Assembly: GCF_029582805.1 (NCBI RefSeq)
Contig: NZ_JAKKUT010000002.1
Span: 434,001-498,000 of the forward strand
DNA length: 64,000 bases
Source: Candidatus Synechococcus calcipolaris G9
GTDB lineage: Bacteria; Cyanobacteriota; Cyanobacteriia; Thermosynechococcales; Thermosynechococcaceae
Reading direction: 5' to 3'
This document shows, piece after piece, positions 1 through 64,000 of the stretch (positions within the stretch are counted from its first letter, which is position 1; every line of letters starts with the position of its first letter). Under the pieces are notes generated by a model. The model did no database searches. It saw only the letters and a program-made list of their open reading frames with translations, and had not been told where the DNA came from. The position numbers and the translations under genes are program-made.

Positions 1-1602
1 CCAGGCTCCGTAGGCCCGATCCAGGCTTTCCCACCAAGAATCTTCCCGCGCCCCCAGTTCCCAGGCCCGTTGAATCACCTTGCCTAAACGGCGATCGCCC
101 CGACCGACAAAATCCTCCATGGCGGAGATGCGCACATCGGTGAAGTTAGTCTTCAAGCCTTTGATGGTTCTAAATTCTGCCTTGAGGAGAGCCTGTTTCC
201 GTTCCAGTTCACTGGTGGAGACCGAATGCCACTGGAAGGGGGTATGGGGCTTGGGCGTAAAGTTAGAAATGGTCACATTAAAGTTCATGGGCTTACGACC
301 CTTGACCCAGCATTCCCGCTTCAGCCAGCGAATCGTTTCCGCAATTCCCAGGACATCCCCATCGGTTTCACCGGGTAAGCCAATCATAAAATAGAGCTTG
401 ATTTTGTTCCAACCCTGGTCGTAGGCGGTTTTTACCCCCCGCAACAGTTCGTCATTGGTTAGCCCCTTGTTGATAATATCCCGCAATCGCTGTGTGCCTG
501 CTTCCGGGGCAAAGGTGAGACCTGCTTGCCGGGTTCCCCCCAGAATATGGGCAATATTTTCATCGAAGCGATCCACCCGCTGACTGGGTAAGGACAGGGA
601 AATATTTTCATCTTTGAGGCGGTTTTTAATTTCCATGCCCACCGCCGGCAAGGCCAAGTAGTCGGAGCAACTCAAGGACAGTAGGGAAAACTCGTTATAG
701 CCCGTAGCCCGCATTCCGGTTTCAATGGCATCGATCACTTGGTCTGGATCCACATCTCGGGCCGGTCGGGTGAGCATTCCTGGCTGACAAAAACGACAGC
801 CCCGCGTACAGCCTCGGCGAATTTCCACCGTCAGGCGATCGTGCACCGTTTGGATGTAGGGTACTAAACCAATGGCATAGCTGGGCATGGGGGGGGACAC
901 CCGGCGTAATATCCGTGGCGGAACATCGGATACTAAAGGATGCACCGAACCATCGGCGGCCATCTCGTAAAACTGGGGCACATACACCCCCGGTACTTGG
1001 GCTAAATCCAGGAGTAAGTCCCGCCGACTTAACCCCGCCGCTTTCCCCTGCTCTAGGACGAGGCCAATTTCTGGCAGGAGTTCTTCCCCATCCCCTAGGG
1101 CAATGAAGTCAAAGAAATCCGCATAGGGTTCAGGGTTGGATGTGGCGGTTTGGCCTCCCGCAAAAATGAGGGGAATGTCATTTATAGAAGTATTTTGCCG
1201 TTCTTGCCAAGTGAGGGGAATTTGAGCCAGATCCAGCATGGCCAGGATATTTGTGGCTCCCAATTCGTAGCTGAGACTAAAGCCAAGGATGTCAAACTCC
1301 CTGAGGCTACGTTTTGACTCTACGGCAAAGAGGGGGGTGTGGGTCTGTTGTAGTTTTTCAGCCAGATCCCTTGCGGGTAAGTAGGCGCGATCGCACAGTT
1401 GGCGAGGCTGGGCATTCAAAATGTTGTAAAGAATGATATGCCCTAGATTTGAGGCTCCCACTTCGTAGACCTCTGGGTAGGTCAACACCCAGCGCACGTC
1501 CGCCGAATCCCAAGGCTTGTGCACAGCCCCTAATTCATTGCCCAGGTATCGGGCCGGTTTATTAATATCTGGAGTCAGTAATGATTCAATGGCAACGGTC
1601 AA
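1..1602 (-). CDS. B12-binding radical SAM protein (TIGR03960-like), C-terminus cut by window edge
   Basis: Minus-strand reading frame open from position 1602 to the left edge, 534 codons without a stop. The radical SAM motif reads RGCTRGCRFCQPGM (Cys-x3-Cys-x2-Cys), near complement 800-830. The N-terminal third resembles a cobalamin-binding-type domain (YPEVYEVGASNLGHIILYN), followed by a GGQTATSNPEPYADFFDFI stretch typical of this family. Start: the only plausible start is TTG at 1602, because an in-frame TAA lies six codons upstream and the conserved N-terminus begins at once; AAGGGGG upstream could serve as ribosome binding site. The family is widespread in cyanobacteria and its substrate is not firmly established. 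The C-terminal part (often a DUF2344 region) lies outside the window. Confidence 0.88.
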   Translation of the reverse strand, partial: MTVAIESLLTPDINKPARYLGNELGAVHKPWDSADVRWVLTYPEVYEVGASNLGHIILYNILNAQPRQLCDRAYLPARDLAEKLQQTHTPLFAVESKRSLREFDILGFSLSYELGATNILAMLDLAQIPLTWQERQNTSINDIPLIFAGGQTATSNPEPYADFFDFIALGDGEELLPEIGLVLEQGKAAGLSRRDLLLDLAQVPGVYVPQFYEMAADGSVHPLVSDVPPRILRRVSPPMPSYAIGLVPYIQTVHDRLTVEIRRGCTRGCRFCQPGMLTRPARDVDPDQVIDAIETGMRATGYNEFSLLSLSCSDYLALPAVGMEIKNRLKDENISLSLPSQRVDRFDENIAHILGGTRQAGLTFAPEAGTQRLRDIINKGLTNDELLRGVKTAYDQGWNKIKLYFMIGLPGETDGDVLGIAETIRWLKRECWVKGRKPMNFNVTISNFTPKPHTPFQWHSVSTSELERKQALLKAEFRTIKGLKTNFTDVRISAMEDFVGRGDRRLGKVIQRAWELGAREDSWWESLDRAYGAW

Positions 1603-1861
1603 GGTCTCAGATCCCCCTTAGCGACATTAGCCTTGCCCCGCCACAGATGTATAGTTCCAGTACCGCCTCAGTCGAACTTGCAACCGTGAGAGCCACAGCC
1701 AAAATAACTTGACGCAGTTTAACCCCTTGCTTAACACAGTCTAATACGGGCGACACTCGTTGATCCTTATCAAAACTTTGCGAAAGAGTAAATCAAAACC
1801 TTTGAGTACATCGTTAAGAAACTTGACATCAAAGCACAGAAACGCACAAAAGCGGTGATCC

Positions 1862-1877
1862 TATGACCTTTATCACA
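1862..1877. promoter_or_regulatory. Candidate CRP-family (SyCrp1-like) binding site
   Basis: TATGA-N6-TCACA matches the CRP-family consensus TGTGA-N6-TCACA at nine of ten defined positions. It lies about 205 bp upstream of the pilin operon start. In Synechocystis the cAMP receptor SyCrp1 is known to act on a comparable minor-pilin operon (slr2015-slr2018 region), which makes the location suggestive. One palindrome with one mismatch could arise by chance. Confidence 0.35.
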
Positions 1878-1944
1878 ACGGATGGGATTGGCCTAGGGCT
1901 ATAGTAAGTATAGTATAAAAATTTTCTCTAGATGAAATGCTTAT

Positions 1945-1996
1945 ATTGTGTGCTTTTGCGCTAAATACTAAATTATTGTGTGTTTTTGCACTGAAT
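1945..1996. repeat. Pair of 22-bp direct repeats, 30-bp period
   Basis: Units at 1945-1966 and 1975-1996 share 19 of 22 bases (core ATTGTGTG, then TTTTGC). Their starts are exactly 30 bp apart. They lie 87-138 bp before the first pilin start codon, where an activator or repressor could bind. The binding factor is unknown. Confidence 0.5.
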
Positions 1997-2082
1997 CGAG
2001 TTTTATAACTTTGAATAATCTAGAAAAAATCATACTCGTGTTCCTGATCACCGTTGGACGATAAGGCTTAAGGGTTGGCTCC

Positions 2083-3651
2083 ATGAAACTTCCTCCTATT
2101 CTTCGCTTCCGTAAACGTTCCTCCTTAGGTTCTAAGCAGCGCACCTTTGGCCGGCGATCGCCCCGGAATCGAAATCGGGGTTTCACGTTGCCCATGGTGG
2201 TGGGTATGGGCTTGATCATGATTGTGATTGCCCTGACCATTATTTCGCGATCGCAGATTGATAAAGTCACCTCCAGCGTTCAGAAGCAAACCAACCAAGC
2301 TTTTGCCATTGCCGAAGGGGGAATTGCCCGCAGCCTCGGCCTACTCAATGGCAACTATCAAATGTTTTTGCGGCTCACCTATAATCCCATTAACCCCACA
2401 ACTAACCAGCCCTATCTCATTACCCGCGCTCAAGCAGAAAGTGCAGGCAATGTTAATTTAGTCGGGCAGCCCAATGTCGATTCCCTCTCCTTTGCTGCTC
2501 AAGATCAATGGACATCTCCACCAGACCCACCCCCTTGCTACAGTGGAGCCGTTTTGACGGATATTATTCTGAATGGGGATATTGGTGGCATCAATACCGG
2601 AACCTACGAGCTTTTAGCCTATCTCTACGATGAGGTGGACAGTGCTGGATACCTACTGCTACGGGGAGATGTGCCCGGGAGTCCGGCCAATGCTTTTGTG
2701 ATGCAAAAAATTAATGTGGTCGATAAAAATATTCCCTCCAACTTCCCGGGACTGATGGCTGAAAATATTAACCTAGGTAACAACGATGTCTTAGGCTCGG
2801 TTTCTGGGAATGTTATTTGTACCAATCCCGCCAACTGCGTTGTGCCACCAGCATCCTGTGTGAATGGTCAGCCTACAAATGCCGGACTACGATCTGCGGT
2901 GGGTGCTTTGAGTAATAGTGTCATTGAAGGTTCTATTGCCGTAGGTGCTATTGACCGGCCCTCTGTACCCCTTCCGCCCCCCATTGTTGGTTCCATCGTC
3001 GATGGCAATGAAATCATGCCTGGGGAAGGGGCCTATAACCTGGGTAGTCTAGGAAATAGCTCCGTTAAAAACTATCCCCGTACCGGTGATGAATACTATA
3101 CAGATCCAGAGACGGGCGAGGAATACTATGCCTATGTGATTAACAACATCACCCTTTCTGGAACAAATCGGCTTCAATTTAATACATCGAATCGGCCAGT
3201 ATATCTGTTTGTAACCGGGAATGTGAGTGTTGCTGGACAAGCAGGGATTCGCAACACCTGTAGTCCCGATAGTGTCACTTGCGGGTCCCCTTCGGGGATG
3301 GCTGGACTGCCCTCTGGCACTGGCACCCCCGACCGTCTGCGCCTATATGGCAATCCATCTGACAACGATAATACCAATGATCAACAAATTACCCTGAGTG
3401 GTGGTGGAACCGCCGGTAGTATGTTTATCTTTGCCCCCGATGCCCGTGTGGGAATTAATGGCGGTAGTAGTAATCCTGATATTTTTGGGGCGGTCTGGGC
3501 GAAGGAATGGAATGGCTCCAACTCCAATGTTGCCGAAATCCAAGTCCCGGACAATCTCCCGGATCTATTAGCCAATACGGGCATTGGTGCCTCTATTACG
3601 GTTGCGCGGACAACGGAAGCCACAAATTGGAGTCGCTTGGCGCAATACTAA
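2083..3651 (+). CDS. Large minor pilin-like protein (PilX/GspK-type, lacks Glu5)
   Basis: A 522-residue protein with a basic leader (residues 1-32) ending in a prepilin peptidase site, RG|FTLP, followed by a hydrophobic helix (about residues 34-55). Cleavage after Gly and N-methylation would be expected from PilD. The mature position 5 is Met, not the usual Glu. Absence of Glu5 is characteristic of tip-type pseudopilins such as GspK and of some PilX-like proteins. The large periplasmic region has several Cys residues (CTNPANC, NTCSPDSVTC) that could form disulfides. First gene of a four-gene operon with three other prepilins; the next start lies 19 bp beyond its stop. Likely role: tip or assembly-priming subunit of type IV pili used in motility or DNA uptake; the exact role is inferred. 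Confidence 0.72.
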   Translation: MKLPPILRFRKRSSLGSKQRTFGRRSPRNRNRGFTLPMVVGMGLIMIVIALTIISRSQIDKVTSSVQKQTNQAFAIAEGGIARSLGLLNGNYQMFLRLTYNPINPTTNQPYLITRAQAESAGNVNLVGQPNVDSLSFAAQDQWTSPPDPPPCYSGAVLTDIILNGDIGGINTGTYELLAYLYDEVDSAGYLLLRGDVPGSPANAFVMQKINVVDKNIPSNFPGLMAENINLGNNDVLGSVSGNVICTNPANCVVPPASCVNGQPTNAGLRSAVGALSNSVIEGSIAVGAIDRPSVPLPPPIVGSIVDGNEIMPGEGAYNLGSLGNSSVKNYPRTGDEYYTDPETGEEYYAYVINNITLSGTNRLQFNTSNRPVYLFVTGNVSVAGQAGIRNTCSPDSVTCGSPSGMAGLPSGTGTPDRLRLYGNPSDNDNTNDQQITLSGGGTAGSMFIFAPDARVGINGGSSNPDIFGAVWAKEWNGSNSNVAEIQVPDNLPDLLANTGIGASITVARTTEATNWSRLAQY

Positions 3652-3670
3652 GGGGTTAGCAGGGAAGGTC

Positions 3671-4441
3671 ATGGGAAGTAATAAAATGATGATGCACCAT
3701 TGGCAAGAACGGTTCACGGGGCGATCGCAGCGGGGGTTTACCCTGGCGGAAGTCTTGGCATCAATTTTAATCACGGGGGCGTTTACGGTGGCGGCGTTTC
3801 AGGCCCTAATCGTGGCCGCTGCCTTCCAGGCTGATGCCAAGAAATTCTCAGAGGCAAGTAACTGGATCCAGGAGGATCTGGAAAATATTAAAATTGTTGC
3901 CTATGATCTGTGTCAAACCCGTTACGTTCAGAGGCAACTGGATCAACCTGTTTTAGCGGGTAACAACACGATTACCTTGGGCTTTATTCCCAATGGTTCA
4001 CCCGATTATGCAGAGTCCCAACCCCCTGCGGGTTGCCCCTTTACCAGTGCCACCGATGGTCTACGGGTCGGTGATGATTTGCTCATTGGCTCCGATGCCC
4101 AGACCAACAAAATTGCCTCTATTTCTGGGAATACCGTGACCCTAACCCAGAATATTAACAGTAACCGTAGTGTGGGGGCGCGGGTCTTTGCCCGATGTCG
4201 AGCCGGAACTCAAAATGGCGGTTTTGGAGCCTATCTCCAAGATCTGCTACCCAACCTCAACAGTAGTGGATCAAAGTTGATTGTGAATCAAACCTATACG
4301 ATGACTCGCACAGCGACGATTCGGAATGTGGCTCCCTTTGAAATTCTAGAAGTGAACTATCGGGTTCAGAACGCCAACAACAACGTGATTGCCCAATTAT
4401 CGACAGAGGTGGTACCCAATGCATTTTTCCGCTGCCCGTAA
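3671..4441 (+). CDS. Type IV pilus minor prepilin (PilV/GspI-like)
   Basis: About 256 residues. The leader ends QRG|FTLAE with the canonical Glu at mature position 5, followed by a hydrophobic N-terminal helix (SILITGAFTVAAFQALIVAAA). The rest is a variable periplasmic domain with Cys residues. ATG 3671 has AGGGAAGG just upstream; ATG 3686 with GGAAG eight bases before it is an equally good start. A longer frame reaching back into the previous gene is rejected. Second gene of the minor-pilin operon; its 3' end overlaps the next gene by 23 bp, suggesting translational coupling. Confidence 0.78.
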   Translation: MGSNKMMMHHWQERFTGRSQRGFTLAEVLASILITGAFTVAAFQALIVAAAFQADAKKFSEASNWIQEDLENIKIVAYDLCQTRYVQRQLDQPVLAGNNTITLGFIPNGSPDYAESQPPAGCPFTSATDGLRVGDDLLIGSDAQTNKIASISGNTVTLTQNINSNRSVGARVFARCRAGTQNGGFGAYLQDLLPNLNSSGSKLIVNQTYTMTRTATIRNVAPFEILEVNYRVQNANNNVIAQLSTEVVPNAFFRCP

Positions 4442-4940
4442 TTCTAATCACGGACTCACCTTGGTTGAAACCCTGGTTGTTGTGATTATGGTGGGAGTTT
4501 TAGCGGCCATTTCCGCTCCCAGCTTTCTGTCTTGGTTAGAGTCCCGTCGGGTAGCAGAGGCCATGGCCCAACTGGAGGGAGCGATCCGGGAAGGGCAACG
4601 GGAGGCGATGCGGAGTAACACCAATTGTGTCATCAATGTTCCCAGTGGAGCCAACCCGACCATTACCGCCACCCCAGCGACCTGTTTACCGACGGGGCCC
4701 CGTAATTTGAATAATGTAACTGTTCGTCGCAATAGTGGTACGAATGGACTCCATCAAATTCGCTTTGGTTTTCAGGGCCGCACAGCCAACACGGGCACTG
4801 CTGTTGTTGCTTTAACCGCCAATCCAACCCTACAGCGTTGTCTAGTCATTGCTCCAGGACTAGGAATTATGCGTACCGGCATTTATAGTGCCTCCGATAC
4901 CGCTGGCATGACCGCTGGAAACTGCACGGGGGCGAATTAA
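4419..4940 (+). CDS. GspH/FimT-type minor pseudopilin
   Basis: 173 residues. A very short leader ends in Gly (NHG|LTLVE) with Glu5, followed by VVVIMVGVLAAISAP, then the typical FimT/GspH pattern of a Ser-Arg-Arg region and QLEGAIREGQREAMRSN. FimT-like proteins sit near the pilus tip, and in some bacteria bind DNA during natural transformation. Start 4419 is chosen because GAGGTGG lies six bases upstream; the longer frame from 4389 has no such site. Overlaps the preceding prepilin gene by 23 bp. Confidence 0.8.
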   Translation: MHFSAARNSNHGLTLVETLVVVIMVGVLAAISAPSFLSWLESRRVAEAMAQLEGAIREGQREAMRSNTNCVINVPSGANPTITATPATCLPTGPRNLNNVTVRRNSGTNGLHQIRFGFQGRTANTGTAVVALTANPTLQRCLVIAPGLGIMRTGIYSASDTAGMTAGNCTGAN

Positions 4941-4973
4941 ATGAGTATTCAATTCATTGAGGAGCGTTGAGCA

Positions 4974-5663
4974 ATGGGTTTATTTCCTCGACAACTAAAA
5001 AACCTCACTCGTTATTGGCAAAATGTAACAACTCCTAAACCTCAGGCAAAGCTGATGGCTCAACGGGGGTTTACGCTCACCGAGTTGATTTTGGCCGCCA
5101 GCATGACCGGCGTTATTGTTACCCTTGCAGGATTCGGCATGGTGGCAATGATGCAAAAAGATCGCCAAGTTGAGGAGCAAGCTACCATTCGCATGAACTT
5201 GAGCCGGGCCCTAGATTTCATTTCTGATGATATTCGCTCTGGCCTGAGTGTCTCGACAACGGCCCCTGCCGGTTGGACGGTTCCGGCCAACTATCAGTTG
5301 ATTTTATACATCGAGAAACCCAATCCCAACCTAAATGATCCGGGTGTGACCGGGGTTGCCTACTATACCCGCTCCAATACGGGGATATGGCGCGGGCCAC
5401 GGGTTATTTATCGGGCTACGGCCTCCGGTGGTACTAACTTGAGTCCGTTAATTGATGGTATTTCCGCCCAAGCCCCTGACTGTGCGATCGATCTGACGGG
5501 GGCGACGGACAGTGGTACTGGAAAAGGTGGTTTTCGGGCCTTGGTACAGAATAACCGCAATGTCAAGCTGTGTGTCCTAGGTCTTTTGGCTGATACGAGT
5601 GCAGTGACCTATCGTGCTGAAACTCTGGCAGCGGTGCGATCGGGGGCCGTTGTTGCCCCTTAG
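4974..5663 (+). CDS. Type IV pilus minor prepilin (PilW/GspJ-like)
   Basis: 229 residues. A longer basic leader (about 31 residues) ends QRG|FTLTE with Glu5 and is followed by a hydrophobic helix (LILAASMTGVIVTLAGFGMVAMM). The segment RMNLSRALDFISDDIRSGL is typical of the PilW/GspJ group. TTGAGGAG ten or so bases before the ATG supports the start. Last gene of the operon, 33 bp after the FimT-like gene; it converges on the DUF3782-type gene. Together the four genes match the K, I, H and J positions of a pseudopilin tip complex (inference from order, size and Glu5 pattern). Confidence 0.78.
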   Translation: MGLFPRQLKNLTRYWQNVTTPKPQAKLMAQRGFTLTELILAASMTGVIVTLAGFGMVAMMQKDRQVEEQATIRMNLSRALDFISDDIRSGLSVSTTAPAGWTVPANYQLILYIEKPNPNLNDPGVTGVAYYTRSNTGIWRGPRVIYRATASGGTNLSPLIDGISAQAPDCAIDLTGATDSGTGKGGFRALVQNNRNVKLCVLGLLADTSAVTYRAETLAAVRSGAVVAP

Positions 5664-5684
5664 AGGCGATCTCCGGGCGATGAG

Positions 5685-6305
5685 TTAGTAAGCTCTAGGA
5701 ATAAAATCACTGGGTGTATCTAAGGAAAAAACTTCTTCTTGGATACGGGCAACATAAATACCTGCGTTTAAAACCCGTTCCCGTAAATCTGGAGCCATAT
5801 CCACCGCCGCTAAAATGCCATAGACATTCTTATCTCGATGCTCAGGAAAAAACTGATGAAAGCGACTCAATATCGTTTGTAGCTGGGTCAAGGATTCATC
5901 TCTAGCATGGCTTTTGACTTCTACGACATAGACCGCATTAATATCACTATTGGCATAGGCTAAAACATCCAATTCTAAATGATGCCCTTCCTTGGAAACT
6001 CTCACACTGGGACTAATCACCTCCATGCCAAATTGATTTCGTAAAATCTTCTCCATGGATGGTAGGGCCAGACCCTCGGTAAAACTACCAAATTTAGCCC
6101 CAAGTCCACCAATTTGTTTGCCTAGTTCACGTAGTTGTTGGCTTGTTTCTCGTTGCTGTTCCTTTCTTTGGAGATCGGTTTCTCGCTGAGCTTGGGCTAG
6201 TTCTTGCAATTTTTGATCCGTTTCCTGCATCTGGCGATCGGTTTCTCGCTGGGATGCGGCTAGTTCGCGTAATATTTGCCAGATTTCTTCAGATGCTGCT
6301 GTCAT
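5685..6305 (-). CDS. Coiled-coil plus PD-(D/E)XK nuclease-like protein (DUF3782 type)
   Basis: 206 residues. The N-terminal half is a Gln/Arg/Glu-rich heptad region (repeated QRETD and QELAQ units) likely to form a coiled coil. The C-terminal half has the restriction-fold core LELDVLAYAN...VYVVEVKSHA, with Asp and the Glu-x-Lys pair. Proteins of this type are common, multi-copy and unexplained in cyanobacteria. ATG 6305 (GGGA nine bases upstream) is preferred over TTG 6320. A decayed second copy of its 3' end lies directly upstream at 6415-6513. Confidence 0.75.
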   Translation of the reverse strand: MTAASEEIWQILRELAASQRETDRQMQETDQKLQELAQAQRETDLQRKEQQRETSQQLRELGKQIGGLGAKFGSFTEGLALPSMEKILRNQFGMEVISPSVRVSKEGHHLELDVLAYANSDINAVYVVEVKSHARDESLTQLQTILSRFHQFFPEHRDKNVYGILAAVDMAPDLRERVLNAGIYVARIQEEVFSLDTPSDFIPRAY

Positions 6306-6414
6306 TTGATTATGTCCCAACGTGAAAGACCTATTTCTATCCTAATCCTCAGGCTGATTGTGACGTGACATTCTATGGAAACAACATCGGGGGCGATCTC
6401 TCCCGAACATGAAT

Positions 6415-6513
6415 TTAATAGGCTCTAGGCGTAAAATCACTGAGTGCATCTAAGGAAAACACTTCTTCTTAGATACGGGCAACATAAATGCTTATTTTTA
6501 AAACTCATTGACA
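6415..6513 (-). pseudogene. Remnant of a second DUF3782-type gene (3' end only)
   Basis: The sequence closely repeats the 3' end of the neighbouring gene (5685-5780). Read on the minus strand it gives AGIYVARI-stop-EEVFSLD and then DFTPRAY-stop, matching the intact AGIYVARIQEEVFSLD...DFIPRAY. The Gln codon CAA has become TAA. Upstream similarity fades past about 6513, so only about 30 codons remain. Confidence 0.7.
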
Positions 6514-6540
6514 CATAGCTAAAATTGGCAATCTAACTGG

Positions 6541-8163
6541 TTAATTAGCAAGGCTATCCAGGGAAACCTGATTCTGCCAGTCTGATAGGGTTAGAGATTG
6601 ATCTTCAATCCGAATCGGGCGATCGCCGGGGCTGAACCAATAGTTATTGCGTTCTTTTAGGGTATCCAGAAAGGGCTGGGCATTGAGGGTAATGAGCAGA
6701 AATGAATTGGCTTGGGTTGAAAGGATCCAATTATTTTCCAGATGCCAGTCTTGAGACACAAGGGTTTGGGTTTCTCCGGTTTCAGGGACGGTAATCTGGC
6801 GATCGCTCAGATCCCGAACCCCCACCTGGGCAAAGTCGTTATCGATGATTACATTATTTTTCAGGGTGACATTTTGGGCGGCCCAACCAAAGACTCCTGG
6901 GGTTTGCAGATAGTTGGGAGCCACTTGATGGTTGTTGGCAATGATGCAGTTTTGCACAGTAATCGGGCCCGCACTCGCTTCTAAAAATAGCCCACCCACC
7001 TTGTTATCATTGAGTTGACTATTTTCAACGAGAACCTCCTGATTATCCGTATCTAGCCACAGTCCCGTTGCTTGGTTGGCGATCGCTCGATAGTGATCAA
7101 AATGCGCACGGCGTAGATAAAAAAACTTTTCCCCCGCATCCCAGTCATAGAACTCCCCCCAAGCTCCCCGCCAATTATTTTCCCTCGTCTCCACATCCTG
7201 CACGGTCAAGTCTTGGATTCGCCAGCCCCCCAACCCCCGCAGACCATTATGGCGAAACTGACTGTGATGAATTTGCACCTGCTGGGAGTGGTTCACCGCC
7301 AAGCCCCCCCAATTATTTTCGGCAAACGTACAGTTTTGAATCCTGATATTTTTGGCATTCCTGATGACCAAAGCAGCGGTAAAGGTTCCCCCATAATGCT
7401 CAAACCGCAGTCCCTCTAGGGTGACATTCTGCATTTGATCAATCACCATGCCCCGATCTTGGGTCGTCACTTCCAGGTGTGCCGTGGCGGGATCCATCCC
7501 TAGGGGTAAACGCAGGTAGAGGCGATCGCCCTCCTCGTCAACATAAAATCCCATCACCGTGGTTCCTTGACTTAAAGCCTCTAAGCTCAAATATTGCTGC
7601 ACCAGCTTGGAGTCCTGCCAGACCATTTCCCCCCGTTGGACAATCTCAGCCAATTCAATGTCAAATTCTGTCCAGGGATTCCCGGAGAAACCCCAATCGT
7701 AGGGCCAAGGATGGACAAAGAGAGCAGAGGTGGGGGTTGTGCCGGCCATATCCTGTCGCCAATCCTGCCATGGTTCGGCACCTGAGAGGATCACCGTCCC
7801 CGGAGTGATTGCCCTAATGGTGAGGGGGGCCATGGCCACGTTTGTCTGCCCCTGCAAATTCAACTCCTCCCGATAAATGCCCGGCCCTAAACGAATTTCA
7901 TGGGGAAGATCGGGGTGTTCTTGGGCATAATTGAGGGCATCTTGGAGACGTACAAAGGGGGCTTCCCGACTCCCCACGGTGGAACTAGGGGGAGGGGTAT
8001 CCTGGGGATCGACATAAAGAATCACGGGTGTTGACATCGGCAGAACGGGTTGGGGTAGCCCTTGCCTAGGAATAGACAAAAGAATAACAAGGGCGGCGAT
8101 CGCGAGACTAATGAATCGTGCCGCTCCAATAACTCTTTGTAACTCTTCTGGTCTCCAAACCAC
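6541..8163 (-). CDS. Secreted or membrane-anchored right-handed parallel beta-helix protein
   Basis: 540 residues. One hydrophobic segment near the N-terminus (about residues 14-32, ARFISLAIAALVILLSI) looks like a signal anchor. The rest has the DUF1565/pectate-lyase-like layout: YVDPQDT, REAPFVRLQDALNYA, PGIYREEL, then many turns of the type IRNAKNIRIQNCTF and VNHSQQVQIHHSQF. Such folds bind or cleave polysaccharides; no specific catalytic triad is assigned. The start is GTG at 8163 without a clear Shine-Dalgarno sequence, so the N-terminus is uncertain. It lies 46 bp downstream of the LCP gene on the same strand, consistent with a shared cell-surface or polysaccharide role. Confidence 0.75.
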   Translation of the reverse strand: MVWRPEELQRVIGAARFISLAIAALVILLSIPRQGLPQPVLPMSTPVILYVDPQDTPPPSSTVGSREAPFVRLQDALNYAQEHPDLPHEIRLGPGIYREELNLQGQTNVAMAPLTIRAITPGTVILSGAEPWQDWRQDMAGTTPTSALFVHPWPYDWGFSGNPWTEFDIELAEIVQRGEMVWQDSKLVQQYLSLEALSQGTTVMGFYVDEEGDRLYLRLPLGMDPATAHLEVTTQDRGMVIDQMQNVTLEGLRFEHYGGTFTAALVIRNAKNIRIQNCTFAENNWGGLAVNHSQQVQIHHSQFRHNGLRGLGGWRIQDLTVQDVETRENNWRGAWGEFYDWDAGEKFFYLRRAHFDHYRAIANQATGLWLDTDNQEVLVENSQLNDNKVGGLFLEASAGPITVQNCIIANNHQVAPNYLQTPGVFGWAAQNVTLKNNVIIDNDFAQVGVRDLSDRQITVPETGETQTLVSQDWHLENNWILSTQANSFLLITLNAQPFLDTLKERNNYWFSPGDRPIRIEDQSLTLSDWQNQVSLDSLAN

Positions 8164-8209
8164 GATCCTAGTTCAATCCGCACATTCTCTGGGGAGTACT
8201 TTCGGGGGA

Positions 8210-9595
8210 TTAATGAATATACACCTCCCAATCCGTACCCACCCGAATGGTTAAGTCCGATCCCACATTGCCGGTGGAATCCGCTAAAACCCTACCTTTG
8301 CCTAGGGTAGAGTGGAGAACCTGGGCCGCACTCAAATCCCCCTGCTGGGCAACAATTTTGGTACTGGTTTCAATCCGATGCCAATCTTGATCCACGTAGG
8401 CATTGTCGTAGCCATGGTGATGGAGAAAATCCACCATATCCTCAGCAGCATAGGGATCGGAGGAGGCATTTTGCACCGCAATCCGTAAATTATGACTACC
8501 CCCTAACCAGCTTTGATTACTGATTTCCGTAAGGACACCGCGATCAAAGAAATGGTTATCCACCACCCGATCCACTGCCACCTCATCCAACAGCCAGTAA
8601 CTAGCCTCGTAGTCATCACCACTAAACTCTCCTGGCAAAAGGATCATTCGCAGTTGATCCGAATCTAGGCGGACACTAAATTGCCCGATCGCCATAATTT
8701 CCCCAAAGGTCAAATCCGTATCCACATACTCTTGGAGAACTTTATAGAGCTGGGGCAAGCGGGTTAGCATCACTGGCTGGGCTAATTTCTTTTGCAGCGC
8801 CTTGATTAACACCTGTTGGCGTTGGGCCCGGCCAATATCTCCCATTTCGTCATAGCGGAAACGGACAAACCCCTCGGCTTGCTCCCCCGTCAAGGTCTGC
8901 AATCCTGGTTGCAGATCAATAAAGAGGCCCTGGGTATAGTCGGTGTAGTACATCCGCTTGGGTACATTCACCTCTACCCCATCCACCAGATCCACTAGGG
9001 CCCGGAAAGCCCCGGTATTAATGCGAATATAGCGATCCACCGGCACATAGTTGAGGGTACGGCTGACGGTTTTGACTGCTAACTGGGGCCCACCATAGAC
9101 ATTGGCGGCATTCACCTTGTCTATACCGTAGCCAGGAATCTCCACCCGACTATCCCGGGGAATACTCAAGACCGTGAGCGTGCCATTTTCCGGATTGAAC
9201 CGGGTCAGAAGCATGGTATCGGTGCGGCCATTAAAGACCTCCGGGGAACCGGGAGGAGCATCGAGGACTTCATCCACGCCCATGACCAAAAGATTGACGG
9301 GGCGACCCATGCCATACTGAAAGCCACGACTGACAAAATCAATAAGTGATGGATTATTCCCCTCGCCATCATTGCGAAAGGGAGACATCATGGAAAGCGT
9401 CATTCCGGCAAACACGGAAACAAGGGAGACAGAGGTGAAGGCCACGCCCCAGCGTAACCAAGACCAGGGCGATCGCCGGTGGGGTATGGCGCGAGGAACA
9501 GCTTTAGGCACAGTTGCCACGGGAACCTTTCGCGGCCGCTGACTTTGGGGCCGCTGTTTTGCTACGTATCCTGATTGTTTTAAGCCTCGTGCCAC
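8210..9595 (-). CDS. LytR-CpsA-Psr (LCP) family glycopolymer transferase with LytR_C domain
   Basis: 461 residues. A basic cytoplasmic tail (1-45), one membrane helix (about 48-68), then the LCP domain with VMGVDEV, GRTDTMLLTRFNP, SIPRDSRVEIPG, DKVNAANVYGG and FVRFRYDEMGDIGRAQRQQ. The conserved Arg and Asp residues that bind the polyprenyl-phosphate donor are present. The C-terminal 90 residues resemble a LytR_C domain (RIAVQNAS...). LCP enzymes attach glycopolymers to peptidoglycan at the outer face of the cytoplasmic membrane. GTG 9595 is supported by GGAGGAAAG upstream. Confidence 0.9.
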   Translation of the reverse strand: MARGLKQSGYVAKQRPQSQRPRKVPVATVPKAVPRAIPHRRSPWSWLRWGVAFTSVSLVSVFAGMTLSMMSPFRNDGEGNNPSLIDFVSRGFQYGMGRPVNLLVMGVDEVLDAPPGSPEVFNGRTDTMLLTRFNPENGTLTVLSIPRDSRVEIPGYGIDKVNAANVYGGPQLAVKTVSRTLNYVPVDRYIRINTGAFRALVDLVDGVEVNVPKRMYYTDYTQGLFIDLQPGLQTLTGEQAEGFVRFRYDEMGDIGRAQRQQVLIKALQKKLAQPVMLTRLPQLYKVLQEYVDTDLTFGEIMAIGQFSVRLDSDQLRMILLPGEFSGDDYEASYWLLDEVAVDRVVDNHFFDRGVLTEISNQSWLGGSHNLRIAVQNASSDPYAAEDMVDFLHHHGYDNAYVDQDWHRIETSTKIVAQQGDLSAAQVLHSTLGKGRVLADSTGNVGSDLTIRVGTDWEVYIH

Positions 9596-9690
9596 CTACT
9601 TTCCTCCCCACAAAATATGGGCCACCTACCAATCGTTAAGCAATGCTCTCTGGCTGTTGCCCTAGGCGTGATCAGGTGTGATTCAACTTC

Positions 9691-9729
9691 CTAGAGGTAA
9701 CGATCTAGACGTTAATTTCTAGACGTTAA
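9691..9729. repeat. Three direct repeats with 14-bp period upstream of LCP gene
   Basis: TCTAGACGTTAA occurs exactly at 9704-9715 and 9718-9729. A degenerate copy, CTAGAGGTAA, starts at 9691, so the three CTAGA starts are 14 bp apart (9691, 9705, 9719). The array lies 96-134 bp before the LCP start codon, a suitable position for regulator binding. Confidence 0.5.
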
Positions 9730-9965
9730 ATGACCAAGTTTTGAGCCATTGTTACTTAACTTAAACTTAAGTGTAGGCGATCGCGCCCCGAATCAGTATT
9801 TTTACTCAGTCTCTTGATGATTGTCTCTTAATGGTTATCCCTTTAATGTTAGTCAGCCCCGACCTCACAAAGAACCTGCAACTCTACCTTAGGTTCGTCT
9901 ACGGCAGTACGATTAGTCAAGATTGGGCCAGAAGATTGTTAAAAAAATAATCGAAAAAATGCCCT

Positions 9966-10004
9966 AAAAAACCATCCGCCCCTAAGTAAATTACCTAGGA
10001 GCGG
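9966..10004 (-). terminator. Strong intrinsic terminator
   Basis: On the minus strand a 14-bp stem (CCGCTCCTAGGTAA against TTACTTAGGGGCGG, two G-U pairs, one central base) is followed by ATGG and a run of six T. It ends the short transcript that starts near 10171. It lies about 370 bp before the LCP start codon. Confidence 0.8.
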
Positions 10005-10073
10005 TCTGGCGGTCATCAATGTTTGGATCAGACTGCCGAGAGAACTCAGCCCGGACTGGAGAACAATCTCGGC

Positions 10074-10127
10074 CTACAGCCGATTCACTCCAAAACGACG
10101 ACCCAAGCGTTTACTACTATCTGACAT
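10074..10127 (-). CDS. 17-residue ORF with strong ribosome binding site
   Basis: Reads MSDSSKRLGRRFGVNRL-stop. GGAGGTGAT lies five bases before the ATG, the clearest Shine-Dalgarno sequence seen in the window. The peptide has five basic residues (one Lys and four Arg, the latter using CGC, CGT, CGT, CGG). The stop codon touches the base of the downstream hairpin. It resembles no small protein I know (not a photosystem or ribosomal peptide). It may be a leader peptide or a true microprotein. Confidence 0.45.
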   Translation of the reverse strand: MSDSSKRLGRRFGVNRL

Positions 10128-10177
10128 GGGCATCACCTCCATTCCCCTGATCGGTTCATTGCAAAACAACTAAACGT

Positions 10178-10205
10178 AAGATAGCACACCTTTTAGGAAA
10201 AACAA
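10178..10205 (-). promoter_or_regulatory. Candidate sigma70-type promoter for the small transcript
   Basis: On the minus strand TTGTTT (10205-10200), a 16-bp spacer, then TATCTT (10183-10178) preceded by TGC. The elements overlap the last codons and stop of queA. Predicted start is near 10171. Confidence 0.45.
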
Positions 10206-11287
10206 CAGGCTTCGGGCAAAATGAGCATGGCATCTCCAAAGGAATAAAAACGATACTCCTGGGCGATCGCCCACTGGTAAAGTTCTAACAACCGTTCACG
10301 GCCAATAAAGGCACTCACCAGCAGGAGTAAGCTGGAGCGGGGTAAATGAAAATTGGTGATCAAGCCATCCACAATCTTGGGCCGATAGCCCGGATAAATG
10401 AATAGGTCACTGAGGCCGGAAAAGGCTTGCAGCGTTCCGGTTTGGGCGGCGGTTTCCAGGGCCCGGACAACAGTAGTACCCACGGCAATAACCCGACCTC
10501 CCTGGGCGTGGCAGCGCTGGATTTGGGCCACAGTGGTTTCCGGGATTTGCAGCCACTCATGGTGCAGTTGGTGGCCGCGAATATCCCGACTCTCAACGGG
10601 ACGAAAGGTACCCACCCCAACATGGAGGGTAATGAAGCTATGGTGAATTCCCTTTGCAGTGAGGCCTTGCAAAAGTTCGGGGGTGAAATGGAGACCAGCG
10701 GTGGGAGCAGCCACGGCCCCAGGATGTTTGCTATAGATGGTTTGGTACTGTTCGTGATCCTCTAGGGGTTGGCAGATATAGGGGGGAAGGGGAATCCGGC
10801 CGAGGTGCTCCAGATAGGGCCATAGGCGTTCTCCGGAAGGGAGATCAAACTCAATGAAGCGGCCGCGGGTGGTGGGGTCTGTTGCTTGAATGGTGGCGGT
10901 CAACTCACCGATCTGAATTTTGCTCCCAGGGCGAAGACGGCGGCCGGGTTTAACGAGAGCCAACCACTGGCGATCGCTCCTCTCCTCTAAAAGCAACACT
11001 TCAATGGCAAGGTTAGAACCCCCTAGTTTGATGCCCAGAAGTCGGGCTGGAATCACCCGTGTATCGTTTAGAACCAGTAGATCCCCAGGTTGCAACAATT
11101 GGCCGAGTTCAAAAAAATAATGATCTGCCCAGGAATCTGCTTGAACCGTCAATAAGCGGCAGCGATCGCGGGGGGTTAGGGGAGTTTGGGCAATCCGCTC
11201 CGGGGGTAAATCATAGTCGTAGCTGTCCAAACAGAGATCCGGGTCTAGGGTAGGCAAGACCTCTGAAATCGGCAAACGGTCAGTCAT
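10193..11287 (-). CDS. queA: S-adenosylmethionine:tRNA ribosyltransferase-isomerase
   Basis: 364 residues, normal for QueA. The family motifs DYDLPPERIAQTPL, RDRCRLL, GDLLVLNDTRVIPARL, GAVAAPTAGLHFTPELL, LHVGVGTFRPV and ITNFHLPRSSLLLLVSAF are all present. QueA moves the ribosyl group of SAM onto 7-aminomethyl-7-deazaguanine at the wobble position of tRNA, a late step in queuosine synthesis. The ATG overlaps the stop of the upstream PP2C gene by four bases (ATGA), so the two are likely translationally coupled. Confidence 0.96.
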   Translation of the reverse strand: MTDRLPISEVLPTLDPDLCLDSYDYDLPPERIAQTPLTPRDRCRLLTVQADSWADHYFFELGQLLQPGDLLVLNDTRVIPARLLGIKLGGSNLAIEVLLLEERSDRQWLALVKPGRRLRPGSKIQIGELTATIQATDPTTRGRFIEFDLPSGERLWPYLEHLGRIPLPPYICQPLEDHEQYQTIYSKHPGAVAAPTAGLHFTPELLQGLTAKGIHHSFITLHVGVGTFRPVESRDIRGHQLHHEWLQIPETTVAQIQRCHAQGGRVIAVGTTVVRALETAAQTGTLQAFSGLSDLFIYPGYRPKIVDGLITNFHLPRSSLLLLVSAFIGRERLLELYQWAIAQEYRFYSFGDAMLILPEACCFS

Positions 11288-13380
11288 GGGGTCTCGGAAT
11301 TGGTTTCGCCATTGTTGCGGGGGATGTTGGTGTTGGGAATGTTGGTAGGAATGTTATCAGGGGCTATGGTTGGGCTGGGGATAGCTTCCTCAGGAGTCGG
11401 GGTCATCCCTGGAGTGGGCAGCATTTCCGGGGGTAAATCGGGGCTAGGGTCAAGGAGGGGAAAGGGGGTGGGAGGGGTGGGCCCAGGGTCTAGGGGCGTT
11501 CGCGGATTTTGCAGCCAGCGGTTAGACAGAATCATCATTGTGGCAAAGGCGGCTAATCCCCCTACCACTAGGGTCACTAAAATAAATACGACCCAATGTT
11601 GGCGACGGGATGACGGTGTTGGCGATACAGACAGATCGGGTAATACCGTTTCCTCGGGGAGGGGAATATCTAAATCATCTACATCATCTATGTCCGAATT
11701 TAAGACATGGGTTCCCGAATCCCGATTGGGGCGGAGAAGCTCAGCGTAGTTGGGTTCTACCCGATCGGCTTCCCCTGGCTGTACGCGGCAATGGATCAGG
11801 GACAGGGTAACGTTATCGTGGCCATTCAGTTTATTTGCTAATTCAATCAGGCGATCGCCCGTGGTAGCCACATCAATCTGCTGATCCAAAATGGGCAACA
11901 GATAGGCCGGCCAATAATGCTCCACCCGGTCGTAGTCACTTAAACCATCGGAGCAAAGGAGCAACAGGCAGTCTTCATCCAAGAAAAAGGGATGGACATT
12001 AGGGTGCAGGTGTTGGGATGCCCCCATCCCTAGGGCTTGAATTAAGGATCCCGAGTAGGGATGAACCAGGGATTGATGATAACCATCCATGCCCAGGCGC
12101 ACCTCTCGACTGGCCACATCATCGTCTAGGGTGACTTGGTAACAGCCATAACGGGTGATCCAGTAGGCGCGGGAATCGCCAATGTGGGCCAGAAAAAGCT
12201 GGTGCTGCCGCAGTAGGGCGGCCACGAGGGTCGTTCCCATCCGCTGCCGATCCTGGCGTTGTTCCTGATCATTGCGCTCACTAATGGCATCATTGGCTTG
12301 GCGAACCAGGCGAGTCAACTCCTTGATCACTGCTGGACTCTCGCGGATGTCCTTCAGTTGAGGTAGGGCGGCGGTTAGGGTGGCGATCGCCAGACTTGAG
12401 GCCACATCACCGCCAGCATGGCCACCAACCCCATCACAGACGACGGTGAGGAGTTCCGTTTCCTTAGTCAGGTTTGTGCCCGACTCCGGGTAGCAATTAT
12501 CTTCGTTGCGTTTACGACTGGGACCCTGATCACTGCGGTTGGCTAGATCAAATTCATAGGTATAGCCATGGTTGGTGATGGCCGTGGTTAACCAATCTTC
12601 CACACTTTGGACAATGGCAGTGAGATCGCGATCTTTACGATCAATGAGTGCCTGACACAATTCCTGAAAACGCTGATCCAGGGATGCCTCAATATCTGAA
12701 AATCCGAGGCGATCGCGGCAAAACGTTCCTAGTTCTTCCAAGGTGACCGCCTTGCCCGTTTCCAATTGCAACAGCCGCAAAATGGGCCCTTCAACTCGCA
12801 AATTTTCGGGGATTAACAGACTTGCCGCTACGTCTTCTTCCTGAAAGGGGCCCCAGAGGCTGATCAGTTGCCACAACCACAGGAGTCGCCGTACCACCCC
12901 AGCTTTTTGCCAAGCCCGTAAAAAGGGAACCGCCGATCGCAACCCCGATTGGATAAAGGGCAACTCCGCGACCGTAAGTTGGGATTCCATATCGATCAAC
13001 GTTATTGGCCCCTGCTCCAACAACAAAATTTCGGAGAGGTCAGGGGCATCCTCAGAACCTGTCACCACCGTCAGGGCACCAAAGGCTTGGGGAATATGGA
13101 GACGATGGGAAAATAACTTAAGGTAGGGACGGTAAAGAAGATTCGTAGACTCTAATTCTGGGGCAGGCTGACCTGGCTGAATATCCAACAGGAGGTGCTT
13201 TCCCCGCACCAGATAGCGATCGCCCAGCAGGTGATTCACGTCAAACGCTTCTAAGGTATCTCCCACGGCCCAGAGATAGCGTTTCGGGAGTGGAGCTTCG
13301 CAATTTTGACAAACAACATTTGCTTCTAAATTGGGGCTTCCACATTCGGGACAGTAAATTGTGGCTAAGGCGTTATCCAT
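11284..13380 (-). CDS. Membrane-anchored PP2C-type Ser/Thr protein phosphatase with zinc ribbon
   Basis: About 698 residues. An N-terminal zinc ribbon (CPECG...CQNC) is followed by a roughly 240-residue cyanobacterial region. The PP2C domain follows, with metal-binding motifs RKRNEDNCY, VCDGVGGHAGG, AHIGDSRAYW, LLCSDGLSDY and GHDNVTL. Next come one transmembrane helix (WVVFILVTLVVGGLAAFATMM) and a Pro/Thr-rich tail. It would dephosphorylate proteins phosphorylated by Hanks-type kinases such as those at 26579. ATG 13380 is preferred; the longer frame begins at TTG inside the cobA-hemD gene. Four-base overlap with queA. Confidence 0.9.
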   Translation of the reverse strand: MDNALATIYCPECGSPNLEANVVCQNCEAPLPKRYLWAVGDTLEAFDVNHLLGDRYLVRGKHLLLDIQPGQPAPELESTNLLYRPYLKLFSHRLHIPQAFGALTVVTGSEDAPDLSEILLLEQGPITLIDMESQLTVAELPFIQSGLRSAVPFLRAWQKAGVVRRLLWLWQLISLWGPFQEEDVAASLLIPENLRVEGPILRLLQLETGKAVTLEELGTFCRDRLGFSDIEASLDQRFQELCQALIDRKDRDLTAIVQSVEDWLTTAITNHGYTYEFDLANRSDQGPSRKRNEDNCYPESGTNLTKETELLTVVCDGVGGHAGGDVASSLAIATLTAALPQLKDIRESPAVIKELTRLVRQANDAISERNDQEQRQDRQRMGTTLVAALLRQHQLFLAHIGDSRAYWITRYGCYQVTLDDDVASREVRLGMDGYHQSLVHPYSGSLIQALGMGASQHLHPNVHPFFLDEDCLLLLCSDGLSDYDRVEHYWPAYLLPILDQQIDVATTGDRLIELANKLNGHDNVTLSLIHCRVQPGEADRVEPNYAELLRPNRDSGTHVLNSDIDDVDDLDIPLPEETVLPDLSVSPTPSSRRQHWVVFILVTLVVGGLAAFATMMILSNRWLQNPRTPLDPGPTPPTPFPLLDPSPDLPPEMLPTPGMTPTPEEAIPSPTIAPDNIPTNIPNTNIPRNNGETNSETP

Positions 13381-13388
13381 GAATTTTA

Positions 13389-14960
13389 TTATCCCTGACA
13401 AAGGGCAGCGAACAATCCCTCTAAGCTATGTTCTTGGGCTTCTATGTCAACTCTTCCCAACAATGTCTGGCAGGTCTGGGACGTTTGCGGGCCAATACTG
13501 GCGATCTTAACTTGATTCAGAAGTTCTTGAGTGCGATCGCCCCCCCCCAATAGCTGACAAAAGTGGCGCACCGTCTTAGAACTGGTAAAGGTAACCAGAT
13601 GAATTTGCTGCTGTTCAAGGGCCCGTAGGATAGCCGAATCCACCTGGGTCGGGCAGCGGGACTCGTAGGCCGCCACCTCCATCACCTGGGCGCCTGCGGC
13701 CCGAAAGGCTTCCCCTAACACCGGTCGTCCTCCCGTCTCAACCCGGGGAAAAAGAATGGAAAGACCGGCAACGGGGACGGGAAAATGAGCAATCAGGGCA
13801 TCGGCAATGAACGCGGGCGGCACAAAATCTGGACGGAGTCCATGGTGGCTTAGGGTTTGGGCAGTCTTTTCCCCCACCACGGCAATCTTGAGCGTTCCTA
13901 GGGCACGACTATCTAAGCCCAGCTCCTGCAACCGCTGAAAGAAAAAATGCACCCCATTGTGGGAGGTTAAAATTAACCAGTCAAACGTATCTAAATGTTG
14001 CAATGCCTGATCCATAGCCTGCCAATCCTGAGGTGGGCCAATTTCCAGGGTGGGCATTTCCAGTACGGTGGCCCCTGCCCGCTGCAACTGTTGCGTAAAG
14101 GCACTGGCCTGGCTGGCGGCACGGGTGACTAAAATGGTTTGGCCACGGAGGGGATGGGAAATGGAAACGGCCATGGAATCTGGGCTGGGGGATGGGGGTA
14201 CGTTTTCTAGCCTAACGGCAAAGGGTGGCTCTGCGGCCGCACCAATGACCATCACCGCTGGAGCCAGATCCCAGCCCGCCAGTTGGTCTTGAATCGTGGC
14301 CAAGGTACCAAACCAGGCCTGTTGCTGGGGGTGGCCAGCCCAACGAATCAGGGCGATCGCCTCGTGATCGGGCCGGCCAAGGGTTCGCAATCGTCTTAAA
14401 ATTGCCCCAAGATTTTGGGTTGCCATCAGCAGGATCAGGGTGTCTAATCGGGCCAAGGTGGGCCAGTCCAGGGTCTCTAGATCGTGGGCCGTACAAATGG
14501 CCAGAACCCGACTCTGATGCTTATCTGTCAAACATAATCCCGCCAAGAGGGGGGCCGCTAGGGCCGCAGAAACCCCAGGAATCACCTCATAGGCACATCC
14601 GGCCTGGTTGAGGGCCACCAGTTCATCCCGCAATCGACCAAAGATCCCCGCATCCCCACCTTTGAGACGCACCACCCGTTGACCCCGCCGACAGCGATCG
14701 ACTAAATACTGGTTAATTTGGGCTTGGGCAATACTCGGCCCCTGCGATCGCTTACCCACGGATAGACATTCACAGGTGGCTGGGCAAACCGTTAGCAGTT
14801 CTGGGGCAACAAGGGCATCGTAGAAAACAACATCGGCCTGTTGCAGTAGGGCATGGCCCCGCAGCGTTAAATAGTCGAGGGAACCGGGCCCAGCCCCAAC
14901 AAAATAAACCATACCCCCTGGCTGGGCCAATGTGGGAGAGCCTAAGCTATTCAAATCCAC
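13389..14960 (-). CDS. cobA-hemD: Fused uroporphyrinogen-III C-methyltransferase / uroporphyrinogen-III synthase
   Basis: 523 residues in two domains. Residues about 17-255 are a SUMT: VYFVGAGPGSLDYLTLRG, YDALV, KRSQGPS, VVRLKGGDAGIFGR, VIPGVSAALAAP. Residues about 272-520 are a HemD-type synthase: GQTILVTRAASQASAFTQQL, WLILTSHNGVHFFF, FTSSKTVRHF, IASIGPQTSQT. The fusion combines closure of the tetrapyrrole ring with the first step toward sirohaem and cobalamin. GTG 14960 lacks a clear ribosome site; ATG 14912 (residue 17) is the alternative. Same strand as, and just upstream of, the PP2C gene. Confidence 0.92.
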   Translation of the reverse strand: MDLNSLGSPTLAQPGGMVYFVGAGPGSLDYLTLRGHALLQQADVVFYDALVAPELLTVCPATCECLSVGKRSQGPSIAQAQINQYLVDRCRRGQRVVRLKGGDAGIFGRLRDELVALNQAGCAYEVIPGVSAALAAPLLAGLCLTDKHQSRVLAICTAHDLETLDWPTLARLDTLILLMATQNLGAILRRLRTLGRPDHEAIALIRWAGHPQQQAWFGTLATIQDQLAGWDLAPAVMVIGAAAEPPFAVRLENVPPSPSPDSMAVSISHPLRGQTILVTRAASQASAFTQQLQRAGATVLEMPTLEIGPPQDWQAMDQALQHLDTFDWLILTSHNGVHFFFQRLQELGLDSRALGTLKIAVVGEKTAQTLSHHGLRPDFVPPAFIADALIAHFPVPVAGLSILFPRVETGGRPVLGEAFRAAGAQVMEVAAYESRCPTQVDSAILRALEQQQIHLVTFTSSKTVRHFCQLLGGGDRTQELLNQVKIASIGPQTSQTCQTLLGRVDIEAQEHSLEGLFAALCQG

Positions 14961-14990
14961 TGCAAAAAAAGGACACCCTGTTTCCTGGAG

Positions 14991-15221
14991 CTAGTTACTG
15001 GGGAGGGGAGACTTTGCCGGGATTTTAGCCTCATCCCACTCATTCACCACCTCATTTTCGGTTTGGGTGGCCGCATTGGTCACTAGAACTGTAATTTCAC
15101 GGGGGGAAAATCCTTCTTCGATGAGTTCGATATAGATCGGGTGGAGATTACTTTGCAGATCCTTATAGATCGATCGGGCGCGATCGGTATAACGAAAGTT
15201 TTGATCAAATAGACTAGCCAT
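14991..15221 (-). CDS. Conserved small hypothetical protein
   Basis: 76 residues, soluble and mildly acidic, with no Cys and no membrane segment. The first 50 residues look helical (RARSIYKDLQSNLHPIYIELIEEGFSPREI); the tail is Lys/Pro-rich. The codon pattern resembles its neighbours. I do not recognise a domain. It lies 30 bp upstream of cobA-hemD on the same strand and could be co-transcribed with it. Confidence 0.6.
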   Translation of the reverse strand: MASLFDQNFRYTDRARSIYKDLQSNLHPIYIELIEEGFSPREITVLVTNAATQTENEVVNEWDEAKIPAKSPLPSN

Positions 15222-15320
15222 TAGGTTAAATTCCCATGCAAGGCAGCGAATGTAAATATTATACTTAGGGTTTTTAATTCGGTGAAAGTCATTCTTGCTA
15301 GTGCGTCATTCTTTCTAGTT

Positions 15321-17813
15321 CTATCGCAGGTCAACCCCCAGAAATCGATCTAAAACCCGGTATCGCCAAAAGGAACGTAATCCTAGGGCCCAGGCCAGAA
15401 CCACCAGACCAATGAAACCAAAATCAATGAACCTCAAGAGGTCTAGGTCGAAAAAGCGACGCAGGGGCGGCCAAAACATCACCCAAATAAACGCCGCCGC
15501 CATCGTTAAAACAAGGGTTACATAGCGTTTATTGCCACTGAGGGGAGAACCTCCCACCCACATCCGCGCGGGGGGCTTGAGAAATAAAATTAAAATTAAG
15601 GAACAGAACATTAGGGCCGTGACTAGGGCGGTACGGGCAATGGTCAAACTATGGCGCAGGTCATTCACCGTAATAATCCGGGTGGCTTCTTCTAAGCTGA
15701 GGCTGCCCTGCAAAATTTCAAATAGGGGGGTCATTTGCCAGGCAATATAGCCCAAATACACCAAAATTCCCACCAGAGTCACACTAATGGTGGCTGGCAG
15801 GACAAAGTGCAGCAGGGAGCGAATGAGGGATTTATGGCTGCGGGGGCCGGGTATGGCCCAATAGGCTACCCCTAGGGTGGGAATGCCCACGCCCAGTAGG
15901 GTCAGTAAGGAATTATGGACAATCAGCAGCGGAAAGGCCCGGCCTGCCATCACCGTAATTAAGGAAAGAAGGGCAAAGCTGAAGACCCGCACCATAAACA
16001 GTTTGGTGACATCTTGGATACCGTTATAGATACGTTGCCCCTCCCGGAATGCGGCGGGTAAAGCAGAAAAGGCGTCTTCAAGGAGTACAATATCCGCCAC
16101 GTTGCGGGTGATGGCACTGCCACTTTCCATGGCAATCCCTACGTTGGCCTGCTTGAGGGAGAGAACGTCATTGACCCCATCCCCAATCATGGCCACATGG
16201 CGGCCCCGCTGTCGCAGACTTTTCACTAGCTTGGCTTTTTGATCCGGGGTAATCCGGCCAAAAATGGTGGCATCCACGGCCGTTTGCTCAAAGGTGGGAT
16301 CATCCATCTGGGCAAGGTCGGCCCCGGATACGGCGATCGCCCCAGCAGGCATTCCCACTTGTTTGGCCAGGGCCTTCACAGTACCAGCATGATCCCCAGA
16401 GATAATCTTGACATCAATCCCCGCCTGTTGAAATCGCCCTAGAACTGTTTCACAGTCTGGCCGCAGGCGATCGCCAATCCAAAGGACGGCTAAGGGAATC
16501 CTATTCGCAGGCAATTCAGGATTTTCACTGCCCTCGGGCCATTGGGGATCGGTGGCCGCCTGGGCAAAGAGTAAGACCCGTAACCCTTGGGCCATTCCTG
16601 ATTCCAGGTAGAGATCCACCTCTTCACTGCGCTGATCCACGGGCAGCAAAACATCCGGTGCCCCCAGCAGATAGGAATGGGACTCCGATGCAAAGCCTTG
16701 GGCACTCCACTTGTAGGCCGAGGAAAAGGGAATTTCCAACCGTAGGGGTCGGGCCGGCCCAGGGCAAGCGGCCCCAAGGGCCAAACTGGTTTGATTAGGG
16801 CTGGTGGAACTGGCGGCAAAGTCAGCTAGATAGGCTCGAATAGTCTCCTTCTCTACCCCACCTAGGGGATGAATCTCCTGTAATTGCAATTCATTGGTGG
16901 TCAATGTACCGGTTTTATCCAGACAGAGCACATCCACACTACTGAGGGACTCCATGGCATTGGCCTGCTGCACCAACACCTGCTGCTGGGAGATCCGCAA
17001 GGCTCCTAGGGCGTAGGCAAGGGTAATGGTCAGGTAAAGGCCCACCGGAACTAAGCCCGCCACCACCGCCGCTGTTTGCACACTCATGGCAAAGGAGGTT
17101 AGTCCCACCAGTAGGGAGAGCAGCACTAAAATCCAGAGAAAAATAGCTAGGGCGAGAATGACCCGAATAATCAGGTTAATTTCCCGTTGCAGGGGGGTGA
17201 GTTTACGATGGTGAACCTTGGCCTCGGCGGTGAGTTGATTGGCGGTACTGGCAGCCCCTACTTTTTCAGCCCGATAGGCGGCACTGCCACTGACACAAAA
17301 GCTCCCGGAATAGACCCCATCCCCCGCCTGCTTAACAATGCGATCGGATTCTCCGGTGAGCAGGGATTCATCCACCTGCATTTGGCCGGAACCAACGACC
17401 ACACCATCCACCACGATTTGATCCCCTGGTTGAGCCAAGAGAATATCCCCCTGAACCACGGCGGCGGGATCAATGATCTGCTCCTGGCGATCGCGAATGA
17501 CGGTGACGCGGGGCCGGGTTAAAAGGGCAATTTGATCCAGTTGTTGCTTGGCCCGCATTTCTTGGATCACACTGATAATCGTATTCAGGAACACCACGAG
17601 GACAATGGCAATCACATCCCCAGGACGACCCAAAATCACCAGAACTAAGCTGATAAAGAAAAAGACCCCATTGATAAATGTGAGAAAATTTTCCCGCAAA
17701 ATATCTTTGTAGGAGCGATTGGACTCCTTCCCTTGGGCATTGGTTAATCCGGCCTCTTGGCAGGCAATGACCTCCGCCGTTGTTAAACCAATCAACTCTG
17801 ATACATCTGACAT
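15321..17813 (-). CDS. Cation-transporting P-type ATPase (CtpE-like)
   Basis: 830 residues. Actuator motif DESLLTGES, phosphorylation motif DKTGTLT, hinge MIGDGVNDVLSLKQANVGIAM, with membrane segments around residues 42-80, 215-275 and six toward the C-terminus. No N-terminal heavy-metal domain is present. The M4 motif reads PVGL rather than PEGL (Ca) or CPC (heavy metals), as in the CtpE-like subgroup, so ion choice is not certain. It would pump a cation across the cytoplasmic or thylakoid membrane. A universal stress protein gene lies 42 bp upstream on the same strand. Confidence 0.88.
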   Translation of the reverse strand: MSDVSELIGLTTAEVIACQEAGLTNAQGKESNRSYKDILRENFLTFINGVFFFISLVLVILGRPGDVIAIVLVVFLNTIISVIQEMRAKQQLDQIALLTRPRVTVIRDRQEQIIDPAAVVQGDILLAQPGDQIVVDGVVVGSGQMQVDESLLTGESDRIVKQAGDGVYSGSFCVSGSAAYRAEKVGAASTANQLTAEAKVHHRKLTPLQREINLIIRVILALAIFLWILVLLSLLVGLTSFAMSVQTAAVVAGLVPVGLYLTITLAYALGALRISQQQVLVQQANAMESLSSVDVLCLDKTGTLTTNELQLQEIHPLGGVEKETIRAYLADFAASSTSPNQTSLALGAACPGPARPLRLEIPFSSAYKWSAQGFASESHSYLLGAPDVLLPVDQRSEEVDLYLESGMAQGLRVLLFAQAATDPQWPEGSENPELPANRIPLAVLWIGDRLRPDCETVLGRFQQAGIDVKIISGDHAGTVKALAKQVGMPAGAIAVSGADLAQMDDPTFEQTAVDATIFGRITPDQKAKLVKSLRQRGRHVAMIGDGVNDVLSLKQANVGIAMESGSAITRNVADIVLLEDAFSALPAAFREGQRIYNGIQDVTKLFMVRVFSFALLSLITVMAGRAFPLLIVHNSLLTLLGVGIPTLGVAYWAIPGPRSHKSLIRSLLHFVLPATISVTLVGILVYLGYIAWQMTPLFEILQGSLSLEEATRIITVNDLRHSLTIARTALVTALMFCSLILILFLKPPARMWVGGSPLSGNKRYVTLVLTMAAAFIWVMFWPPLRRFFDLDLLRFIDFGFIGLVVLAWALGLRSFWRYRVLDRFLGVDLR

Positions 17814-17855
17814 AGGGAATTTACCGAGGTGATGGATCTAGGTCTATCTATAATG

Positions 17856-18278
17856 TCAAACAGGCTTAACAACGAAAACGGAACAGGGGGCATCCGCCAC
17901 CACGGCCCCACTCACGGAACCTTGAACAACCCGTCGCATTCCCGTAAGTCCGCGGGTTCCGAGGATAATTAAATCGGCGGCGTAAATATTTGCTAAACGT
18001 ATAATTTCCTCTGCCGGGTCTCCGGTGACAATTTCAATTTTGGCGGCGGCGGGGAGTTGGCTTTGAAACCGATGCAGATGTTCTTCAATGGCTCGGTAGG
18101 TTCCCTGGGGATGGGCGGAGGGGCGATCGGCGGGACTATCAAATCCAGACTCCGATGGGGAAATGACATGGGAAAGAATCACCTGGGTATCCGCATCAAT
18201 GGGTAGCTGATACAGGGCTTCCATGACCCGCTCCGAAAAGTCTGTCATATCCAAGGCAATCAGAATCGTATTAAACAT
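17856..18278 (-). CDS. Universal stress protein, UspA family
   Basis: 140 residues. ILIALDMTDFSERVMEAL at the N-terminus, and the ATP-binding Walker-like motif G-x2-G-x9-G-S near the C-terminus (GTRGLTGMRRVVQGSVSGAV), ending CSVFVVKP. The motif places it in the nucleotide-binding UspA subclass. It is adjacent to the P-type ATPase gene and probably co-transcribed with it. Confidence 0.9.
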   Translation of the reverse strand: MFNTILIALDMTDFSERVMEALYQLPIDADTQVILSHVISPSESGFDSPADRPSAHPQGTYRAIEEHLHRFQSQLPAAAKIEIVTGDPAEEIIRLANIYAADLIILGTRGLTGMRRVVQGSVSGAVVADAPCSVFVVKPV

Positions 18279-18349
18279 CCCCAGAAATCCCGCAACGGTG
18301 CTGACTTTTCAGTGTGCCATTAATTGAACTTGCTAGCATCGTGGTTACT

Positions 18350-19174
18350 TCATACACGTAGGAAGTCAAGTAAATCTTGGTTGAGTTGGTCTTTATGGGT
18401 ATCTGTCAGACCATGGGGCGCACCAGGATAAATTTTCAGAGTTGCATTTTTCACCAGTTTGGCGGCGGCAAGGGCCGAGGTATCTATTGGGACAATTTGA
18501 TCATCATCCCCATGAATAATAAGGGTTGGAATATCAAAGGCTTTCAAGTCTTCGGTGAAATCTGTTTCCGAAAAGGCTTTAATGCAATCTAAAGCATTTT
18601 TATGGCCCGACTGCATTCCCTGTAACCAGAACCAGTCGATCATTCCCTGGGATACCGCTGCTCCAGGACGATTAAACCCAAAGAAGGGGCCACTGGCTAA
18701 ATCGCGATAGAGTTGGGAGCGATCGCTCAAAGATGCTGCCCGCAAACTATCAAAAACGGAGATCGGTAATCCTTGGGGATTTGCAGCTGTTTGCACCATT
18801 AATGGTGGAACCGCAGAAATAAGCGCAGCTTTCGCAACACAACCTGTTCCATGACGGCCAATATAGCGGCTAATTTCACCGCCCCCCGTTGAAAAACCCA
18901 CGAGGACAATATTCTGTAAACCTAGGGTTGTAATCAAAGTTGCTAAGTCATCGGCATAGGTATTCATCTCGTTACCCTGCCAAGGTTGACTCGAACGCCC
19001 ATGTCCGCGGCGATCGTGGGCAATACAGCGATAGCCGTGGGAGGCTAAAAACAACATTTGGGCTTCCCAGCTATCACTACTGAGGGGCCAGCCATGGCTA
19101 AAAACGACCGGCTGACCTGTACCCCAATCTTTGTAATAAATATCCGTACCATCCGCCAGACTTAGTTTGCCCAT
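18350..19174 (-). CDS. Alpha/beta hydrolase (non-heme chloroperoxidase/arylesterase type)
   Basis: 274 residues. Oxyanion segment [24 protein letters not shown], nucleophile elbow GFSTGGGE (Ser in G-x-S-x-G), acid in [11 protein letters not shown] and His in [10 protein letters not shown] complete the triad. This group hydrolyses esters and can act as a cofactor-free perhydrolase in vitro; the natural substrate is unknown. Standard length for the family. Confidence 0.9.
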
Positions 19175-19365
19175 GATCGCAACTCGCTTGAATGAACTGC
19201 TTAGAATTTTCCGCTATCTAGTTAGCCTTTACCAATTCATCTATGGTAGGGCAAGCCATCCTTGCCGGTGCTATTCCCATAACTCACTATCTTCGGGATG
19301 ATGTACTGAACCCATGGGCACAAATGCTGCGGCTGTCGCCTGTTTCCTTAGGATATTTCGGATAA

Positions 19366-19415
19366 GGGGGGTGTGGGGGCTTCGCCCCCAGCCAGGGGTT
19401 CCACCCCTGCACCCC
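19366..19415. repeat. GC-rich nested palindrome able to fold as a three-way junction
   Basis: An outer pair GGGGTG (19368-19373) / CACCCC (19410-19415) encloses two hairpins. The first is TGGGGGC-TTC-GCCCCCA (19374-19390); the second is CAGGGG-TTCCA-CCCCTG (19393-19409). All three stems are perfect. A short AACCA/TGGTT palindrome follows at about 19424. It resembles the GC-rich palindromic intergenic repeats of many cyanobacterial genomes. It lies in the 290-bp gap between two minus-strand genes and has no T-run, so it is not an ordinary terminator. Confidence 0.6.
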
Positions 19416-19464
19416 GTCCCAACCAAACCATTGGTTGCTATAGATCAAGATATTAAATATTAAT

Positions 19465-20826
19465 TTAAATAATTAAACCTTCTAAACGCTGACTCAGGGT
19501 CTTCGTCACCTCCTCAACGGCCTGGCGGGCACATTTACGATTACTGCGGTAGGTGGGCCAATAGTCATGGACGGGGATGGGTTCGCCAATGGTCATTTTC
19601 ACCCGGCGGGGCCCCAGCAAGGTGTTGCAGTCCGGCACTGTCCCCTCAATCCAGGAAAAGGTACGCCAGAGAATTAACAGTACCTCGCCAAAGCGATCCA
19701 TGGAGGGTTTTTCCCGGACATAGCTACCCGTCACCGAGGTAAACCGCTCCGCCAAACGCATGTGGCGCAGTCGCACATTGGCTTCTTCTGCTAACCAATT
19801 GGCGAGGCCCTTTTCAATGACCGAAAAGTCATCGGTATCGGAGCGATACATTCGATCCCAGGCCGCCTGCTCTAGGCGACGACAGCGATCGACAAACGTG
19901 GTGGCGGCTTTCAGGCCAAAATACCCCTCGGCAACATCTAAAATCACATTCAAGAGGCGTTGCAGTCGGGCCGCCAGTTGTTCATTGGCATCCGCCAATT
20001 CTGGCAGGGGTGGAAAGGTTTGCCGGTAGGAGGTGGCATAGAAGTCTTCGAGGCGATCGAGTAGGTGCAGGGCCAGGTTAAACAATCGTCGATAAAGGCT
20101 TTCTTGATCCGTGCCAATGGGGGCGGTGGTACAGCCTGCTTTTTTTTCCAGTTCGGTCATGACCGTTGCCAGGATGTCCCAGGAGGGTTCCGCCAAAAAG
20201 TATTGAATACCAATGGGGACAATATACACGGGTTGAGATCGCCCGGCTTTTTCTAAGTCTTCTAAGCACCAAAATCCTAACTGGGCCACCCCTGGCTCTA
20301 GGGGGGACACCCGTTCACTGTGGTCATTGGTGGATCCTTCCGGGGCCGCTGCCAAGGGAAATTCTCCCTCTAGCAACAACTGTCGCGCCGATCGCAGGGC
20401 TTGGGTGTCCAACTTACCGCGCATAATTGAACTTCCCCCCAAGCGTGCAAAGAGCCATCCGACACCATTACCGGCCCAGAGAGGAATGCCGCGATCGTAA
20501 ATAAAATAACTATTCACCGGCGATCGCAGGGCCACGCCCATTTTTTTAGCCTGGCGGGGCAGTAGATGCCAGAGGAGATAGCCCATACACAGGGGATCAT
20601 CCGTACTGGGGTGGCGAAAGGCGAGGATTAAACGCCCCTGGCCTGCCTGAAATTGTTGATAGAGATGGACGAGCTGCCCTAGATTGTCCGCTTCAATGGC
20701 GCGAATCTTCATTTTCCAACGCAGCCATGGTGGTAAAAGCTGGGCAAAGAACCACCAAACCCAGAAATTAAACTTTTGGGGCAAATACTGCAGGGGCGGC
20801 TGCACCTGACGAAAGGCACTAGACAT
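19465..20826 (-). CDS. 1-acyl-sn-glycerol-3-phosphate acyltransferase-like protein
   Basis: 453 residues, longer than a minimal PlsC. PlsC-type motifs: HPSTDD (His-x4-Asp catalytic pair, about residue 77), GGSSIMRG, and APEGSTND (the EGS-type motif). The N-terminus has an aromatic hydrophobic segment (FNFWVWWFFAQLLPPWL) suited to membrane contact. The C-terminal half (about 240-450) is specific to this cyanobacterial type. It would acylate glycerolipid intermediates. AAGGAG eight bases before the ATG supports the start. Confidence 0.82.
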   Translation of the reverse strand: MSSAFRQVQPPLQYLPQKFNFWVWWFFAQLLPPWLRWKMKIRAIEADNLGQLVHLYQQFQAGQGRLILAFRHPSTDDPLCMGYLLWHLLPRQAKKMGVALRSPVNSYFIYDRGIPLWAGNGVGWLFARLGGSSIMRGKLDTQALRSARQLLLEGEFPLAAAPEGSTNDHSERVSPLEPGVAQLGFWCLEDLEKAGRSQPVYIVPIGIQYFLAEPSWDILATVMTELEKKAGCTTAPIGTDQESLYRRLFNLALHLLDRLEDFYATSYRQTFPPLPELADANEQLAARLQRLLNVILDVAEGYFGLKAATTFVDRCRRLEQAAWDRMYRSDTDDFSVIEKGLANWLAEEANVRLRHMRLAERFTSVTGSYVREKPSMDRFGEVLLILWRTFSWIEGTVPDCNTLLGPRRVKMTIGEPIPVHDYWPTYRSNRKCARQAVEEVTKTLSQRLEGLII

Positions 20827-20959
20827 GGGAGTGACTCCTTAGGGAAGATGAAAGTAGAAACTTTAGAACTTTGAACTCCGAACTTTGCTCTGACTCTGCA
20901 TCACCCATGATGGTTATCAGGCAGTCTAGCACCCCTACCTAGAGGATTTGCCCGCCCCC

Positions 20960-21667
20960 ATGCCACCTTTACGACCGCATATTACCGTGATCCTAGCCAC
21001 CAGTCTGGATGGCAAACTGGCCAGTCATGCCGAACCAGATCAACGGATTGGCTCCCCGCGGGATTGGCACCATTTAGAACACCTTGTGGCCCAAACCGAT
21101 GGGATTTTATTTGGGGCGAATACCCTTAGGTTAGGGGGCACGGCCATGCGGGTCGTGGATCGGGCCCTAATTCAGGCCCGTCGCCAGCGCAAATTGCCAG
21201 ACCAACCCCAGCAGATTGTCTGTTCCGCCAGTGGCAATATTGATCCAGAGCTGCCTTTTTTTAGTCAGCCAGTGCGCCGCACTCTGTTGACAACCCCCCA
21301 GGGACAGGCCTCCTGGAAAAATAAACCCGGATTTGAGCAGATATGGGCAATGACAACCCCAGAGGGGGGCATTGATTGGCCGGGAGTGTTACAAAAAATG
21401 GCCGACCAAGGGATTCATTCCTTGGGAGTCTTAGGGGGCGGCATTTTAGTCACCAGTCTCTTTGAGCAGGGTCTTGTGGATAAATTTTGGCTCACCCTCT
21501 GTCCCCTAATCCTGGGAGGAACAACCTCTGCGGCGGCAATCGCTGGCTCCGGCTTTACCTTGGCCACGGCTCCCCGCTTCACCCTGCTGGAATCTCGACC
21601 CCAGGGCAATGAGGTCTTCCTACACTACCGTGTTGAGCCACCCCAGGGTGAATCACACCCAGGCTAA
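20960..21667 (+). CDS. RibD C-terminal-type reductase (riboflavin pathway-like)
   Basis: About 235 residues with only the RibD_C (dihydrofolate reductase-like) fold: PHITVILATSLDGKLA, DGILFGANTLRLGG, GVLGGGILVTSLFEQGLVDKFWLTLCPLILGG. The deaminase half of RibD is absent. The fold reduces the ribosyl group of 5-amino-6-ribosylaminouracil phosphate in riboflavin synthesis. Stand-alone members may do this or another NADPH-dependent reduction. Start uncertain between TTG 20948 (GAGGA close by) and ATG 20960. Confidence 0.82.
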   Translation: MPPLRPHITVILATSLDGKLASHAEPDQRIGSPRDWHHLEHLVAQTDGILFGANTLRLGGTAMRVVDRALIQARRQRKLPDQPQQIVCSASGNIDPELPFFSQPVRRTLLTTPQGQASWKNKPGFEQIWAMTTPEGGIDWPGVLQKMADQGIHSLGVLGGGILVTSLFEQGLVDKFWLTLCPLILGGTTSAAAIAGSGFTLATAPRFTLLESRPQGNEVFLHYRVEPPQGESHPG

Positions 21668-21689
21668 GGCTACCCATCAATCACAAAAA

Positions 21690-22187
21690 TCACAAACCAA
21701 TTACATATTTCCGCCATTCCGCATGGGTTCCGGTGCGGACGTGCTTGGTGACTTCAAAATAGAGGCTACTAATGGGGCGGCGGGGGGTTTGATGGAGGGG
21801 CATCTGAGCTTCCTTGGGGGTGCGATTGCCCTTTTTCACATTGCAGCGCACACAGGCCGTTACCATATTTTCCCAGGTATCACCGCCCCCCCGAGATTTG
21901 GGAATCACGTGATCCAGGGTTAAATCGTCACCGCTGTAACTACAGTATTGACAGGAATGACCATCTCGATGCAAGATATTACGTCGGGTCAGGGGAATTT
22001 CTTTATAGGGCATGGTGACGTAGTAGCGGAGCCGAATTACCGTTGGCAAGGGAAAGTCTTCGTAGATATACTTGCCGTTATGCTCAATTTGTTCCGCTTT
22101 ACCCTTAATTAAAAGGACAACGGCTCGTTGCCAACTCGTAATGTTGAGTGGTTCATAGGAGGCATTAAGAACCAAAACCTTGGCCAT
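21690..22187 (-). CDS. HNH endonuclease
   Basis: 165 residues. CQYC...CVRCN zinc pairs flank the HNH core LTLDHVIPKSRGGGDTWENMVTACVRCN. The preceding segment (MAKVLVLNASYEPLNITSWQRAVVLLIKGKAE) is typical of a widely conserved bacterial HNH group. Its cellular role is unknown, and it is not linked to an intron or phage here. ATG 22187 gives the conserved N-terminus; the longer frame from 22223 is not conserved in character. Confidence 0.88.
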   Translation of the reverse strand: MAKVLVLNASYEPLNITSWQRAVVLLIKGKAEQIEHNGKYIYEDFPLPTVIRLRYYVTMPYKEIPLTRRNILHRDGHSCQYCSYSGDDLTLDHVIPKSRGGGDTWENMVTACVRCNVKKGNRTPKEAQMPLHQTPRRPISSLYFEVTKHVRTGTHAEWRKYVIGL

Positions 22188-22387
22188 ACCAGTTGACGAG
22201 CAGAATCTTCCAGATATTACCATAACTCATGCCAAAAACTTGGCGATCGCCCAGATTGAGTGAAATTCCATTCCTGCAACCAACAAAATGGAGTGAAGAA
22301 GGGCTTGACATGGTTTGGTAGAATCCAATCAGGCAAGTTACGCCTATATTGGGCGGCCCATGAACGAGAACCGAAGGTTAATCCACT

Positions 22388-22933
22388 GTGGCGGAACCCA
22401 TTTTTTGGCTAGCACTCTCACTTCTGCTCGTTGCTATCTGTTTAGCGGCGGTGTTGATTGCAGCCTTGCCCGCTTTTATGGAATTGGCCCGGGCAGCCCG
22501 CAGTGCGGAAAAACTCTTTGATACCCTAGGTCGGGAATTGCCCCCCACCCTAGAAGCAATCCGGCTCACAGGCTTAGAAATTAGTGATCTAACCGACGAC
22601 ATTAATGATGGGGTGCAAAGTGCCACCCAGGTGGTGCGCCAAGTGGATAAGGGTATCAGCTCTGCCAAAAAACAAGTTGAAGAGGCAAAGGTGACAACCC
22701 GCAGTGTCATGGCCGGTGTCAAAGCAGCCTGGAAGACCTGGAATCGGCCCACGCAGCATCCAGCCCAGTTGAATCATCGCAGCAATCGTTCCCTGGCCTT
22801 TACCCCAGAACCAGATCCATTGTCCCCTGCTCTCAACCAAGATAGGGAGCCAGCCCTAGGTGAACAGTCTGCGGATTCGCCCATACCTGGGGCACAGGAA
22901 TCTAACTCGAACAGTCTAAACAAAGGCGAATAA
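22388..22933 (+). CDS. DUF948-type single-pass membrane protein
   Basis: 181 residues. One N-terminal membrane helix (residues 4-28), then a long helical region (LEISDLTDDINDGVQSATQVVRQVDKGISSAKKQ) like DUF948 coiled coils, then a Pro/Ser/Gln-rich tail. GTG start with GAAGG ten bases upstream. The 3' end overlaps holA, on the opposite strand, by 32 bp. Function unknown; probably a membrane-anchored structural or stress protein. Confidence 0.72.
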   Translation: MAEPIFWLALSLLLVAICLAAVLIAALPAFMELARAARSAEKLFDTLGRELPPTLEAIRLTGLEISDLTDDINDGVQSATQVVRQVDKGISSAKKQVEEAKVTTRSVMAGVKAAWKTWNRPTQHPAQLNHRSNRSLAFTPEPDPLSPALNQDREPALGEQSADSPIPGAQESNSNSLNKGE

Positions 22934-23879
22934 TGCCGGTGGTTAGGGTTTGCTCTGCATCTCGCCCCTGCTTCAGTTGGCTTTCAATGTTCAGGAGGGT
23001 GGGCAGACAAGCTTTAAGGGCCGCCAAAGGGGTATTTTTAATTTCTTTTTGAATAAAATAGATGCGCTTCGGATTTCCGACATCGGCAAGGCGGGCAATG
23101 ACAGTGTTATCCCGTTCGCGATCGCTGGTGAGGAGTTTAACCCAAAGCCAGGTGCGAAACTGTCGGGTCAGGGTGGCCATTAAACGTAGGGGAGGTTCAT
23201 TTTGGCGGAGTAAATCACTGAGTAACTCTAGGGCTGTACCCCTATCTCCTGCCAGGATGGTACTGGCCAAGCGCAAACTATTTTGGGTCGTGACGGTGAC
23301 GAGGGCCGCCACCTGTTCCGGTTGAATGGTGGTACTTCCGGCATAGAGACGCAGTTTTTCCAGTTCGTTGTGGAGTTGCCGTGTATCGTTTCCCACGGCT
23401 TCCGCCAGTAGTTCAACGGCAGCGGCGGAGAGATTTACCCCCAGGGTTTTAGCCGCCTGCACCACGGCCGTTTCTAGTTCCTCGGTTTTCCAGGGGGGAA
23501 TGGGGCTAAATTCCTGAAATTGGCCGTGCTTTTGCAGAAGTTTCACCACCTTGCTGCGACCATCGGGTTTTTGGGAACTGGTGAGAAGTAAATGGCATTC
23601 CGGCGGAATATGGGGCAGGGTCAGACTCAATTCTTCCAGTAAATCAGCACTACAACGTTGACCCAGATGGGTATTGGCTAACCAAACGAGGCGATCGCCA
23701 CCGCCAAAGGGTAGGGTAAGAACTTGACTGAGGGCTTGCTGGGTTGACTCCGTTTGATCACCAGGCAATTTTTCATAATTAAAACTAACCCACGCCTGAT
23801 CCAACAGACGATCTCGGAGGGCTTGTACCGCCTGCTGAAGGCGAAAACTATCTTCACCCCAATAAAAATAAATGCCCAT
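22902..23879 (-). CDS. holA: DNA polymerase III delta subunit
   Basis: 325 residues. N-terminal MGIYFYWGEDSFRLQQAVQALRDRL, then CHLLLTSSQKPDGRSKVVKLL, AVGNDTRQLHNELEKLRLY and a helical C-terminal collar domain ending in the typical LESQLKQGRDAEQTLTTGIIRLC. Delta opens the beta clamp as part of the clamp loader. Convergent with the DUF948 gene; the two coding ends overlap by 32 bp. Confidence 0.9.
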   Translation of the reverse strand: MGIYFYWGEDSFRLQQAVQALRDRLLDQAWVSFNYEKLPGDQTESTQQALSQVLTLPFGGGDRLVWLANTHLGQRCSADLLEELSLTLPHIPPECHLLLTSSQKPDGRSKVVKLLQKHGQFQEFSPIPPWKTEELETAVVQAAKTLGVNLSAAAVELLAEAVGNDTRQLHNELEKLRLYAGSTTIQPEQVAALVTVTTQNSLRLASTILAGDRGTALELLSDLLRQNEPPLRLMATLTRQFRTWLWVKLLTSDRERDNTVIARLADVGNPKRIYFIQKEIKNTPLAALKACLPTLLNIESQLKQGRDAEQTLTTGIIRLCLDCSS

Positions 23880-23948
23880 AATTCACCGAGAAGCTCTTTT
23901 TCGATAGGGAATCAAAAATTTCAATTTTTCTTGTCTTTTGAGTAACAT

Positions 23949-23977
23949 TTGGCCACACTGGGGGAGAATGGTATAAT
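23949..23977 (+). promoter_or_regulatory. Candidate promoter of gpmI
   Basis: TTGGCC (23949-23954), a 17-bp spacer and a perfect TATAAT (23972-23977). Start of transcription would fall near 23984, giving a 50-nt leader before ATG 24034. Confidence 0.55.
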
Positions 23978-24033
23978 TTGCGACGTTAGACCCGTAACAA
24001 TTGATCCATATCGTAAGTCTAAGGTACGTCCCC

Positions 24034-25632
24034 ATGGCATCGACACCTGTTGCTCCCGTGGTTTTGGTTATTCTAGATGGCTGGGGCTATCGCGAAGAGT
24101 CCGCTGGGAATGCGATCGCTGCGGCCAATACCCCCGTGATGGATAGCCTTTGGACCGCATACCCCCACACCTTAGTCCAGACATCGGGTAAAGCCGTTGG
24201 TCTACCCAAGGGGCAAATGGGGAATTCCGAAGTGGGCCACCTGAATATTGGGGCGGGGCGGATTGTCCCCCAGGAGTTGGTGCGTATTTCCGATGCGGCA
24301 GAAGATGGAACCATCAATGATAATCCAGCCCTCGTTGACCTCTGCCAAACTCTCAAATCTCGCCAGAGCAAACTTCATTTAATCGGCCTCTGTTCTGAGG
24401 GGGGCGTTCACTCCCATGTGGATCATCTTTATGCCCTCGTGAAAATGGCCAAAAATCAAGGTATAGACCAAGTCTGTATACATGCCATTACCGACGGACG
24501 GGACACCGCTCCCCAGAGTGGCAAAGATGTGCTCACGGAATTAGATCAGCGATTAAGGGCGATCGGCGCCGGCCAAATTGTGACGGTCAGTGGTCGCTAT
24601 TACGCGATGGATAGGGATCGCCGTTGGGATCGATGTCAACTGGCCTACGATGTGATCACCTCCGATGAAAATATTCAGGCCCAGTCTGCCCCGGAAGTGA
24701 TGGGCAAATCCTATGCCCAGGGTGTGAATGATGAGTTTGTCATGCCCATTCGCATTGCCCCAGGAGCGATCGCCCCAGGGGATGGGGTCATTTTCTTTAA
24801 TTTTCGCCCCGATCGCGCCCGTCAGCTAACCCAAGCCCTCATTGATCCTGATTTCAATGAATTTGAGCGATCGCTGATTTCTCCCCTTGGTTTTGTCACC
24901 TTTACCCAGTACGATGCCAGCTTCAAATGTGCCGTGGCCTTTCCGCCCCAAAACCTGGATAATATCCTCGGTCAAGTTCTGGCCCACCATGATCTCAAGC
25001 AACTGCGGGCCGCCGAAACGGAAAAATATGCCCACGTCACCTACTTTTTTAACGGTGGTCTAGAAGAAGCCCTACCTGGGGAAGATCGCATCCTCATCCC
25101 CAGTCCGATGGTGGCCACCTACGATCGCGCTCCGGCCATGTCCGCAGAAGCCGTCACTAATGTCGTGATCGAAGGCATTGAAAAAGAAATCTACTCCCTG
25201 ATTGTGGTCAATTACGCCAACCCAGATATGGTTGGTCATACGGGCCAAATTGAGGCGACAGTCGTTGCCCTAGAAACCGTTGATCGCTGTTTGGGTCATT
25301 TAGTGGAAAGCGTCAGCCAACGGGGGGGAACCGTCCTAATTACGGCGGATCATGGCAATGCGGAGTACATGCGGGACGACGAGGGCAATCCTTGGACAGC
25401 CCACACCACCAATCCGGTTCCATTCATCTTAGTGGAGGGGGAAAAACGGAAAATACCGGGCCATGGAGCAGAGGTAAATCTACGAGATGATGGTTGCTTG
25501 GCAGATATTGCACCCACCATTTTAGACATTCTTAATCTCCCCCAACCCCCAGAAATGACGGGGCGATCGCTCATTAGTGTGGCCCCCTACGAAATGCGGA
25601 TGAATCGAACTCCAGTGCGGGTAAAGCTCTAA
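24034..25632 (+). CDS. gpmI: 2,3-bisphosphoglycerate-independent phosphoglycerate mutase
   Basis: 532 residues, normal length. Metal and catalytic motifs: [31 protein letters not shown] (catalytic Ser), [52 protein letters not shown]. Interconverts 3- and 2-phosphoglycerate in the cytosol, the point where carbon leaves the Calvin cycle toward lower glycolysis. ATG 24034 with AAGG nine bases upstream is preferred over an upstream TTG. The last four bases overlap panB on the other strand. Confidence 0.96.
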
Positions 25633-26423
25633 GTGAGCGGCGAAAACTTCCGTTGCTGGACATCTTGACAATAGGCCTGAACGGCGGTGGCGATCGCCCC
25701 TCCCAACTCCGCATAGATAGGGGCAAAGGGGGGAGGTTGTGTCGTTAGGCCCAGCAAGTCAGCGGTGACTAGCACCTGGCCATCACAATCATGGCCGGCG
25801 CCAATGCCAATGGTGGGAATCTGAAGTTTTTGGCTAATGGTTTGGGCTAGGGAGGCGGGAATATGTTCCAAAATGATCCCAAAGGCCCCGGCCCGTTCCA
25901 GGGCGATCGCCCCCGCAAGGATTTTTTCAGCGGTTTCCGGTGTTTTTCCCTGCTGACGCAAACTACCAAAGGAATGAATCATTTGGGGAGTTAAGCCAAC
26001 ATGGCCTAAAACAGGGATACCCGACTGCACCAAAAGCTCTGTAGCCGCAAGGACACCGGGGGTTGCCCCCTCCATTTTCACCGCTTGCACTCCTGCTTCC
26101 TTCAAAAGCCGCCCCGCAGAACCTAGGGCCTGTTGGGGACTCGCATGATAGGACAAAAAAGGTAAATCACAAACCAAAAGGGCCGATTCCACCCCCCGTC
26201 GTACCGCTTGGGCATGGTGAACCATTTGATCGAGGGTTACAGGCAAGGTCGTGTCATAGCCGAGGGCAACCATTCCTAGGGAATCTCCCACCAAAATGAC
26301 ATCAATACCGGCCCGATCCAGGAGTTTTGCCAGCAGATAATCCCAAGCCGTTAGCATAGTGATCAAACGACCTTGCCCTTTCCACTGATGGAGTTGGGGA
26401 ATAGTAACGGAACGATGGGGCAT
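25629..26423 (-). CDS. panB: 3-methyl-2-oxobutanoate hydroxymethyltransferase
   Basis: 264 residues. [59 protein letters not shown] and the C-terminal [16 protein letters not shown] are PanB signatures. Forms ketopantoate from ketoisovalerate and methylene-tetrahydrofolate for pantothenate and CoA. ATG 26423 starts the conserved core; the frame from 26477 adds a non-conserved stretch. Confidence 0.95.
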
Positions 26424-26578
26424 AAAAACAAGGATTGGGGGATTGGACAGTGAAGGGGAGTTTATCCCTGTTGGCATTTTTTCATATTGTTGGTTGTTCG
26501 TCCTTGCATGATGAAAATGGACAAGCCACTGTAAGCTATAAGCAAGAAAATTTATCTGGTAAAACTCCTGCCGCTCCT

Positions 26579-28069
26579 ATGCAAGTCTATTGCACTCGCC
26601 CGGGCTGTCCCCAACCCCATAATACGTTTCCCGAACTGGATAATCAGAGGGTGCGGCGGAAAAATCCGCAGAAATTTTGTATTACTTGTGGCATGCCCAT
26701 TGTCTTGAGAAATCGCTATGTGGCGGAACGCCTTTTGGGTCAGGGGGGATTTGGGGCAGCCTACCTTGCCCGAGATCTAGATACACCAGCCCTACGTCAG
26801 TGTGTCATTAAGCAATTTTTACCCAATACAACGGAGCCGGCCCAACTAGCCAAGGCCCAAGAATTATTTGAACGGGAGGGAGCCGTCCTCGAAGAACTCG
26901 GCCAACACGCCCAAATCCCCGATCTGCTTGCTTTTTTTGAGTTGGATGTGGACAATCCCCAGACGGGGAAGCAGGAAACCTTTTTTTATCTTGTTCAAGA
27001 GTTTATTGATGGCGATACCCTGGAGCAGGAACTACTGTCCCAAGGCTCCTTTGGGGAAAATCAAGTTTTGCAAGTTTTCAGGGAGCTTTTACCCGTCCTT
27101 CAGTATGTCCACGATCGCGGCTCCATTCACCGAGATATTAAACTGTCGAACATCATGCGGCAGCATCCGGAAAAAACGAAGTTTCCTGGACAGGGACAAC
27201 TCTATCTTCTGGATTTTGGCGCAGTCAAACAGGTTTCTGGCCCCGGTGGAACTAAATCGGGCGCGATGACGGGCATCTATACCCCCCACTATGCACCACC
27301 GGAACAGTCCCGGGGGGAGCAGGTATTCCCCAGTTCGGATCTCTATGCCTTGGCGGTCACCTGCATTGTCTTACTGACGGGTAAGGCTCCGGATCAATTG
27401 TTTGAGGCCTACCATAACCGCTGGAATTGGCGTAGCCAGGCAGCGGTTAGCGATCGCCTCGCAGATATTTTAGATAAAATGCTCCATGCCACCCCCAGTC
27501 AGCGGTTTCAATCTGCCAATGAGGTGCTCCAAGCCCTGGCTGCGCCCACCACAACCAGTTCTGTTCCCCAGGCACCTAGCCCCCCACCCACCCCAACAAA
27601 TTCACCCACGGTGCAGCAGCCCGCAGGCACGGTCGCTCCGCCTACGACCACCCCCCGACCCCAACCCGTAAAACCAGCCAAACCGCCCCGGGTTCGCACC
27701 CCCCCACCGCCCTTGCCCATTGCCAGACTCTTGTCGGCGGCAGCATTTACGGGCTTTGAAATGGCAGCCTTGGGCCTCGTCCTGCGGGGACTGATTCTGG
27801 AATGGAGTCTTTCTCTATCCGTGGGGGCTGGTATCCTGGGTATGATCTTTGCTCTCCTAGTCTTTCTTCAGTTCAAGGGCATTGTCGAAAAGTGGGAACA
27901 ACTGGCGATCGCCATTGTCACAGGTTTAGTCATCGTCTATGTACCTCTACTGCAAGCAGGCCTAGGGGGCATGATGGCATTACTGGTTTGTGGTCTAGGA
28001 GGCTTGATTACCCTAGTGATTGGTAATATTTTTCTGGTGATTTATACTCTACTATCGCGGCTATTCTGA
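26579..28069 (+). CDS. Ser/Thr protein kinase with N-terminal zinc ribbon and C-terminal membrane helices
   Basis: 496 residues from ATG 26579. Cys 5, 10, 34 and 37 form the zinc-ribbon-like start seen in cyanobacterial kinases (CTRPGCPQP...CITCG). The kinase domain follows: GQGGFGAAYLA (P-loop), VIKQF (ATP-anchoring Lys), HRDIKLSNIM (catalytic loop), LLDFGAVK (DFG), YAPPEQ. All catalytic residues are present. A Pro/Thr-rich linker of about 80 residues leads to four hydrophobic helices, so the kinase sits on the inner membrane face. The start lacks a Shine-Dalgarno sequence; an in-frame upstream extension exists. Divergent from panB and 17 bp upstream of an anchored binding protein, likely a functional pair. 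Confidence 0.88.
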   Translation: MQVYCTRPGCPQPHNTFPELDNQRVRRKNPQKFCITCGMPIVLRNRYVAERLLGQGGFGAAYLARDLDTPALRQCVIKQFLPNTTEPAQLAKAQELFEREGAVLEELGQHAQIPDLLAFFELDVDNPQTGKQETFFYLVQEFIDGDTLEQELLSQGSFGENQVLQVFRELLPVLQYVHDRGSIHRDIKLSNIMRQHPEKTKFPGQGQLYLLDFGAVKQVSGPGGTKSGAMTGIYTPHYAPPEQSRGEQVFPSSDLYALAVTCIVLLTGKAPDQLFEAYHNRWNWRSQAAVSDRLADILDKMLHATPSQRFQSANEVLQALAAPTTTSSVPQAPSPPPTPTNSPTVQQPAGTVAPPTTTPRPQPVKPAKPPRVRTPPPPLPIARLLSAAAFTGFEMAALGLVLRGLILEWSLSLSVGAGILGMIFALLVFLQFKGIVEKWEQLAIAIVTGLVIVYVPLLQAGLGGMMALLVCGLGGLITLVIGNIFLVIYTLLSRLF

Positions 28070-28086
28070 ACCGCTACTCTAAACCT

Positions 28087-29178
28087 ATGTCTCAACGCAA
28101 TAACATTGTCCCCCTCCTATTTTCGCTGATCCTTACCCTAGGCCTGTTGGGGGGTGGAGCCTGGTTGGTTCTCCGGTTTCTGAAATCAGATGTTCCCCCC
28201 GGTATTCCCCTACCCACCCAAGGAAATGACAGTGATCCCAGCAATACTTTGCCCGGAACCTCCCAAGCTCCCTGGCCGGAGTCGGGGCAATCTAATCTAG
28301 ACTTTTTTGCCCAAGTCCCCGCCGTGCCCGCTGGATTATTTAACTACGGCGGCAGTACCACCTGGGCCCCCATTCGTCGGGATGCGGATCCAGTGATTCA
28401 AGCGGTGTGGCCCAACTTTCGTTTGCGTTATACAGACCCCACCAGCGGCACCCCAGGATCCGGCAGTGGTATTCGGATGCTCTTGAATGATCAACTCGTC
28501 TTTTCCCAATCCTCGCGGCCGATTAATGACAGCGAACGGCAACAGGCCCAAAACCGTGGCTATCAATTAGAGGCCATTCCCGTGGCGATCGATGGGATTG
28601 CCCTAGCAGTGAATCCTAGCCTAAACATTCCAGGCGTAACTGTTCAAGACGTAGTGGATATTTATACAGGCAAAATCACCAATTGGAGCCAAGTGGGGGG
28701 GCCCAACCTCTCCATTACTGCCTATTCCCGTCGTCCCGAAGATGGAGGCACTGTGGAGTATTTTGTGGATGAAGTCTTGAATGGCCAAAATCTGGGCTCC
28801 AATGTGGAACTTACCCGCGATACCACCGATGGCCTACGAAAAGTAGGGGCAAACCCCGGCGGCATTTACTACGCCTCCGCCCCGGAAATTGTAGGTCAAT
28901 GTACGGTGCGCCCCCTGCCCCTCAGTGCCCGTGGCTCCGATTTTATTCCCCCCTATCAATCTCCCTTTGCCCCATTGGAAAACTGCCCAGCCCAGCGGAA
29001 TGTCTTAAACCATGGTGCGTTTCAAACTGGAACCTATCCGATTACACGACGGTTATTTGTGATTATTAAAAAGAATGGCCAACTAGATGAGCAGGTGGGC
29101 CGTACCTATGCGGATCTGCTTTTGACCAATCAGGGCCAGGAGTTAATTGTCAAGGCCGGTTATGTGCGCCTGCGGTGA
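28087..29178 (+). CDS. Membrane-anchored PstS-like (PBP) substrate-binding protein
   Basis: 363 residues. One N-terminal membrane helix (residues 9-29), a Pro/Ser-rich linker, then a PBP-like domain related to phosphate-binding PstS: GSTTW, FRLRYTD, GSGSGIRMLL, FSQSSRPI, AIPVAIDGIALAVNPS, VQDVVDIYTGKITNWSQVGGP, GTVEYFVDEVL. No lipobox and no adjacent ABC permease genes were seen. The tight spacing to the membrane kinase suggests that the pair senses an external ligand (inference). It could also be an orphan phosphate-binding protein. Confidence 0.82.
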   Translation: MSQRNNIVPLLFSLILTLGLLGGGAWLVLRFLKSDVPPGIPLPTQGNDSDPSNTLPGTSQAPWPESGQSNLDFFAQVPAVPAGLFNYGGSTTWAPIRRDADPVIQAVWPNFRLRYTDPTSGTPGSGSGIRMLLNDQLVFSQSSRPINDSERQQAQNRGYQLEAIPVAIDGIALAVNPSLNIPGVTVQDVVDIYTGKITNWSQVGGPNLSITAYSRRPEDGGTVEYFVDEVLNGQNLGSNVELTRDTTDGLRKVGANPGGIYYASAPEIVGQCTVRPLPLSARGSDFIPPYQSPFAPLENCPAQRNVLNHGAFQTGTYPITRRLFVIIKKNGQLDEQVGRTYADLLLTNQGQELIVKAGYVRLR

Positions 29179-29185
29179 TCGGGCC

Positions 29186-30592
29186 CTAATCATTCATATT
29201 TTTATAGGTTGCCACCGCCGAAGGGGAAATTTGATTTAAGTATCGAAAAATCCAGTACTTAAAGACCGTATCTAGCATCACCGGAAACGTGGCAATAAAC
29301 ATATCAATAAAGTCTTCATTGCGAGGCAGGCCAAAATGCTGAAGGGTATTATTCACTAAGACCGTCCAACCGTGGGGCGAGTGGAAGCCAACAAAAACAT
29401 CTGTAAATAAAATAATAATAAATGCCTTGGCACTATCGCTAAGGCCGTAGACCACTTCATCCATAAAGGCTTTGAGAATGGCGACCTGCCGCTGACCCGT
29501 AAAAAGGAGAATCGTAAAGGCTGCCAAGCCCAGGGCATCGGAAAGAATGTTTTTTAGGGGTTCAATGAGTTCTTTTTTATACTCCGTAGAAAGCTCGATC
29601 GCCTTTTGGCGGATTTGTGCTTCCACCTGTTCAGGGGCAAGGGGAATTTGACTCACCAAACTTTCAAAGCGAATTTTATTTTCAAAGCGAGCGAGTTCCT
29701 CTAAGACATTTTCTTCTAATTGTGAATTAATAATTTTCTCAATTTGACCCACGGCTCTGAAGTGATTCACAATCGGGCTGACCAGAAAAGCCTTGGATAC
29801 CTGCTGGGTTAATAGGGGCACAATAATCAGGAGTAAAACAAAGCGAATGGCAATCCTTGTGCGAATTCTGGAGGTGCGAAAATCCCGCATCACCTCTGCT
29901 TCTGTGTCTTCTCCAGGATCGAGTTCACGGCGAAAGCGATCGGCGGTTCGTAAAATAGAGCGGGGAATAAAACTACTACTATCGAGCTTGGAATCTTCCG
30001 TCTTTGTATCGTCGTTAATATACTCGGCGCGATAGAGGGAGTCTTTATCGGTGAGTTGGGCATCATTTTTAACCGGATTTTTAGGGCGGCCATTCTTTGG
30101 CTCATTCCCGCGGCTATTGATAGCGGGTGTTGCTAGGGCCGATAATTCCCGTTCCCGCTGTCGTTTATAGCGATTGATGGTGGCATCAATGAAGCGGAGT
30201 TTTTCATAAATCGTGGGTTCTTTATCACCCTCGGCGATCGCCTCAGCCGTGACCGTATAGGTGGGAATAGTCCCATTCTCGATTCCAACTTGACGATGCA
30301 ACCGTCCCCCAGGGGGAATCTGGATAACTTGGCTACTGGCACGAAATTCCGTCAGGCGCATCCGTACCGTTTTCAGAAGCTTTTTCAGTTCCGTCTCAAA
30401 GTAGCCTGCTACGGAGCCCGGCGGCAGAGACAGGGGACTAATGGGGCCAGACTGAAAATGCTCATCCTCAATGGCTTTTATGCGCAGAGCCGCCTCATAG
30501 GAGTCCTGCAACGCCCGCTCAGGAGTGGTCAAGTACCATTTTTCCCACTGGGAAATTGTTTGTCGCAGGCCCGAAAAGGGGTTGGGTGTCAT
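29186..30592 (-). CDS. pcxA: Proton extrusion protein PcxA (CemA/CotA family)
   Basis: About 468 residues. A long hydrophilic N-terminal half is followed by the CemA domain with four membrane helices (FVLLLIIVPLLTQQVSKAFLV, ILSDALGLAAFTILLFTG, AFIIILFTDVFVGFHSPHGW, DTVFKYWIFRYLNQISPS). FHSPHGW is a CemA signature. Members support light-induced proton release and CO2 uptake in cyanobacteria. Start uncertain: ATG 30592 is used; GTG 30640 would add a 16-residue hydrophobic stretch. Convergent with the binding-protein gene, 7 bp apart. Confidence 0.92.
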   Translation of the reverse strand: MTPNPFSGLRQTISQWEKWYLTTPERALQDSYEAALRIKAIEDEHFQSGPISPLSLPPGSVAGYFETELKKLLKTVRMRLTEFRASSQVIQIPPGGRLHRQVGIENGTIPTYTVTAEAIAEGDKEPTIYEKLRFIDATINRYKRQRERELSALATPAINSRGNEPKNGRPKNPVKNDAQLTDKDSLYRAEYINDDTKTEDSKLDSSSFIPRSILRTADRFRRELDPGEDTEAEVMRDFRTSRIRTRIAIRFVLLLIIVPLLTQQVSKAFLVSPIVNHFRAVGQIEKIINSQLEENVLEELARFENKIRFESLVSQIPLAPEQVEAQIRQKAIELSTEYKKELIEPLKNILSDALGLAAFTILLFTGQRQVAILKAFMDEVVYGLSDSAKAFIIILFTDVFVGFHSPHGWTVLVNNTLQHFGLPRNEDFIDMFIATFPVMLDTVFKYWIFRYLNQISPSAVATYKNMND

Positions 30593-30676
30593 GGCCAGGA
30601 ATGCAGATAATGGTAGTAGGATCGTAGCAAATCCATTCACCTAACCAAATAAAACCAATAAAGTGGAGATCCCCCC

Positions 30677-30862
30677 ATGGAACCGGCCCAAATCAAAGCC
30701 CTGGTTGAACAAGCCCTTGCAGATAAAATCCTCACCCTGAAGGAACACGGCGAGATTATTGATGCGGTGCTAGCGGATGGAGAAATTTCTGAGGAAGAAG
30801 AAGCCATCCTCCAGAATCTCCTGGAAAAAGTGGCGTCCGGTGAAGTGGATTCCCAATACTAA
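30677..30862 (+). CDS. Small acidic conserved hypothetical protein
   Basis: 61 residues, strongly acidic (GEISEEEEAILQNLL) and predicted helical, with no Cys and no membrane segment. GTGGAG eight bases before the ATG supports translation. Divergent from pcxA. The helix-loop-helix look around DAVLADGEISEEEE is reminiscent of EF-hand-like or tellurite-resistance-type acidic repeats, but I do not assign a family. Confidence 0.65.
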   Translation: MEPAQIKALVEQALADKILTLKEHGEIIDAVLADGEISEEEEAILQNLLEKVASGEVDSQY

Positions 30863-30965
30863 AGGTGGATTCAAGTTAATTCTAAATTTTTAGTAAAATA
30901 AAATCAATCAATCGAAATCCCACGAATTAGGGCGTGTTTTTTGAAGTTAACATCGCCCCAGTTTT

Positions 30966-30993
30966 TTGTCTCTACAAGTTCTGCAAGTATAGA
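30966..30993 (+). promoter_or_regulatory. Candidate thrS promoter
   Basis: TTGTCT (30966-30971), a 16-bp spacer, TATAGA (30988-30993); TAGAAT at 30990 gives an 18-bp spacer. It lies about 55 bp before the thrS start codon. Only moderate matches. Confidence 0.3.
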
Positions 30994-31045
30994 ATCTCGG
31001 TAAGATAGAAGCAGTGCGCTCCAATTCAGCAGGTTAATACGTTCT

Positions 31046-32887
31046 ATGTCGTCGGTGTCGGTTCAGGATCATAGCCCCCAATCTGCCCCCATTGCCTTAC
31101 CCCGTACCAGTGAATCAGAGACCCTGAAGCGGATTCGCCACACCACCTCCCATGTTTTAGCCATGGCCGTCCAAAAGCTCTTTCCCAAGGCCCAAGTGAC
31201 GATTGGCCCCTGGATTGAGTCGGGTTTTTATTATGACTTTGACCATCCCGAACCCTTTAGCGAAAAAGACCTAAAGCGGATTGAAAAGGAGATGGTGAAG
31301 ATTATCAAGCGGAAACTACCGGTGATCCGCGAAGAAGTAAGCCGGGAGGACGCGATCGCCCGGATTGAGGCCCTGGGGGAGCCCTACAAACTGGAAATTC
31401 TCGCAGACCTAGAGGAACCGATTACCCTGTACCACCTAGGGGATCAGTGGTGGGATCTCTGCGCCGGCCCCCATGTGGAAAATACCGCAGAGCTTAACCC
31501 CAAGGCGATCGCCCTAGAGAGTGTGGCCGGAGCCTACTGGCGCGGCGATGAAACCAAGGCCCAACTGCAACGCATCTATGGAACAGCATGGGAAACTCCA
31601 GAGCAACTGGCGGAACACCAGCGGCGCAAAGCCGAGGCCCTGCGGCGAGATCATCGCAAACTGGGCAAGGAACTGGGGTTATTTGTCTTTGCGGATCCCG
31701 TCGGGCCCGGCTTACCCCTATGGACTCCCAAGGGCACGGTGTTGCGTTCCACCCTCGAGGACTTTCTCAAACAGGAGCAACTGAAGCGGGGCTATTTATC
31801 CGTAGTGACTCCCCACATTGCTCGGGTGGATTTATTTAAGACCTCGGGCCATTGGCAAAAGTACAAAGAGGATATGTTTCCGCTGATGGCGGAAGATGAG
31901 GCCGCCGCCAACCTAGAACAGGGGTTTGTCCTCAAGCCGATGAACTGTCCCTTTCACATTCAAATTTATAAAAGTGAATTGCGCTCCTATCGGGATTTAC
32001 CCCTGCGGTTGGCGGAATTTGGGACGGTCTATCGCTATGAGCAATCGGGAGAATTGGGGGGTTTAACCCGGGTGCGCGGCTTTACGGTGGATGATTCCCA
32101 CCTGTTTGTCACCCCCGATCAATTGGATCAGGAATTCCTGAACGTGGTGGATCTCATCCTGGAGGTATTTCGCGCTCTCCATTTGCATCGCTTCAAGGCC
32201 CGGCTCAGTTTTCGGGATCCAGACTCGGATAAATATATTGGTTCCGATGAAGCCTGGTCAAAGGCAGAAAATGCCATCCAGCGAGCGGTGGAATCCCTAG
32301 GAATGGATCATTTTCTCGGTCTGGGGGAAGCGGCCTTCTATGGACCCAAGCTGGACTTTATTTTTGAAGATGCCCTTGGTCGAGACTGGCAGTTGGGTAC
32401 GGTGCAGGTGGACTACAATCTGCCGGAACGATTTGATCTCGAATACATTGGCGATGACAATGAACGCCATCGACCGGTGATGATCCATCGGGCCCCCTTT
32501 GGATCCCTAGAACGATTAATTGGCATTCTCATTGAGGAATATGCGGGGGATTTTCCCTTTTGGTTAGCACCAGAGCAGGTACGACTCTTACCCGTGGGGG
32601 ATGTCCAGCGGCCCTATGCTGAGGAGGTGGCCCATAAACTCAGACAGGCCGGTATTCGCGTCAAGGTGGATACCAGTGGAGATCGCCTCGGCAAACAAAT
32701 TCGCAATGGGGAGACCCAAAAAATTCCGGTCATGGCCATTATTGGGGCCAAGGAAGCGGAGGAACACACCCTGAGTATTCGCACCCGTACCGACGGAGAT
32801 GTGGGAAGTATTAACCTAGGGCAGGCGATCGCCAGTCTCAAAACCGCCATGGAAAACCGCAGCCTAGGATTCACCTGGCAAGACTAG
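31046..32887 (+). CDS. thrS: Threonyl-tRNA synthetase
   Basis: 613 residues. Editing-domain motifs HTTSHVLAMA and CAGPH, class II motif 2 region (RYEQSGELGGLTRVRGFTVDD), zinc/active-site KPMNCPFH, motif 3 (HRAPFGSLERLIGILIEE) and an anticodon-binding C-terminus (VRLLPVG...GDRLGKQIR). The protein starts directly at the editing domain: the N-terminal TGS domain (about 60 residues) of many bacterial ThrRS is absent, as its length also shows. Confidence 0.96.
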   Translation: MSSVSVQDHSPQSAPIALPRTSESETLKRIRHTTSHVLAMAVQKLFPKAQVTIGPWIESGFYYDFDHPEPFSEKDLKRIEKEMVKIIKRKLPVIREEVSREDAIARIEALGEPYKLEILADLEEPITLYHLGDQWWDLCAGPHVENTAELNPKAIALESVAGAYWRGDETKAQLQRIYGTAWETPEQLAEHQRRKAEALRRDHRKLGKELGLFVFADPVGPGLPLWTPKGTVLRSTLEDFLKQEQLKRGYLSVVTPHIARVDLFKTSGHWQKYKEDMFPLMAEDEAAANLEQGFVLKPMNCPFHIQIYKSELRSYRDLPLRLAEFGTVYRYEQSGELGGLTRVRGFTVDDSHLFVTPDQLDQEFLNVVDLILEVFRALHLHRFKARLSFRDPDSDKYIGSDEAWSKAENAIQRAVESLGMDHFLGLGEAAFYGPKLDFIFEDALGRDWQLGTVQVDYNLPERFDLEYIGDDNERHRPVMIHRAPFGSLERLIGILIEEYAGDFPFWLAPEQVRLLPVGDVQRPYAEEVAHKLRQAGIRVKVDTSGDRLGKQIRNGETQKIPVMAIIGAKEAEEHTLSIRTRTDGDVGSINLGQAIASLKTAMENRSLGFTWQD

Positions 32888-32949
32888 GGCATCGTAAATT
32901 TAACGCGAACTTGAATTGAAATTTCTTAGAATAACCCTTTGAGGACACC

Positions 32950-34587
32950 ATGAATACGGCTGAGTTACTCGTCAAATGTCTAGAAAATGAGGGGGTAAAA
33001 TACATCTTTGGCCTACCGGGGGAAGAGAACCTCGACGTTCTGCAAGCACTGCGCCATTCCTCCATCGAGTTTATTACCACCCGCCATGAACAGGGGGCTG
33101 CCTTTATGGCGGATGTTTATGGTCGGCTCACGGGCAAAGCAGGGGTGTGTCTATCCACCTTGGGGCCAGGGGCAACCAATTTAATGACCGGCGTGGCGGA
33201 TGCCAACCTAGATGGGGCCCCCTTGGTGGCGATCACGGGCCAGGTGGGTACCGATCGCATGCACATTGAATCCCATCAATACCTGGACTTAGTGGCCATG
33301 TTCAGCCCCGTCACCAAATGGAATGTCCAGATTGTCCGCCCCAGTATTACCCCGGAAATTGTCCGCAAAGGCTTTAAGGTTGCCCAAACGGAAAAACCGG
33401 GAGCCGTCCATATTGATTTACCAGAAAATATCGCAGGCATGGAGGTTGAAGGCTCTCCCCTAGAGTCCGGCCTCGTAGAAAAAACCTATGCCTCCTTCCA
33501 AAGTATTCTTAAAGCCTCGGAAATAATTAACAAAGCAGAAAATCCCCTGATTCTAGTGGGCAATGGGGCCATTCGCGCCGAAGCTGACGCGGCCCTGACT
33601 CACTTTGCGGAAAAGCTGAATATTCCCGTTGTCAATACCTTTATGGGCAAAGGAGTAATCCCCTACCAACATTCCCTCGCCCTATGGACCGTGGGTTTAC
33701 AGCAGCGGGACTATATTAGCTGCGGCTTTGATCACGCCGATTTGATTATCGCCATTGGCTACGATCTGATTGAGTATTCCCCCAAAAGCTGGAACCCGGA
33801 AGGGCGACTACCGATTATTCACATTGCCGCAACCCACGCCGAAATTGACAGTAGCTATATTCCAGCGGTGGAAGTCGTCGGGGAAATATCCGATTCCCTC
33901 TACGAAATTCTGAAGCGGGCCGATCGCCAAGGGAAACCGACCCCCTATGCCGTCCATTTGCGCCAGGATATTGTGGCGGACTACTCCCAATATGCCCAGG
34001 ACGATGGCTTCCCAATCAAACCGCAAAAACTCATCTACGATCTCCGCCAAGTAATGGGGCCCGAGGATGTGGTGATTTCCGATGTGGGGGCCCATAAAAT
34101 GTGGATTGCCCGCCACTACCACTGCGATCGCCCCAATACCTGTTTAATTTCCAATGGTTTTGCCGCCATGGGGATTGCAGTGCCCGGGGCCCTTGCCGCC
34201 AAACTAGTCTATCCCAATCGCCATGTGGTGGCCGTCACCGGGGATGGGGGCTTCATGATGAACTTCCAGGAACTAGAAACAGCCCTACGAATGAAAACTA
34301 ACTTTACAACCATTATTTTTAACGATGGTGGCTACGGCCTGATTGAATGGAAACAGCACCGCTACTTTGGTGAGTCCGCCTACGTTCACTTTGGCAATCC
34401 CGATTTTGTTAAATTAGCCGAAAGTATGGGCCTGAAGGGCTATCGCATTGAATCCACCGCCGATTTTGTGCCCACCCTGAAAACGGCCCTAGAGCAAGAT
34501 GTCCCCACCATTATTGATGTTCCCGTAGACTACAGCGAGAATCTACGGTTTAATCAGCGTTCTGGAGAATTACACTGTACAACCTAG
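32950..34587 (+). CDS. Acetolactate synthase large subunit (AlsS-like)
   Basis: 545 residues. ThDP-enzyme layout: FGLPGEENLDVL, TTRHEQGAAFMADVYGR (Glu47 activates ThDP), GPGATNLMTGVADA, then ThDP motif GDGGFMMNFQELETALR...IFNDGGYG. Length and the short C-terminus resemble catabolic AlsS, and no small-subunit gene is adjacent. Joins two pyruvates to acetolactate; it may feed branched-chain amino acids or an overflow pathway. TGAGGA before the ATG supports the start. Followed 69 bp later by pgl. Confidence 0.88.
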   Translation: MNTAELLVKCLENEGVKYIFGLPGEENLDVLQALRHSSIEFITTRHEQGAAFMADVYGRLTGKAGVCLSTLGPGATNLMTGVADANLDGAPLVAITGQVGTDRMHIESHQYLDLVAMFSPVTKWNVQIVRPSITPEIVRKGFKVAQTEKPGAVHIDLPENIAGMEVEGSPLESGLVEKTYASFQSILKASEIINKAENPLILVGNGAIRAEADAALTHFAEKLNIPVVNTFMGKGVIPYQHSLALWTVGLQQRDYISCGFDHADLIIAIGYDLIEYSPKSWNPEGRLPIIHIAATHAEIDSSYIPAVEVVGEISDSLYEILKRADRQGKPTPYAVHLRQDIVADYSQYAQDDGFPIKPQKLIYDLRQVMGPEDVVISDVGAHKMWIARHYHCDRPNTCLISNGFAAMGIAVPGALAAKLVYPNRHVVAVTGDGGFMMNFQELETALRMKTNFTTIIFNDGGYGLIEWKQHRYFGESAYVHFGNPDFVKLAESMGLKGYRIESTADFVPTLKTALEQDVPTIIDVPVDYSENLRFNQRSGELHCTT

Positions 34588-34656
34588 ATTAAAGGTTAAT
34601 CCCGCTTCTGGCCCCCTGCAAAAATTACCCTGACCCATCAGTCACAACAATAAACT

Positions 34657-35397
34657 ATGGCAAATAAATTACGTCACATTGAAGTCTTACCGGATTTAGA
34701 GACCCTCTGTCAGCGGGCCTTAGACATTACCCTAGAATGCTTAACCGCTGCCATCAATGAGCGAGATCAATTTACCATTGCCCTAGCGGGGGGGAGTACA
34801 CCCACCGGCCTCTACGAAAAACTCAGCAAAGAAAGTTTACCCTGGGATAAATTTCAGGTGTTTTGGGGAGATGAGCGTTATGTCCCCCTAGCTCACCCGG
34901 ACAGTAATGCCGGCAAGGCCAAGCAGGTCTGGTTGGATCTGGTTCCGATACCGAGTCAAAATATTCACATCACCCCCACCCACCTCAAGGAACCGGTCGC
35001 TGCTGCGGCAGCCTACGAAGAAACCCTTCAGCGGGTGTTTCAAACCCATGGGGGCGAGATTCCCCAGTTTGATCTCATTCTTTTGGGTATGGGCCCCGAT
35101 GGCCACACCGCTTCCCTCTTTCCCCATACCCCAGCCCTTCAGGTGAGCGATCGCCTGGTAACGGTGGGAAAAAAAGACGATCAACCCCGGATTACGTTTA
35201 CCGTTCCCCTGATAAATCACGCCAAAACGGTTCTTTTTCTAGTTTCAGGATCCAATAAACAACAGGCCCTCAGCCATGTTTTCAACCGCACCGGTGACCC
35301 CCAGACCTATCCAACCCGCCTCATTGAACCGGAACAATCCCTAATTTGGCTCCTCGATCAAGAAGCTGGCCTAGGTGTCACTCCCCCAGAATCCTAG
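34657..35397 (+). CDS. pgl: 6-phosphogluconolactonase
   Basis: 246 residues. ALAGGSTPTGLYEKL, FWGDERYVP, DLILLGMGPDGHTASLFP and the C-terminal PTRLI are Pgl/DevB signatures. Hydrolyses 6-phosphogluconolactone in the oxidative pentose phosphate pathway, the main NADPH route of cyanobacteria in the dark. Confidence 0.95.
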   Translation: MANKLRHIEVLPDLETLCQRALDITLECLTAAINERDQFTIALAGGSTPTGLYEKLSKESLPWDKFQVFWGDERYVPLAHPDSNAGKAKQVWLDLVPIPSQNIHITPTHLKEPVAAAAAYEETLQRVFQTHGGEIPQFDLILLGMGPDGHTASLFPHTPALQVSDRLVTVGKKDDQPRITFTVPLINHAKTVLFLVSGSNKQQALSHVFNRTGDPQTYPTRLIEPEQSLIWLLDQEAGLGVTPPES

Positions 35398-35470
35398 GAT
35401 TGGCCATAGATGTATAATTTGACCTAGATATTCTGGCAATTCCCTAGATACAATGAGGTATGTTATTTTT

Positions 35471-35511
35471 TATCCTACCCTTGGGCATTTTCCTAACTCT
35501 TGTGTAGGATA
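35471..35511. promoter_or_regulatory. Inverted repeat upstream of the FHA operon
   Basis: TATCCTAC (35471-35478) and GTAGGATA (35504-35511) are exact inverted copies 25 bp apart. TTGGGC (35481-35486) and TAGGAT (35505-35510) inside it could be a promoter with an 18-bp spacer, so a dimeric regulator might overlap it. The FHA gene starts 29 bp downstream. Confidence 0.35.
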
Positions 35512-35540
35512 GGCATGGACACAGGTTTCCTAGGACTCCT

Positions 35541-36236
35541 ATGATTATTTGTCCCAGTTGCCAGCATTCTAATCCCGATCATGCGGTTCAGTGTGAGGCC
35601 TGCTTTACAGCGTTACCAAGTATGAAAAATTGTCCCAACTGTGGTGCCATTGTTCAGGCTGATGCCAGCTTCTGCGGTCAGTGTGGCTTTAGCCTGCGCC
35701 AAACCATGGCGAATTCATCCCCCGCAGAGGCTCCCGATCCCTTACCCCTAAATTTGCACGAGGGCGGTATTGAAATTTCCAGCCCCCTAGACATTGATTC
35801 CCTAGAATTAGCCGCCGAAGAAGCCCGGGTTAGCACGCTTTCACCGCCGCCGATACCGCCACCACCACCGATTTTTACCCATTCCCCTACCCGGGTTCAA
35901 ACCAGCAAGGCCCAACTTGTCCATGTGCAGACCCAAACCCCCATTTCGATTCCCGTGGGTAAAATTGTGATTCACGTGGGTAAGCCCAACGATCGCATCC
36001 CCCCAGATATTGATGTGGCCGGTTTCCCAAACTCAGAAATTGTGTCCCGCATCCATGCTGACATTCGTATCGAAGGTGATATCCATTATCTCGAAGATGT
36101 GGGCAGTGCCAACGGTACCTACGTCAACGGCCATCCCCTCTCCCCCGGCAATCGTCATCGTCTCAACAATGGCGATCGCTTTTCCCTCGGAAAAGGAGAT
36201 TTAGTCACCTTTGTCTATGAAATACTTAATACTTAA
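35541..36236 (+). CDS. Zinc ribbon-FHA domain protein
   Basis: 231 residues. Two zinc-ribbon pairs at the N-terminus (CPSC...CEAC and CPNC...CGQCG), a long Pro/Ser-rich linker with a run of prolines, then an FHA domain (about 130-225): GKIVIHVGKPNDRI, SEIVSRIHADIRI, VGSANGTYVNG. The FHA Arg, Ser-Arg-x-His and Asn-Gly-Thr binding positions are kept, so it should read phosphothreonine. First gene of an operon with an FHA-pseudokinase 33 bp downstream. Confidence 0.88.
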   Translation: MIICPSCQHSNPDHAVQCEACFTALPSMKNCPNCGAIVQADASFCGQCGFSLRQTMANSSPAEAPDPLPLNLHEGGIEISSPLDIDSLELAAEEARVSTLSPPPIPPPPPIFTHSPTRVQTSKAQLVHVQTQTPISIPVGKIVIHVGKPNDRIPPDIDVAGFPNSEIVSRIHADIRIEGDIHYLEDVGSANGTYVNGHPLSPGNRHRLNNGDRFSLGKGDLVTFVYEILNT

Positions 36237-36269
36237 CACTTCATTAACTAACGCTGACGGTAAACGAAC

Positions 36270-37718
36270 GTGATTACCCTGACCCTTTTGCATCCTGTCC
36301 AAGCAACACCCGTCCAAAGTTGGACCTTTGAAACTGACCCAGTCATTCGCATTGGCCGGGCAGTGGATAATCATGTGGTGCTCTACAGTGCGGTTGTTTC
36401 CCGTCACCATGTAGAACTGCGGCGCAGCGGGGTTCATTGGGATGTGGTCAATTTAGGCACAAACGGTACCTACCTAGATGGTAAGCGGGTTCAACAGGCT
36501 CCCCTCAGTGATGGCGGCATCTTACGCCTAGCTCGCTCCGGCCCCAATATCCAAATCCGTCTTGCGGCGGTTGATCAGCCTCCTCCGCCCAATGCACGGA
36601 TGGAAACCATTCCTGAGCAGACCCCCGCAGACAATGCATCCAAGGCAACCCATATCGCCAGTGCCACAGATATTGAAGATGGCGACAAAGAAGAAGGTGC
36701 CAGTAGCCCCAGGGAAGTGAAATCCGCCGCCCAGGGGGATAAGGCAAGCAGTAGTGATGACGAAGAGGATGACGAAGTTGAGGCCTTTGCCCTCACGGGA
36801 GATCTCCCCCAGGAATTCCTAGGAAAAAATCGGGCCCCGCCGGATTCCAGTTGTACCCATAGTCGGGCTGAGACAGGGGACATCTTTTGCATTGAGTGTG
36901 GTTATCCCCTGCGGGTTTGGAAGCAGATTGGCTCCTACCACGCCATTAAGTCTATGGGACAAAATAATACATTTTTAGCCTGGCGTAACGGGATTAGCCT
37001 CGTTCTCAAAAGCCACGGTTTGATGCCCTCCCGCCGGGATGCCCGTCAATTTTGCCGTCAATTTCAGCAACTAAGTCAATTATCCCATGCCTGTTTACCC
37101 AAGATTTGGGAAGGGTTCATGGTGGGGAAGCAGCCCTACGTTGCCATGGAAATGGTTTATGGCCGCAATCTTAAAAAATTAGTCAGTGAAGAGGGCCCCC
37201 TGAGTATTAACCAAGTCGCCCGCTGGTTACTCCCGGTTTGCACTCTCCTGGAAAAATTACACCAGCAGAATCCACCCATTGTCCACCAGCATATTCGCCC
37301 CTCCAATTTAATTCATCCCTACGCTGAGCGGGCGGATACGGGGTTAGTGCTCGTCGGCTGGGGCAAGGCCATGGTCTTAACCTCGGAATCCGGGACATTT
37401 ATTGGCACGGTTGGCTACACGGCTCCAGAGCAACAGGAAGGTCATCCCCAACCCACGTCGGATCTGTACGCCCTAGGGGCGACCTTAGTGTATCTTTTGA
37501 CTGGATATGAACCTGAAACCTACTACCGTTGGGGAGCTAAGGAGTATCGTCTCTATGCTGAAGATATTCCCCATTTGGATCCGCGGATGGTTCATTTGAT
37601 TAATACCCTCACCCATCCCAATCCCCAAGAGCGTCATTCCACGGCCCGGGTCGTCAAGGAAAAACTGGAGCGATTTTTAGCAACGGCGACATCGGTTCAA
37701 GGGTTATCGAGTCAATGA
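36270..37718 (+). CDS. FHA domain fused to a degenerate Ser/Thr kinase (pseudokinase)
   Basis: 482 residues. FHA domain at about 20-95 (IRIGRAVDNHVVL, VVSRHHVEL, LGTNGTYLDG). It is followed by an acidic disordered linker, a partial zinc-ribbon (CIECG) and a kinase-like fold. The catalytic loop reads HQHIRPSN where active kinases have HRDxKxxN, and the DFG position reads GWG. The glycine loop is also poor (SMGQNNTF). The Lys of VLK and the APE segment remain. The catalytic Asp and metal-binding Asp are therefore both missing, and a scaffolding or phosphopeptide-reading role is more likely than catalysis. Its stop overlaps the next gene by four bases. Confidence 0.85.
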   Translation: MITLTLLHPVQATPVQSWTFETDPVIRIGRAVDNHVVLYSAVVSRHHVELRRSGVHWDVVNLGTNGTYLDGKRVQQAPLSDGGILRLARSGPNIQIRLAAVDQPPPPNARMETIPEQTPADNASKATHIASATDIEDGDKEEGASSPREVKSAAQGDKASSSDDEEDDEVEAFALTGDLPQEFLGKNRAPPDSSCTHSRAETGDIFCIECGYPLRVWKQIGSYHAIKSMGQNNTFLAWRNGISLVLKSHGLMPSRRDARQFCRQFQQLSQLSHACLPKIWEGFMVGKQPYVAMEMVYGRNLKKLVSEEGPLSINQVARWLLPVCTLLEKLHQQNPPIVHQHIRPSNLIHPYAERADTGLVLVGWGKAMVLTSESGTFIGTVGYTAPEQQEGHPQPTSDLYALGATLVYLLTGYEPETYYRWGAKEYRLYAEDIPHLDPRMVHLINTLTHPNPQERHSTARVVKEKLERFLATATSVQGLSSQ

Positions 37719-38482
37719 CATCTAAATCCCTAAAACCGCTCATGTATTCCCGTCGCTGGCTACTGCAAGAGTGGTTGTCCGTACTGGCCCTATTGCTGTG
37801 GGCGGTCTTATTTTTGTCCTACTGGCTGGGCGATCGCCTGGCCCTGCTGATTCATCCCAATTATTTTCCCTTGGCGATCGCGGCGGGATTTTTACTGTTA
37901 ATCTGTGGCCTGTGGCAAACGGTTCGCCTGTGGCGGCGGCAGGTGGTTCCCGTCCAACATGTTTCCCTACTCCCGCCCCTATTTACGACATCGGTTTTGC
38001 TTGGGGCCGCAGTGATTGGTCTATTAATTACGCCCCAACCCTTTAATAGCCAAACTGCCGAGCATCGGGGATTAAATGAAGGGTTAACGGTGACCCGTAA
38101 TCGCCCCGAATCCTTCCGGGCATCCCAACGACCGGAGGATCGCTCCCTCATTGATTGGATCCGCACCCTAGATGTTTATCCTGAGCCGGATGCCTACAAT
38201 GATTTACCTGCAAATATTGAAGGCTTTGCCGTTCACAGTAGCAACCTGCCGCCTAATTACTTTACCTTGACGCGGTTTGTCTTGACCTGTTGCGCGGCGG
38301 ATGCCTATCCCGTGGGACTACCGGTGAAAATCGATGGCGATCGCTCCGCCTACACCAAGGATAAATGGTTCCGAGTCCAGGGACGAATGATGACGGAAAC
38401 CTTGGCAGGACGACGACAAATGGTGCTGCGGGCAGAAACCATTACCCCCATTGATACGCCGTCCAATCCCTTTGCCTATTAA
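37715..38482 (+). CDS. TIGR03943-family membrane protein (YcgQ-like)
   Basis: 255 residues. Three N-terminal hydrophobic segments (about 20-38, 47-65, 85-103) and an extracytoplasmic domain with the family pattern GFAVHSSNLPPNYFTLTRFVLTCCAADAYPVGLPV. YcgQ-type proteins usually sit beside a YcgR-type permease, but none is present here. ATGA overlap with the pseudokinase gene shows operon membership, an unusual partner for this family. Confidence 0.82.
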   Translation: MTSKSLKPLMYSRRWLLQEWLSVLALLLWAVLFLSYWLGDRLALLIHPNYFPLAIAAGFLLLICGLWQTVRLWRRQVVPVQHVSLLPPLFTTSVLLGAAVIGLLITPQPFNSQTAEHRGLNEGLTVTRNRPESFRASQRPEDRSLIDWIRTLDVYPEPDAYNDLPANIEGFAVHSSNLPPNYFTLTRFVLTCCAADAYPVGLPVKIDGDRSAYTKDKWFRVQGRMMTETLAGRRQMVLRAETITPIDTPSNPFAY

Positions 38483-38607
38483 TGACGATAGATTGGATAA
38501 GAGTGACCTTGGATAGCCCCACAAATTTCGCATTGTTATCAAGTAATAAAATTGCAAATGTTTTGTACTACGCAAAAATTTTCAATCTAAAAAAAACAAA
38601 CTTGATC

Positions 38608-39216
38608 ATGACTCCATTAGACGTTAATGATTTAATTAAAACGATTGATTCTTTGTTTGACGAACTAAATAAAAAAAATATATCCTACCTTTTGGTTGGT
38701 GGCATTGCCATGTTAACTCTTGTGGAAGGACGGAACACGGAAGATGTTGATCTGATTATGTCCTACTCAGACTTGAGTAGTCTAGATAAAGTTATAATAA
38801 ATCATGAAAATAAAAATTTTGTTCGTGCAAATTATCAAGGTTTGCAAATTGATTTGTTGTTAACTCAAAATCCACTATTTGAGCAAGTCAAGCAGAATTA
38901 TAATAATGAAATTGAATGGAGAAAATTTCGTATTTCTTGTGCAACTCCAGAAGGCTTAATCATTTTGAAATTTTACGCCCTACCCTCACTTTATCGACAA
39001 GGAAATTTTGATCGAGCGGCTCTTTACGAAACGGATATTCTCCAACTTTTGTATCATTATAATGTTAATTTAGAGCAACAAATTCAGATCGTTGATCCCC
39101 ACCTTCTTGCCAGCGATCGTTTGGCTATTCGTGAAATTGCTCAAGATATTGAAAAACGTTGCAGAAGAATGCAAGGAAAACAATCTTCTCATCAGCAGGA
39201 TCAACTAGAACCATAA
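38608..39216 (+). CDS. Nucleotidyltransferase-fold protein (AbiEii/DUF6036-like)
   Basis: 202 residues from ATG 38608. The nucleotidyltransferase signature GG-(x)n-DxD is seen as LLVGGIAMLTLVEGRNTEDVDLIM, with a further acidic LQIDLLL. The gene is AT-rich (17 G+C in 38641-38700) against GC-richer neighbours and uses poly-A codons, suggesting recent transfer. AbiEii-like toxins normally have an AbiEi antitoxin; none is adjacent. The start lacks a Shine-Dalgarno sequence. Alternatives: a resistance-type nucleotidyltransferase or an orphan. Confidence 0.7.
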   Translation: MTPLDVNDLIKTIDSLFDELNKKNISYLLVGGIAMLTLVEGRNTEDVDLIMSYSDLSSLDKVIINHENKNFVRANYQGLQIDLLLTQNPLFEQVKQNYNNEIEWRKFRISCATPEGLIILKFYALPSLYRQGNFDRAALYETDILQLLYHYNVNLEQQIQIVDPHLLASDRLAIREIAQDIEKRCRRMQGKQSSHQQDQLEP

Positions 39217-39221
39217 AAAAA

Positions 39222-40319
39222 TCATGGCTGTATAAACTGATCGTACAGTTGAGTTGTTTGGGCAACCATGGTTGCTAGGGAAAAATTATCTCGATAGCGA
39301 TCGCCACTGTTTTGGCCAAAGCGATGGCGTAGTTCGGGGTCGGCAACGAGTTGGCCGAGTTTTTCGGCAAGGGCCGTTGCATCCTGGGGTGGAACGATAA
39401 AGCCATTGATTTTATCGGCAACTTGTTCGGGAATGCCACCGACATTTGTGCCAACAATGGGTTTTCCCTGGGCCATGGCTTCGGCACAGGCCAAACTACA
39501 GGCTTCTTCCAGGGAGGGGAGGACAAAAATATCAAACACCTGCATCAAGTTGGCAAGATCCGCCACATAGCCCGTAAAAATCGTGCGATCGCCCACGCCC
39601 AAATCATCCGCCTCCTGCTTCAGGTCTGCTTCCAAGTCACCGGTTCCGGCAATCACTAAGCGCAAATGCTCCCCGGATAATTGGGCAAAGGCCTGGATCA
39701 GGTACGTGAGTCCCTTAACCGGATTTAGGCGGGCGGCGGTGCCAATAATTAATTGCTGATCAGGCTGAAGATGAAGGGTTTGCGCCCATGCCCTAGTTTT
39801 TTCCGGCTCTAGCTTCGGCTGGGGAACCCCGTTATAGATCAAATGGCGTTTAGGGCCGGCCAACCCAAATCGCCGCAGTAGGTCATCCTCGGCTTGACAC
39901 ACCGTAATCACCCCCTGGGCCAGCCATTGACTCAACCAGGCACTGGTGCGGTAGCTAAAGAGGGCGCCACTGCCATGGTAGCCATGGACGGTAAAAATCA
40001 TGGGTGTGTGGCGTAGTACCCATCGACAGGGAATCATTAGTTCGTGGGCCCCATGGATATGCACCAGATCAATCTTTTTCTGGCGGTGCATGGCCCTTAG
40101 CGCCCGGAGAACCTCAAAAAAACCCTTAAAAAAATTAAAATCCCAACGGGTAAAGGTAGCCTGGGGAATGGATAAGGCACGGAAGGGAGCTGCCCCCGGG
40201 CCATCGGGAGCTAATAGGGAAAGATCATAGCGATCGCCTAGGGCTTGGATTAAACTCAAGGCCTGTTTTTCCGTCCCCCCCTGACCAAGATAGGGCAGAA
40301 CGTAGAGAATATGGGTCAT
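39222..40319 (-). CDS. Glycosyltransferase family 4 protein
   Basis: 365 residues, GT-B fold. N-terminal YVLPYLGQGGTEKQALSLI, middle GTAARLNPVKGLTYLIQAF, C-terminal LPSLEEACSLACAEAMAQGKPIVGTNVGGIPE with the Glu-x7-Glu donor-binding motif. Retaining transferase for polysaccharide or lipid-linked sugar synthesis; donor and acceptor are unknown. No other glycan genes are adjacent. Confidence 0.9.
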   Translation of the reverse strand: MTHILYVLPYLGQGGTEKQALSLIQALGDRYDLSLLAPDGPGAAPFRALSIPQATFTRWDFNFFKGFFEVLRALRAMHRQKKIDLVHIHGAHELMIPCRWVLRHTPMIFTVHGYHGSGALFSYRTSAWLSQWLAQGVITVCQAEDDLLRRFGLAGPKRHLIYNGVPQPKLEPEKTRAWAQTLHLQPDQQLIIGTAARLNPVKGLTYLIQAFAQLSGEHLRLVIAGTGDLEADLKQEADDLGVGDRTIFTGYVADLANLMQVFDIFVLPSLEEACSLACAEAMAQGKPIVGTNVGGIPEQVADKINGFIVPPQDATALAEKLGQLVADPELRHRFGQNSGDRYRDNFSLATMVAQTTQLYDQFIQP

Positions 40320-40374
40320 AGCCCGATCGCCTGATTATCCCAATCCCAAGGAGAGGGCCTCATCCTAAATAGCC

Positions 40375-41661
40375 CTAAGGAGTCGTGGATTGGCTGGTCT
40401 GCTGTTGTCCGGCAGCAATGCGCTCCCGCAGGATTACCAAGGCTTGGGAATATTGGGGATCCTTGTCCGTGCCAATGTCATCACGGGTTAGGCTTTCCCG
40501 CTGGGCATCCGTTAAGGCAAGCTCAATATCTGGCTCAATGCCTTTTTTGTTAATATCCCGGCCACTGGGGGTTAGATATTTGGCAATCGTCACCGCAATT
40601 CCGGAAGCTTCACCCACGGGTTGCACCGACTGCACTAGGCCCTTACCAAAGGTTTTCGTTCCCACCAAGGTCGCCCGGCCATTGTCTTGCAAGGCTCCGG
40701 CCAGAATTTCACTGGCACTGGCAGAACCACCATCAATTAAAACCACCATGGGTTTATCCGTCAAAAAGCCCCGGCCTGCTTGCAGGCGATCGGAAACCCC
40801 TTGACGATTGACCGTGGAGACAATCGTGCCTTGGCGCAGAAACATGCGGGCAATTTCTGCACTGGAGAAGAGTAACCCCCCTGGATTGGATCGCAGATCA
40901 AGGACGTAGCCCACGACATTTTCCTTTTCAAATTCCCGAATCGCCGATCGCATCTCCGCCGCTGCATTGGAACTAAACTGAACGAGGCGAATATAGCCCA
41001 CTTTGCCCTGGGGCGTTTCCCGCAGACTATGGCGCACAGGATGGATCTCAATGCGGGCGCGAATAATATCAAAGTTAAGAATTTGGTTATCCCGGCGCAC
41101 CTTGAGGCGGACGCTGGTATTCACCGGGCCGCGAATCATCCCCACCGCCTCGTTTAAGTCCATGCCCTTGGTACTCGTGCCATCAATTTCGATGATCACA
41201 TCCTTGGCATTCAAACCCGCATCCGCCGCCGGACTCCCCTCAATGGGGGAAATGACCGTGATTTCGTTGGTTTCTTCATCTTCGGTAATCGTAATGCCCA
41301 CCCCCGTTAATTCCCCGGAGGTTTCAATTTGCATCGATTTGAACTGCTCTGGATCCATGAAACGGGTATAGGGATCGTTAATTTTCTCTAACATTTCCCG
41401 CGCCGCTTTGTAGGCATCATCGGGGGTGGCATATTCTCGGGACAGGTACTCTCGCCGCACTGCCCGCCAATCATTGCCATTAAATGTGGCATCCACATAC
41501 TCGCGATCGATGACCTGCCAGATTTCATCCACTAATTCCTTGGGACTTTGGCGAAACCCTGCCAGGCTCTTAGACAAATGCAAACCGGCTCCAGTGACAG
41601 CCACGGCTGCAGTTAAAACAACGGTTGCCCCAACCACCAGAGTACGATTTGATAGTCTCAT
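40375..41661 (-). CDS. C-terminal processing serine protease (S41, Ctp family)
   Basis: 428 residues. N-terminal signal or anchor (LVVGATVVLTAAVAVTGAG), the DPYTRFMDPEQF segment, a PDZ domain (about 110-190) and the S41 catalytic part: GYVLDLRSNPGGLL, DGGSASASEILAGALQ (catalytic Ser) and TKTFGKGLVQS (catalytic Lys). Cyanobacteria have several paralogues; CtpA matures photosystem II protein D1. I cannot say which paralogue this is. Confidence 0.92.
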   Translation of the reverse strand: MRLSNRTLVVGATVVLTAAVAVTGAGLHLSKSLAGFRQSPKELVDEIWQVIDREYVDATFNGNDWRAVRREYLSREYATPDDAYKAAREMLEKINDPYTRFMDPEQFKSMQIETSGELTGVGITITEDEETNEITVISPIEGSPAADAGLNAKDVIIEIDGTSTKGMDLNEAVGMIRGPVNTSVRLKVRRDNQILNFDIIRARIEIHPVRHSLRETPQGKVGYIRLVQFSSNAAAEMRSAIREFEKENVVGYVLDLRSNPGGLLFSSAEIARMFLRQGTIVSTVNRQGVSDRLQAGRGFLTDKPMVVLIDGGSASASEILAGALQDNGRATLVGTKTFGKGLVQSVQPVGEASGIAVTIAKYLTPSGRDINKKGIEPDIELALTDAQRESLTRDDIGTDKDPQYSQALVILRERIAAGQQQTSQSTTP

Positions 41662-41837
41662 AGTGCTTTTCCTATAGTTTCTTAAGCCTACGCTGAATCT
41701 AGCATAGCCTATCTACTTCTTAGGGTTTAGACGGACGAGGATACAGATCGTTCCCGTCGGGCTTCATCCTGAGCTAAGATCATTAAGGTTTGTAGCAAAT
41801 CCTTGACTTTTTCGTTCACTTTTTCCTCAGGTTTTTT

Positions 41838-43628
41838 ATGACTTTGCCCATCCGCAACGTTGCGATCATTGCCCACGTCGATCACGGCAAAACCACTCTT
41901 GTTGATGCCCTGCTCCACCAATCCGGTACGTTTCGGGCGGGGGAAGATATTCCCGATTGTGTTATGGACTCCAATGATCTGGAACGGGAGCGGGGCATTA
42001 CCATTTTGGCGAAAAATACCGCCGTTCGCTACAAAGATATTCTCATTAACATTGTGGATACCCCTGGTCACGCCGATTTTGGTGGTGAAGTCGAGCGGGT
42101 CTTGGGTATGGTGGAGGGCTGCCTGCTGATTGTGGATGCCAATGAAGGGCCAATGCCCCAAACCCGATTTGTCCTCAAGAAGGCCCTAGAAAAGGGGTTA
42201 CGGCCGATTGTCATCGTCAACAAGATCGATCGCCCCCAGGCAGAACCCTACCAGGCGATCGATAAGGTTTTAGATCTGTTTATTGAACTGGGTGCGGACG
42301 ACGATCAGTGTGAATTTCCCTACCTGTTTGCCTCCGGTCTATCGGGCTATGCCAAAGATGGTCTAGAGGATGAAGGTAAGGATATGCAGCCCTTGTTTGA
42401 GGCGATGTTACGCCATATTCCCCCTCCGATTGGCGATGCGGATGCCCCCCTTCAGTTGCAGGTCACGACCCTAGACTATTCTGAGTACCTGGGACGGATT
42501 GTGATTGGCAAAATCCACAACGGCACGATTCAGATGGGTCAGCAGGCGGCCCTGGTTCGGGATCAGGGACAAATTGTCAAAGGTAAAATCACCAAGCTAC
42601 TGGGATTTGATGGCCTACGCCGGGTTGATTTAGACACGGCCTCTGCGGGCAATATTGTCGCCATTGCTGGATTTGCCGATGCCAATATTGGCGAAACCAT
42701 TACCTGCCCCAATGAACCCCGGGCCCTACCCCTGATTAAGGTGGATGAACCCACATTACAGATGACTTTTGCGGTGAATGATTCTCCCTTTGCCGGTCAA
42801 GAAGGGAATTTTGTTACCTCTCGCCAACTGCGCGATCGCCTCTATCGGGAACTGGAAACCAATGTGGCCCTACGGGTCGAAGACACCGACTCCCCCGATC
42901 GCTTTGCCGTGTCTGGCCGAGGAGAATTGCACCTAGGGATTTTGATTGAAACCATGCGTCGGGAAGGCTACGAGTTTCAGGTCTCCCAACCCCAGGTCAT
43001 CTATCGGGAAGTGGGGGGTCAACCCTGCGAACCCTACGAATGCCTAGTGCTGGATGTGCCAGAGGAAGCGGTGGGAGGGTGTATTGAGCGAATTGGCCAA
43101 CGCCGGGGGGAAATGCAGGATATGCAGGTGGGCAGCAATGGCCGTACCCAACTGGAATTTGTAATTCCGGCCCGGGGTCTGGTGGGCTTCCGGGGAGAGT
43201 TTATGCGCCTTACCCGAGGTGATGGCATTATGAACCATAGCTTTTTAGACTATCGGGTTTTAGCTGGGGATATTGCCGCCCGCCGCAATGGCGTACTCAT
43301 TGCCTTTGAAGAAGGAACCACCACGTTCTATGCCCTCAAAAATGCTGAGGATCGGGGAGTGTTCTTTGTTACTCCGGGCACGAAGGTGTATAAAGGTATG
43401 ATTGTCGGTGAGCATAACCGCCCCCAAGACCTAGAGCTAAATATCTGCAAGACGAAACAACTCACCAATTTCCGTTCCTCGACTGGGGATGAACTAGTCC
43501 AGCTACAGTCTCCGGTGGAGATGAGTTTGGAGCGGGCCCTAGAGTACATTGGCCCCGATGAATTGGTGGAAATTACCCCCCAGTCCATTCGTCTCCGCAA
43601 GGTTACAAAAAAGCTGGCCCGACGTTAA
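41838..43628 (+). CDS. typA: Ribosome-associated GTPase TypA/BipA
   Basis: 596 residues. G1 [10 protein letters not shown]2/switch [12 protein letters not shown]3 [17 protein letters not shown]4 NKIDRP, then elongation factor-like domains 2, 3 and 5 and a BipA-specific C-terminus ([23 protein letters not shown]). Translational GTPase needed for growth under stress such as low temperature. Divergent from the Ctp gene across 176 bp. Confidence 0.96.
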
Positions 43629-43645
43629 CCAAATGCGGCGAAATA

Positions 43646-44284
43646 CTAGTGATGGGGCTGACCCGATGAGGAACTAAACCAGGCACTAAGCCAGGTGTGC
43701 ATTTGCTGAATTTCTTGACTTTGGCTACTGACAATGGCTTCGGCAAAGGGTTTAACGGGTTCATTTTCCACCAGATTCCCACGCAATAGCTGCTGGGACA
43801 TCATCACCGCTCCCATGTGGTGCATAATCATATCTTCTAAAAAAACCTGATCGAGGCGATCGCCCTCTAGGTTGGTCAAATCCCGCATCATGGGTTGATA
43901 TTGACTCGGCTGATTTTCATTGGGATGCCAAGCAGCTAGCCAGGCCGCCATTTGCTGAATTTCAGCGGACTGAACCGCAATAATTTCTTGGGCAAAGGCT
44001 TTCATTTCTGGACGTTGGCTACGGGCAAGGATAATCTCAGCGGTATCAATGGCCTCTTGATGGTGGGGGATCATTTCCCGTAAAAATTCGGCCTCACTAG
44101 TGACGTTCATATGCATATCATGGCCGCCGTGATCCATGCCCCCATGGTTCATGGAGGAGTGATGATTCATAGCCTGGGCCGCAGGATCGCCCTCCTTGGA
44201 CTGGAAAAACTGGCTACCGGCGTAGGCTCCAACGGCAATGACCGCAACGGAGGCAATAGATGCCATAACAACTTTTTGATTCAT
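43646..44284 (-). CDS. DUF305 protein with N-terminal anchor and His/Met-rich linker
   Basis: 212 residues. Signal anchor (VVMASIASVAVIAVGAYAGSQFF), then a His/Met-rich stretch (NHHSSMNHGGMDHGGHDMHM). Two ferritin-like DUF305 halves follow, each with MIPHHQEAIDTA or MIMHHMGAVMMS. His and Met clusters suggest Cu or other soft-metal binding in the periplasm, and DUF305 proteins often occur near copper genes, but no copper exporter is adjacent. Convergent with typA, 17 bp apart. Confidence 0.85.
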   Translation of the reverse strand: MNQKVVMASIASVAVIAVGAYAGSQFFQSKEGDPAAQAMNHHSSMNHGGMDHGGHDMHMNVTSEAEFLREMIPHHQEAIDTAEIILARSQRPEMKAFAQEIIAVQSAEIQQMAAWLAAWHPNENQPSQYQPMMRDLTNLEGDRLDQVFLEDMIMHHMGAVMMSQQLLRGNLVENEPVKPFAEAIVSSQSQEIQQMHTWLSAWFSSSSGQPHH

Positions 44285-44377
44285 CGATCACAATCCATGG
44301 GTGCTTCAATTCCAGGTTAAACCTTCCAGTTAAGGGGAAGGTCAATTTCATGGCCGGACTGGGGAGATCAACCCTCC

Positions 44378-44818
44378 CTAAATCAGAAATGCCCCCTCCA
44401 GATAGGTGGTTAACTCAAGCTCATAGGCATTTCGTGGCATGGGTTGACCCAGGGAAATCTTGGGCTGCTGGAGTGCATGGGCTGGAACCGGATCAACCCG
44501 AGGGCGATAGAGGACTAAGGCCACATCAAAGCGACAGGGATTATTTTGTAACGTTGGATGGGCCTCTAGAAAGAGGGCGGCAGTTTGGATCAGTCGCTTT
44601 TGCTTGATCGGTGTAATGGCCAGCAGGCCATTATGATCCAGGTTGCGGTGGCGACGGGTTTTCACTTCCACAAAGGCAACGGTGCGATCGCTCCCTTGGG
44701 CGACAATATCCAGTTCTCCCCAAGGGCAATGCCAGTTTTGCGCCAAAATGATGCTATTTTGCTGGCGTAACCAATCTGTCACAAAGGTTTCACCAACGCT
44801 GCCCATGTCTCGACCCAT
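44378..44818 (-). CDS. YraN/UPF0102 family nuclease-fold protein
   Basis: About 146 residues. PD-(D/E)XK-like core: GETFVTDWLRQQ, NWHCPWGELDIVAQ, VAFVEVKTRR, RFDVALVL. Family role is unproven; links to DNA processing have been suggested. ATG 44818 is chosen because GGGGAG lies eight bases upstream; ATG 44806 and 44848 are possible. Its 5' end faces and overlaps the start of the next, divergent gene. Confidence 0.88.
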   Translation of the reverse strand: MGRDMGSVGETFVTDWLRQQNSIILAQNWHCPWGELDIVAQGSDRTVAFVEVKTRRHRNLDHNGLLAITPIKQKRLIQTAALFLEAHPTLQNNPCRFDVALVLYRPRVDPVPAHALQQPKISLGQPMPRNAYELELTTYLEGAFLI

Positions 44819-46271
44819 TTCGGCCGCTCCCCAAGATGTCCTTCCCATCCTAACAGCCCTACTCCAGCGGCAAAGCCAGGCCACCCTGCCCTTCCATACC
44901 CCTGGCCATCAACAGGGACGGGGAAGTTCCCAGGTGATCCAAGACCTCTTGGGTGAGGGTTTAAGCCTAGATTTAACGGAACTACCGGGCCTAGATTATC
45001 TGGCGGCCCCATCGGGGCCCATTGCTGAGGCCCAAGACCTAGCAGCCCAAACCTTTGGCAGCGATCTCACCTGGTTTTTAGTCAATGGCTCCAGCGTGGG
45101 CATTATGGCAGCCCTTCTGGCCACGGTGGGGGAAGGGGAAACGGTTCTACTCCCCCGCAATGTCCACCAATCAGCCATCTCCGGCCTGATTCTATCGGGA
45201 GCTAACCCCGTATTTATCAATCCCGATTGGGATGCCACCTGGGGTCTTGCCTATCCCCTAGGGGCGGAACAGGTGGCCCAGGGACTTGCGGCCCATCCAG
45301 AGGCCAAGGCGGTTTTTCTCGTCAGCCCCACCTACGAAGGGTTATGTAGCCCTCTGGGGGCGATCGCCAATGTGGTCCATAGCTACGATATTCCCCTGAT
45401 CGTGGATGAAGCCCATGGCAGTCATTTGGGTTTCCATCCCCAGTTACCGCCATCCGCCCTGAGTCAAGGGGCCGATGTGGTGATTCAATCCAGCCATAAA
45501 ACCCTGACGGCCCTGACCCAAGCAGCCATGTTGCATCACCAAGGTTCCCGGATCCATGGCCAAGCTCTCAGCCGTTGCCTCAATCTTCTCCAAACCACCA
45601 GCCCCAGCTATCTTCTCCTTGCGTCCCTGGATGCCGCCCGACACCAAATCGCAACCCAGGGGCAACAACACTACGATCAGCTTATCGGGGCGATCGCCGA
45701 TTGCTGGCAGAAACTTGATCCCTTGGGCCTGCCCCGCTTGGACAATAGATTGGGCCCCATGGATCCCACCCGCCTCACCCTGGGAACCTGGCCCCTAGGT
45801 CTAACAGGCTTTGCCTTGGACGAATGGCTCGATCAACAACAGAAAATTACCGCCGAACTCCCCTGCCTACGCTATCTAACCTTCCTATGGGGTTGGGGAA
45901 CCACTGCAAAAATGCTCGAATCCTTTAGTGAGGGGATCAATGCCTTGATGCGAGCCTATCCCATTCTCCGCCATGATCCCCCTGCCGCCTTTCCCCTAAA
46001 TGAATCAATGCTCCCTAGTATCAGCCAGCCCCACCTCACCCCCCGTCAAGGATTCTTTGCCCCCCAGGAGTCCTTTCCCCTTGGCGAAAGCATTGGCCGC
46101 ATCAGTGCCACGAGTCTCTGTCCCTATCCGCCGGGGATCCCCCTAATTTTGCCGGGAGAAGTGATTACAGCGGGGGCGATCGCCCAAATGGAGCAAATTC
46201 TTGAGGCGGGGGGACAGATCACCGGCCTAGAGAATCATTCCCGGAAAACTGTTTCCGTCGTGATGTCCTAG
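44805..46271 (+). CDS. PLP-dependent Orn/Lys/Arg decarboxylase-family enzyme
   Basis: 488 residues. N-terminal LPFHTPGHQQGRG, then LVNGSSVGIMAALLA, IVDEAHGSHLGF (PLP Asp) and SSHKTLTALTQAAML (PLP Lys), as in fold-I basic amino acid decarboxylases of the short (Gram-positive, SpeA/Cad-like) type. Substrate is not predictable from sequence; another arginine decarboxylase of a different fold is at 59035. ATG 44805 has no Shine-Dalgarno sequence, and its 5' end overlaps yraN head-to-head by 14 bp, so the start is provisional. Confidence 0.82.
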   Translation: MSRPISAAPQDVLPILTALLQRQSQATLPFHTPGHQQGRGSSQVIQDLLGEGLSLDLTELPGLDYLAAPSGPIAEAQDLAAQTFGSDLTWFLVNGSSVGIMAALLATVGEGETVLLPRNVHQSAISGLILSGANPVFINPDWDATWGLAYPLGAEQVAQGLAAHPEAKAVFLVSPTYEGLCSPLGAIANVVHSYDIPLIVDEAHGSHLGFHPQLPPSALSQGADVVIQSSHKTLTALTQAAMLHHQGSRIHGQALSRCLNLLQTTSPSYLLLASLDAARHQIATQGQQHYDQLIGAIADCWQKLDPLGLPRLDNRLGPMDPTRLTLGTWPLGLTGFALDEWLDQQQKITAELPCLRYLTFLWGWGTTAKMLESFSEGINALMRAYPILRHDPPAAFPLNESMLPSISQPHLTPRQGFFAPQESFPLGESIGRISATSLCPYPPGIPLILPGEVITAGAIAQMEQILEAGGQITGLENHSRKTVSVVMS

Positions 46272-46339
46272 TCAATACTTTTAAATATTGAGTCAATGGT
46301 TTTGAATATTTTCATGGAAAATCATAGGATACATGAAAA
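46271..46339. repeat. Direct repeats and inverted repeat upstream of WG-repeat gene
   Basis: Two 19-bp direct repeats (46271-46289, 46292-46310; 16 of 19 identical; GTCAAT..TTTT.AATATT) with a 21-bp period, two helical turns. They are followed by a perfect inverted repeat TTTTCATG (46309-46316) / CATGAAAA (46332-46339). Likely operator sites; the factor is unknown. Confidence 0.5.
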
Positions 46340-46370
46340 TCAAATTTACCCTTACTTACCCTAATTAATA

Positions 46371-47438
46371 ATGCGCGGCCGTTTTCTTTCCGTTTTGGTT
46401 CCAGGAATCCTCACCCTAGGCTTAGTAATTGGTCTACCTATGGTGGGTTTAGCCGCCCGTTCGTCCCCAGAGGCGATCGCTCCCCCTTCAGAGGGTCTGC
46501 TGTCCCAAGCCCAAGAAAATCCACCCTGGGGATTTATTGATCGCGGCGGTAAAGTTGTGATTGAGGCTCAGTTTGAAGATGCCTATTCCTTTAGTCAGGG
46601 GTTAGCTCCAATCAAGTTTCGTGGCCGCTATGGCTACATTGATCGCAATGGCAAAATGAGTATTCAGCCCCAGTACGAGGAAGCCTATGCTTTTTCGGAA
46701 GGTTTGGCTCGAATAAAATTTAATGGTCGCTATGGTTTTATTCAGCGGAACGGCCGACTACGCATCCCCGCCAAATATGAGGACGCAACCGGGTTTGTGG
46801 ATGGCCTAGCGGGGGTCAAGGAAGGGGGGCGTTGGGGCTACATCAGGGACAATAGTCGCTATGTCATTGATCCCCAGTTTGAAGAGGCTCGGGAATTTGC
46901 CGAGGGCTTGGCCGCTGTCAAGATCAATGGCAAGTGGGGATTTATTGATAAACGGGGTGAGGTGGTTATTCCGGCCCGATTTGATGCCGTACAGCCCTTT
47001 AGTGATGGGGTAGCAGCGATTCAAATGACCCAGAAGTGGGGATTAATTGATCGGAATGGTCGCACCGCCGTTGCCGTGAATTATGACCGATTATCCAGTA
47101 TGGCGGAGGGCCTCTCTGCGGCCCAACGGGATGGGAAATGGGGATTTATTAATAAAAGTGGCCGGGCGATGATCCCCTTCCAGTATGAGGATGCCCTGCC
47201 CTTTTCAGAAGGTTTAGCTGCCGTCAAACAGGGCGATCGCTACGGCTACATTAATAAAAATAATCAGAGGGTAATTACCCCCCGCTACGATCGGGCTTTT
47301 CACTTTATTGATGGTTTAGCCCCGGTCAAACAGAACGATCGCTTTGGCTTTATTAATTCCCGTGGTCAATTTGTGATTCCGGCCCGATTCCAAGAGGCCT
47401 ACTACTTTGCCGAAGGGTTAGCCCGCATTCAACCCTAG
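46371..47438 (+). CDS. Secreted WG-repeat protein
   Basis: 355 residues. A signal peptide-like N-terminus (FLSVLVPGILTLGLVIGLPMVGLAA) is followed by nine WG-type repeats of about 34 residues. Each starts W/Y-G-F/Y-I-D/N-R-x-G and continues with IPA-F-DA-FSEGLA-VK. The WG fold is found in exported proteins and is thought to bind partners or surfaces; there is no enzymatic motif. The start is ATG 46371 (MRGRFLSV). Confidence 0.88.
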   Translation: MRGRFLSVLVPGILTLGLVIGLPMVGLAARSSPEAIAPPSEGLLSQAQENPPWGFIDRGGKVVIEAQFEDAYSFSQGLAPIKFRGRYGYIDRNGKMSIQPQYEEAYAFSEGLARIKFNGRYGFIQRNGRLRIPAKYEDATGFVDGLAGVKEGGRWGYIRDNSRYVIDPQFEEAREFAEGLAAVKINGKWGFIDKRGEVVIPARFDAVQPFSDGVAAIQMTQKWGLIDRNGRTAVAVNYDRLSSMAEGLSAAQRDGKWGFINKSGRAMIPFQYEDALPFSEGLAAVKQGDRYGYINKNNQRVITPRYDRAFHFIDGLAPVKQNDRFGFINSRGQFVIPARFQEAYYFAEGLARIQP

Positions 47439-47478
47439 ATACAAGATTCAGCTACCCCATCCCCATCTGAAAATTTCT

Positions 47479-47514
47479 AAAAAAAACTGCCCCCAAGAAA
47501 CGAGTGGGGACAGT
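47479..47514 (-). terminator. Intrinsic terminator of amt
   Basis: On the minus strand, ACTGTCCCCA pairs with TGGGGGCAGT (10 bp, one mismatch, 9-nt loop), followed by a T-run of about eight (47479-47486). It lies about 87 bp after the amt stop. There is no T-run in the other direction. Confidence 0.75.
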
Positions 47515-47600
47515 CATTACCACCTAGGGCAACTTGGGGCCGCAGCCAAGAAGGCTAAATTAAACGAATCATAAAACGGCCCAAAACCAATGGAGCAGGA

Positions 47601-49031
47601 CTATTCCTTCAGGAAACCGCTATAGGCTTCCATGCCATGCTCACTAATATCCAAGCCCTTGATTTCCTCTTCTTCGTGGACACGAATGCCCAGGGTACTC
47701 TTTAGACCCAGCCAGAAGATACTCGTCAACAGCACGGTAAAACCACCGATCGTCATAATCCCAATGATTTGAGCGATCAATTGGTTAATTCCATTGCCGG
47801 TGAGTAAACCAGCATCCATGCTGAATAGACCAACCGCCAAGGTTCCCCAGATACCACACACCAAATGAACAGAGGTGGCACCGACGGGATCGTCAATTTT
47901 AATGCGATCAAACATGAGCACTGAGTAGACGACAATCACCCCAGCGATCGCCCCAATAATCACGGCAGACAGATAGGATACGGCATTACAGCCAGCGGTA
48001 ATCCCCACTAAACCGGCCAGAATTCCATTGATGATCATGGAGAGGTCAGGCTTGCCAATGACCAGCCAAGCGGTAATTGTTGCCGCAACACCACCCGCCG
48101 CCGCCGCCAAGTTGGTGGTGACCGCAATATAGGGGACGGCTTCACTAGCTGCCAACTCGGAACCTGGGTTGAAACCAAACCAACCAATCCAGAGAACCAA
48201 ACAACCCAACATCGCAAAACCCATGTTGTGGCCAGGAATGGCATTAGGGGTTCCATCACTGTTGTACTTGCCAATGCGAGGCCCGAGGAAAGCGGCTCCC
48301 ATGAGGGCGGCCCAGCCACCAACGGAATGGACTACAGTTGAACCGGCAAAATCAGCAAAGCCAACGTCAGCAAGGAGACCACCACCCCAACTCCAGTGGC
48401 CGGTAATGGGGTAGGAAATCCCGGTCAGGAGCAAGCTAAAAATCAGGAAGTCCACAAACTTAACCCGTTCCGCCACTGCCCCGGAAACAATCGTGGCAGC
48501 GGTACCGGCGAAGGCAGCTTGGAATAGGAAAAATACGGGAATAACCAGGCCGTCCGGAAAGGGATCCAAACCATAGGTTGCTGGATCTTCACTGCTGAGG
48601 AAGAAACCGCCCATGCCAATAAATCCACCGCCCCCTTCTGTACCAAACATGAAGGAGAAGCCAATGGCCCAAAAGGCCAAGGTGGCAAGGGCAAAAACAA
48701 TCAGGTTTTTAGACAAAATGTTGACGGCATTCTTTTGGCGGCAGAAGCCGGCTTCTAACATACCGAAACCCGCATTCATGAAAATGACTAGAATTGCGGC
48801 CACCAAAATCCAGATATTATTCAGAACCCCCTGCACATCTTCGGGAGTTAAGGGTACCTCCTCCATGGCTTCTTGAGCTTGTACCGCTACCCCCCAAGCA
48901 CAGAGGATGATGATTGCAAGGGGAATGCAGGCTAGTACGGCCGGCGATCGCAGGCGAAAATTAGGTAAGGAACCTAGCCCGGCCAGGGGTCGCTTTGCCT
49001 TTCTGGCTCGTTTTAATTTCAACTTAGGCAT
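47601..49031 (-). CDS. amt: Ammonium transporter
   Basis: 476 residues with about eleven membrane helices after a basic, cleavable-looking N-terminus (residues 1-53). Family motifs: [91 protein letters not shown]. The twin-His pore residues (VVHS and SVHL) are present. Takes up ammonium/ammonia; amt1-type genes are NtcA-activated in cyanobacteria. An NtcA-type site lies upstream at 49270-49283. Confidence 0.95.
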
Positions 49032-49397
49032 CTCTCTACGTTCTCAACGGGTGGACAAATTTCAAGACATCAAATAGACATCAATAACTTAATGGGGTGA
49101 GGAAGTATTCAGCAAGATCTAGTCCATTTTTAATAACTGTCACAGACCAGATAAAAAATAAACTGGCATGAGCAGTCCTAACGACTAACGCAGGTAGGTC
49201 GATTGACAAGGTCAAACATTTTACCCGCAGTTAACCTTCGATTGCATCAGTTCTCACAGGTGAAATTCTGTATTTTCTTATACAATTCATCAGGAGTGAA
49301 AAACAGCCTATGCTAGAGAAGGTCAGGCCTAGAACCGCAGGAGGGTTTTATCCGTGACCATAATTTTTTATTGCATTGGAGATAGTGGCGATCGCCC
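49032..49397. other. Divergent intergenic region between amt and tab2
   Basis: 366 bp between leftward amt and rightward Tab2/Atab2-like gene. Holds the NtcA-type palindrome (49270-49283). TATGCT (about 49309) lies 25 bp past the site on the plus strand. On the minus strand TGCAAT falls 23 bp past it. No ORF is credible. Confidence 0.5.
49270..49283. promoter_or_regulatory. NtcA-type binding site
   Basis: GTA-N8-TAC is matched exactly (GTATTTTCTTATAC). NtcA is the global nitrogen regulator of cyanobacteria, and its activated promoters place a TAN3T box about 20-24 bp downstream. Toward amt the nearest box is TGCAAT (imperfect); toward tab2 it is TATGCT at a slightly long spacing. Because amt is a classic NtcA target, amt is the more likely client. 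Confidence 0.55.
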
Positions 49398-50261
49398 ATG
49401 GGTATGATTTGGGAACTGGATTTCTATTCCCGTCCAATCTTGGATGAGAATCAAAAGAAGCGTTGGGAATTATTGATTTGTGATAGTGATCAAACCTTTC
49501 AATTTGCCAAAAACTGTAGTGGTGCGGAAGCCAATGCCCGTTGGCTAGAAACCGCCTTAAACGAAGCCAAAGAGCAATGGCAAAAACAATATGATTTAAC
49601 GGACAATACTCGTCCTGAAAAAGTTCGCTTCTTCCGGCGGGCCATGAACAGTATTATTGTGCGGGGATGCGAAGCCGCCGGTCTAGCGGCCATTCCCAGT
49701 CGTCGTACCTTTGCCCTGACTCGCTGGCTCCAAGAACGAGTCGAGCAGGTTTACCCCTACGAACCCGGCTATGATCCTGCGTTGGCAAACCCACCCACCC
49801 TCCCGCCCCCAGCCCCTGAACCCTTACCCCCAGCCCTCAGGGGAGAGCAGTGGCAGTTAACAGCCATACCCTGGTCAGAGTTAAATTCCGCCCGTGATTG
49901 GGGTCTTCCCTTTGGGGACATTCCTTCCCTAGCTCTGTTTGATCTGGAACCGGATACCCCCATTCCCGGACTGATTATTTATTCCCAACGAGCTTTGCCT
50001 TTAGCGGGCTGGTTATCCGGCATAGAACCAGCATTCATTGACTCAATATCCACACCCCTCAACCAATTAATTTTGGAAACTGGAGCCAGCGATCGCTGGA
50101 TTTTAGCTACCTTACGGCAATCTGACCTCATCAAGGAAGCAAAAGCCTTTATGGAGGGGATCAAAGACAGTCAGAATCTTCATTTTTTGGCGGTTCAACC
50201 CTCGCCAACGGTAGAAGAGCTGAGCGGTTTTTGGCTCCTCTGCCTAGATGAATTTATGTAA
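49398..50261 (+). CDS. Tab2/Atab2 family RNA-binding protein
   Basis: 287 residues. MIWELDFYSRPILDENQKKRWELLICD at the start and the C-terminal QPSPTVEELSGFWLLCLD are characteristic of this family (DUF1092). The plant and algal homologues promote translation of photosystem I psaA/psaB messages; cyanobacterial members are assumed to act likewise. A Pro-rich linker lies at about residues 130-150. Both ATG 49398 and ATG 49404 are possible starts. Confidence 0.88.
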   Translation: MGMIWELDFYSRPILDENQKKRWELLICDSDQTFQFAKNCSGAEANARWLETALNEAKEQWQKQYDLTDNTRPEKVRFFRRAMNSIIVRGCEAAGLAAIPSRRTFALTRWLQERVEQVYPYEPGYDPALANPPTLPPPAPEPLPPALRGEQWQLTAIPWSELNSARDWGLPFGDIPSLALFDLEPDTPIPGLIIYSQRALPLAGWLSGIEPAFIDSISTPLNQLILETGASDRWILATLRQSDLIKEAKAFMEGIKDSQNLHFLAVQPSPTVEELSGFWLLCLDEFM

Positions 50262-50360
50262 TCCTTATTTAATACTATTGTATAATAAATAGAATCAACG
50301 ACCTCAAGGGAAAAGCCGATCCCTGCTGCAAGAAGATTTGAGACGGAGGAAAATGATCCG

Positions 50361-50582
50361 ATGGAACCTAGCCCAAACGAGATCAACTGTGATGAAGCCT
50401 GTGTAAATGGCTGTATTCTCGGTGAAAAATGTCCCCATCGTGCCTACTTAGCTGACGTATCTAAGTTTATTAACGACACCCCCATGGACAAAATTATTGC
50501 GATCGCCGAAGAAAGTGTCCAAAAACGCTTTATTCAATCCCTAGAGCGAGAACGAATGCAACTTCCCCACCAACCCGAGTAG
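50361..50582 (+). CDS. Small four-cysteine conserved hypothetical protein
   Basis: 73 residues. Cysteines spaced C-x3-C-x3-C-x5-C at residues 10-24 (NCDEACVNGCILGEKCPH), followed by a helical, charged tail. Spacing could suit a metal or Fe-S site, but no known motif is matched. GGAGGA lies 11 bases before the ATG. Downstream of tab2 by 100 bp. Function unknown. Confidence 0.62.
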   Translation: MEPSPNEINCDEACVNGCILGEKCPHRAYLADVSKFINDTPMDKIIAIAEESVQKRFIQSLERERMQLPHQPE

Positions 50583-50617
50583 TAAAAAAATTAATTTTTA
50601 TTTGGATTATTTACAAC

Positions 50618-51508
50618 TTACGTACAGCTAGAGTTATTTTTCTGCAAATTATCTAGCCATAGTTGCAGATCCGAAAAGCATTGGAAGTCTAGGAGAACAT
50701 CCACCAAGGTTTCCAATTGCAGGACAGAGAGGTTTTCCAGCCGAAGACGCAGAGCTTCGGGTACAGTTCCTAAGCGGCGGGTCAATAGTCGCAGGATTAA
50801 GGTCAATTCTCCCTCTTGCCGTCCTCGCTGCTCTCCAATGCGCTCCCCTTCTTCCTTGATTTCTTGGTAAAAACGGGTTTTATGTAACTCTGTAGCAGTA
50901 AACCCTAGCATTTCCTCTACCTCTTCCCGACTTAGATGGGTAAATTTATACACCAAAATGGTGGTCAGTAGTTCTATTATGGCGCAGCTAATCGACTCCG
51001 GTTCCTGTTGACTGCGAGCCAAAATTTCTCTAGCAACAGTGGGGGCTTCTTTTTCCTGCAAAATGGTTAAACGCATCAAAGCAAGTCCCAAAGGCAGTTC
51101 CGGAGAATTGGTTAACTCTTCCAAGTAAATGCGATGAACGCGGGGGCTTTGAACAAAATCCTGAAAGGGGAGCCAATTACTCTGTTCAATTTTTCTAGAT
51201 GGATAAATAATTACCACTCGCCAATCAGAAAAGTGGGCACGATACAAGCAGAAATACAACAACGATTCACTAAAGAGACGCTCATAAAGTTTCTCATCTT
51301 TTTGAAACTGTACTTCACAAAAATAAACGATCCCCGGTGGATCATTTTCAGGTGGTAGAAAAACTCCATCAATCCGAAAAGATGCTTCTTTGACCTCTAC
51401 CGAATCAAACCGATAACCCGATACATTAGTGGGGGTTACATCCAGCAGATCAAAAAGTGTCAGAGGAAGTTGCTGAAACAGTTGATAGAAAATGGAATCT
51501 CGGCGCAT
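50618..51508 (-). CDS. Rpn/DUF2887-type nuclease-like protein
   Basis: 296 residues. N-terminal PD-(D/E)XK-type core with Asp47 (RIDGVF) and Glu65-x-Gln67 (VYFCEVQFQ), then helices, a charged ERIGEQRGRQEGE segment, and a C-terminal DUF4351-like part (LILRLLTRRLGTVPEALRLRLENLSV). Such recombination-promoting-nuclease-like proteins are multi-copy and mobile in cyanobacteria. No terminal repeats are visible around it. Confidence 0.85.
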   Translation of the reverse strand: MRRDSIFYQLFQQLPLTLFDLLDVTPTNVSGYRFDSVEVKEASFRIDGVFLPPENDPPGIVYFCEVQFQKDEKLYERLFSESLLYFCLYRAHFSDWRVVIIYPSRKIEQSNWLPFQDFVQSPRVHRIYLEELTNSPELPLGLALMRLTILQEKEAPTVAREILARSQQEPESISCAIIELLTTILVYKFTHLSREEVEEMLGFTATELHKTRFYQEIKEEGERIGEQRGRQEGELTLILRLLTRRLGTVPEALRLRLENLSVLQLETLVDVLLDFQCFSDLQLWLDNLQKNNSSCT

Positions 51509-51582
51509 TTCATCTCAATAGACATTACCTGCTGTATGGCAAGACATCATCGAATCATACATGAAGGCAGTAGGAAAATAAT

Positions 51583-52074
51583 TTAGCGATAATTGGTAAA
51601 TTGTAGATCAACTTGCCAATCTTCCGCCTTCAGACGCTGCATCACTGCCTGTAAATCATCCTTAGATTTTGCAGAAACCCGGACCGTATCACCTTGGATA
51701 GAACCTTGTACCTTCTTAAATTCAGCCCGAATGAGCTTAGTAATATCTTTGGCTAACTCACTACTAATCCCCCGCCGCAGACTGATCACCTGCTGAACTC
51801 GGTTGCCGCCAACGGATTCAATTTTACCGTAGTCAAAAATTTTCAATGAGAGTTGACGCTTGGCTGCCTTGGTCTGCAAAATTGTACACACCGCATCCAG
51901 GGTAAACTCACTATCGGTGTTCACCGTAATGGCATCTTTAGCCAACTCTAGGGTCGTTTTAGTATCTTTTAAGTCATAGCGGCTTTTAACTTCCCGCTCC
52001 GTCTGATCAAGGGCATTAACGATTTCTTGCCATTCAAAATCACTGACGACATCAAAGGAGTAAGTACTTGCCAT
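51583..52074 (-). CDS. YajQ family nucleotide-binding protein
   Basis: 163 residues. [28 protein letters not shown] at the start and [46 protein letters not shown] near the end match the family. YajQ-like proteins bind nucleotides, in some bacteria cyclic di-GMP, and can bind transcription factors; the role in cyanobacteria is unknown. Confidence 0.93.
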
Positions 52075-52092
52075 GAATTATGCCTAATAAAC

Positions 52093-53400
52093 TTAATTTT
52101 CGGGCAGCACTTGCCCAACCACGATTAATTGTCCCTGATCATTTACTTCCCAAACATCATAAACACCAATGACATCGCCATTTTCATCCAAATCTACATT
52201 ACCACTGGCACCTTGGTAATTAATCTGCTGCCCCTCTCGCAGGAGAGCTAACCCTTTACACACATCATCCACTGGCTCCCCTGGGCCATTGGCGACCTCA
52301 AGCAACTTACTACGAATTCCTTCACCGGTATTTTCTCCGGCTGCTTCCGCCGCTAACACCAAAAGAGCCGCTGCGTCCCAGGCTTGGGGAACAAAGGCCG
52401 CTGGCGGGGCCCCTTTCTTATCTAGCCAGAGGTCAGTCAAGGCCGCAAGGGCCTCACCATCTGCCCCAGGAACGGTTCCCTTGGCACCGGCGATAATAAA
52501 CCGTCCATCAGGGGTTTTACCCACCTGCTCCGGAAACGTATCGGATTTCACCCCATCTGTGAGCAAAATGGCCACATTATCGGTTAAGCCCTGTTCAAAG
52601 GCTGACTTGAGCAGCAAACTACCGGTTTCTGGGTAGAGAATGGCCACTACGGCATCCGGTTGCCCAGAAAATGCTGCCGCCGCTTCCGTATTAAACGTGG
52701 TAGCGCGATCGTCGTAGCGGGTGGGATTATTTTCATTAATCACCGTCCCCCCTAGTTCCTTAAAGGCTTTTGTAAACTCCTGTTCAAAACTACGGCCATA
52801 ATCATTATTAATCACGACGGTGGAAACTCGCTCATAGCCCTGTTCACTGGCTAATTTAGCTAAAGCCACAGCCTGATAGTTATCCGCAGGGGTGGTGCGG
52901 GCCCAATAGCCATTAAAATCCCCTTTCATGGCCCGCTCGGTGAAGAGGGTGCTGGTACTTCCCGGAGAAATCAGAACGACGTTTCCACGCACCGCAACAT
53001 CCACTGCCGCATTGGAAATACCACTTCCAAAGGAACCCACTACCCCGGCAACTCGGTCAATTTCCACCAGTTTGGTCATAGCTTCGGCCCCAGAGGCGGG
53101 ACTGGATTGATCGTCCGCCGCAAACAGAGTAATCGGCTCACCATTCACCCCGCCACAGGCATTGACCGTTTCCACAAACACTGGCACGGTTTCAGCAATG
53201 GGAAGCCCCACGGATGCCAGATCCCCAGTCGATGGTAGCAAGGAACCCATTCGTAGGCCGGTACCAGAGGTCGTTTGATTCGGATTCACCTGACAGGCAG
53301 AGATCGCGAGAACTAGACAACTACTGCCAATTAATCCGATCCACCGTTGTCCTTGGCGAAGATAGCGAAAGGAACGATCCAATATCCCCTGATTTCCCAT
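52093..53400 (-). CDS. ABC-type amino acid substrate-binding lipoprotein (LivK/NatB-like)
   Basis: 435 residues. Lipobox LAISAC about 36 residues in, then a type I periplasmic binding fold: MGSLLPSTGDLASVG, VVGSFGSGISNAAVD, VVLISPGSTSTLF, VVINNDYGRSFEQEFTKAFKELGG, ILLTDGVKSDTF, VPQAWDAAALLVLAAEAAG. Resembles NatB of the cyanobacterial neutral amino acid transporter. No permease or ATPase genes are adjacent. It borders the putative replication origin and points away from it. Confidence 0.85.
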   Translation of the reverse strand: MGNQGILDRSFRYLRQGQRWIGLIGSSCLVLAISACQVNPNQTTSGTGLRMGSLLPSTGDLASVGLPIAETVPVFVETVNACGGVNGEPITLFAADDQSSPASGAEAMTKLVEIDRVAGVVGSFGSGISNAAVDVAVRGNVVLISPGSTSTLFTERAMKGDFNGYWARTTPADNYQAVALAKLASEQGYERVSTVVINNDYGRSFEQEFTKAFKELGGTVINENNPTRYDDRATTFNTEAAAAFSGQPDAVVAILYPETGSLLLKSAFEQGLTDNVAILLTDGVKSDTFPEQVGKTPDGRFIIAGAKGTVPGADGEALAALTDLWLDKKGAPPAAFVPQAWDAAALLVLAAEAAGENTGEGIRSKLLEVANGPGEPVDDVCKGLALLREGQQINYQGASGNVDLDENGDVIGVYDVWEVNDQGQLIVVGQVLPEN

Positions 53401-53577
53401 AGAGCCACGTTAAGTTCTGACACGCAAATTTTTACAGTTGAGGTTTATTCTAGCACCACCTGGGTTCTAGGCAAGGGACTAGGTGGGAAACGCTGGAAGA
53501 ATTTTTTCTTTTCAATTTTTAGTTATCTCTTCTTAATTCTATATTTTTTATAATCTCTATATAGTAGTAGTAGGGCC
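53401..53577. other. AT-rich left flank of putative origin
   Basis: Mostly A+T between 53500 and 53570 (long T and TA runs). No gene seen. It may hold a DNA unwinding element or only the promoter of the binding-protein gene. Confidence 0.4.
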
Positions 53578-53863
53578 TGTGGAAAATGTGGAAAAAAATC
53601 TGAAGTGCTTACTCTGAGAGATATTGAGGTCGATCCCCCCTGTGGAAAAGTTGTGGAAAAAGTAGAGGAGTTTTCCACAGGGTATTAAAATGTAAGGAAA
53701 AGGTTAAAAAGTTTTTCACAATTTTGCGGAGTTTTCCTAGGGTTTTCCACAGGTTATCCCCAGATTTTTCCACAGGCATTTTGAGGTTTTCCACAGGTTT
53801 GCGGAGGCCATTTTTTGTAAATTCGTTAAAAAAATTATTAAATTTAGTCAAAAATTATCCACT
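53578..53863. other. oriC: Putative chromosomal replication origin (oriC)
   Basis: Eight exact copies of the cyanobacterial DnaA box. Four are in TGTGGAAAA orientation: 53578-53586, 53587-53595, 53641-53649, 53652-53660. Four are in TTTTCCACA orientation: 53671-53679, 53743-53751, 53766-53774, 53787-53795. Near matches lie at 53712-53720 (TTTTTCACA), 53754-53762 (TTATCCCCA) and 53855-53863 (TTATCCACT). The two orientations form separate groups facing each other. AT-rich DNA lies at 53810-53855 and 53500-53570. Flanking genes run outward on both sides for several kilobases. Base counts flip: 12 G/23 C in 52321-52380 but 22 G/8 C in 54421-54480 on the plus strand. dnaA and dnaN are not in the window. 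Confidence 0.85.
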
Positions 53864-53982
53864 TCAGAAACTGTGCTATGGTCTTGGGCCAGTTCTGGAA
53901 AACTTGTCTATAAGATTAATTAGGGCTAGGTTGGGGATAAATTGCCGCAATTTGCCTGATTATGAAAATCTGAGTTAGCCCT

Positions 53983-55911
53983 ATGGAAGATGAGTCAAAC
54001 CTGCATCAGCGCATTGAGCAGCTAGAGAAAAGGGTTGCCCATCTTCAGCAATCTTTGAATCAATTACAAGCAGCGTTTATTCAGCAAGATATAGCTCCAT
54101 CTTTAGAATTGCCTCCATCTGCGCAATCAGACCCTTCCGGGCCAGCTAGTGCTCCCAGGCAATCCCCCGGTCAACCACCGGTTCCCCCAACTGTTCGAGC
54201 GGCGCATTCAGAATATCTGGCAGAAGACCTGGAGCAAGTCCCAGTGATTGGATCGACACCGGCTCCCCCATCTCCATCCGTTGCCAGGAGTGTCTCTCCC
54301 CTTAATCCGACGGATTGGTTACAAAACTGGGAAACTTGGCTGAATCGCTTGGGGATTGGTTTGCTCCTCTTGGGCATTGGTTTTTTGTTTATGTATGCCG
54401 TGGAGCAGGGCTGGCTAACATCCTATGTTTTGGTTGTTCTGGGGCTATTAATTGGGGCTGCCTTTATGGGGTTGGGCTGGCGATTGCGTCAACAGCGTCC
54501 GGCGTTTAGTCAGATTTTTCAGGGGGGTGGGCTGGCTACGTTTTACATTACCGGGTTTGCTGCCTTTCAGTTTCTCAATGTGTTTCCCCTGGCTTTGGCT
54601 TTTCCCTTTATGGTTTTAGTGACCATAGGCGCGTTTTTCATTGCCTTAAAACAACAAAAGGCTGTTTTTTCGGTGTTGGGGGCTATTGGTGGATTAGCAA
54701 CGCCTTTTTTACTCTATAGCGATGATGGTAATCCTGGCAGTTTAGCTATTTATACTCTCTTGCTTTTGGCGGGAAGTTTGGCGGTCTATTGGAAGCAACG
54801 TTGGCGATCTCTCCTATGGACGACATTTTTTTTGGGTTGGATCGTTCTTTTAATTGCCGTCTCATCGGCCATGGGTTTAGTCAATGGCAGCGGCGATCGC
54901 TGGGTAATTCAATGGGTTATGGGGTTAACCTGGCTGGGCTATGGTCTGTTGCCCCCCTTAGGTCAGTTTGGCTTTCGGCAGCGACGGCGAGACGCAAATC
55001 CTTCATCTTTACCCCAACCCTCTCCATCTCAGTTGCCCTCTAGGGTCGCTTCAGGGTGGCAGCAGGGGGAACTCATTGCCTTAGTGAATCCCTTTTTTGG
55101 GTTAGGTTGGTCAGCCCTGCTGTGGGGGTGGTCTGAATCTACGGCGGGGTGGGCCTTTCTTGCCGCTGGGTTAGTGTATTTTAGCTTGAGCTTTGCCTGG
55201 CGATCGCTACCCACGAGTTGGCGACTGTTGTACCTATTCACCGGGTTATTTTTGCTCTTGATGGCTATTTTGCTCCACCTTGGCGGCAAAAACATTGTTC
55301 TGGTTCCCTTAGCCGGTGAAGCCTTGATTTTGCATTGGCTGGGCCATCGTTATCGCTCTAGGTGGTTGACGGCGATCGCCCATCTGTTTTGGGCCGCCTT
55401 AGGGGCAACCCTATTGGGCCGTCTAATCGCATTTTCGCCAGTGAAGCCCCTCATTATTAACCCCCAGTCAGTCATTGATTTAACGGTTCTAGGGGCCGCT
55501 GTGGTCAGTGCCCGTTGGTTAGGTTCCTCTACCCGTACCGTTTACTACATCCTGGCCCATCTGTTACTCTTAGCCTGGTTTCAGCGGGAATTTAATGTCG
55601 TCGCCCCCGGTTTAGTCACGTTCCTGTGGGGCCTCTATGGCATGGGTATCCTGGTCGTTGGTCTCCGCTGGGATAAACAAACCGCCCGTATTGTTGCCCT
55701 ACTCACATTGATTGTGACGATTGTGCGACTATTTATCATTGACCTCATTGACTTGGAACCGATTTGGCGGGTGCTACTATTTATGGGCTTTGGTGTGTTG
55801 TTCCTAGGGGTCAGTTACTATTTCCGGGCTTTGTGGCGACCAACCCCATCTGCCCTATCCTCTACAATGCAAGAAAACCGTCCCCCATCTTCTGAAGATA
55901 CCTCCCCTTAA
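53983..55911 (+). CDS. DUF2339 polytopic membrane protein
   Basis: 642 residues. A short N-terminal coiled coil (IEQLEKRVAHLQQSLNQLQAAF), a Pro/Ser-rich linker, NWETWLNRLGIGLLLLGIGFLF (a DUF2339 hallmark), then about 16-18 hydrophobic helices to a hydrophilic tail. Function unknown; large membrane proteins of this family are common in bacteria. Start ATG 53983 has no Shine-Dalgarno sequence. First gene right of the putative origin. Confidence 0.85.
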   Translation: MEDESNLHQRIEQLEKRVAHLQQSLNQLQAAFIQQDIAPSLELPPSAQSDPSGPASAPRQSPGQPPVPPTVRAAHSEYLAEDLEQVPVIGSTPAPPSPSVARSVSPLNPTDWLQNWETWLNRLGIGLLLLGIGFLFMYAVEQGWLTSYVLVVLGLLIGAAFMGLGWRLRQQRPAFSQIFQGGGLATFYITGFAAFQFLNVFPLALAFPFMVLVTIGAFFIALKQQKAVFSVLGAIGGLATPFLLYSDDGNPGSLAIYTLLLLAGSLAVYWKQRWRSLLWTTFFLGWIVLLIAVSSAMGLVNGSGDRWVIQWVMGLTWLGYGLLPPLGQFGFRQRRRDANPSSLPQPSPSQLPSRVASGWQQGELIALVNPFFGLGWSALLWGWSESTAGWAFLAAGLVYFSLSFAWRSLPTSWRLLYLFTGLFLLLMAILLHLGGKNIVLVPLAGEALILHWLGHRYRSRWLTAIAHLFWAALGATLLGRLIAFSPVKPLIINPQSVIDLTVLGAAVVSARWLGSSTRTVYYILAHLLLLAWFQREFNVVAPGLVTFLWGLYGMGILVVGLRWDKQTARIVALLTLIVTIVRLFIIDLIDLEPIWRVLLFMGFGVLFLGVSYYFRALWRPTPSALSSTMQENRPPSSEDTSP

Positions 55912-55928
55912 TCTACCTCAATGAATCT

Positions 55929-56570
55929 ATGACTGTGACAATTGCAGATCTGCGGCGTGATTATCGCTTGCAACGCCTTTTGGAAACTGATGTAGACTCC
56001 CACCCCTTGGGACAGTTTCAAGCTTGGTTTGCCGACGCGGTGCGCTCCCAACTGCCTGAACCCAATGCCATGACCCTGGCGACCCTCGGCTTAGATGGAA
56101 TGCCCGCTGCGCGGATGGTACTCCTTAAAGATGTTGATGAACAGGGATTTGTATTCTTTACGAATTACCGGAGTCGTAAGGGGTTAGAACTGGCCCAAAA
56201 CCCCTTGGCTGCCCTAGTCTTTTGGTGGGCAGAACTGGAGCGGCAGGTACGCATTGAAGGGCATGTGACTCCCATTAGTCCCTCCCAATCCGATCGCTAT
56301 TTTCAGACCCGTCCCCTCGGTAGCCAGTGGGGAGCTTGGGCCTCGGATCAAAGTCAAGTTTTGGACAGTTATCAACACCTTGAGGAAAAACTTGAAGTCG
56401 TCAAAGCCACCTATGGAGAAGCCAATGTGCCTCGGCCCAAACACTGGGGAGGGTATCGCCTAGAGCCACGACTGGTTGAATTTTGGCAGGGCCGAACCAA
56501 TCGTCTGCATGATCGCCTCTGTTATACCAAGGCAGATGAGACGTGGCAGATTCAGCGATTATTTCCCTAA
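55929..56570 (+). CDS. pdxH: Pyridoxamine 5'-phosphate oxidase
   Basis: 213 residues. PNAMTLATLGLDGMPAARMVLLKDVDEQGFVFFTNYRSRKG, PLAALVFWWAELERQVRIEG, SQWGAWASDQSQVL and the C-terminal FWQGRTNRLHDRLCY are PdxH motifs. FMN enzyme that makes pyridoxal phosphate. 17 bp after the DUF2339 gene, likely co-transcribed; ends just before tRNA-Thr on the other strand. Confidence 0.95.
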   Translation: MTVTIADLRRDYRLQRLLETDVDSHPLGQFQAWFADAVRSQLPEPNAMTLATLGLDGMPAARMVLLKDVDEQGFVFFTNYRSRKGLELAQNPLAALVFWWAELERQVRIEGHVTPISPSQSDRYFQTRPLGSQWGAWASDQSQVLDSYQHLEEKLEVVKATYGEANVPRPKHWGGYRLEPRLVEFWQGRTNRLHDRLCYTKADETWQIQRLFP

Positions 56571-56571
56571 A

Positions 56572-56643
56572 AGCCCGTGACGAGGATTGAACTCGTGGCC
56601 TCACCCTTACCAAGGGTGTGCTCTACCACTGAGCTACACGGGC
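56572..56643 (-). tRNA. tRNA-Thr (anticodon GGU)
   Basis: 72 nt. Acceptor stem GCCCGTG/CACGGGC, D-arm GCTC-AGTGGTA-GAGC, anticodon stem CACCC/GGGTG with loop TTGGTAA (anticodon GGT, reads ACC/ACU), five-base variable region, T-arm ACGAG-TTCAATC-CTCGT. All stems pair perfectly. CCA is not encoded. Its 5' half and upstream flank are duplicated at 57315-57428. Confidence 0.95.
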
Positions 56644-56734
56644 AACGAAGACCAGTATATAATTGTACAGCAAGCTAGAGCAAGATTAATCAAGATTTAT
56701 GCTGACTTTTTCAGATGCGGTTCTTGATGCGTCA
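56610..56734. repeat. Direct repeat copy A: tRNA-Thr 5' half plus truncated start of the DUF2752 gene
   Basis: Closely similar to 57315-57428 (8 bases extra at about 56691 and a few in the tRNA part). Here the tRNA is intact, while the plus-strand frame MLTFSDAVLDAS, equal to the start of the DUF2752 gene, ends in a stop after about 16 codons. Confidence 0.75.
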
Positions 56735-56737
56735 AGC

Positions 56738-57067
56738 CTACAAACCTAACCAATCTCGCAAGGATTGTTCAAGCCGGTCAGTATCAACCTTAGCCAGTTG
56801 ACCGATCATTTTGATGACCAAACGTTCATGCAGGGTGTACACACCCCTCTTGACTGCGGTTGCTACGTTTAGCCCTGCTGCTGCCCACTCAGATAATACA
56901 AACTCTCCTGCCAGTAGTGAACTCGTTTTGCTTGTTAACGGAGTAATGAGAATGTCTTGAGATGGGTGTGATGTACTGACCACAACAGCAGGTCTTACCT
57001 TTGAACTGGACAAGTCTGTGAAGGGATAGCGTATCAAGATTACATCATGTTTGAAGAAGCTGGGCAT
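56738..57067 (-). CDS. PemK/MazF-type toxin
   Basis: 109 residues from ATG 57067. FFKHDVILIRYPFTDLSSSKVRPAVVVS is the MazF-fold start, followed by ILITPLTSK and VYTLHERLVIKMIGQL. Such toxins cleave RNA at short motifs to stop translation. GAGG lies nine bases before the ATG. The 5' end overlaps the antitoxin gene by 23 bp. It lies inside the segment bounded by the tRNA-Thr duplication. Confidence 0.85.
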   Translation of the reverse strand: MPSFFKHDVILIRYPFTDLSSSKVRPAVVVSTSHPSQDILITPLTSKTSSLLAGEFVLSEWAAAGLNVATAVKRGVYTLHERLVIKMIGQLAKVDTDRLEQSLRDWLGL

Positions 57068-57248
57068 ATACATCATCCTCAGCATTATTCCAAACTGTAT
57101 CTAGGGATGCTTGGCTTGCCTCTAGCCAAAAATAATTTTCATCATCGGGTAAGACTGTTACCAGTACCCTTGCCCCTTCTACTAGTTCCGCGGACTCTAA
57201 TAGCTCAATTTTTCCTTGACGAACTGTAGCCAAAAGCGTTCTTAGCAT
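57045..57248 (-). CDS. Antitoxin of the PemK/MazF pair
   Basis: 67 residues. The N-terminal half looks like a small DNA-binding antitoxin (RQGKIELLESAELVEGARVLVTVLP); the acidic C-terminus (NAEDDVYAQLL) suits toxin binding. Overlaps the toxin gene, antitoxin first, the usual autoregulated order. ATG or nearby start at 57248 without a strong Shine-Dalgarno sequence. Confidence 0.78.
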   Translation of the reverse strand: MLRTLLATVRQGKIELLESAELVEGARVLVTVLPDDENYFWLEASQASLDTVWNNAEDDVYAQLLQT

Positions 57249-57314
57249 ATCTATTGAATGAGACTATGCCTTGATTTTATGCCGTAGTTGGTAGTTTAGC
57301 TACCGTCTCTTTTC

Positions 57315-57428
57315 CCAAGGGTGTACTCTACATTGATCTGCATGGTCAATGTAGACCAGGGTATAATTACACAACAAGCCAGAGCAAGATTAATGCTGAC
57401 TTTTTCAGATGCGGTTCTTAATGCGTCA
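57315..57428. repeat. Direct repeat copy B: truncated pseudo-tRNA-Thr plus intact DUF2752 start
   Basis: Second copy of 56610-56734. The tRNA-like part (57315-57345) has only the anticodon 3' side to acceptor 5' strand, with mutations that break the stems, so it cannot be a tRNA. The right part contains the ATG and first codons of the DUF2752 gene. Confidence 0.75.
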
Positions 57429-57851
57429 GAGCGGTACACCCGCTGGGGATTTCTAGGATTAACGCTTACTCCAGTGGTTGGGGCAGTCGTTCTCAATCAT
57501 GGGTATGATCCCGGGGTTAGTTTCTGTCCCATGCTGAATTTAACGGGGATTCCCTGCCCTGGCTGTGGTATGACCCGATCCTTTATGGCAATGGTGAGGG
57601 GGGAGGTAGACCAGGCGATCTCCTTTCACCTATTTGGCCCAGCGTTATTAACCACATTTTTGGGTTTAGCGATCTTTTTGGCGATCGAACTCTATCAAGG
57701 TAAGAAAATAGCCCGCACCCCGTTTCATTTTCTGACTAAATTTAGGGTATGGGTGTACATTTTTGCCATATATTTTGTTTACTATGGTATTCGCCTGTTT
57801 AGTTTATTTCGCACAGGTGAATTTTACATTAACCCTTTTATTCTGAGCTAG
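57393..57851 (+). CDS. DUF2752 membrane protein
   Basis: 152 residues. FCPMLNLTGIPCPGCGMTRSFMAMVRGEVDQAISFHLFGP is the DUF2752 signature with its CPxCG-TR motif; three hydrophobic helices. Function unknown. ATG 57393 is used, as the region upstream is repeat DNA; the long frame from 57321 would read through pseudo-tRNA. Three bases before the next gene. Confidence 0.82.
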   Translation: MLTFSDAVLNASERYTRWGFLGLTLTPVVGAVVLNHGYDPGVSFCPMLNLTGIPCPGCGMTRSFMAMVRGEVDQAISFHLFGPALLTTFLGLAIFLAIELYQGKKIARTPFHFLTKFRVWVYIFAIYFVYYGIRLFSLFRTGEFYINPFILS

Positions 57852-57854
57852 CTA

Positions 57855-58085
57855 ATGACAACGAAAGCCAAAAAACTGATGATCCCTAGCATTATTTTTA
57901 TCTGGACGTTATCTAGCCTCACAATTCTTAATCAGTGGGATTTGAATTTTCTCTATCGATACTACACATGGGTTTTTACAGCCCAGGTGGCATTCTTAAT
58001 CTTTTTTGTGCCTCAAATTCTCAAGACACTTCATCAGACTAAAAAAATCCCAAATCCCATAAAGTTTTTTGAAAAAGAGGACTAA
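57855..58085 (+). CDS. Small two-helix membrane protein
   Basis: 76 residues. Two hydrophobic segments (SIIFIWTLSSLTIL and WVFTAQVAFLIFFVPQIL) with basic ends. I do not recognise a family. Starts 3 bp after the DUF2752 stop, so probably co-transcribed and perhaps a partner in the membrane. Confidence 0.65.
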   Translation: MTTKAKKLMIPSIIFIWTLSSLTILNQWDLNFLYRYYTWVFTAQVAFLIFFVPQILKTLHQTKKIPNPIKFFEKED

Positions 58086-58152
58086 ATTGGTATTTTTAAA
58101 TTTTATTCGCCTATAATCTCTCTTGAGTACGTCACTCTTGGGGATTGAAGCA

Positions 58153-58413
58153 ATGGCCATGAACTCTGATATTTCCGGAAAGAAGATTGCTGCTGGAATT
58201 TGTGGCATTCTCTTAGGTGCATTAGGGATTCATAAGTTTGTTTTGGGCTATACCACTGAGGGGTTGGTGATGCTTTTAGTCACTATCCTGACCTGTGGCT
58301 TTGGTGGGGCTGTCATGGGCGTGATTGGACTGATTGAAGGAATTATCTATCTAACCAAGAGTGATGAAGACTTTTACAGCTTATATATGCAAGGTAAAAA
58401 AGGCTGGTTTTAG
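58153..58413 (+). CDS. TM2 domain protein
   Basis: 86 residues. GKKIAAGICGILLGALGIHKFVLGYTTEGL followed by LLVTILTCGFGGAVMGVIGLIEGIIYL matches the TM2 domain, two helices with a short conserved turn; the tail ends QGKKGWF. ATG 58153 is preferred; the frame extends to TTG 58123. Its 3' end is partly repeated downstream of the next gene. Confidence 0.85.
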   Translation: MAMNSDISGKKIAAGICGILLGALGIHKFVLGYTTEGLVMLLVTILTCGFGGAVMGVIGLIEGIIYLTKSDEDFYSLYMQGKKGWF

Positions 58414-58440
58414 GATGAAATTGGGGTACAATCATAAAGT
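58382..58440. repeat. Direct repeat copy A at the 3' end of the TM2 gene
   Basis: 59 bp spanning the last codons of the TM2 gene and its downstream flank. About 80% identical to 58886-58942, with weaker similarity continuing to about 58475. Confidence 0.6.
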
Positions 58441-58548
58441 TTTTATGTCGATATCTAAGATTCCCTAAGGTAATGTGCTTCTATTGATTGAAGGGATTGC
58501 CTCAATGAAACCCCCAGATTTTATGTTGATTTTACGAGATTCTCTGAC

Positions 58549-58821
58549 ATGACATCTTCACCCAATCAAAATGTACCCAATTACCTTGTTCCTGCAATCT
58601 TGACGACGATTTGTTGTTGTGTGCCCTTCGGCATCGTTGCCATCGTCTATGCCTCTCAAGTTAATGGTAAACTTGCAGCGGGTGATTATTCGGGGGCATT
58701 GGAAGCATCGAGTAAGGCAAAACTGTGGTGCTGGCTTTCCTTTGGGACTGGGTTAGTTGTCAGTCTTGTCGTTATTCTTATTCAAGTCCTAGCAGTCGTT
58801 GGTACAGGTGGCTTTGACTAA
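58549..58821 (+). CDS. CD225/dispanin family membrane protein
   Basis: 90 residues. VPNYLVPAILTTICCCVPFGIVAIVYASQVNGKLAAGDYSGALEASSKAKLWCWLSFGTGLV is the CD225 signature: a Cys-rich first helix, an amphipathic SQVNGKLAAGDYSGA turn and a second helix. Bacterial members are of unknown role. Lies between two repeat copies derived from the TM2 gene. Confidence 0.9.
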   Translation: MTSSPNQNVPNYLVPAILTTICCCVPFGIVAIVYASQVNGKLAAGDYSGALEASSKAKLWCWLSFGTGLVVSLVVILIQVLAVVGTGGFD

Positions 58822-58885
58822 ATTGTTATCGTTTCATCCCTTGAACTGATCTGTATCATTGGGAATAATGAAAAATTTTGCATCC

Positions 58886-58942
58886 TATATATGTAAGGTA
58901 TAAAGCCTGGTTTTAGGATGAACTTGGGGTAAAGCATAAAGT
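58886..58942 (+). pseudogene. Remnant of the TM2 gene 3' end (copy B)
   Basis: Reads LYM-stop-GIKPGF-stop where the intact gene reads LYMQGKKGWF-stop; a CAA Gln codon has become TAA. The flank beyond also matches the region after the intact gene. Only the last ten codons and about 30 bp of flank remain. Confidence 0.55.
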
Positions 58943-59034
58943 TAGTTGCTCTGCCGATCTTTAAGGCAATGTCCTGCTATCTTCAAGATTTTTAAATCGA
59001 TCTGCTTTTTAAGTTTCTCTTTTTAAGTTTTTGA

Positions 59035-61050
59035 ATGCAAAAGGTCTCTGCACAAGCCGTAATATCTGAGTCGATCATTCCGGGGAAAAATACCGAGATG
59101 TCATCGGAAAAGCAAATCCTATCCTCTGAATCGGAATCATCCTGGACGATTGAGGACAGCGAAAATCTCTATCGCATTGAAGGTTGGGGTGACCCCTACT
59201 TTGGTATTAATGCGGCTGGCCACGTCACTGTTTCTCCCCGAGGCGATCGCGGTGGTTCCTTAGATTTGTTGGAACTGGTGCAGGCCCTAAGACAACGCAA
59301 TATTGGTTTACCCCTCCTGCTCCGGTTTTCTGACATTTTAGAAGATCGCATTGAACGTCTCAATGCCTGTTTTGCCAAGGCGATCGCCCGCTATGGTTAT
59401 AACGGCACCTATCGGGGAGTGTTTCCCGTTAAATGTAATCAACAACGCCATTTAATTGCGGATTTAATTCAATTTGGCCAACCCCACCAGTTTGGTTTGG
59501 AAGCAGGCTCTAAGCCAGAACTTTTAATTGCCCTGGCCATGCTTACTACCCCAAGTTCAACTACCCTCCCCGGGCCGCTATTGATCTGTAATGGGTATAA
59601 AGATCGAGGTTATATTGAAACCGCCATTTTAGCCCGACGGTTGGGCCACACCCCGATTATTGTCCTAGAGCAACCGGAAGAAGTCTCCCTGGTGATTCAA
59701 GCCAGTCAGACCCTCGGAGTTTCGCCAATTTTGGGGATACGGGCCAAACTGAGTGCCCAGGGGGTGGGTCGGTGGGGAACCTCCGCTGGCGATCGCGCCA
59801 AGTTTGGTCTGACCATTCCCGAGATTTTGGCAGCGGTGGCCCAACTACGCCAAGCGGGGATGCTAGATGCCTTACAACTGTTGCATTTTCACATTGGCTC
59901 CCAAATTTCTGCCATTAGCGTGATCAAGGATGCCCTGCGGGAAGCGGGTCAAATATATGGGGAACTGGTGCGCCTAGGGGCTAATATGGCTTATCTGGAT
60001 GTGGGTGGTGGGTTGGGAGTAGACTACGATGGCTCTAAAACCAATTTCCATGCCTCCAAAAATTACAGTATGCAGAACTATGCCAGTGATGTGGTGGCAG
60101 AAATCAAGGAGGCCTGTGCTGAGCGGAATATTCCCGTCCCCACCTTAATTAGTGAAAGTGGCCGGGCGATCGCCTCCCATCAATCAGTATTGATCTTTGA
60201 TGTGTTAGGAACCAGTAATGTACCAACAAGGATACCCGAAGCTGCCGAGAGCCAAGAGCATTTAATTATTCGCAATCTCTACGAAACCTACCAAGGAATT
60301 GATGTTCATAACTATCAAGAAGCCTATAACGATGCCCTCCAGTTCAAAAACGAAGCCATTAGTTTATTTAACTTTGGTTATTTAGGTTTACAGGAACGGG
60401 GTCGGGCTGAATCTCTATTTTGGGCCTGCTGTGCCAAAATTCTGGCGATCGCCCGCCAACAGGACTATGTGCCCGATGATCTGGAAGACCTAGAAAAGAT
60501 CATGGCCTCAATTTACTACATTAACCTTTCAGTTTTTCAATCTGTCCCCGATAGCTGGGCCATTGATCAACTCTTTCCGATCATGCCCATTCATCGCCTG
60601 GATCAAGAACCCACAGAACGGGGCATCTTAGCGGATCTCACCTGTGATAGTGATGGCAAAATTGATCAGTTCATTGATCTGCGAGATGTGAAATCCGTTT
60701 TGGAACTCCACGCATTAGAAGCGGGGCAACCCTACTACTTAGGCCTCTTTCTGAATGGGGCCTATCAGGAGATTATGGGAAACTTGCATAATCTTTTTGG
60801 AGATACCAATGCGGTACATATTCGCCTCACCCCCAAGGGCTACCAAATTGAGCATTTAGTCCGGGGCGATACCATGCAAGAGGTCTTGAGCTATGTCCAG
60901 TACGAAGCCACCAGCCTCCTGGAAAATATTCGTCGCCGCACTGAACAGGCCCTTGCCGAGCAGCAAATTACCCTAGAGGAAGCCCAGCATTTTCTGGAAA
61001 ATTATGAGCGGAGCCTTCGCAGTTACACGTACTTGGTTAATCCGGCTTAG
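59035..61050 (+). CDS. speA: Biosynthetic arginine decarboxylase
   Basis: 671 residues, fold III PLP enzyme. IEGWGDPYFGINAAGHVTV, YRGVFPVKCNQQ (PLP Lys, residue 133), GLEAGSKPELLIAL, LLHFHIGSQIS, YLDVGGGLGVDYDGS, ISESGRAIASH, CDSDGKI. Makes agmatine from arginine, the first step of polyamine synthesis in cyanobacteria. Start ATG 59035 has no Shine-Dalgarno sequence; ATG 59098 is the alternative. Confidence 0.95.
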   Translation: MQKVSAQAVISESIIPGKNTEMSSEKQILSSESESSWTIEDSENLYRIEGWGDPYFGINAAGHVTVSPRGDRGGSLDLLELVQALRQRNIGLPLLLRFSDILEDRIERLNACFAKAIARYGYNGTYRGVFPVKCNQQRHLIADLIQFGQPHQFGLEAGSKPELLIALAMLTTPSSTTLPGPLLICNGYKDRGYIETAILARRLGHTPIIVLEQPEEVSLVIQASQTLGVSPILGIRAKLSAQGVGRWGTSAGDRAKFGLTIPEILAAVAQLRQAGMLDALQLLHFHIGSQISAISVIKDALREAGQIYGELVRLGANMAYLDVGGGLGVDYDGSKTNFHASKNYSMQNYASDVVAEIKEACAERNIPVPTLISESGRAIASHQSVLIFDVLGTSNVPTRIPEAAESQEHLIIRNLYETYQGIDVHNYQEAYNDALQFKNEAISLFNFGYLGLQERGRAESLFWACCAKILAIARQQDYVPDDLEDLEKIMASIYYINLSVFQSVPDSWAIDQLFPIMPIHRLDQEPTERGILADLTCDSDGKIDQFIDLRDVKSVLELHALEAGQPYYLGLFLNGAYQEIMGNLHNLFGDTNAVHIRLTPKGYQIEHLVRGDTMQEVLSYVQYEATSLLENIRRRTEQALAEQQITLEEAQHFLENYERSLRSYTYLVNPA

Positions 61051-61072
61051 TCATTTTGGCTGGTCAACACCC

Positions 61073-61738
61073 CTAAGGGTAATTATTTAATCTATAGTTT
61101 GCTTCCGTGAGGGTATCAAGTAACTGTTCCACAAGGAAGATATCCTTAATCCCCGGCGATCGCTCCACACCACTGGATACATCAACTCCCTGGGGGTTGG
61201 CCATGGTTAGGGCCTGATGAATATTTTCCGGCTTCAATCCTCCCGCTAACCACCAGGGACAGGCGGGCTGAAAGGTTTGTAACAACGACCAATCCAACAC
61301 TTGTCCCGTCCCCCCCCACTGCTGCGGATGGTAGGCATCTAAAAGGAGAATATCAACGGTTTGATCATAGGTTTTAGCACGCTCTAGGGCTTGGGCATCC
61401 CTGACTTGAATGGCCTTAATCAATACCTGTTCCGGCAAAGCATGGCGGAGGGCCTGGCAAAATTCTACGGACTCATTCCCGTGGAGTTGCAGTCCCTTGA
61501 GGCCAGTATGGTGGGCAATATCATAAATTTCATCTAGGGAGTGATTTACAAATACCCCCACAGTCAGGAGGGAGTTGGGTAACGCCTGAAGAATTTTGGC
61601 GATCGCCCCCGGATCAATGTAGCGGGGGGATCGATCCAGGCAAATAAATCCTAGGGCCGTCACTCCCCTAGCAGCGATCGCTTGGGCCTGCTCCAGGGAC
61701 GTGAGGCCACAGATTTTAACTTGTATATTCTTAAACAT
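61073..61738 (-). CDS. trpF: Phosphoribosylanthranilate isomerase
   Basis: 221 residues. VKICGLTSLEQAQAIAARGVTALGFICLDRSPRYI, VGVFVNHSLDEI, LKGLQLHGNES, DILLLDAYHPQQWGGTG, LAGGLKPENI and VDVSSGVERSPGIKD are TrpF motifs on a TIM barrel. Catalyses the Amadori step of tryptophan synthesis. ATG 61738 is preferred over 61765. Convergent with speA. Confidence 0.95.
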   Translation of the reverse strand: MFKNIQVKICGLTSLEQAQAIAARGVTALGFICLDRSPRYIDPGAIAKILQALPNSLLTVGVFVNHSLDEIYDIAHHTGLKGLQLHGNESVEFCQALRHALPEQVLIKAIQVRDAQALERAKTYDQTVDILLLDAYHPQQWGGTGQVLDWSLLQTFQPACPWWLAGGLKPENIHQALTMANPQGVDVSSGVERSPGIKDIFLVEQLLDTLTEANYRLNNYP

Positions 61739-61876
61739 ATGTAAAGTATTGAAACATTTTCTCAATGGATTTCCAGGCGATCCCTATAATTTTTGCAGCA
61801 TCGGTTCTAATAATTTTGGGTTAGAGCATAATGCGCCACCATGACTTAACGTAATTTTTAAGGAGGATTTTTAATC

Positions 61877-62128
61877 ATGTTATTAGCCACATTGCCCGAT
61901 ACCAGTTGGTCTCCTAGTGTGGGACTCGTGGTGATTGTCTGCAATTTATTTGCCATCGTCATTGGTCGCTATACGATTCAAGGTCGCGGGAAAGGGCCCG
62001 GTCTACCGGTTTCGTTGCCTGCCATGTTTGAAGGATTTGGCCTCCCGGAACTGTTGGCAACCACCAGTTTTGGCCATGTGTTGGCCGCTGGTGTCGTCAG
62101 TGGTTTACAGTATTCCGGTACCCTCTAG
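61877..62128 (+). CDS. psaK: Photosystem I subunit PsaK
   Basis: 83 residues with two membrane helices (SVGLVVIVCNLFAIVIGRYTI and LLATTSFGHVLAAGVVSGL) joined by a basic loop (QGRGKGPGLPVSLP). NxFAIxIGRY and FGHxLGAG-type motifs identify PsaK, a peripheral subunit on the trimer edge of photosystem I. AAGGAGG about ten bases before the ATG. The last 24 bp overlap the opposing hydrolase gene. Confidence 0.93.
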   Translation: MLLATLPDTSWSPSVGLVVIVCNLFAIVIGRYTIQGRGKGPGLPVSLPAMFEGFGLPELLATTSFGHVLAAGVVSGLQYSGTL

Positions 62129-63058
62129 GGGGGGAATCCGCTCCGCAAACTGACGGGAGATAAAGGGCAACACGGCCCCATTGGTACTGGCCGGTTTACT
62201 GTCTAAAAAGACAACAAGGGTATAGGGACAACGATCAGGCAGTTCAATATAGGCTGCATCATGGCGTACCCAACTTGTGAGACCGGCCTTCGACCACACC
62301 TTTGCTGAATCCGGCACCCCTTCCCCCAAAAATCCCTGGACTTGATTTTCCGGATCCGCCTCCAAATCCGCCTTAACTAGACTGCGGCTCATTAAACCCA
62401 GCATCTCCTGGGATGCCTGGGCAGAGACGGCCACACCACCGACAATACTGTGGATTAGGCGGGCAGTGGCATTGGTGGAAAGGCGATTTCGATTATGGCG
62501 ATCGCTGCCGACAAACTGCTCTTCCCGGCCGTAGGGGCCATCACACCAGGTTTTCTGATTGACATTAATGCCATCAAGTTCGGGCCACCCCAGGGATTGA
62601 AAATAACGATTCACAATATTGCGCTGATACTGCCAGGTTTGAAACGGGCCCGAGGCCAGGGCTGGGCCACTTGTCGTACCACTCAACATATCCATCACCA
62701 GGCCCGTGGCATCATTACTGGAGTCCACAATCATATCCCGGACGGCCCGCTCCAACTCTGGATCCGCACCCAGCATATTTCCCTGAAGCCATTCATGGTA
62801 GGCCACCAAATAAAAAAGTTTAACCACACTGGCCGGGTAAATTTGGGCCGACCCGCGATAGCTAAATCCCTGCACCGGGTATTGCCAAAACTCCTCTGCC
62901 GTCAGAGAACCACCGGTATTCACGGAGATGGGTGGGGCATAGAGTAGCCAGGTTAGGGCGATCTCCTGCCGATCCAACCAGGGAAATTCCTGCCAAGTCG
63001 CCTCTAAAACCTGCTCTGCCAAAACCGATAGGGCTGGATTCGCCTGAAAAAAATCCAT
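62105..63058 (-). CDS. Class A beta-lactamase-like serine hydrolase
   Basis: 317 residues from ATG 63058. Active-site motifs of the family are visible: ASVVKLF (Ser-x-x-Lys), SSNDAT (Ser-Asp-Asn-like, here SND/SSN) and KAGLTS (Lys-x-Gly-like). No signal peptide is seen, so it may be cytoplasmic or lack an annotated export signal. Cyanobacterial members are mostly of unknown function and need not hydrolyse beta-lactams. Convergent with psaK with a 24-bp overlap. Confidence 0.85.
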   Translation of the reverse strand: MDFFQANPALSVLAEQVLEATWQEFPWLDRQEIALTWLLYAPPISVNTGGSLTAEEFWQYPVQGFSYRGSAQIYPASVVKLFYLVAYHEWLQGNMLGADPELERAVRDMIVDSSNDATGLVMDMLSGTTSGPALASGPFQTWQYQRNIVNRYFQSLGWPELDGINVNQKTWCDGPYGREEQFVGSDRHNRNRLSTNATARLIHSIVGGVAVSAQASQEMLGLMSRSLVKADLEADPENQVQGFLGEGVPDSAKVWSKAGLTSWVRHDAAYIELPDRCPYTLVVFLDSKPASTNGAVLPFISRQFAERIPPLEGTGIL

Positions 63059-63232
63059 GAATGACTCCAAAACAGTTATTTTTTCATCCTAGGGGGCGAT
63101 CGCAACCGAAAAAATAAAAATTGAGTTGCTTAATCCCTAGGGGTGACATAATAATTGGAATTATCTCCTGTTCATCTCCATGAACATTAGAGTCAGACCG
63201 TTGCCGGAATCGTTTGCGAGAATCAGAGTGTC

Positions 63233-64000
63233 ATGAGTGCCGAACCCGCTGCTAAACGCCCTAGAGCGAAAAAGACGACCAGTTCTTCCCCTTCTGCGTC
63301 AGAAACCAAAGCCCCTAACCCGGAATCCTCCTCTGCCGATAGTAAGCAGCGGCCGGAAATAGTCAGTATTCGTCCCTCCATCAGTAAGAAAAAAACTGAT
63401 TTAGAGGAAAAAGTATCATCCCCCGAATCCACCCCAAGGGCAGTCAGTCCAGCCGAAAATATTACTATTGGTAACCGTCTCCATCCCATTCCCCCTCCCA
63501 GTGAGCGAATGCAGTATCGAGCCATTGGCCTGGTGCTTGGTCGGTATCAACCCATCTCTGAGGAAGAGTTTAATCGCGGTAAACTGATTACCCCCGATGG
63601 CACGGAAATTGATGCGGTGCTACTGGGACAAGTCATGAACTTGATGAAAAAATATCTAGACCTCAATGAAGAGTATCTTTGGGTTGTCTACCCCCGCACC
63701 CGGGATGAAAAGCCCAATACGTTTCTGCACTTACAAATTGTTGGGGTTTGGGAACCCGATCTCCTTCAGCAAAGCCCCCCTAAACAACCCCAATCCCTTG
63801 ATCATCCCGTCGATACCAAGGATGGTTATTTTTCCATTCGTGGTGAAATTGTTTTCTATGCCCAGGATCAAACCTTTGTCGTGGTCAAAATTCAACAGGC
63901 TCCCCGTCGCCGCAATGATAAGCCCCGTTCCTTTAAGATTAAAGTCTATGGCAGCCTAGAAATGAAGTCTCCAGGATTTTTCTGGGATTTACAAGTACAA
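63233..64000 (+). CDS. Conserved hypothetical protein, 3' end beyond window
   Basis: 256 codons open to the right edge. The first 85 residues are disordered and Ser/Pro/Lys-rich (KRPRAKKTTSSSPSASETK). A folded region then begins (YRAIGLVLGRYQPISEEEFNRGKLITPDGTEIDAVLLGQVMNLMKKYLD) with many beta segments (YLWVVYPRTRDE, FLHLQIVGVWEPD, IRGEIVFYAQDQTFVVVKI). The pattern looks like a cyanobacterial conserved protein of unknown role; I do not recognise a domain. Confidence 0.7.
   Translation, partial: MSAEPAAKRPRAKKTTSSSPSASETKAPNPESSSADSKQRPEIVSIRPSISKKKTDLEEKVSSPESTPRAVSPAENITIGNRLHPIPPPSERMQYRAIGLVLGRYQPISEEEFNRGKLITPDGTEIDAVLLGQVMNLMKKYLDLNEEYLWVVYPRTRDEKPNTFLHLQIVGVWEPDLLQQSPPKQPQSLDHPVDTKDGYFSIRGEIVFYAQDQTFVVVKIQQAPRRRNDKPRSFKIKVYGSLEMKSPGFFWDLQVQ

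Follow-up and report, generated by a model that had tools for sequence, protein, structure and literature searches.

A probable chromosomal replication origin apart from dnaA and dnaN in Candidatus Synechococcus calcipolaris G9

Background

Does a dense array of DnaA boxes with neither dnaA nor dnaN beside it mark the chromosomal replication origin, oriC, of Candidatus Synechococcus calcipolaris G9? Adjacency to dnaN or dnaA is usual, although not defining, for a cyanobacterial oriC, and dnaN lies beside oriC in 55 of 68 cyanobacteria (PMC4674748). The array lies in a 64-kb stretch of contig C2 of this genome (G000), and this whole stretch is referred to here as the window. An original prediction, made from its letters, had named the array a likely oriC. 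We analyzed its anatomy, rarity, conservation, gene neighborhood, and strand asymmetry.

Results

DnaA-box array

A motif scan of the window identified 8 exact copies of the box TTTTCCACA in 218 bp (53578–53795; C2:487578–487795), 4 on the minus strand followed by 4 on the plus strand, in agreement with the original prediction. The minus-strand boxes form 2 pairs, with an abutting tandem pair, (TGTGGAAAA)x2, proximal to the trio element described below (53578–53595, boxes starting at 53578 and 53587) and kept across cyanobacteria, and a second pair 63 bp from the first, across a 45-bp gap (53641–53660, boxes starting at 53641 and 53652). The plus-strand boxes begin with box 5 (53671–53679), which is aligned and conserved in relatives, and continue with box 6 (53743–53751), box 7 (53766–53774), and box 8 (53787–53795). 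Three near matches claimed earlier were also recovered, all on the plus strand: TTTTTCACA (53712–53720), with TTTTCCACA or a near match at the aligned site in most relatives; TTATCCCCA (53754–53762), with 2 mismatches; and TTATCCACT (53855–53863), weak and also with 2 mismatches, which ends at 53863, the right-hand limit originally given for the array.

The array is a cluster of boxes of the species consensus, as expected of an oriC. Outside it, exact TTTTCCACA occurs in the window only at 31474. Among 791,583 sampled bases of the same genome, the densest 300 bp with up to 1 mismatch allowed held 9 boxes at the array and 3 in the next-best cluster, and a denser cluster next to dnaN, which the original prediction had named as evidence against itself, was looked for in these bases and none was found. 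A search of the entire 3.3-Mb genome for exact boxes in close pairs gave 4 pairs at the array, 1 at C2:1743444, and none elsewhere.

Trio, spacer, and AT-rich element

Directly left of the first 2 boxes lies a feature that the original prediction overlooked (53562–53577 with its spacer). It comprises a DnaA-trio element, TAGTAGTAGTAG, of 4 TAG trinucleotides (53562–53573, plus strand), conserved in relatives, and a GC-rich 4-bp spacer, GGCC, between the trios and the first box (53574–53577, plus strand), and the left edge of the array reads TAGTAGTAGTAG GGCC TGTGGAAAA TGTGGAAAA. A basal unwinding system (BUS) is defined as DnaA-trios (3'-GAT-5', equal to 5'-TAG-3'), a short GC-rich spacer averaging 4 bp in BUS origins, and tandem DnaA boxes, with at least 3 trios required no more than 16 bp from a DnaA box, on the correct strand and in the correct order (PMC8287927). 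The array has 4 TAG trios, a 4-bp spacer, and abutting boxes, and the spacer counterparts in relatives read GGGGC, GGGCC, or GGTCC. The pattern TAGTAG-N(0-9)-TGTGGAAAA was found at 1 site only in this genome, the array, in 2 overlapping readings.

A putative AT-rich duplex unwinding element (53497–53561, no strand) adjoins the trios, and was assigned from its AT content and its position beside the trio as in BUS origins. The most AT-rich 60-bp stretch of the whole window (85%) falls at 53497–53564, just beyond and over the trio start, which bears out the AT-rich flank described earlier. Secondary structure of the AT-rich strand was no better than that of shuffles. DnaA of this genome is complete (465 aa), with DnaA_N, Bac_DnaA, and Bac_DnaA_C above cut-off (domains I, III, and IV). 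In vitro, DnaA from S. elongatus can open the cognate BUS, provided that both boxes and trios are present (PMC8287927).

Conservation across cyanobacteria

The same module was identified throughout the family and, outside it, in Acaryochloris, Petrachloros, Pseudanabaena, Leptolyngbya-like, and other cyanobacteria, amounting to dozens of genomes, and it typically lies 110–700 bp from dnaN and, contig permitting, dnaA. Across 15 aligned genomes (the window's own and 14 relatives), identity to the window copy was 98.8% in the trios and 97.7% in the boxes against 42.4% in the remaining region, and part of the double-box identity reflects selection, because many aligned loci were gathered with patterns that included it. 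Of 51 trio-bearing loci, 48 had a gap of 44–46 bp from the double box to the next pair, which gives a 63-bp repeat, or about 6 helical turns, and is likewise partly selected for, as some of the patterns held a 38–52-bp gap. The trios and the remaining boxes were absent from the collecting patterns; this selection bias affects the trios, the spacing, and the other boxes far less.

Loci of Nostocales and Okeania/Trichodesmium keep the double box near dnaN/dnaA with the TAG trios mostly missing (L138, L141, L143, L146, L191, L197, L200, L204, and L210). DnaA is reported to be dispensable in Nostoc 7120 (PMC7198777), and losing the trios may go along with losing DnaA dependence. In addition, an inverted trio, CTACTACTA, was observed on the opposite strand, facing the TAG trios from the other end of the AT-rich element, in all 7 genomes examined of a Thermosynechococcus-like genus (g5) and in some others. 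Loci with inverted trios upstream of the TAG trios include L137, L267–L272, L140, L149, and L166, and CTACTA was present in 12 of 52 loci compared with 0.9 in shuffles. These inverted trios could serve a second helicase. The window array has no CTACTACTA, which distinguishes it from the 7 g5 genomes with their mirrored CTA trios.

Gene neighborhood

The genes on either side of the array face outward, and Pfam matches agree with their original naming. An ABC-type periplasmic binding protein gene (52093–53400, minus strand; PF13458/PF01094, ANF_receptor/Peripla_BP_6) lies on what is the dnaN side in relatives, and a DUF2339 membrane protein gene (53983–55911, plus strand; PF10101) on what is the dnaA side. 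Neither dnaN nor dnaA adjoins the array. We located dnaA approximately 254 kb to one side (C2:232435–233832), with its dnaA-rnpA-PH protein-yidC-jag block intact (C2:232.4–236.6 kb), and dnaN about 253 kb (252–253) away on the other side (C2:739640–740767), and no box cluster was found beside dnaA or dnaN in this genome. The 2 genes are nearly equidistant from the array on opposite sides, which may be coincidence; a single inversion symmetric about oriC was considered for the equal distances and rejected, as the orientation of dnaN is wrong for it.

In 4 relatives (G019, G005, G001, and G006), the module sits between dnaN and dnaA-rnpA-PH protein-yidC-jag, the ancestral order, and it adjoins dnaN in most relatives. 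The DnaN phylogeny grouped the window's genome, G009, and g5 at full support, with no settled branching order among the 3, and dnaN is detached in each of them. G009 keeps the order oriC-dnaA-rnpA, and in the g5 genomes both dnaN and dnaA lie away from the array. The genes amt and tab2 adjoin dnaN in G009, and in G022 DUF2339-pdxH, ordered as it is here, lies approximately 6.5 kb from dnaN; a contig search with the DUF2339 protein gave no match. Both flanks of the array trace to the dnaN surroundings of sister genera, which is most simply read as the array keeping its place and the replication genes moving off. Pfam matches also revealed a DUF2887/DUF4351 gene close to the array, located between tab2 and yajQ (window 50618–51508); it is of the kind often called transposase/nuclease-like (Rpn) and may be left over from a rearrangement on the side where dnaN used to lie.

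GC skew

GC skew, computed from 10-kb stretches sampled over most contigs, was weak and irregular. On C2, the sampled cumulative skew has its maximum near 0.52 Mb, close to the array, and its minimum near 1.4–1.5 Mb, and it favors neither the array nor dnaN (0.74 Mb). A skew minimum is usual, although not defining, for an origin, and the sampled, rather than full, sequence places none at the array; the skew argument of the original prediction is not supported. The G/C switch that it reported rests on exact counts (12 G/23 C and 22 G/8 C), but these come from hand-picked 60-bp pieces of 2 divergent genes and do not amount to a chromosomal skew switch. The sister chromosomes G009 and G022 also showed no V-shaped skew.

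Cyanobacterial skew is often irregular. Several irregular-skew cyanobacteria replicate without DnaA-oriC despite keeping dnaA (PMC7198777). Irregular skew is also reported for "Synechococcus sp. PCC 6321" as standing out from clades whose skew is otherwise V-shaped (PMC7198777). The name is probably a misprint of PCC 6312. Our guess is that the sister genome G009 may be this PCC 6321/6312 strain.

A second box cluster upstream of DUF2811

The only other close pair of exact boxes belongs to a cluster at C2:1743444, 362–384 bp upstream of a DUF2811 (PF10929) gene of the window's genome (cluster region L278:7158–7475, equal to G000 C2:1743157–1743474; comparison loci L287–L336). Among 30 DUF2811 genes drawn from the class regardless of boxes, at least 2 exact boxes were found within 600 bp upstream in 25 and at least 1 in 28, with approximately 0.7 boxes expected in total. 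These boxes are mostly of one orientation, with 21/22-bp phasing and no trio. A search of 77 cyanobacterial genomes recovered DUF2811 in 76, and S. elongatus was the only one of 14 controls to have it; no mention of DUF2811 was found in the literature searched, and its predicted structure is of low confidence (pLDDT 62). The upstream cluster is a candidate phylum-wide DnaA-controlled gene or titration site. In the same region, a protoporphyrinogen-oxidase-like gene (amine oxidoreductase family) is split into 2 overlapping ORFs (L278:5407–6856) and is intact in G022 and others, reflecting either a frameshift or an assembly error.

Discussion

Because relatives keep dnaN-array-dnaA-rnpA-yidC, whereas here dnaA and dnaN lie 254 kb and 253 kb off and neither has boxes, we consider it highly probable that 53497–53795 is the chromosomal oriC, inherited in place from an ancestral dnaN-oriC-dnaA locus with both gene neighbors gone. 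Direct observation covers the anatomy of the array, its conservation and synteny, and the absence of a second such site from the genome. The trio/double-box module, the conservation, and the synteny give good support to the original claim of an oriC with neither dnaA nor dnaN next to it, and the skew argument for that claim falls away.

The array might instead be a relic, the ancestral origin of a lineage that is now independent of DnaA and oriC and starts replication at another site or at many, like Synechocystis 6803 and Nostoc 7120. We consider this improbable, since the 8 boxes, the 4 trios, the spacer, and the distance between boxes have all been kept at near-100% identity, against nearby intergenic sequence that has drifted to background, and DnaA is complete. 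The irregular skew here and in sister genomes would be consistent with a relic, as would that of the "PCC 6321" strain (possibly, by our guess, G009) and the loss of both neighbor genes from the array; however, kin of the DnaA-dispensable lineages (Nostocales and Okeania/Trichodesmium) mostly have the double box without TAG trios, unlike this genome.

DnaA boxes also occur outside origins, and the cluster at C2:1743444 upstream of the DUF2811 gene is one such case here, so the array could in principle be a datA-like titration site or a DnaA-controlled promoter of a flanking gene. Such a cluster would consist of boxes without a trio or unwinding module, whereas the trios, spacer, abutting double box, and adjacent AT-rich element are found at the array and only there. 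The array is also constant while its flanking genes vary between lineages, and its orthologues sit between dnaN and dnaA, which together make a non-origin role very unlikely. An origin brought in by an integrated plasmid or other mobile element is less likely still: the surrounding 20 kb carries housekeeping genes (amt, tab2, yajQ, pdxH, and arginine decarboxylase), no plasmid initiator gene was recognized among the ORFs at 48–60 kb, and the flanks trace to dnaN neighborhoods in sister genera, although the position of the array apart from the usual chromosomal replication genes would suit a mobile origin.

For the array as the inherited oriC, we propose a mechanism modeled on the BUS of B. subtilis and, in vitro, of S. 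elongatus. DnaA would bind the abutting double box (53578–53595) and polymerize leftward over the GGCC spacer onto the TAG trios (53562–53573) of one strand as these become single-stranded. The filament would stretch and melt the AT-rich element (53497–53561), the helicase would be loaded there, and the array would by analogy serve as the main initiation site. The second pair, 63 bp or about 6 helical turns off, and the opposed right-hand boxes may add DnaA, stabilize the complex, or set timing; for the opposed boxes, a role in assembly or timing is probable. The earlier suggestion that the opposed geometry defines a meeting point of DnaA filaments is not favored, because the trio and AT-rich module put the conserved opening site next to the double box, on the left-hand margin of the array rather than in its center.

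Origins of this kind have been described before. The predicted oriC of Thermosynechococcus elongatus BP-1 is not beside dnaN and, like the array, has many boxes (12 reported there, 8 exact here) and non-dnaN genes on both sides (PMC4674748), the neighbors here being the ABC binding protein and DUF2339 genes. In Synechococcus (Thermosynechococcus) lividus PCC 6715, which probably belongs to the same wider lineage as the window's genome, the predicted oriC is remote from both dnaA and dnaN according to DoriC 10.0 (PMC6323995); in comparison, dnaA here still heads an intact dnaA-rnpA-PH-yidC-jag block elsewhere, and the flanking genes differ. In view of these 2 origins, the array is a further case of a known situation, and its proposed mechanism is ordinary. 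The experimentally determined oriC of S. elongatus PCC 7942 likewise has TTTTCCACA boxes and a BUS of boxes and trios (PMC8287927), but with an adjacent dnaN and a regular GC skew, neither of which is found here. With the BUS of B. subtilis, the array shares 2 tandem boxes, a GC-rich spacer, same-strand TAG-type trios, and an AT-rich unwinding site, and it differs in box sequence, copy number, opposed right-hand boxes, and having no dnaA or dnaN at the site. The oriC of E. coli has the same layout, with a DUE, boxes of one orientation, and then boxes of the other, and is also separated from dnaA and dnaN. It differs from the array in its weak BUS score (PMC8287927) and its IHF/Fis sites, in contrast to the textbook trio found here.

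To the known cases, this locus adds the trio, the conserved spacing, and a trace of locus break-up. A likely origin is placed at base resolution where prediction from skew and neighbor genes would fail, and the exact bases of the trio, spacer, and double box are named as targets for mutation. Evolution has held on to the unwinding module rather than to gene linkage. A wider picture is plausible but tentative, in which the locus was split into 3 pieces approximately 250 kb apart, the origin acts as a stand-alone DnaA-trio module on a skew-less chromosome, and the DUF2811 box pair is a second phylum-wide DnaA control point. If the stand-alone module is real, DnaA-dependent initiation in cyanobacteria would need neither linkage to dnaA/dnaN nor strand asymmetry. 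Given its DnaA-independent relatives, this genome offers a test case for whether a cyanobacterium with irregular skew and an intact trio still needs DnaA.
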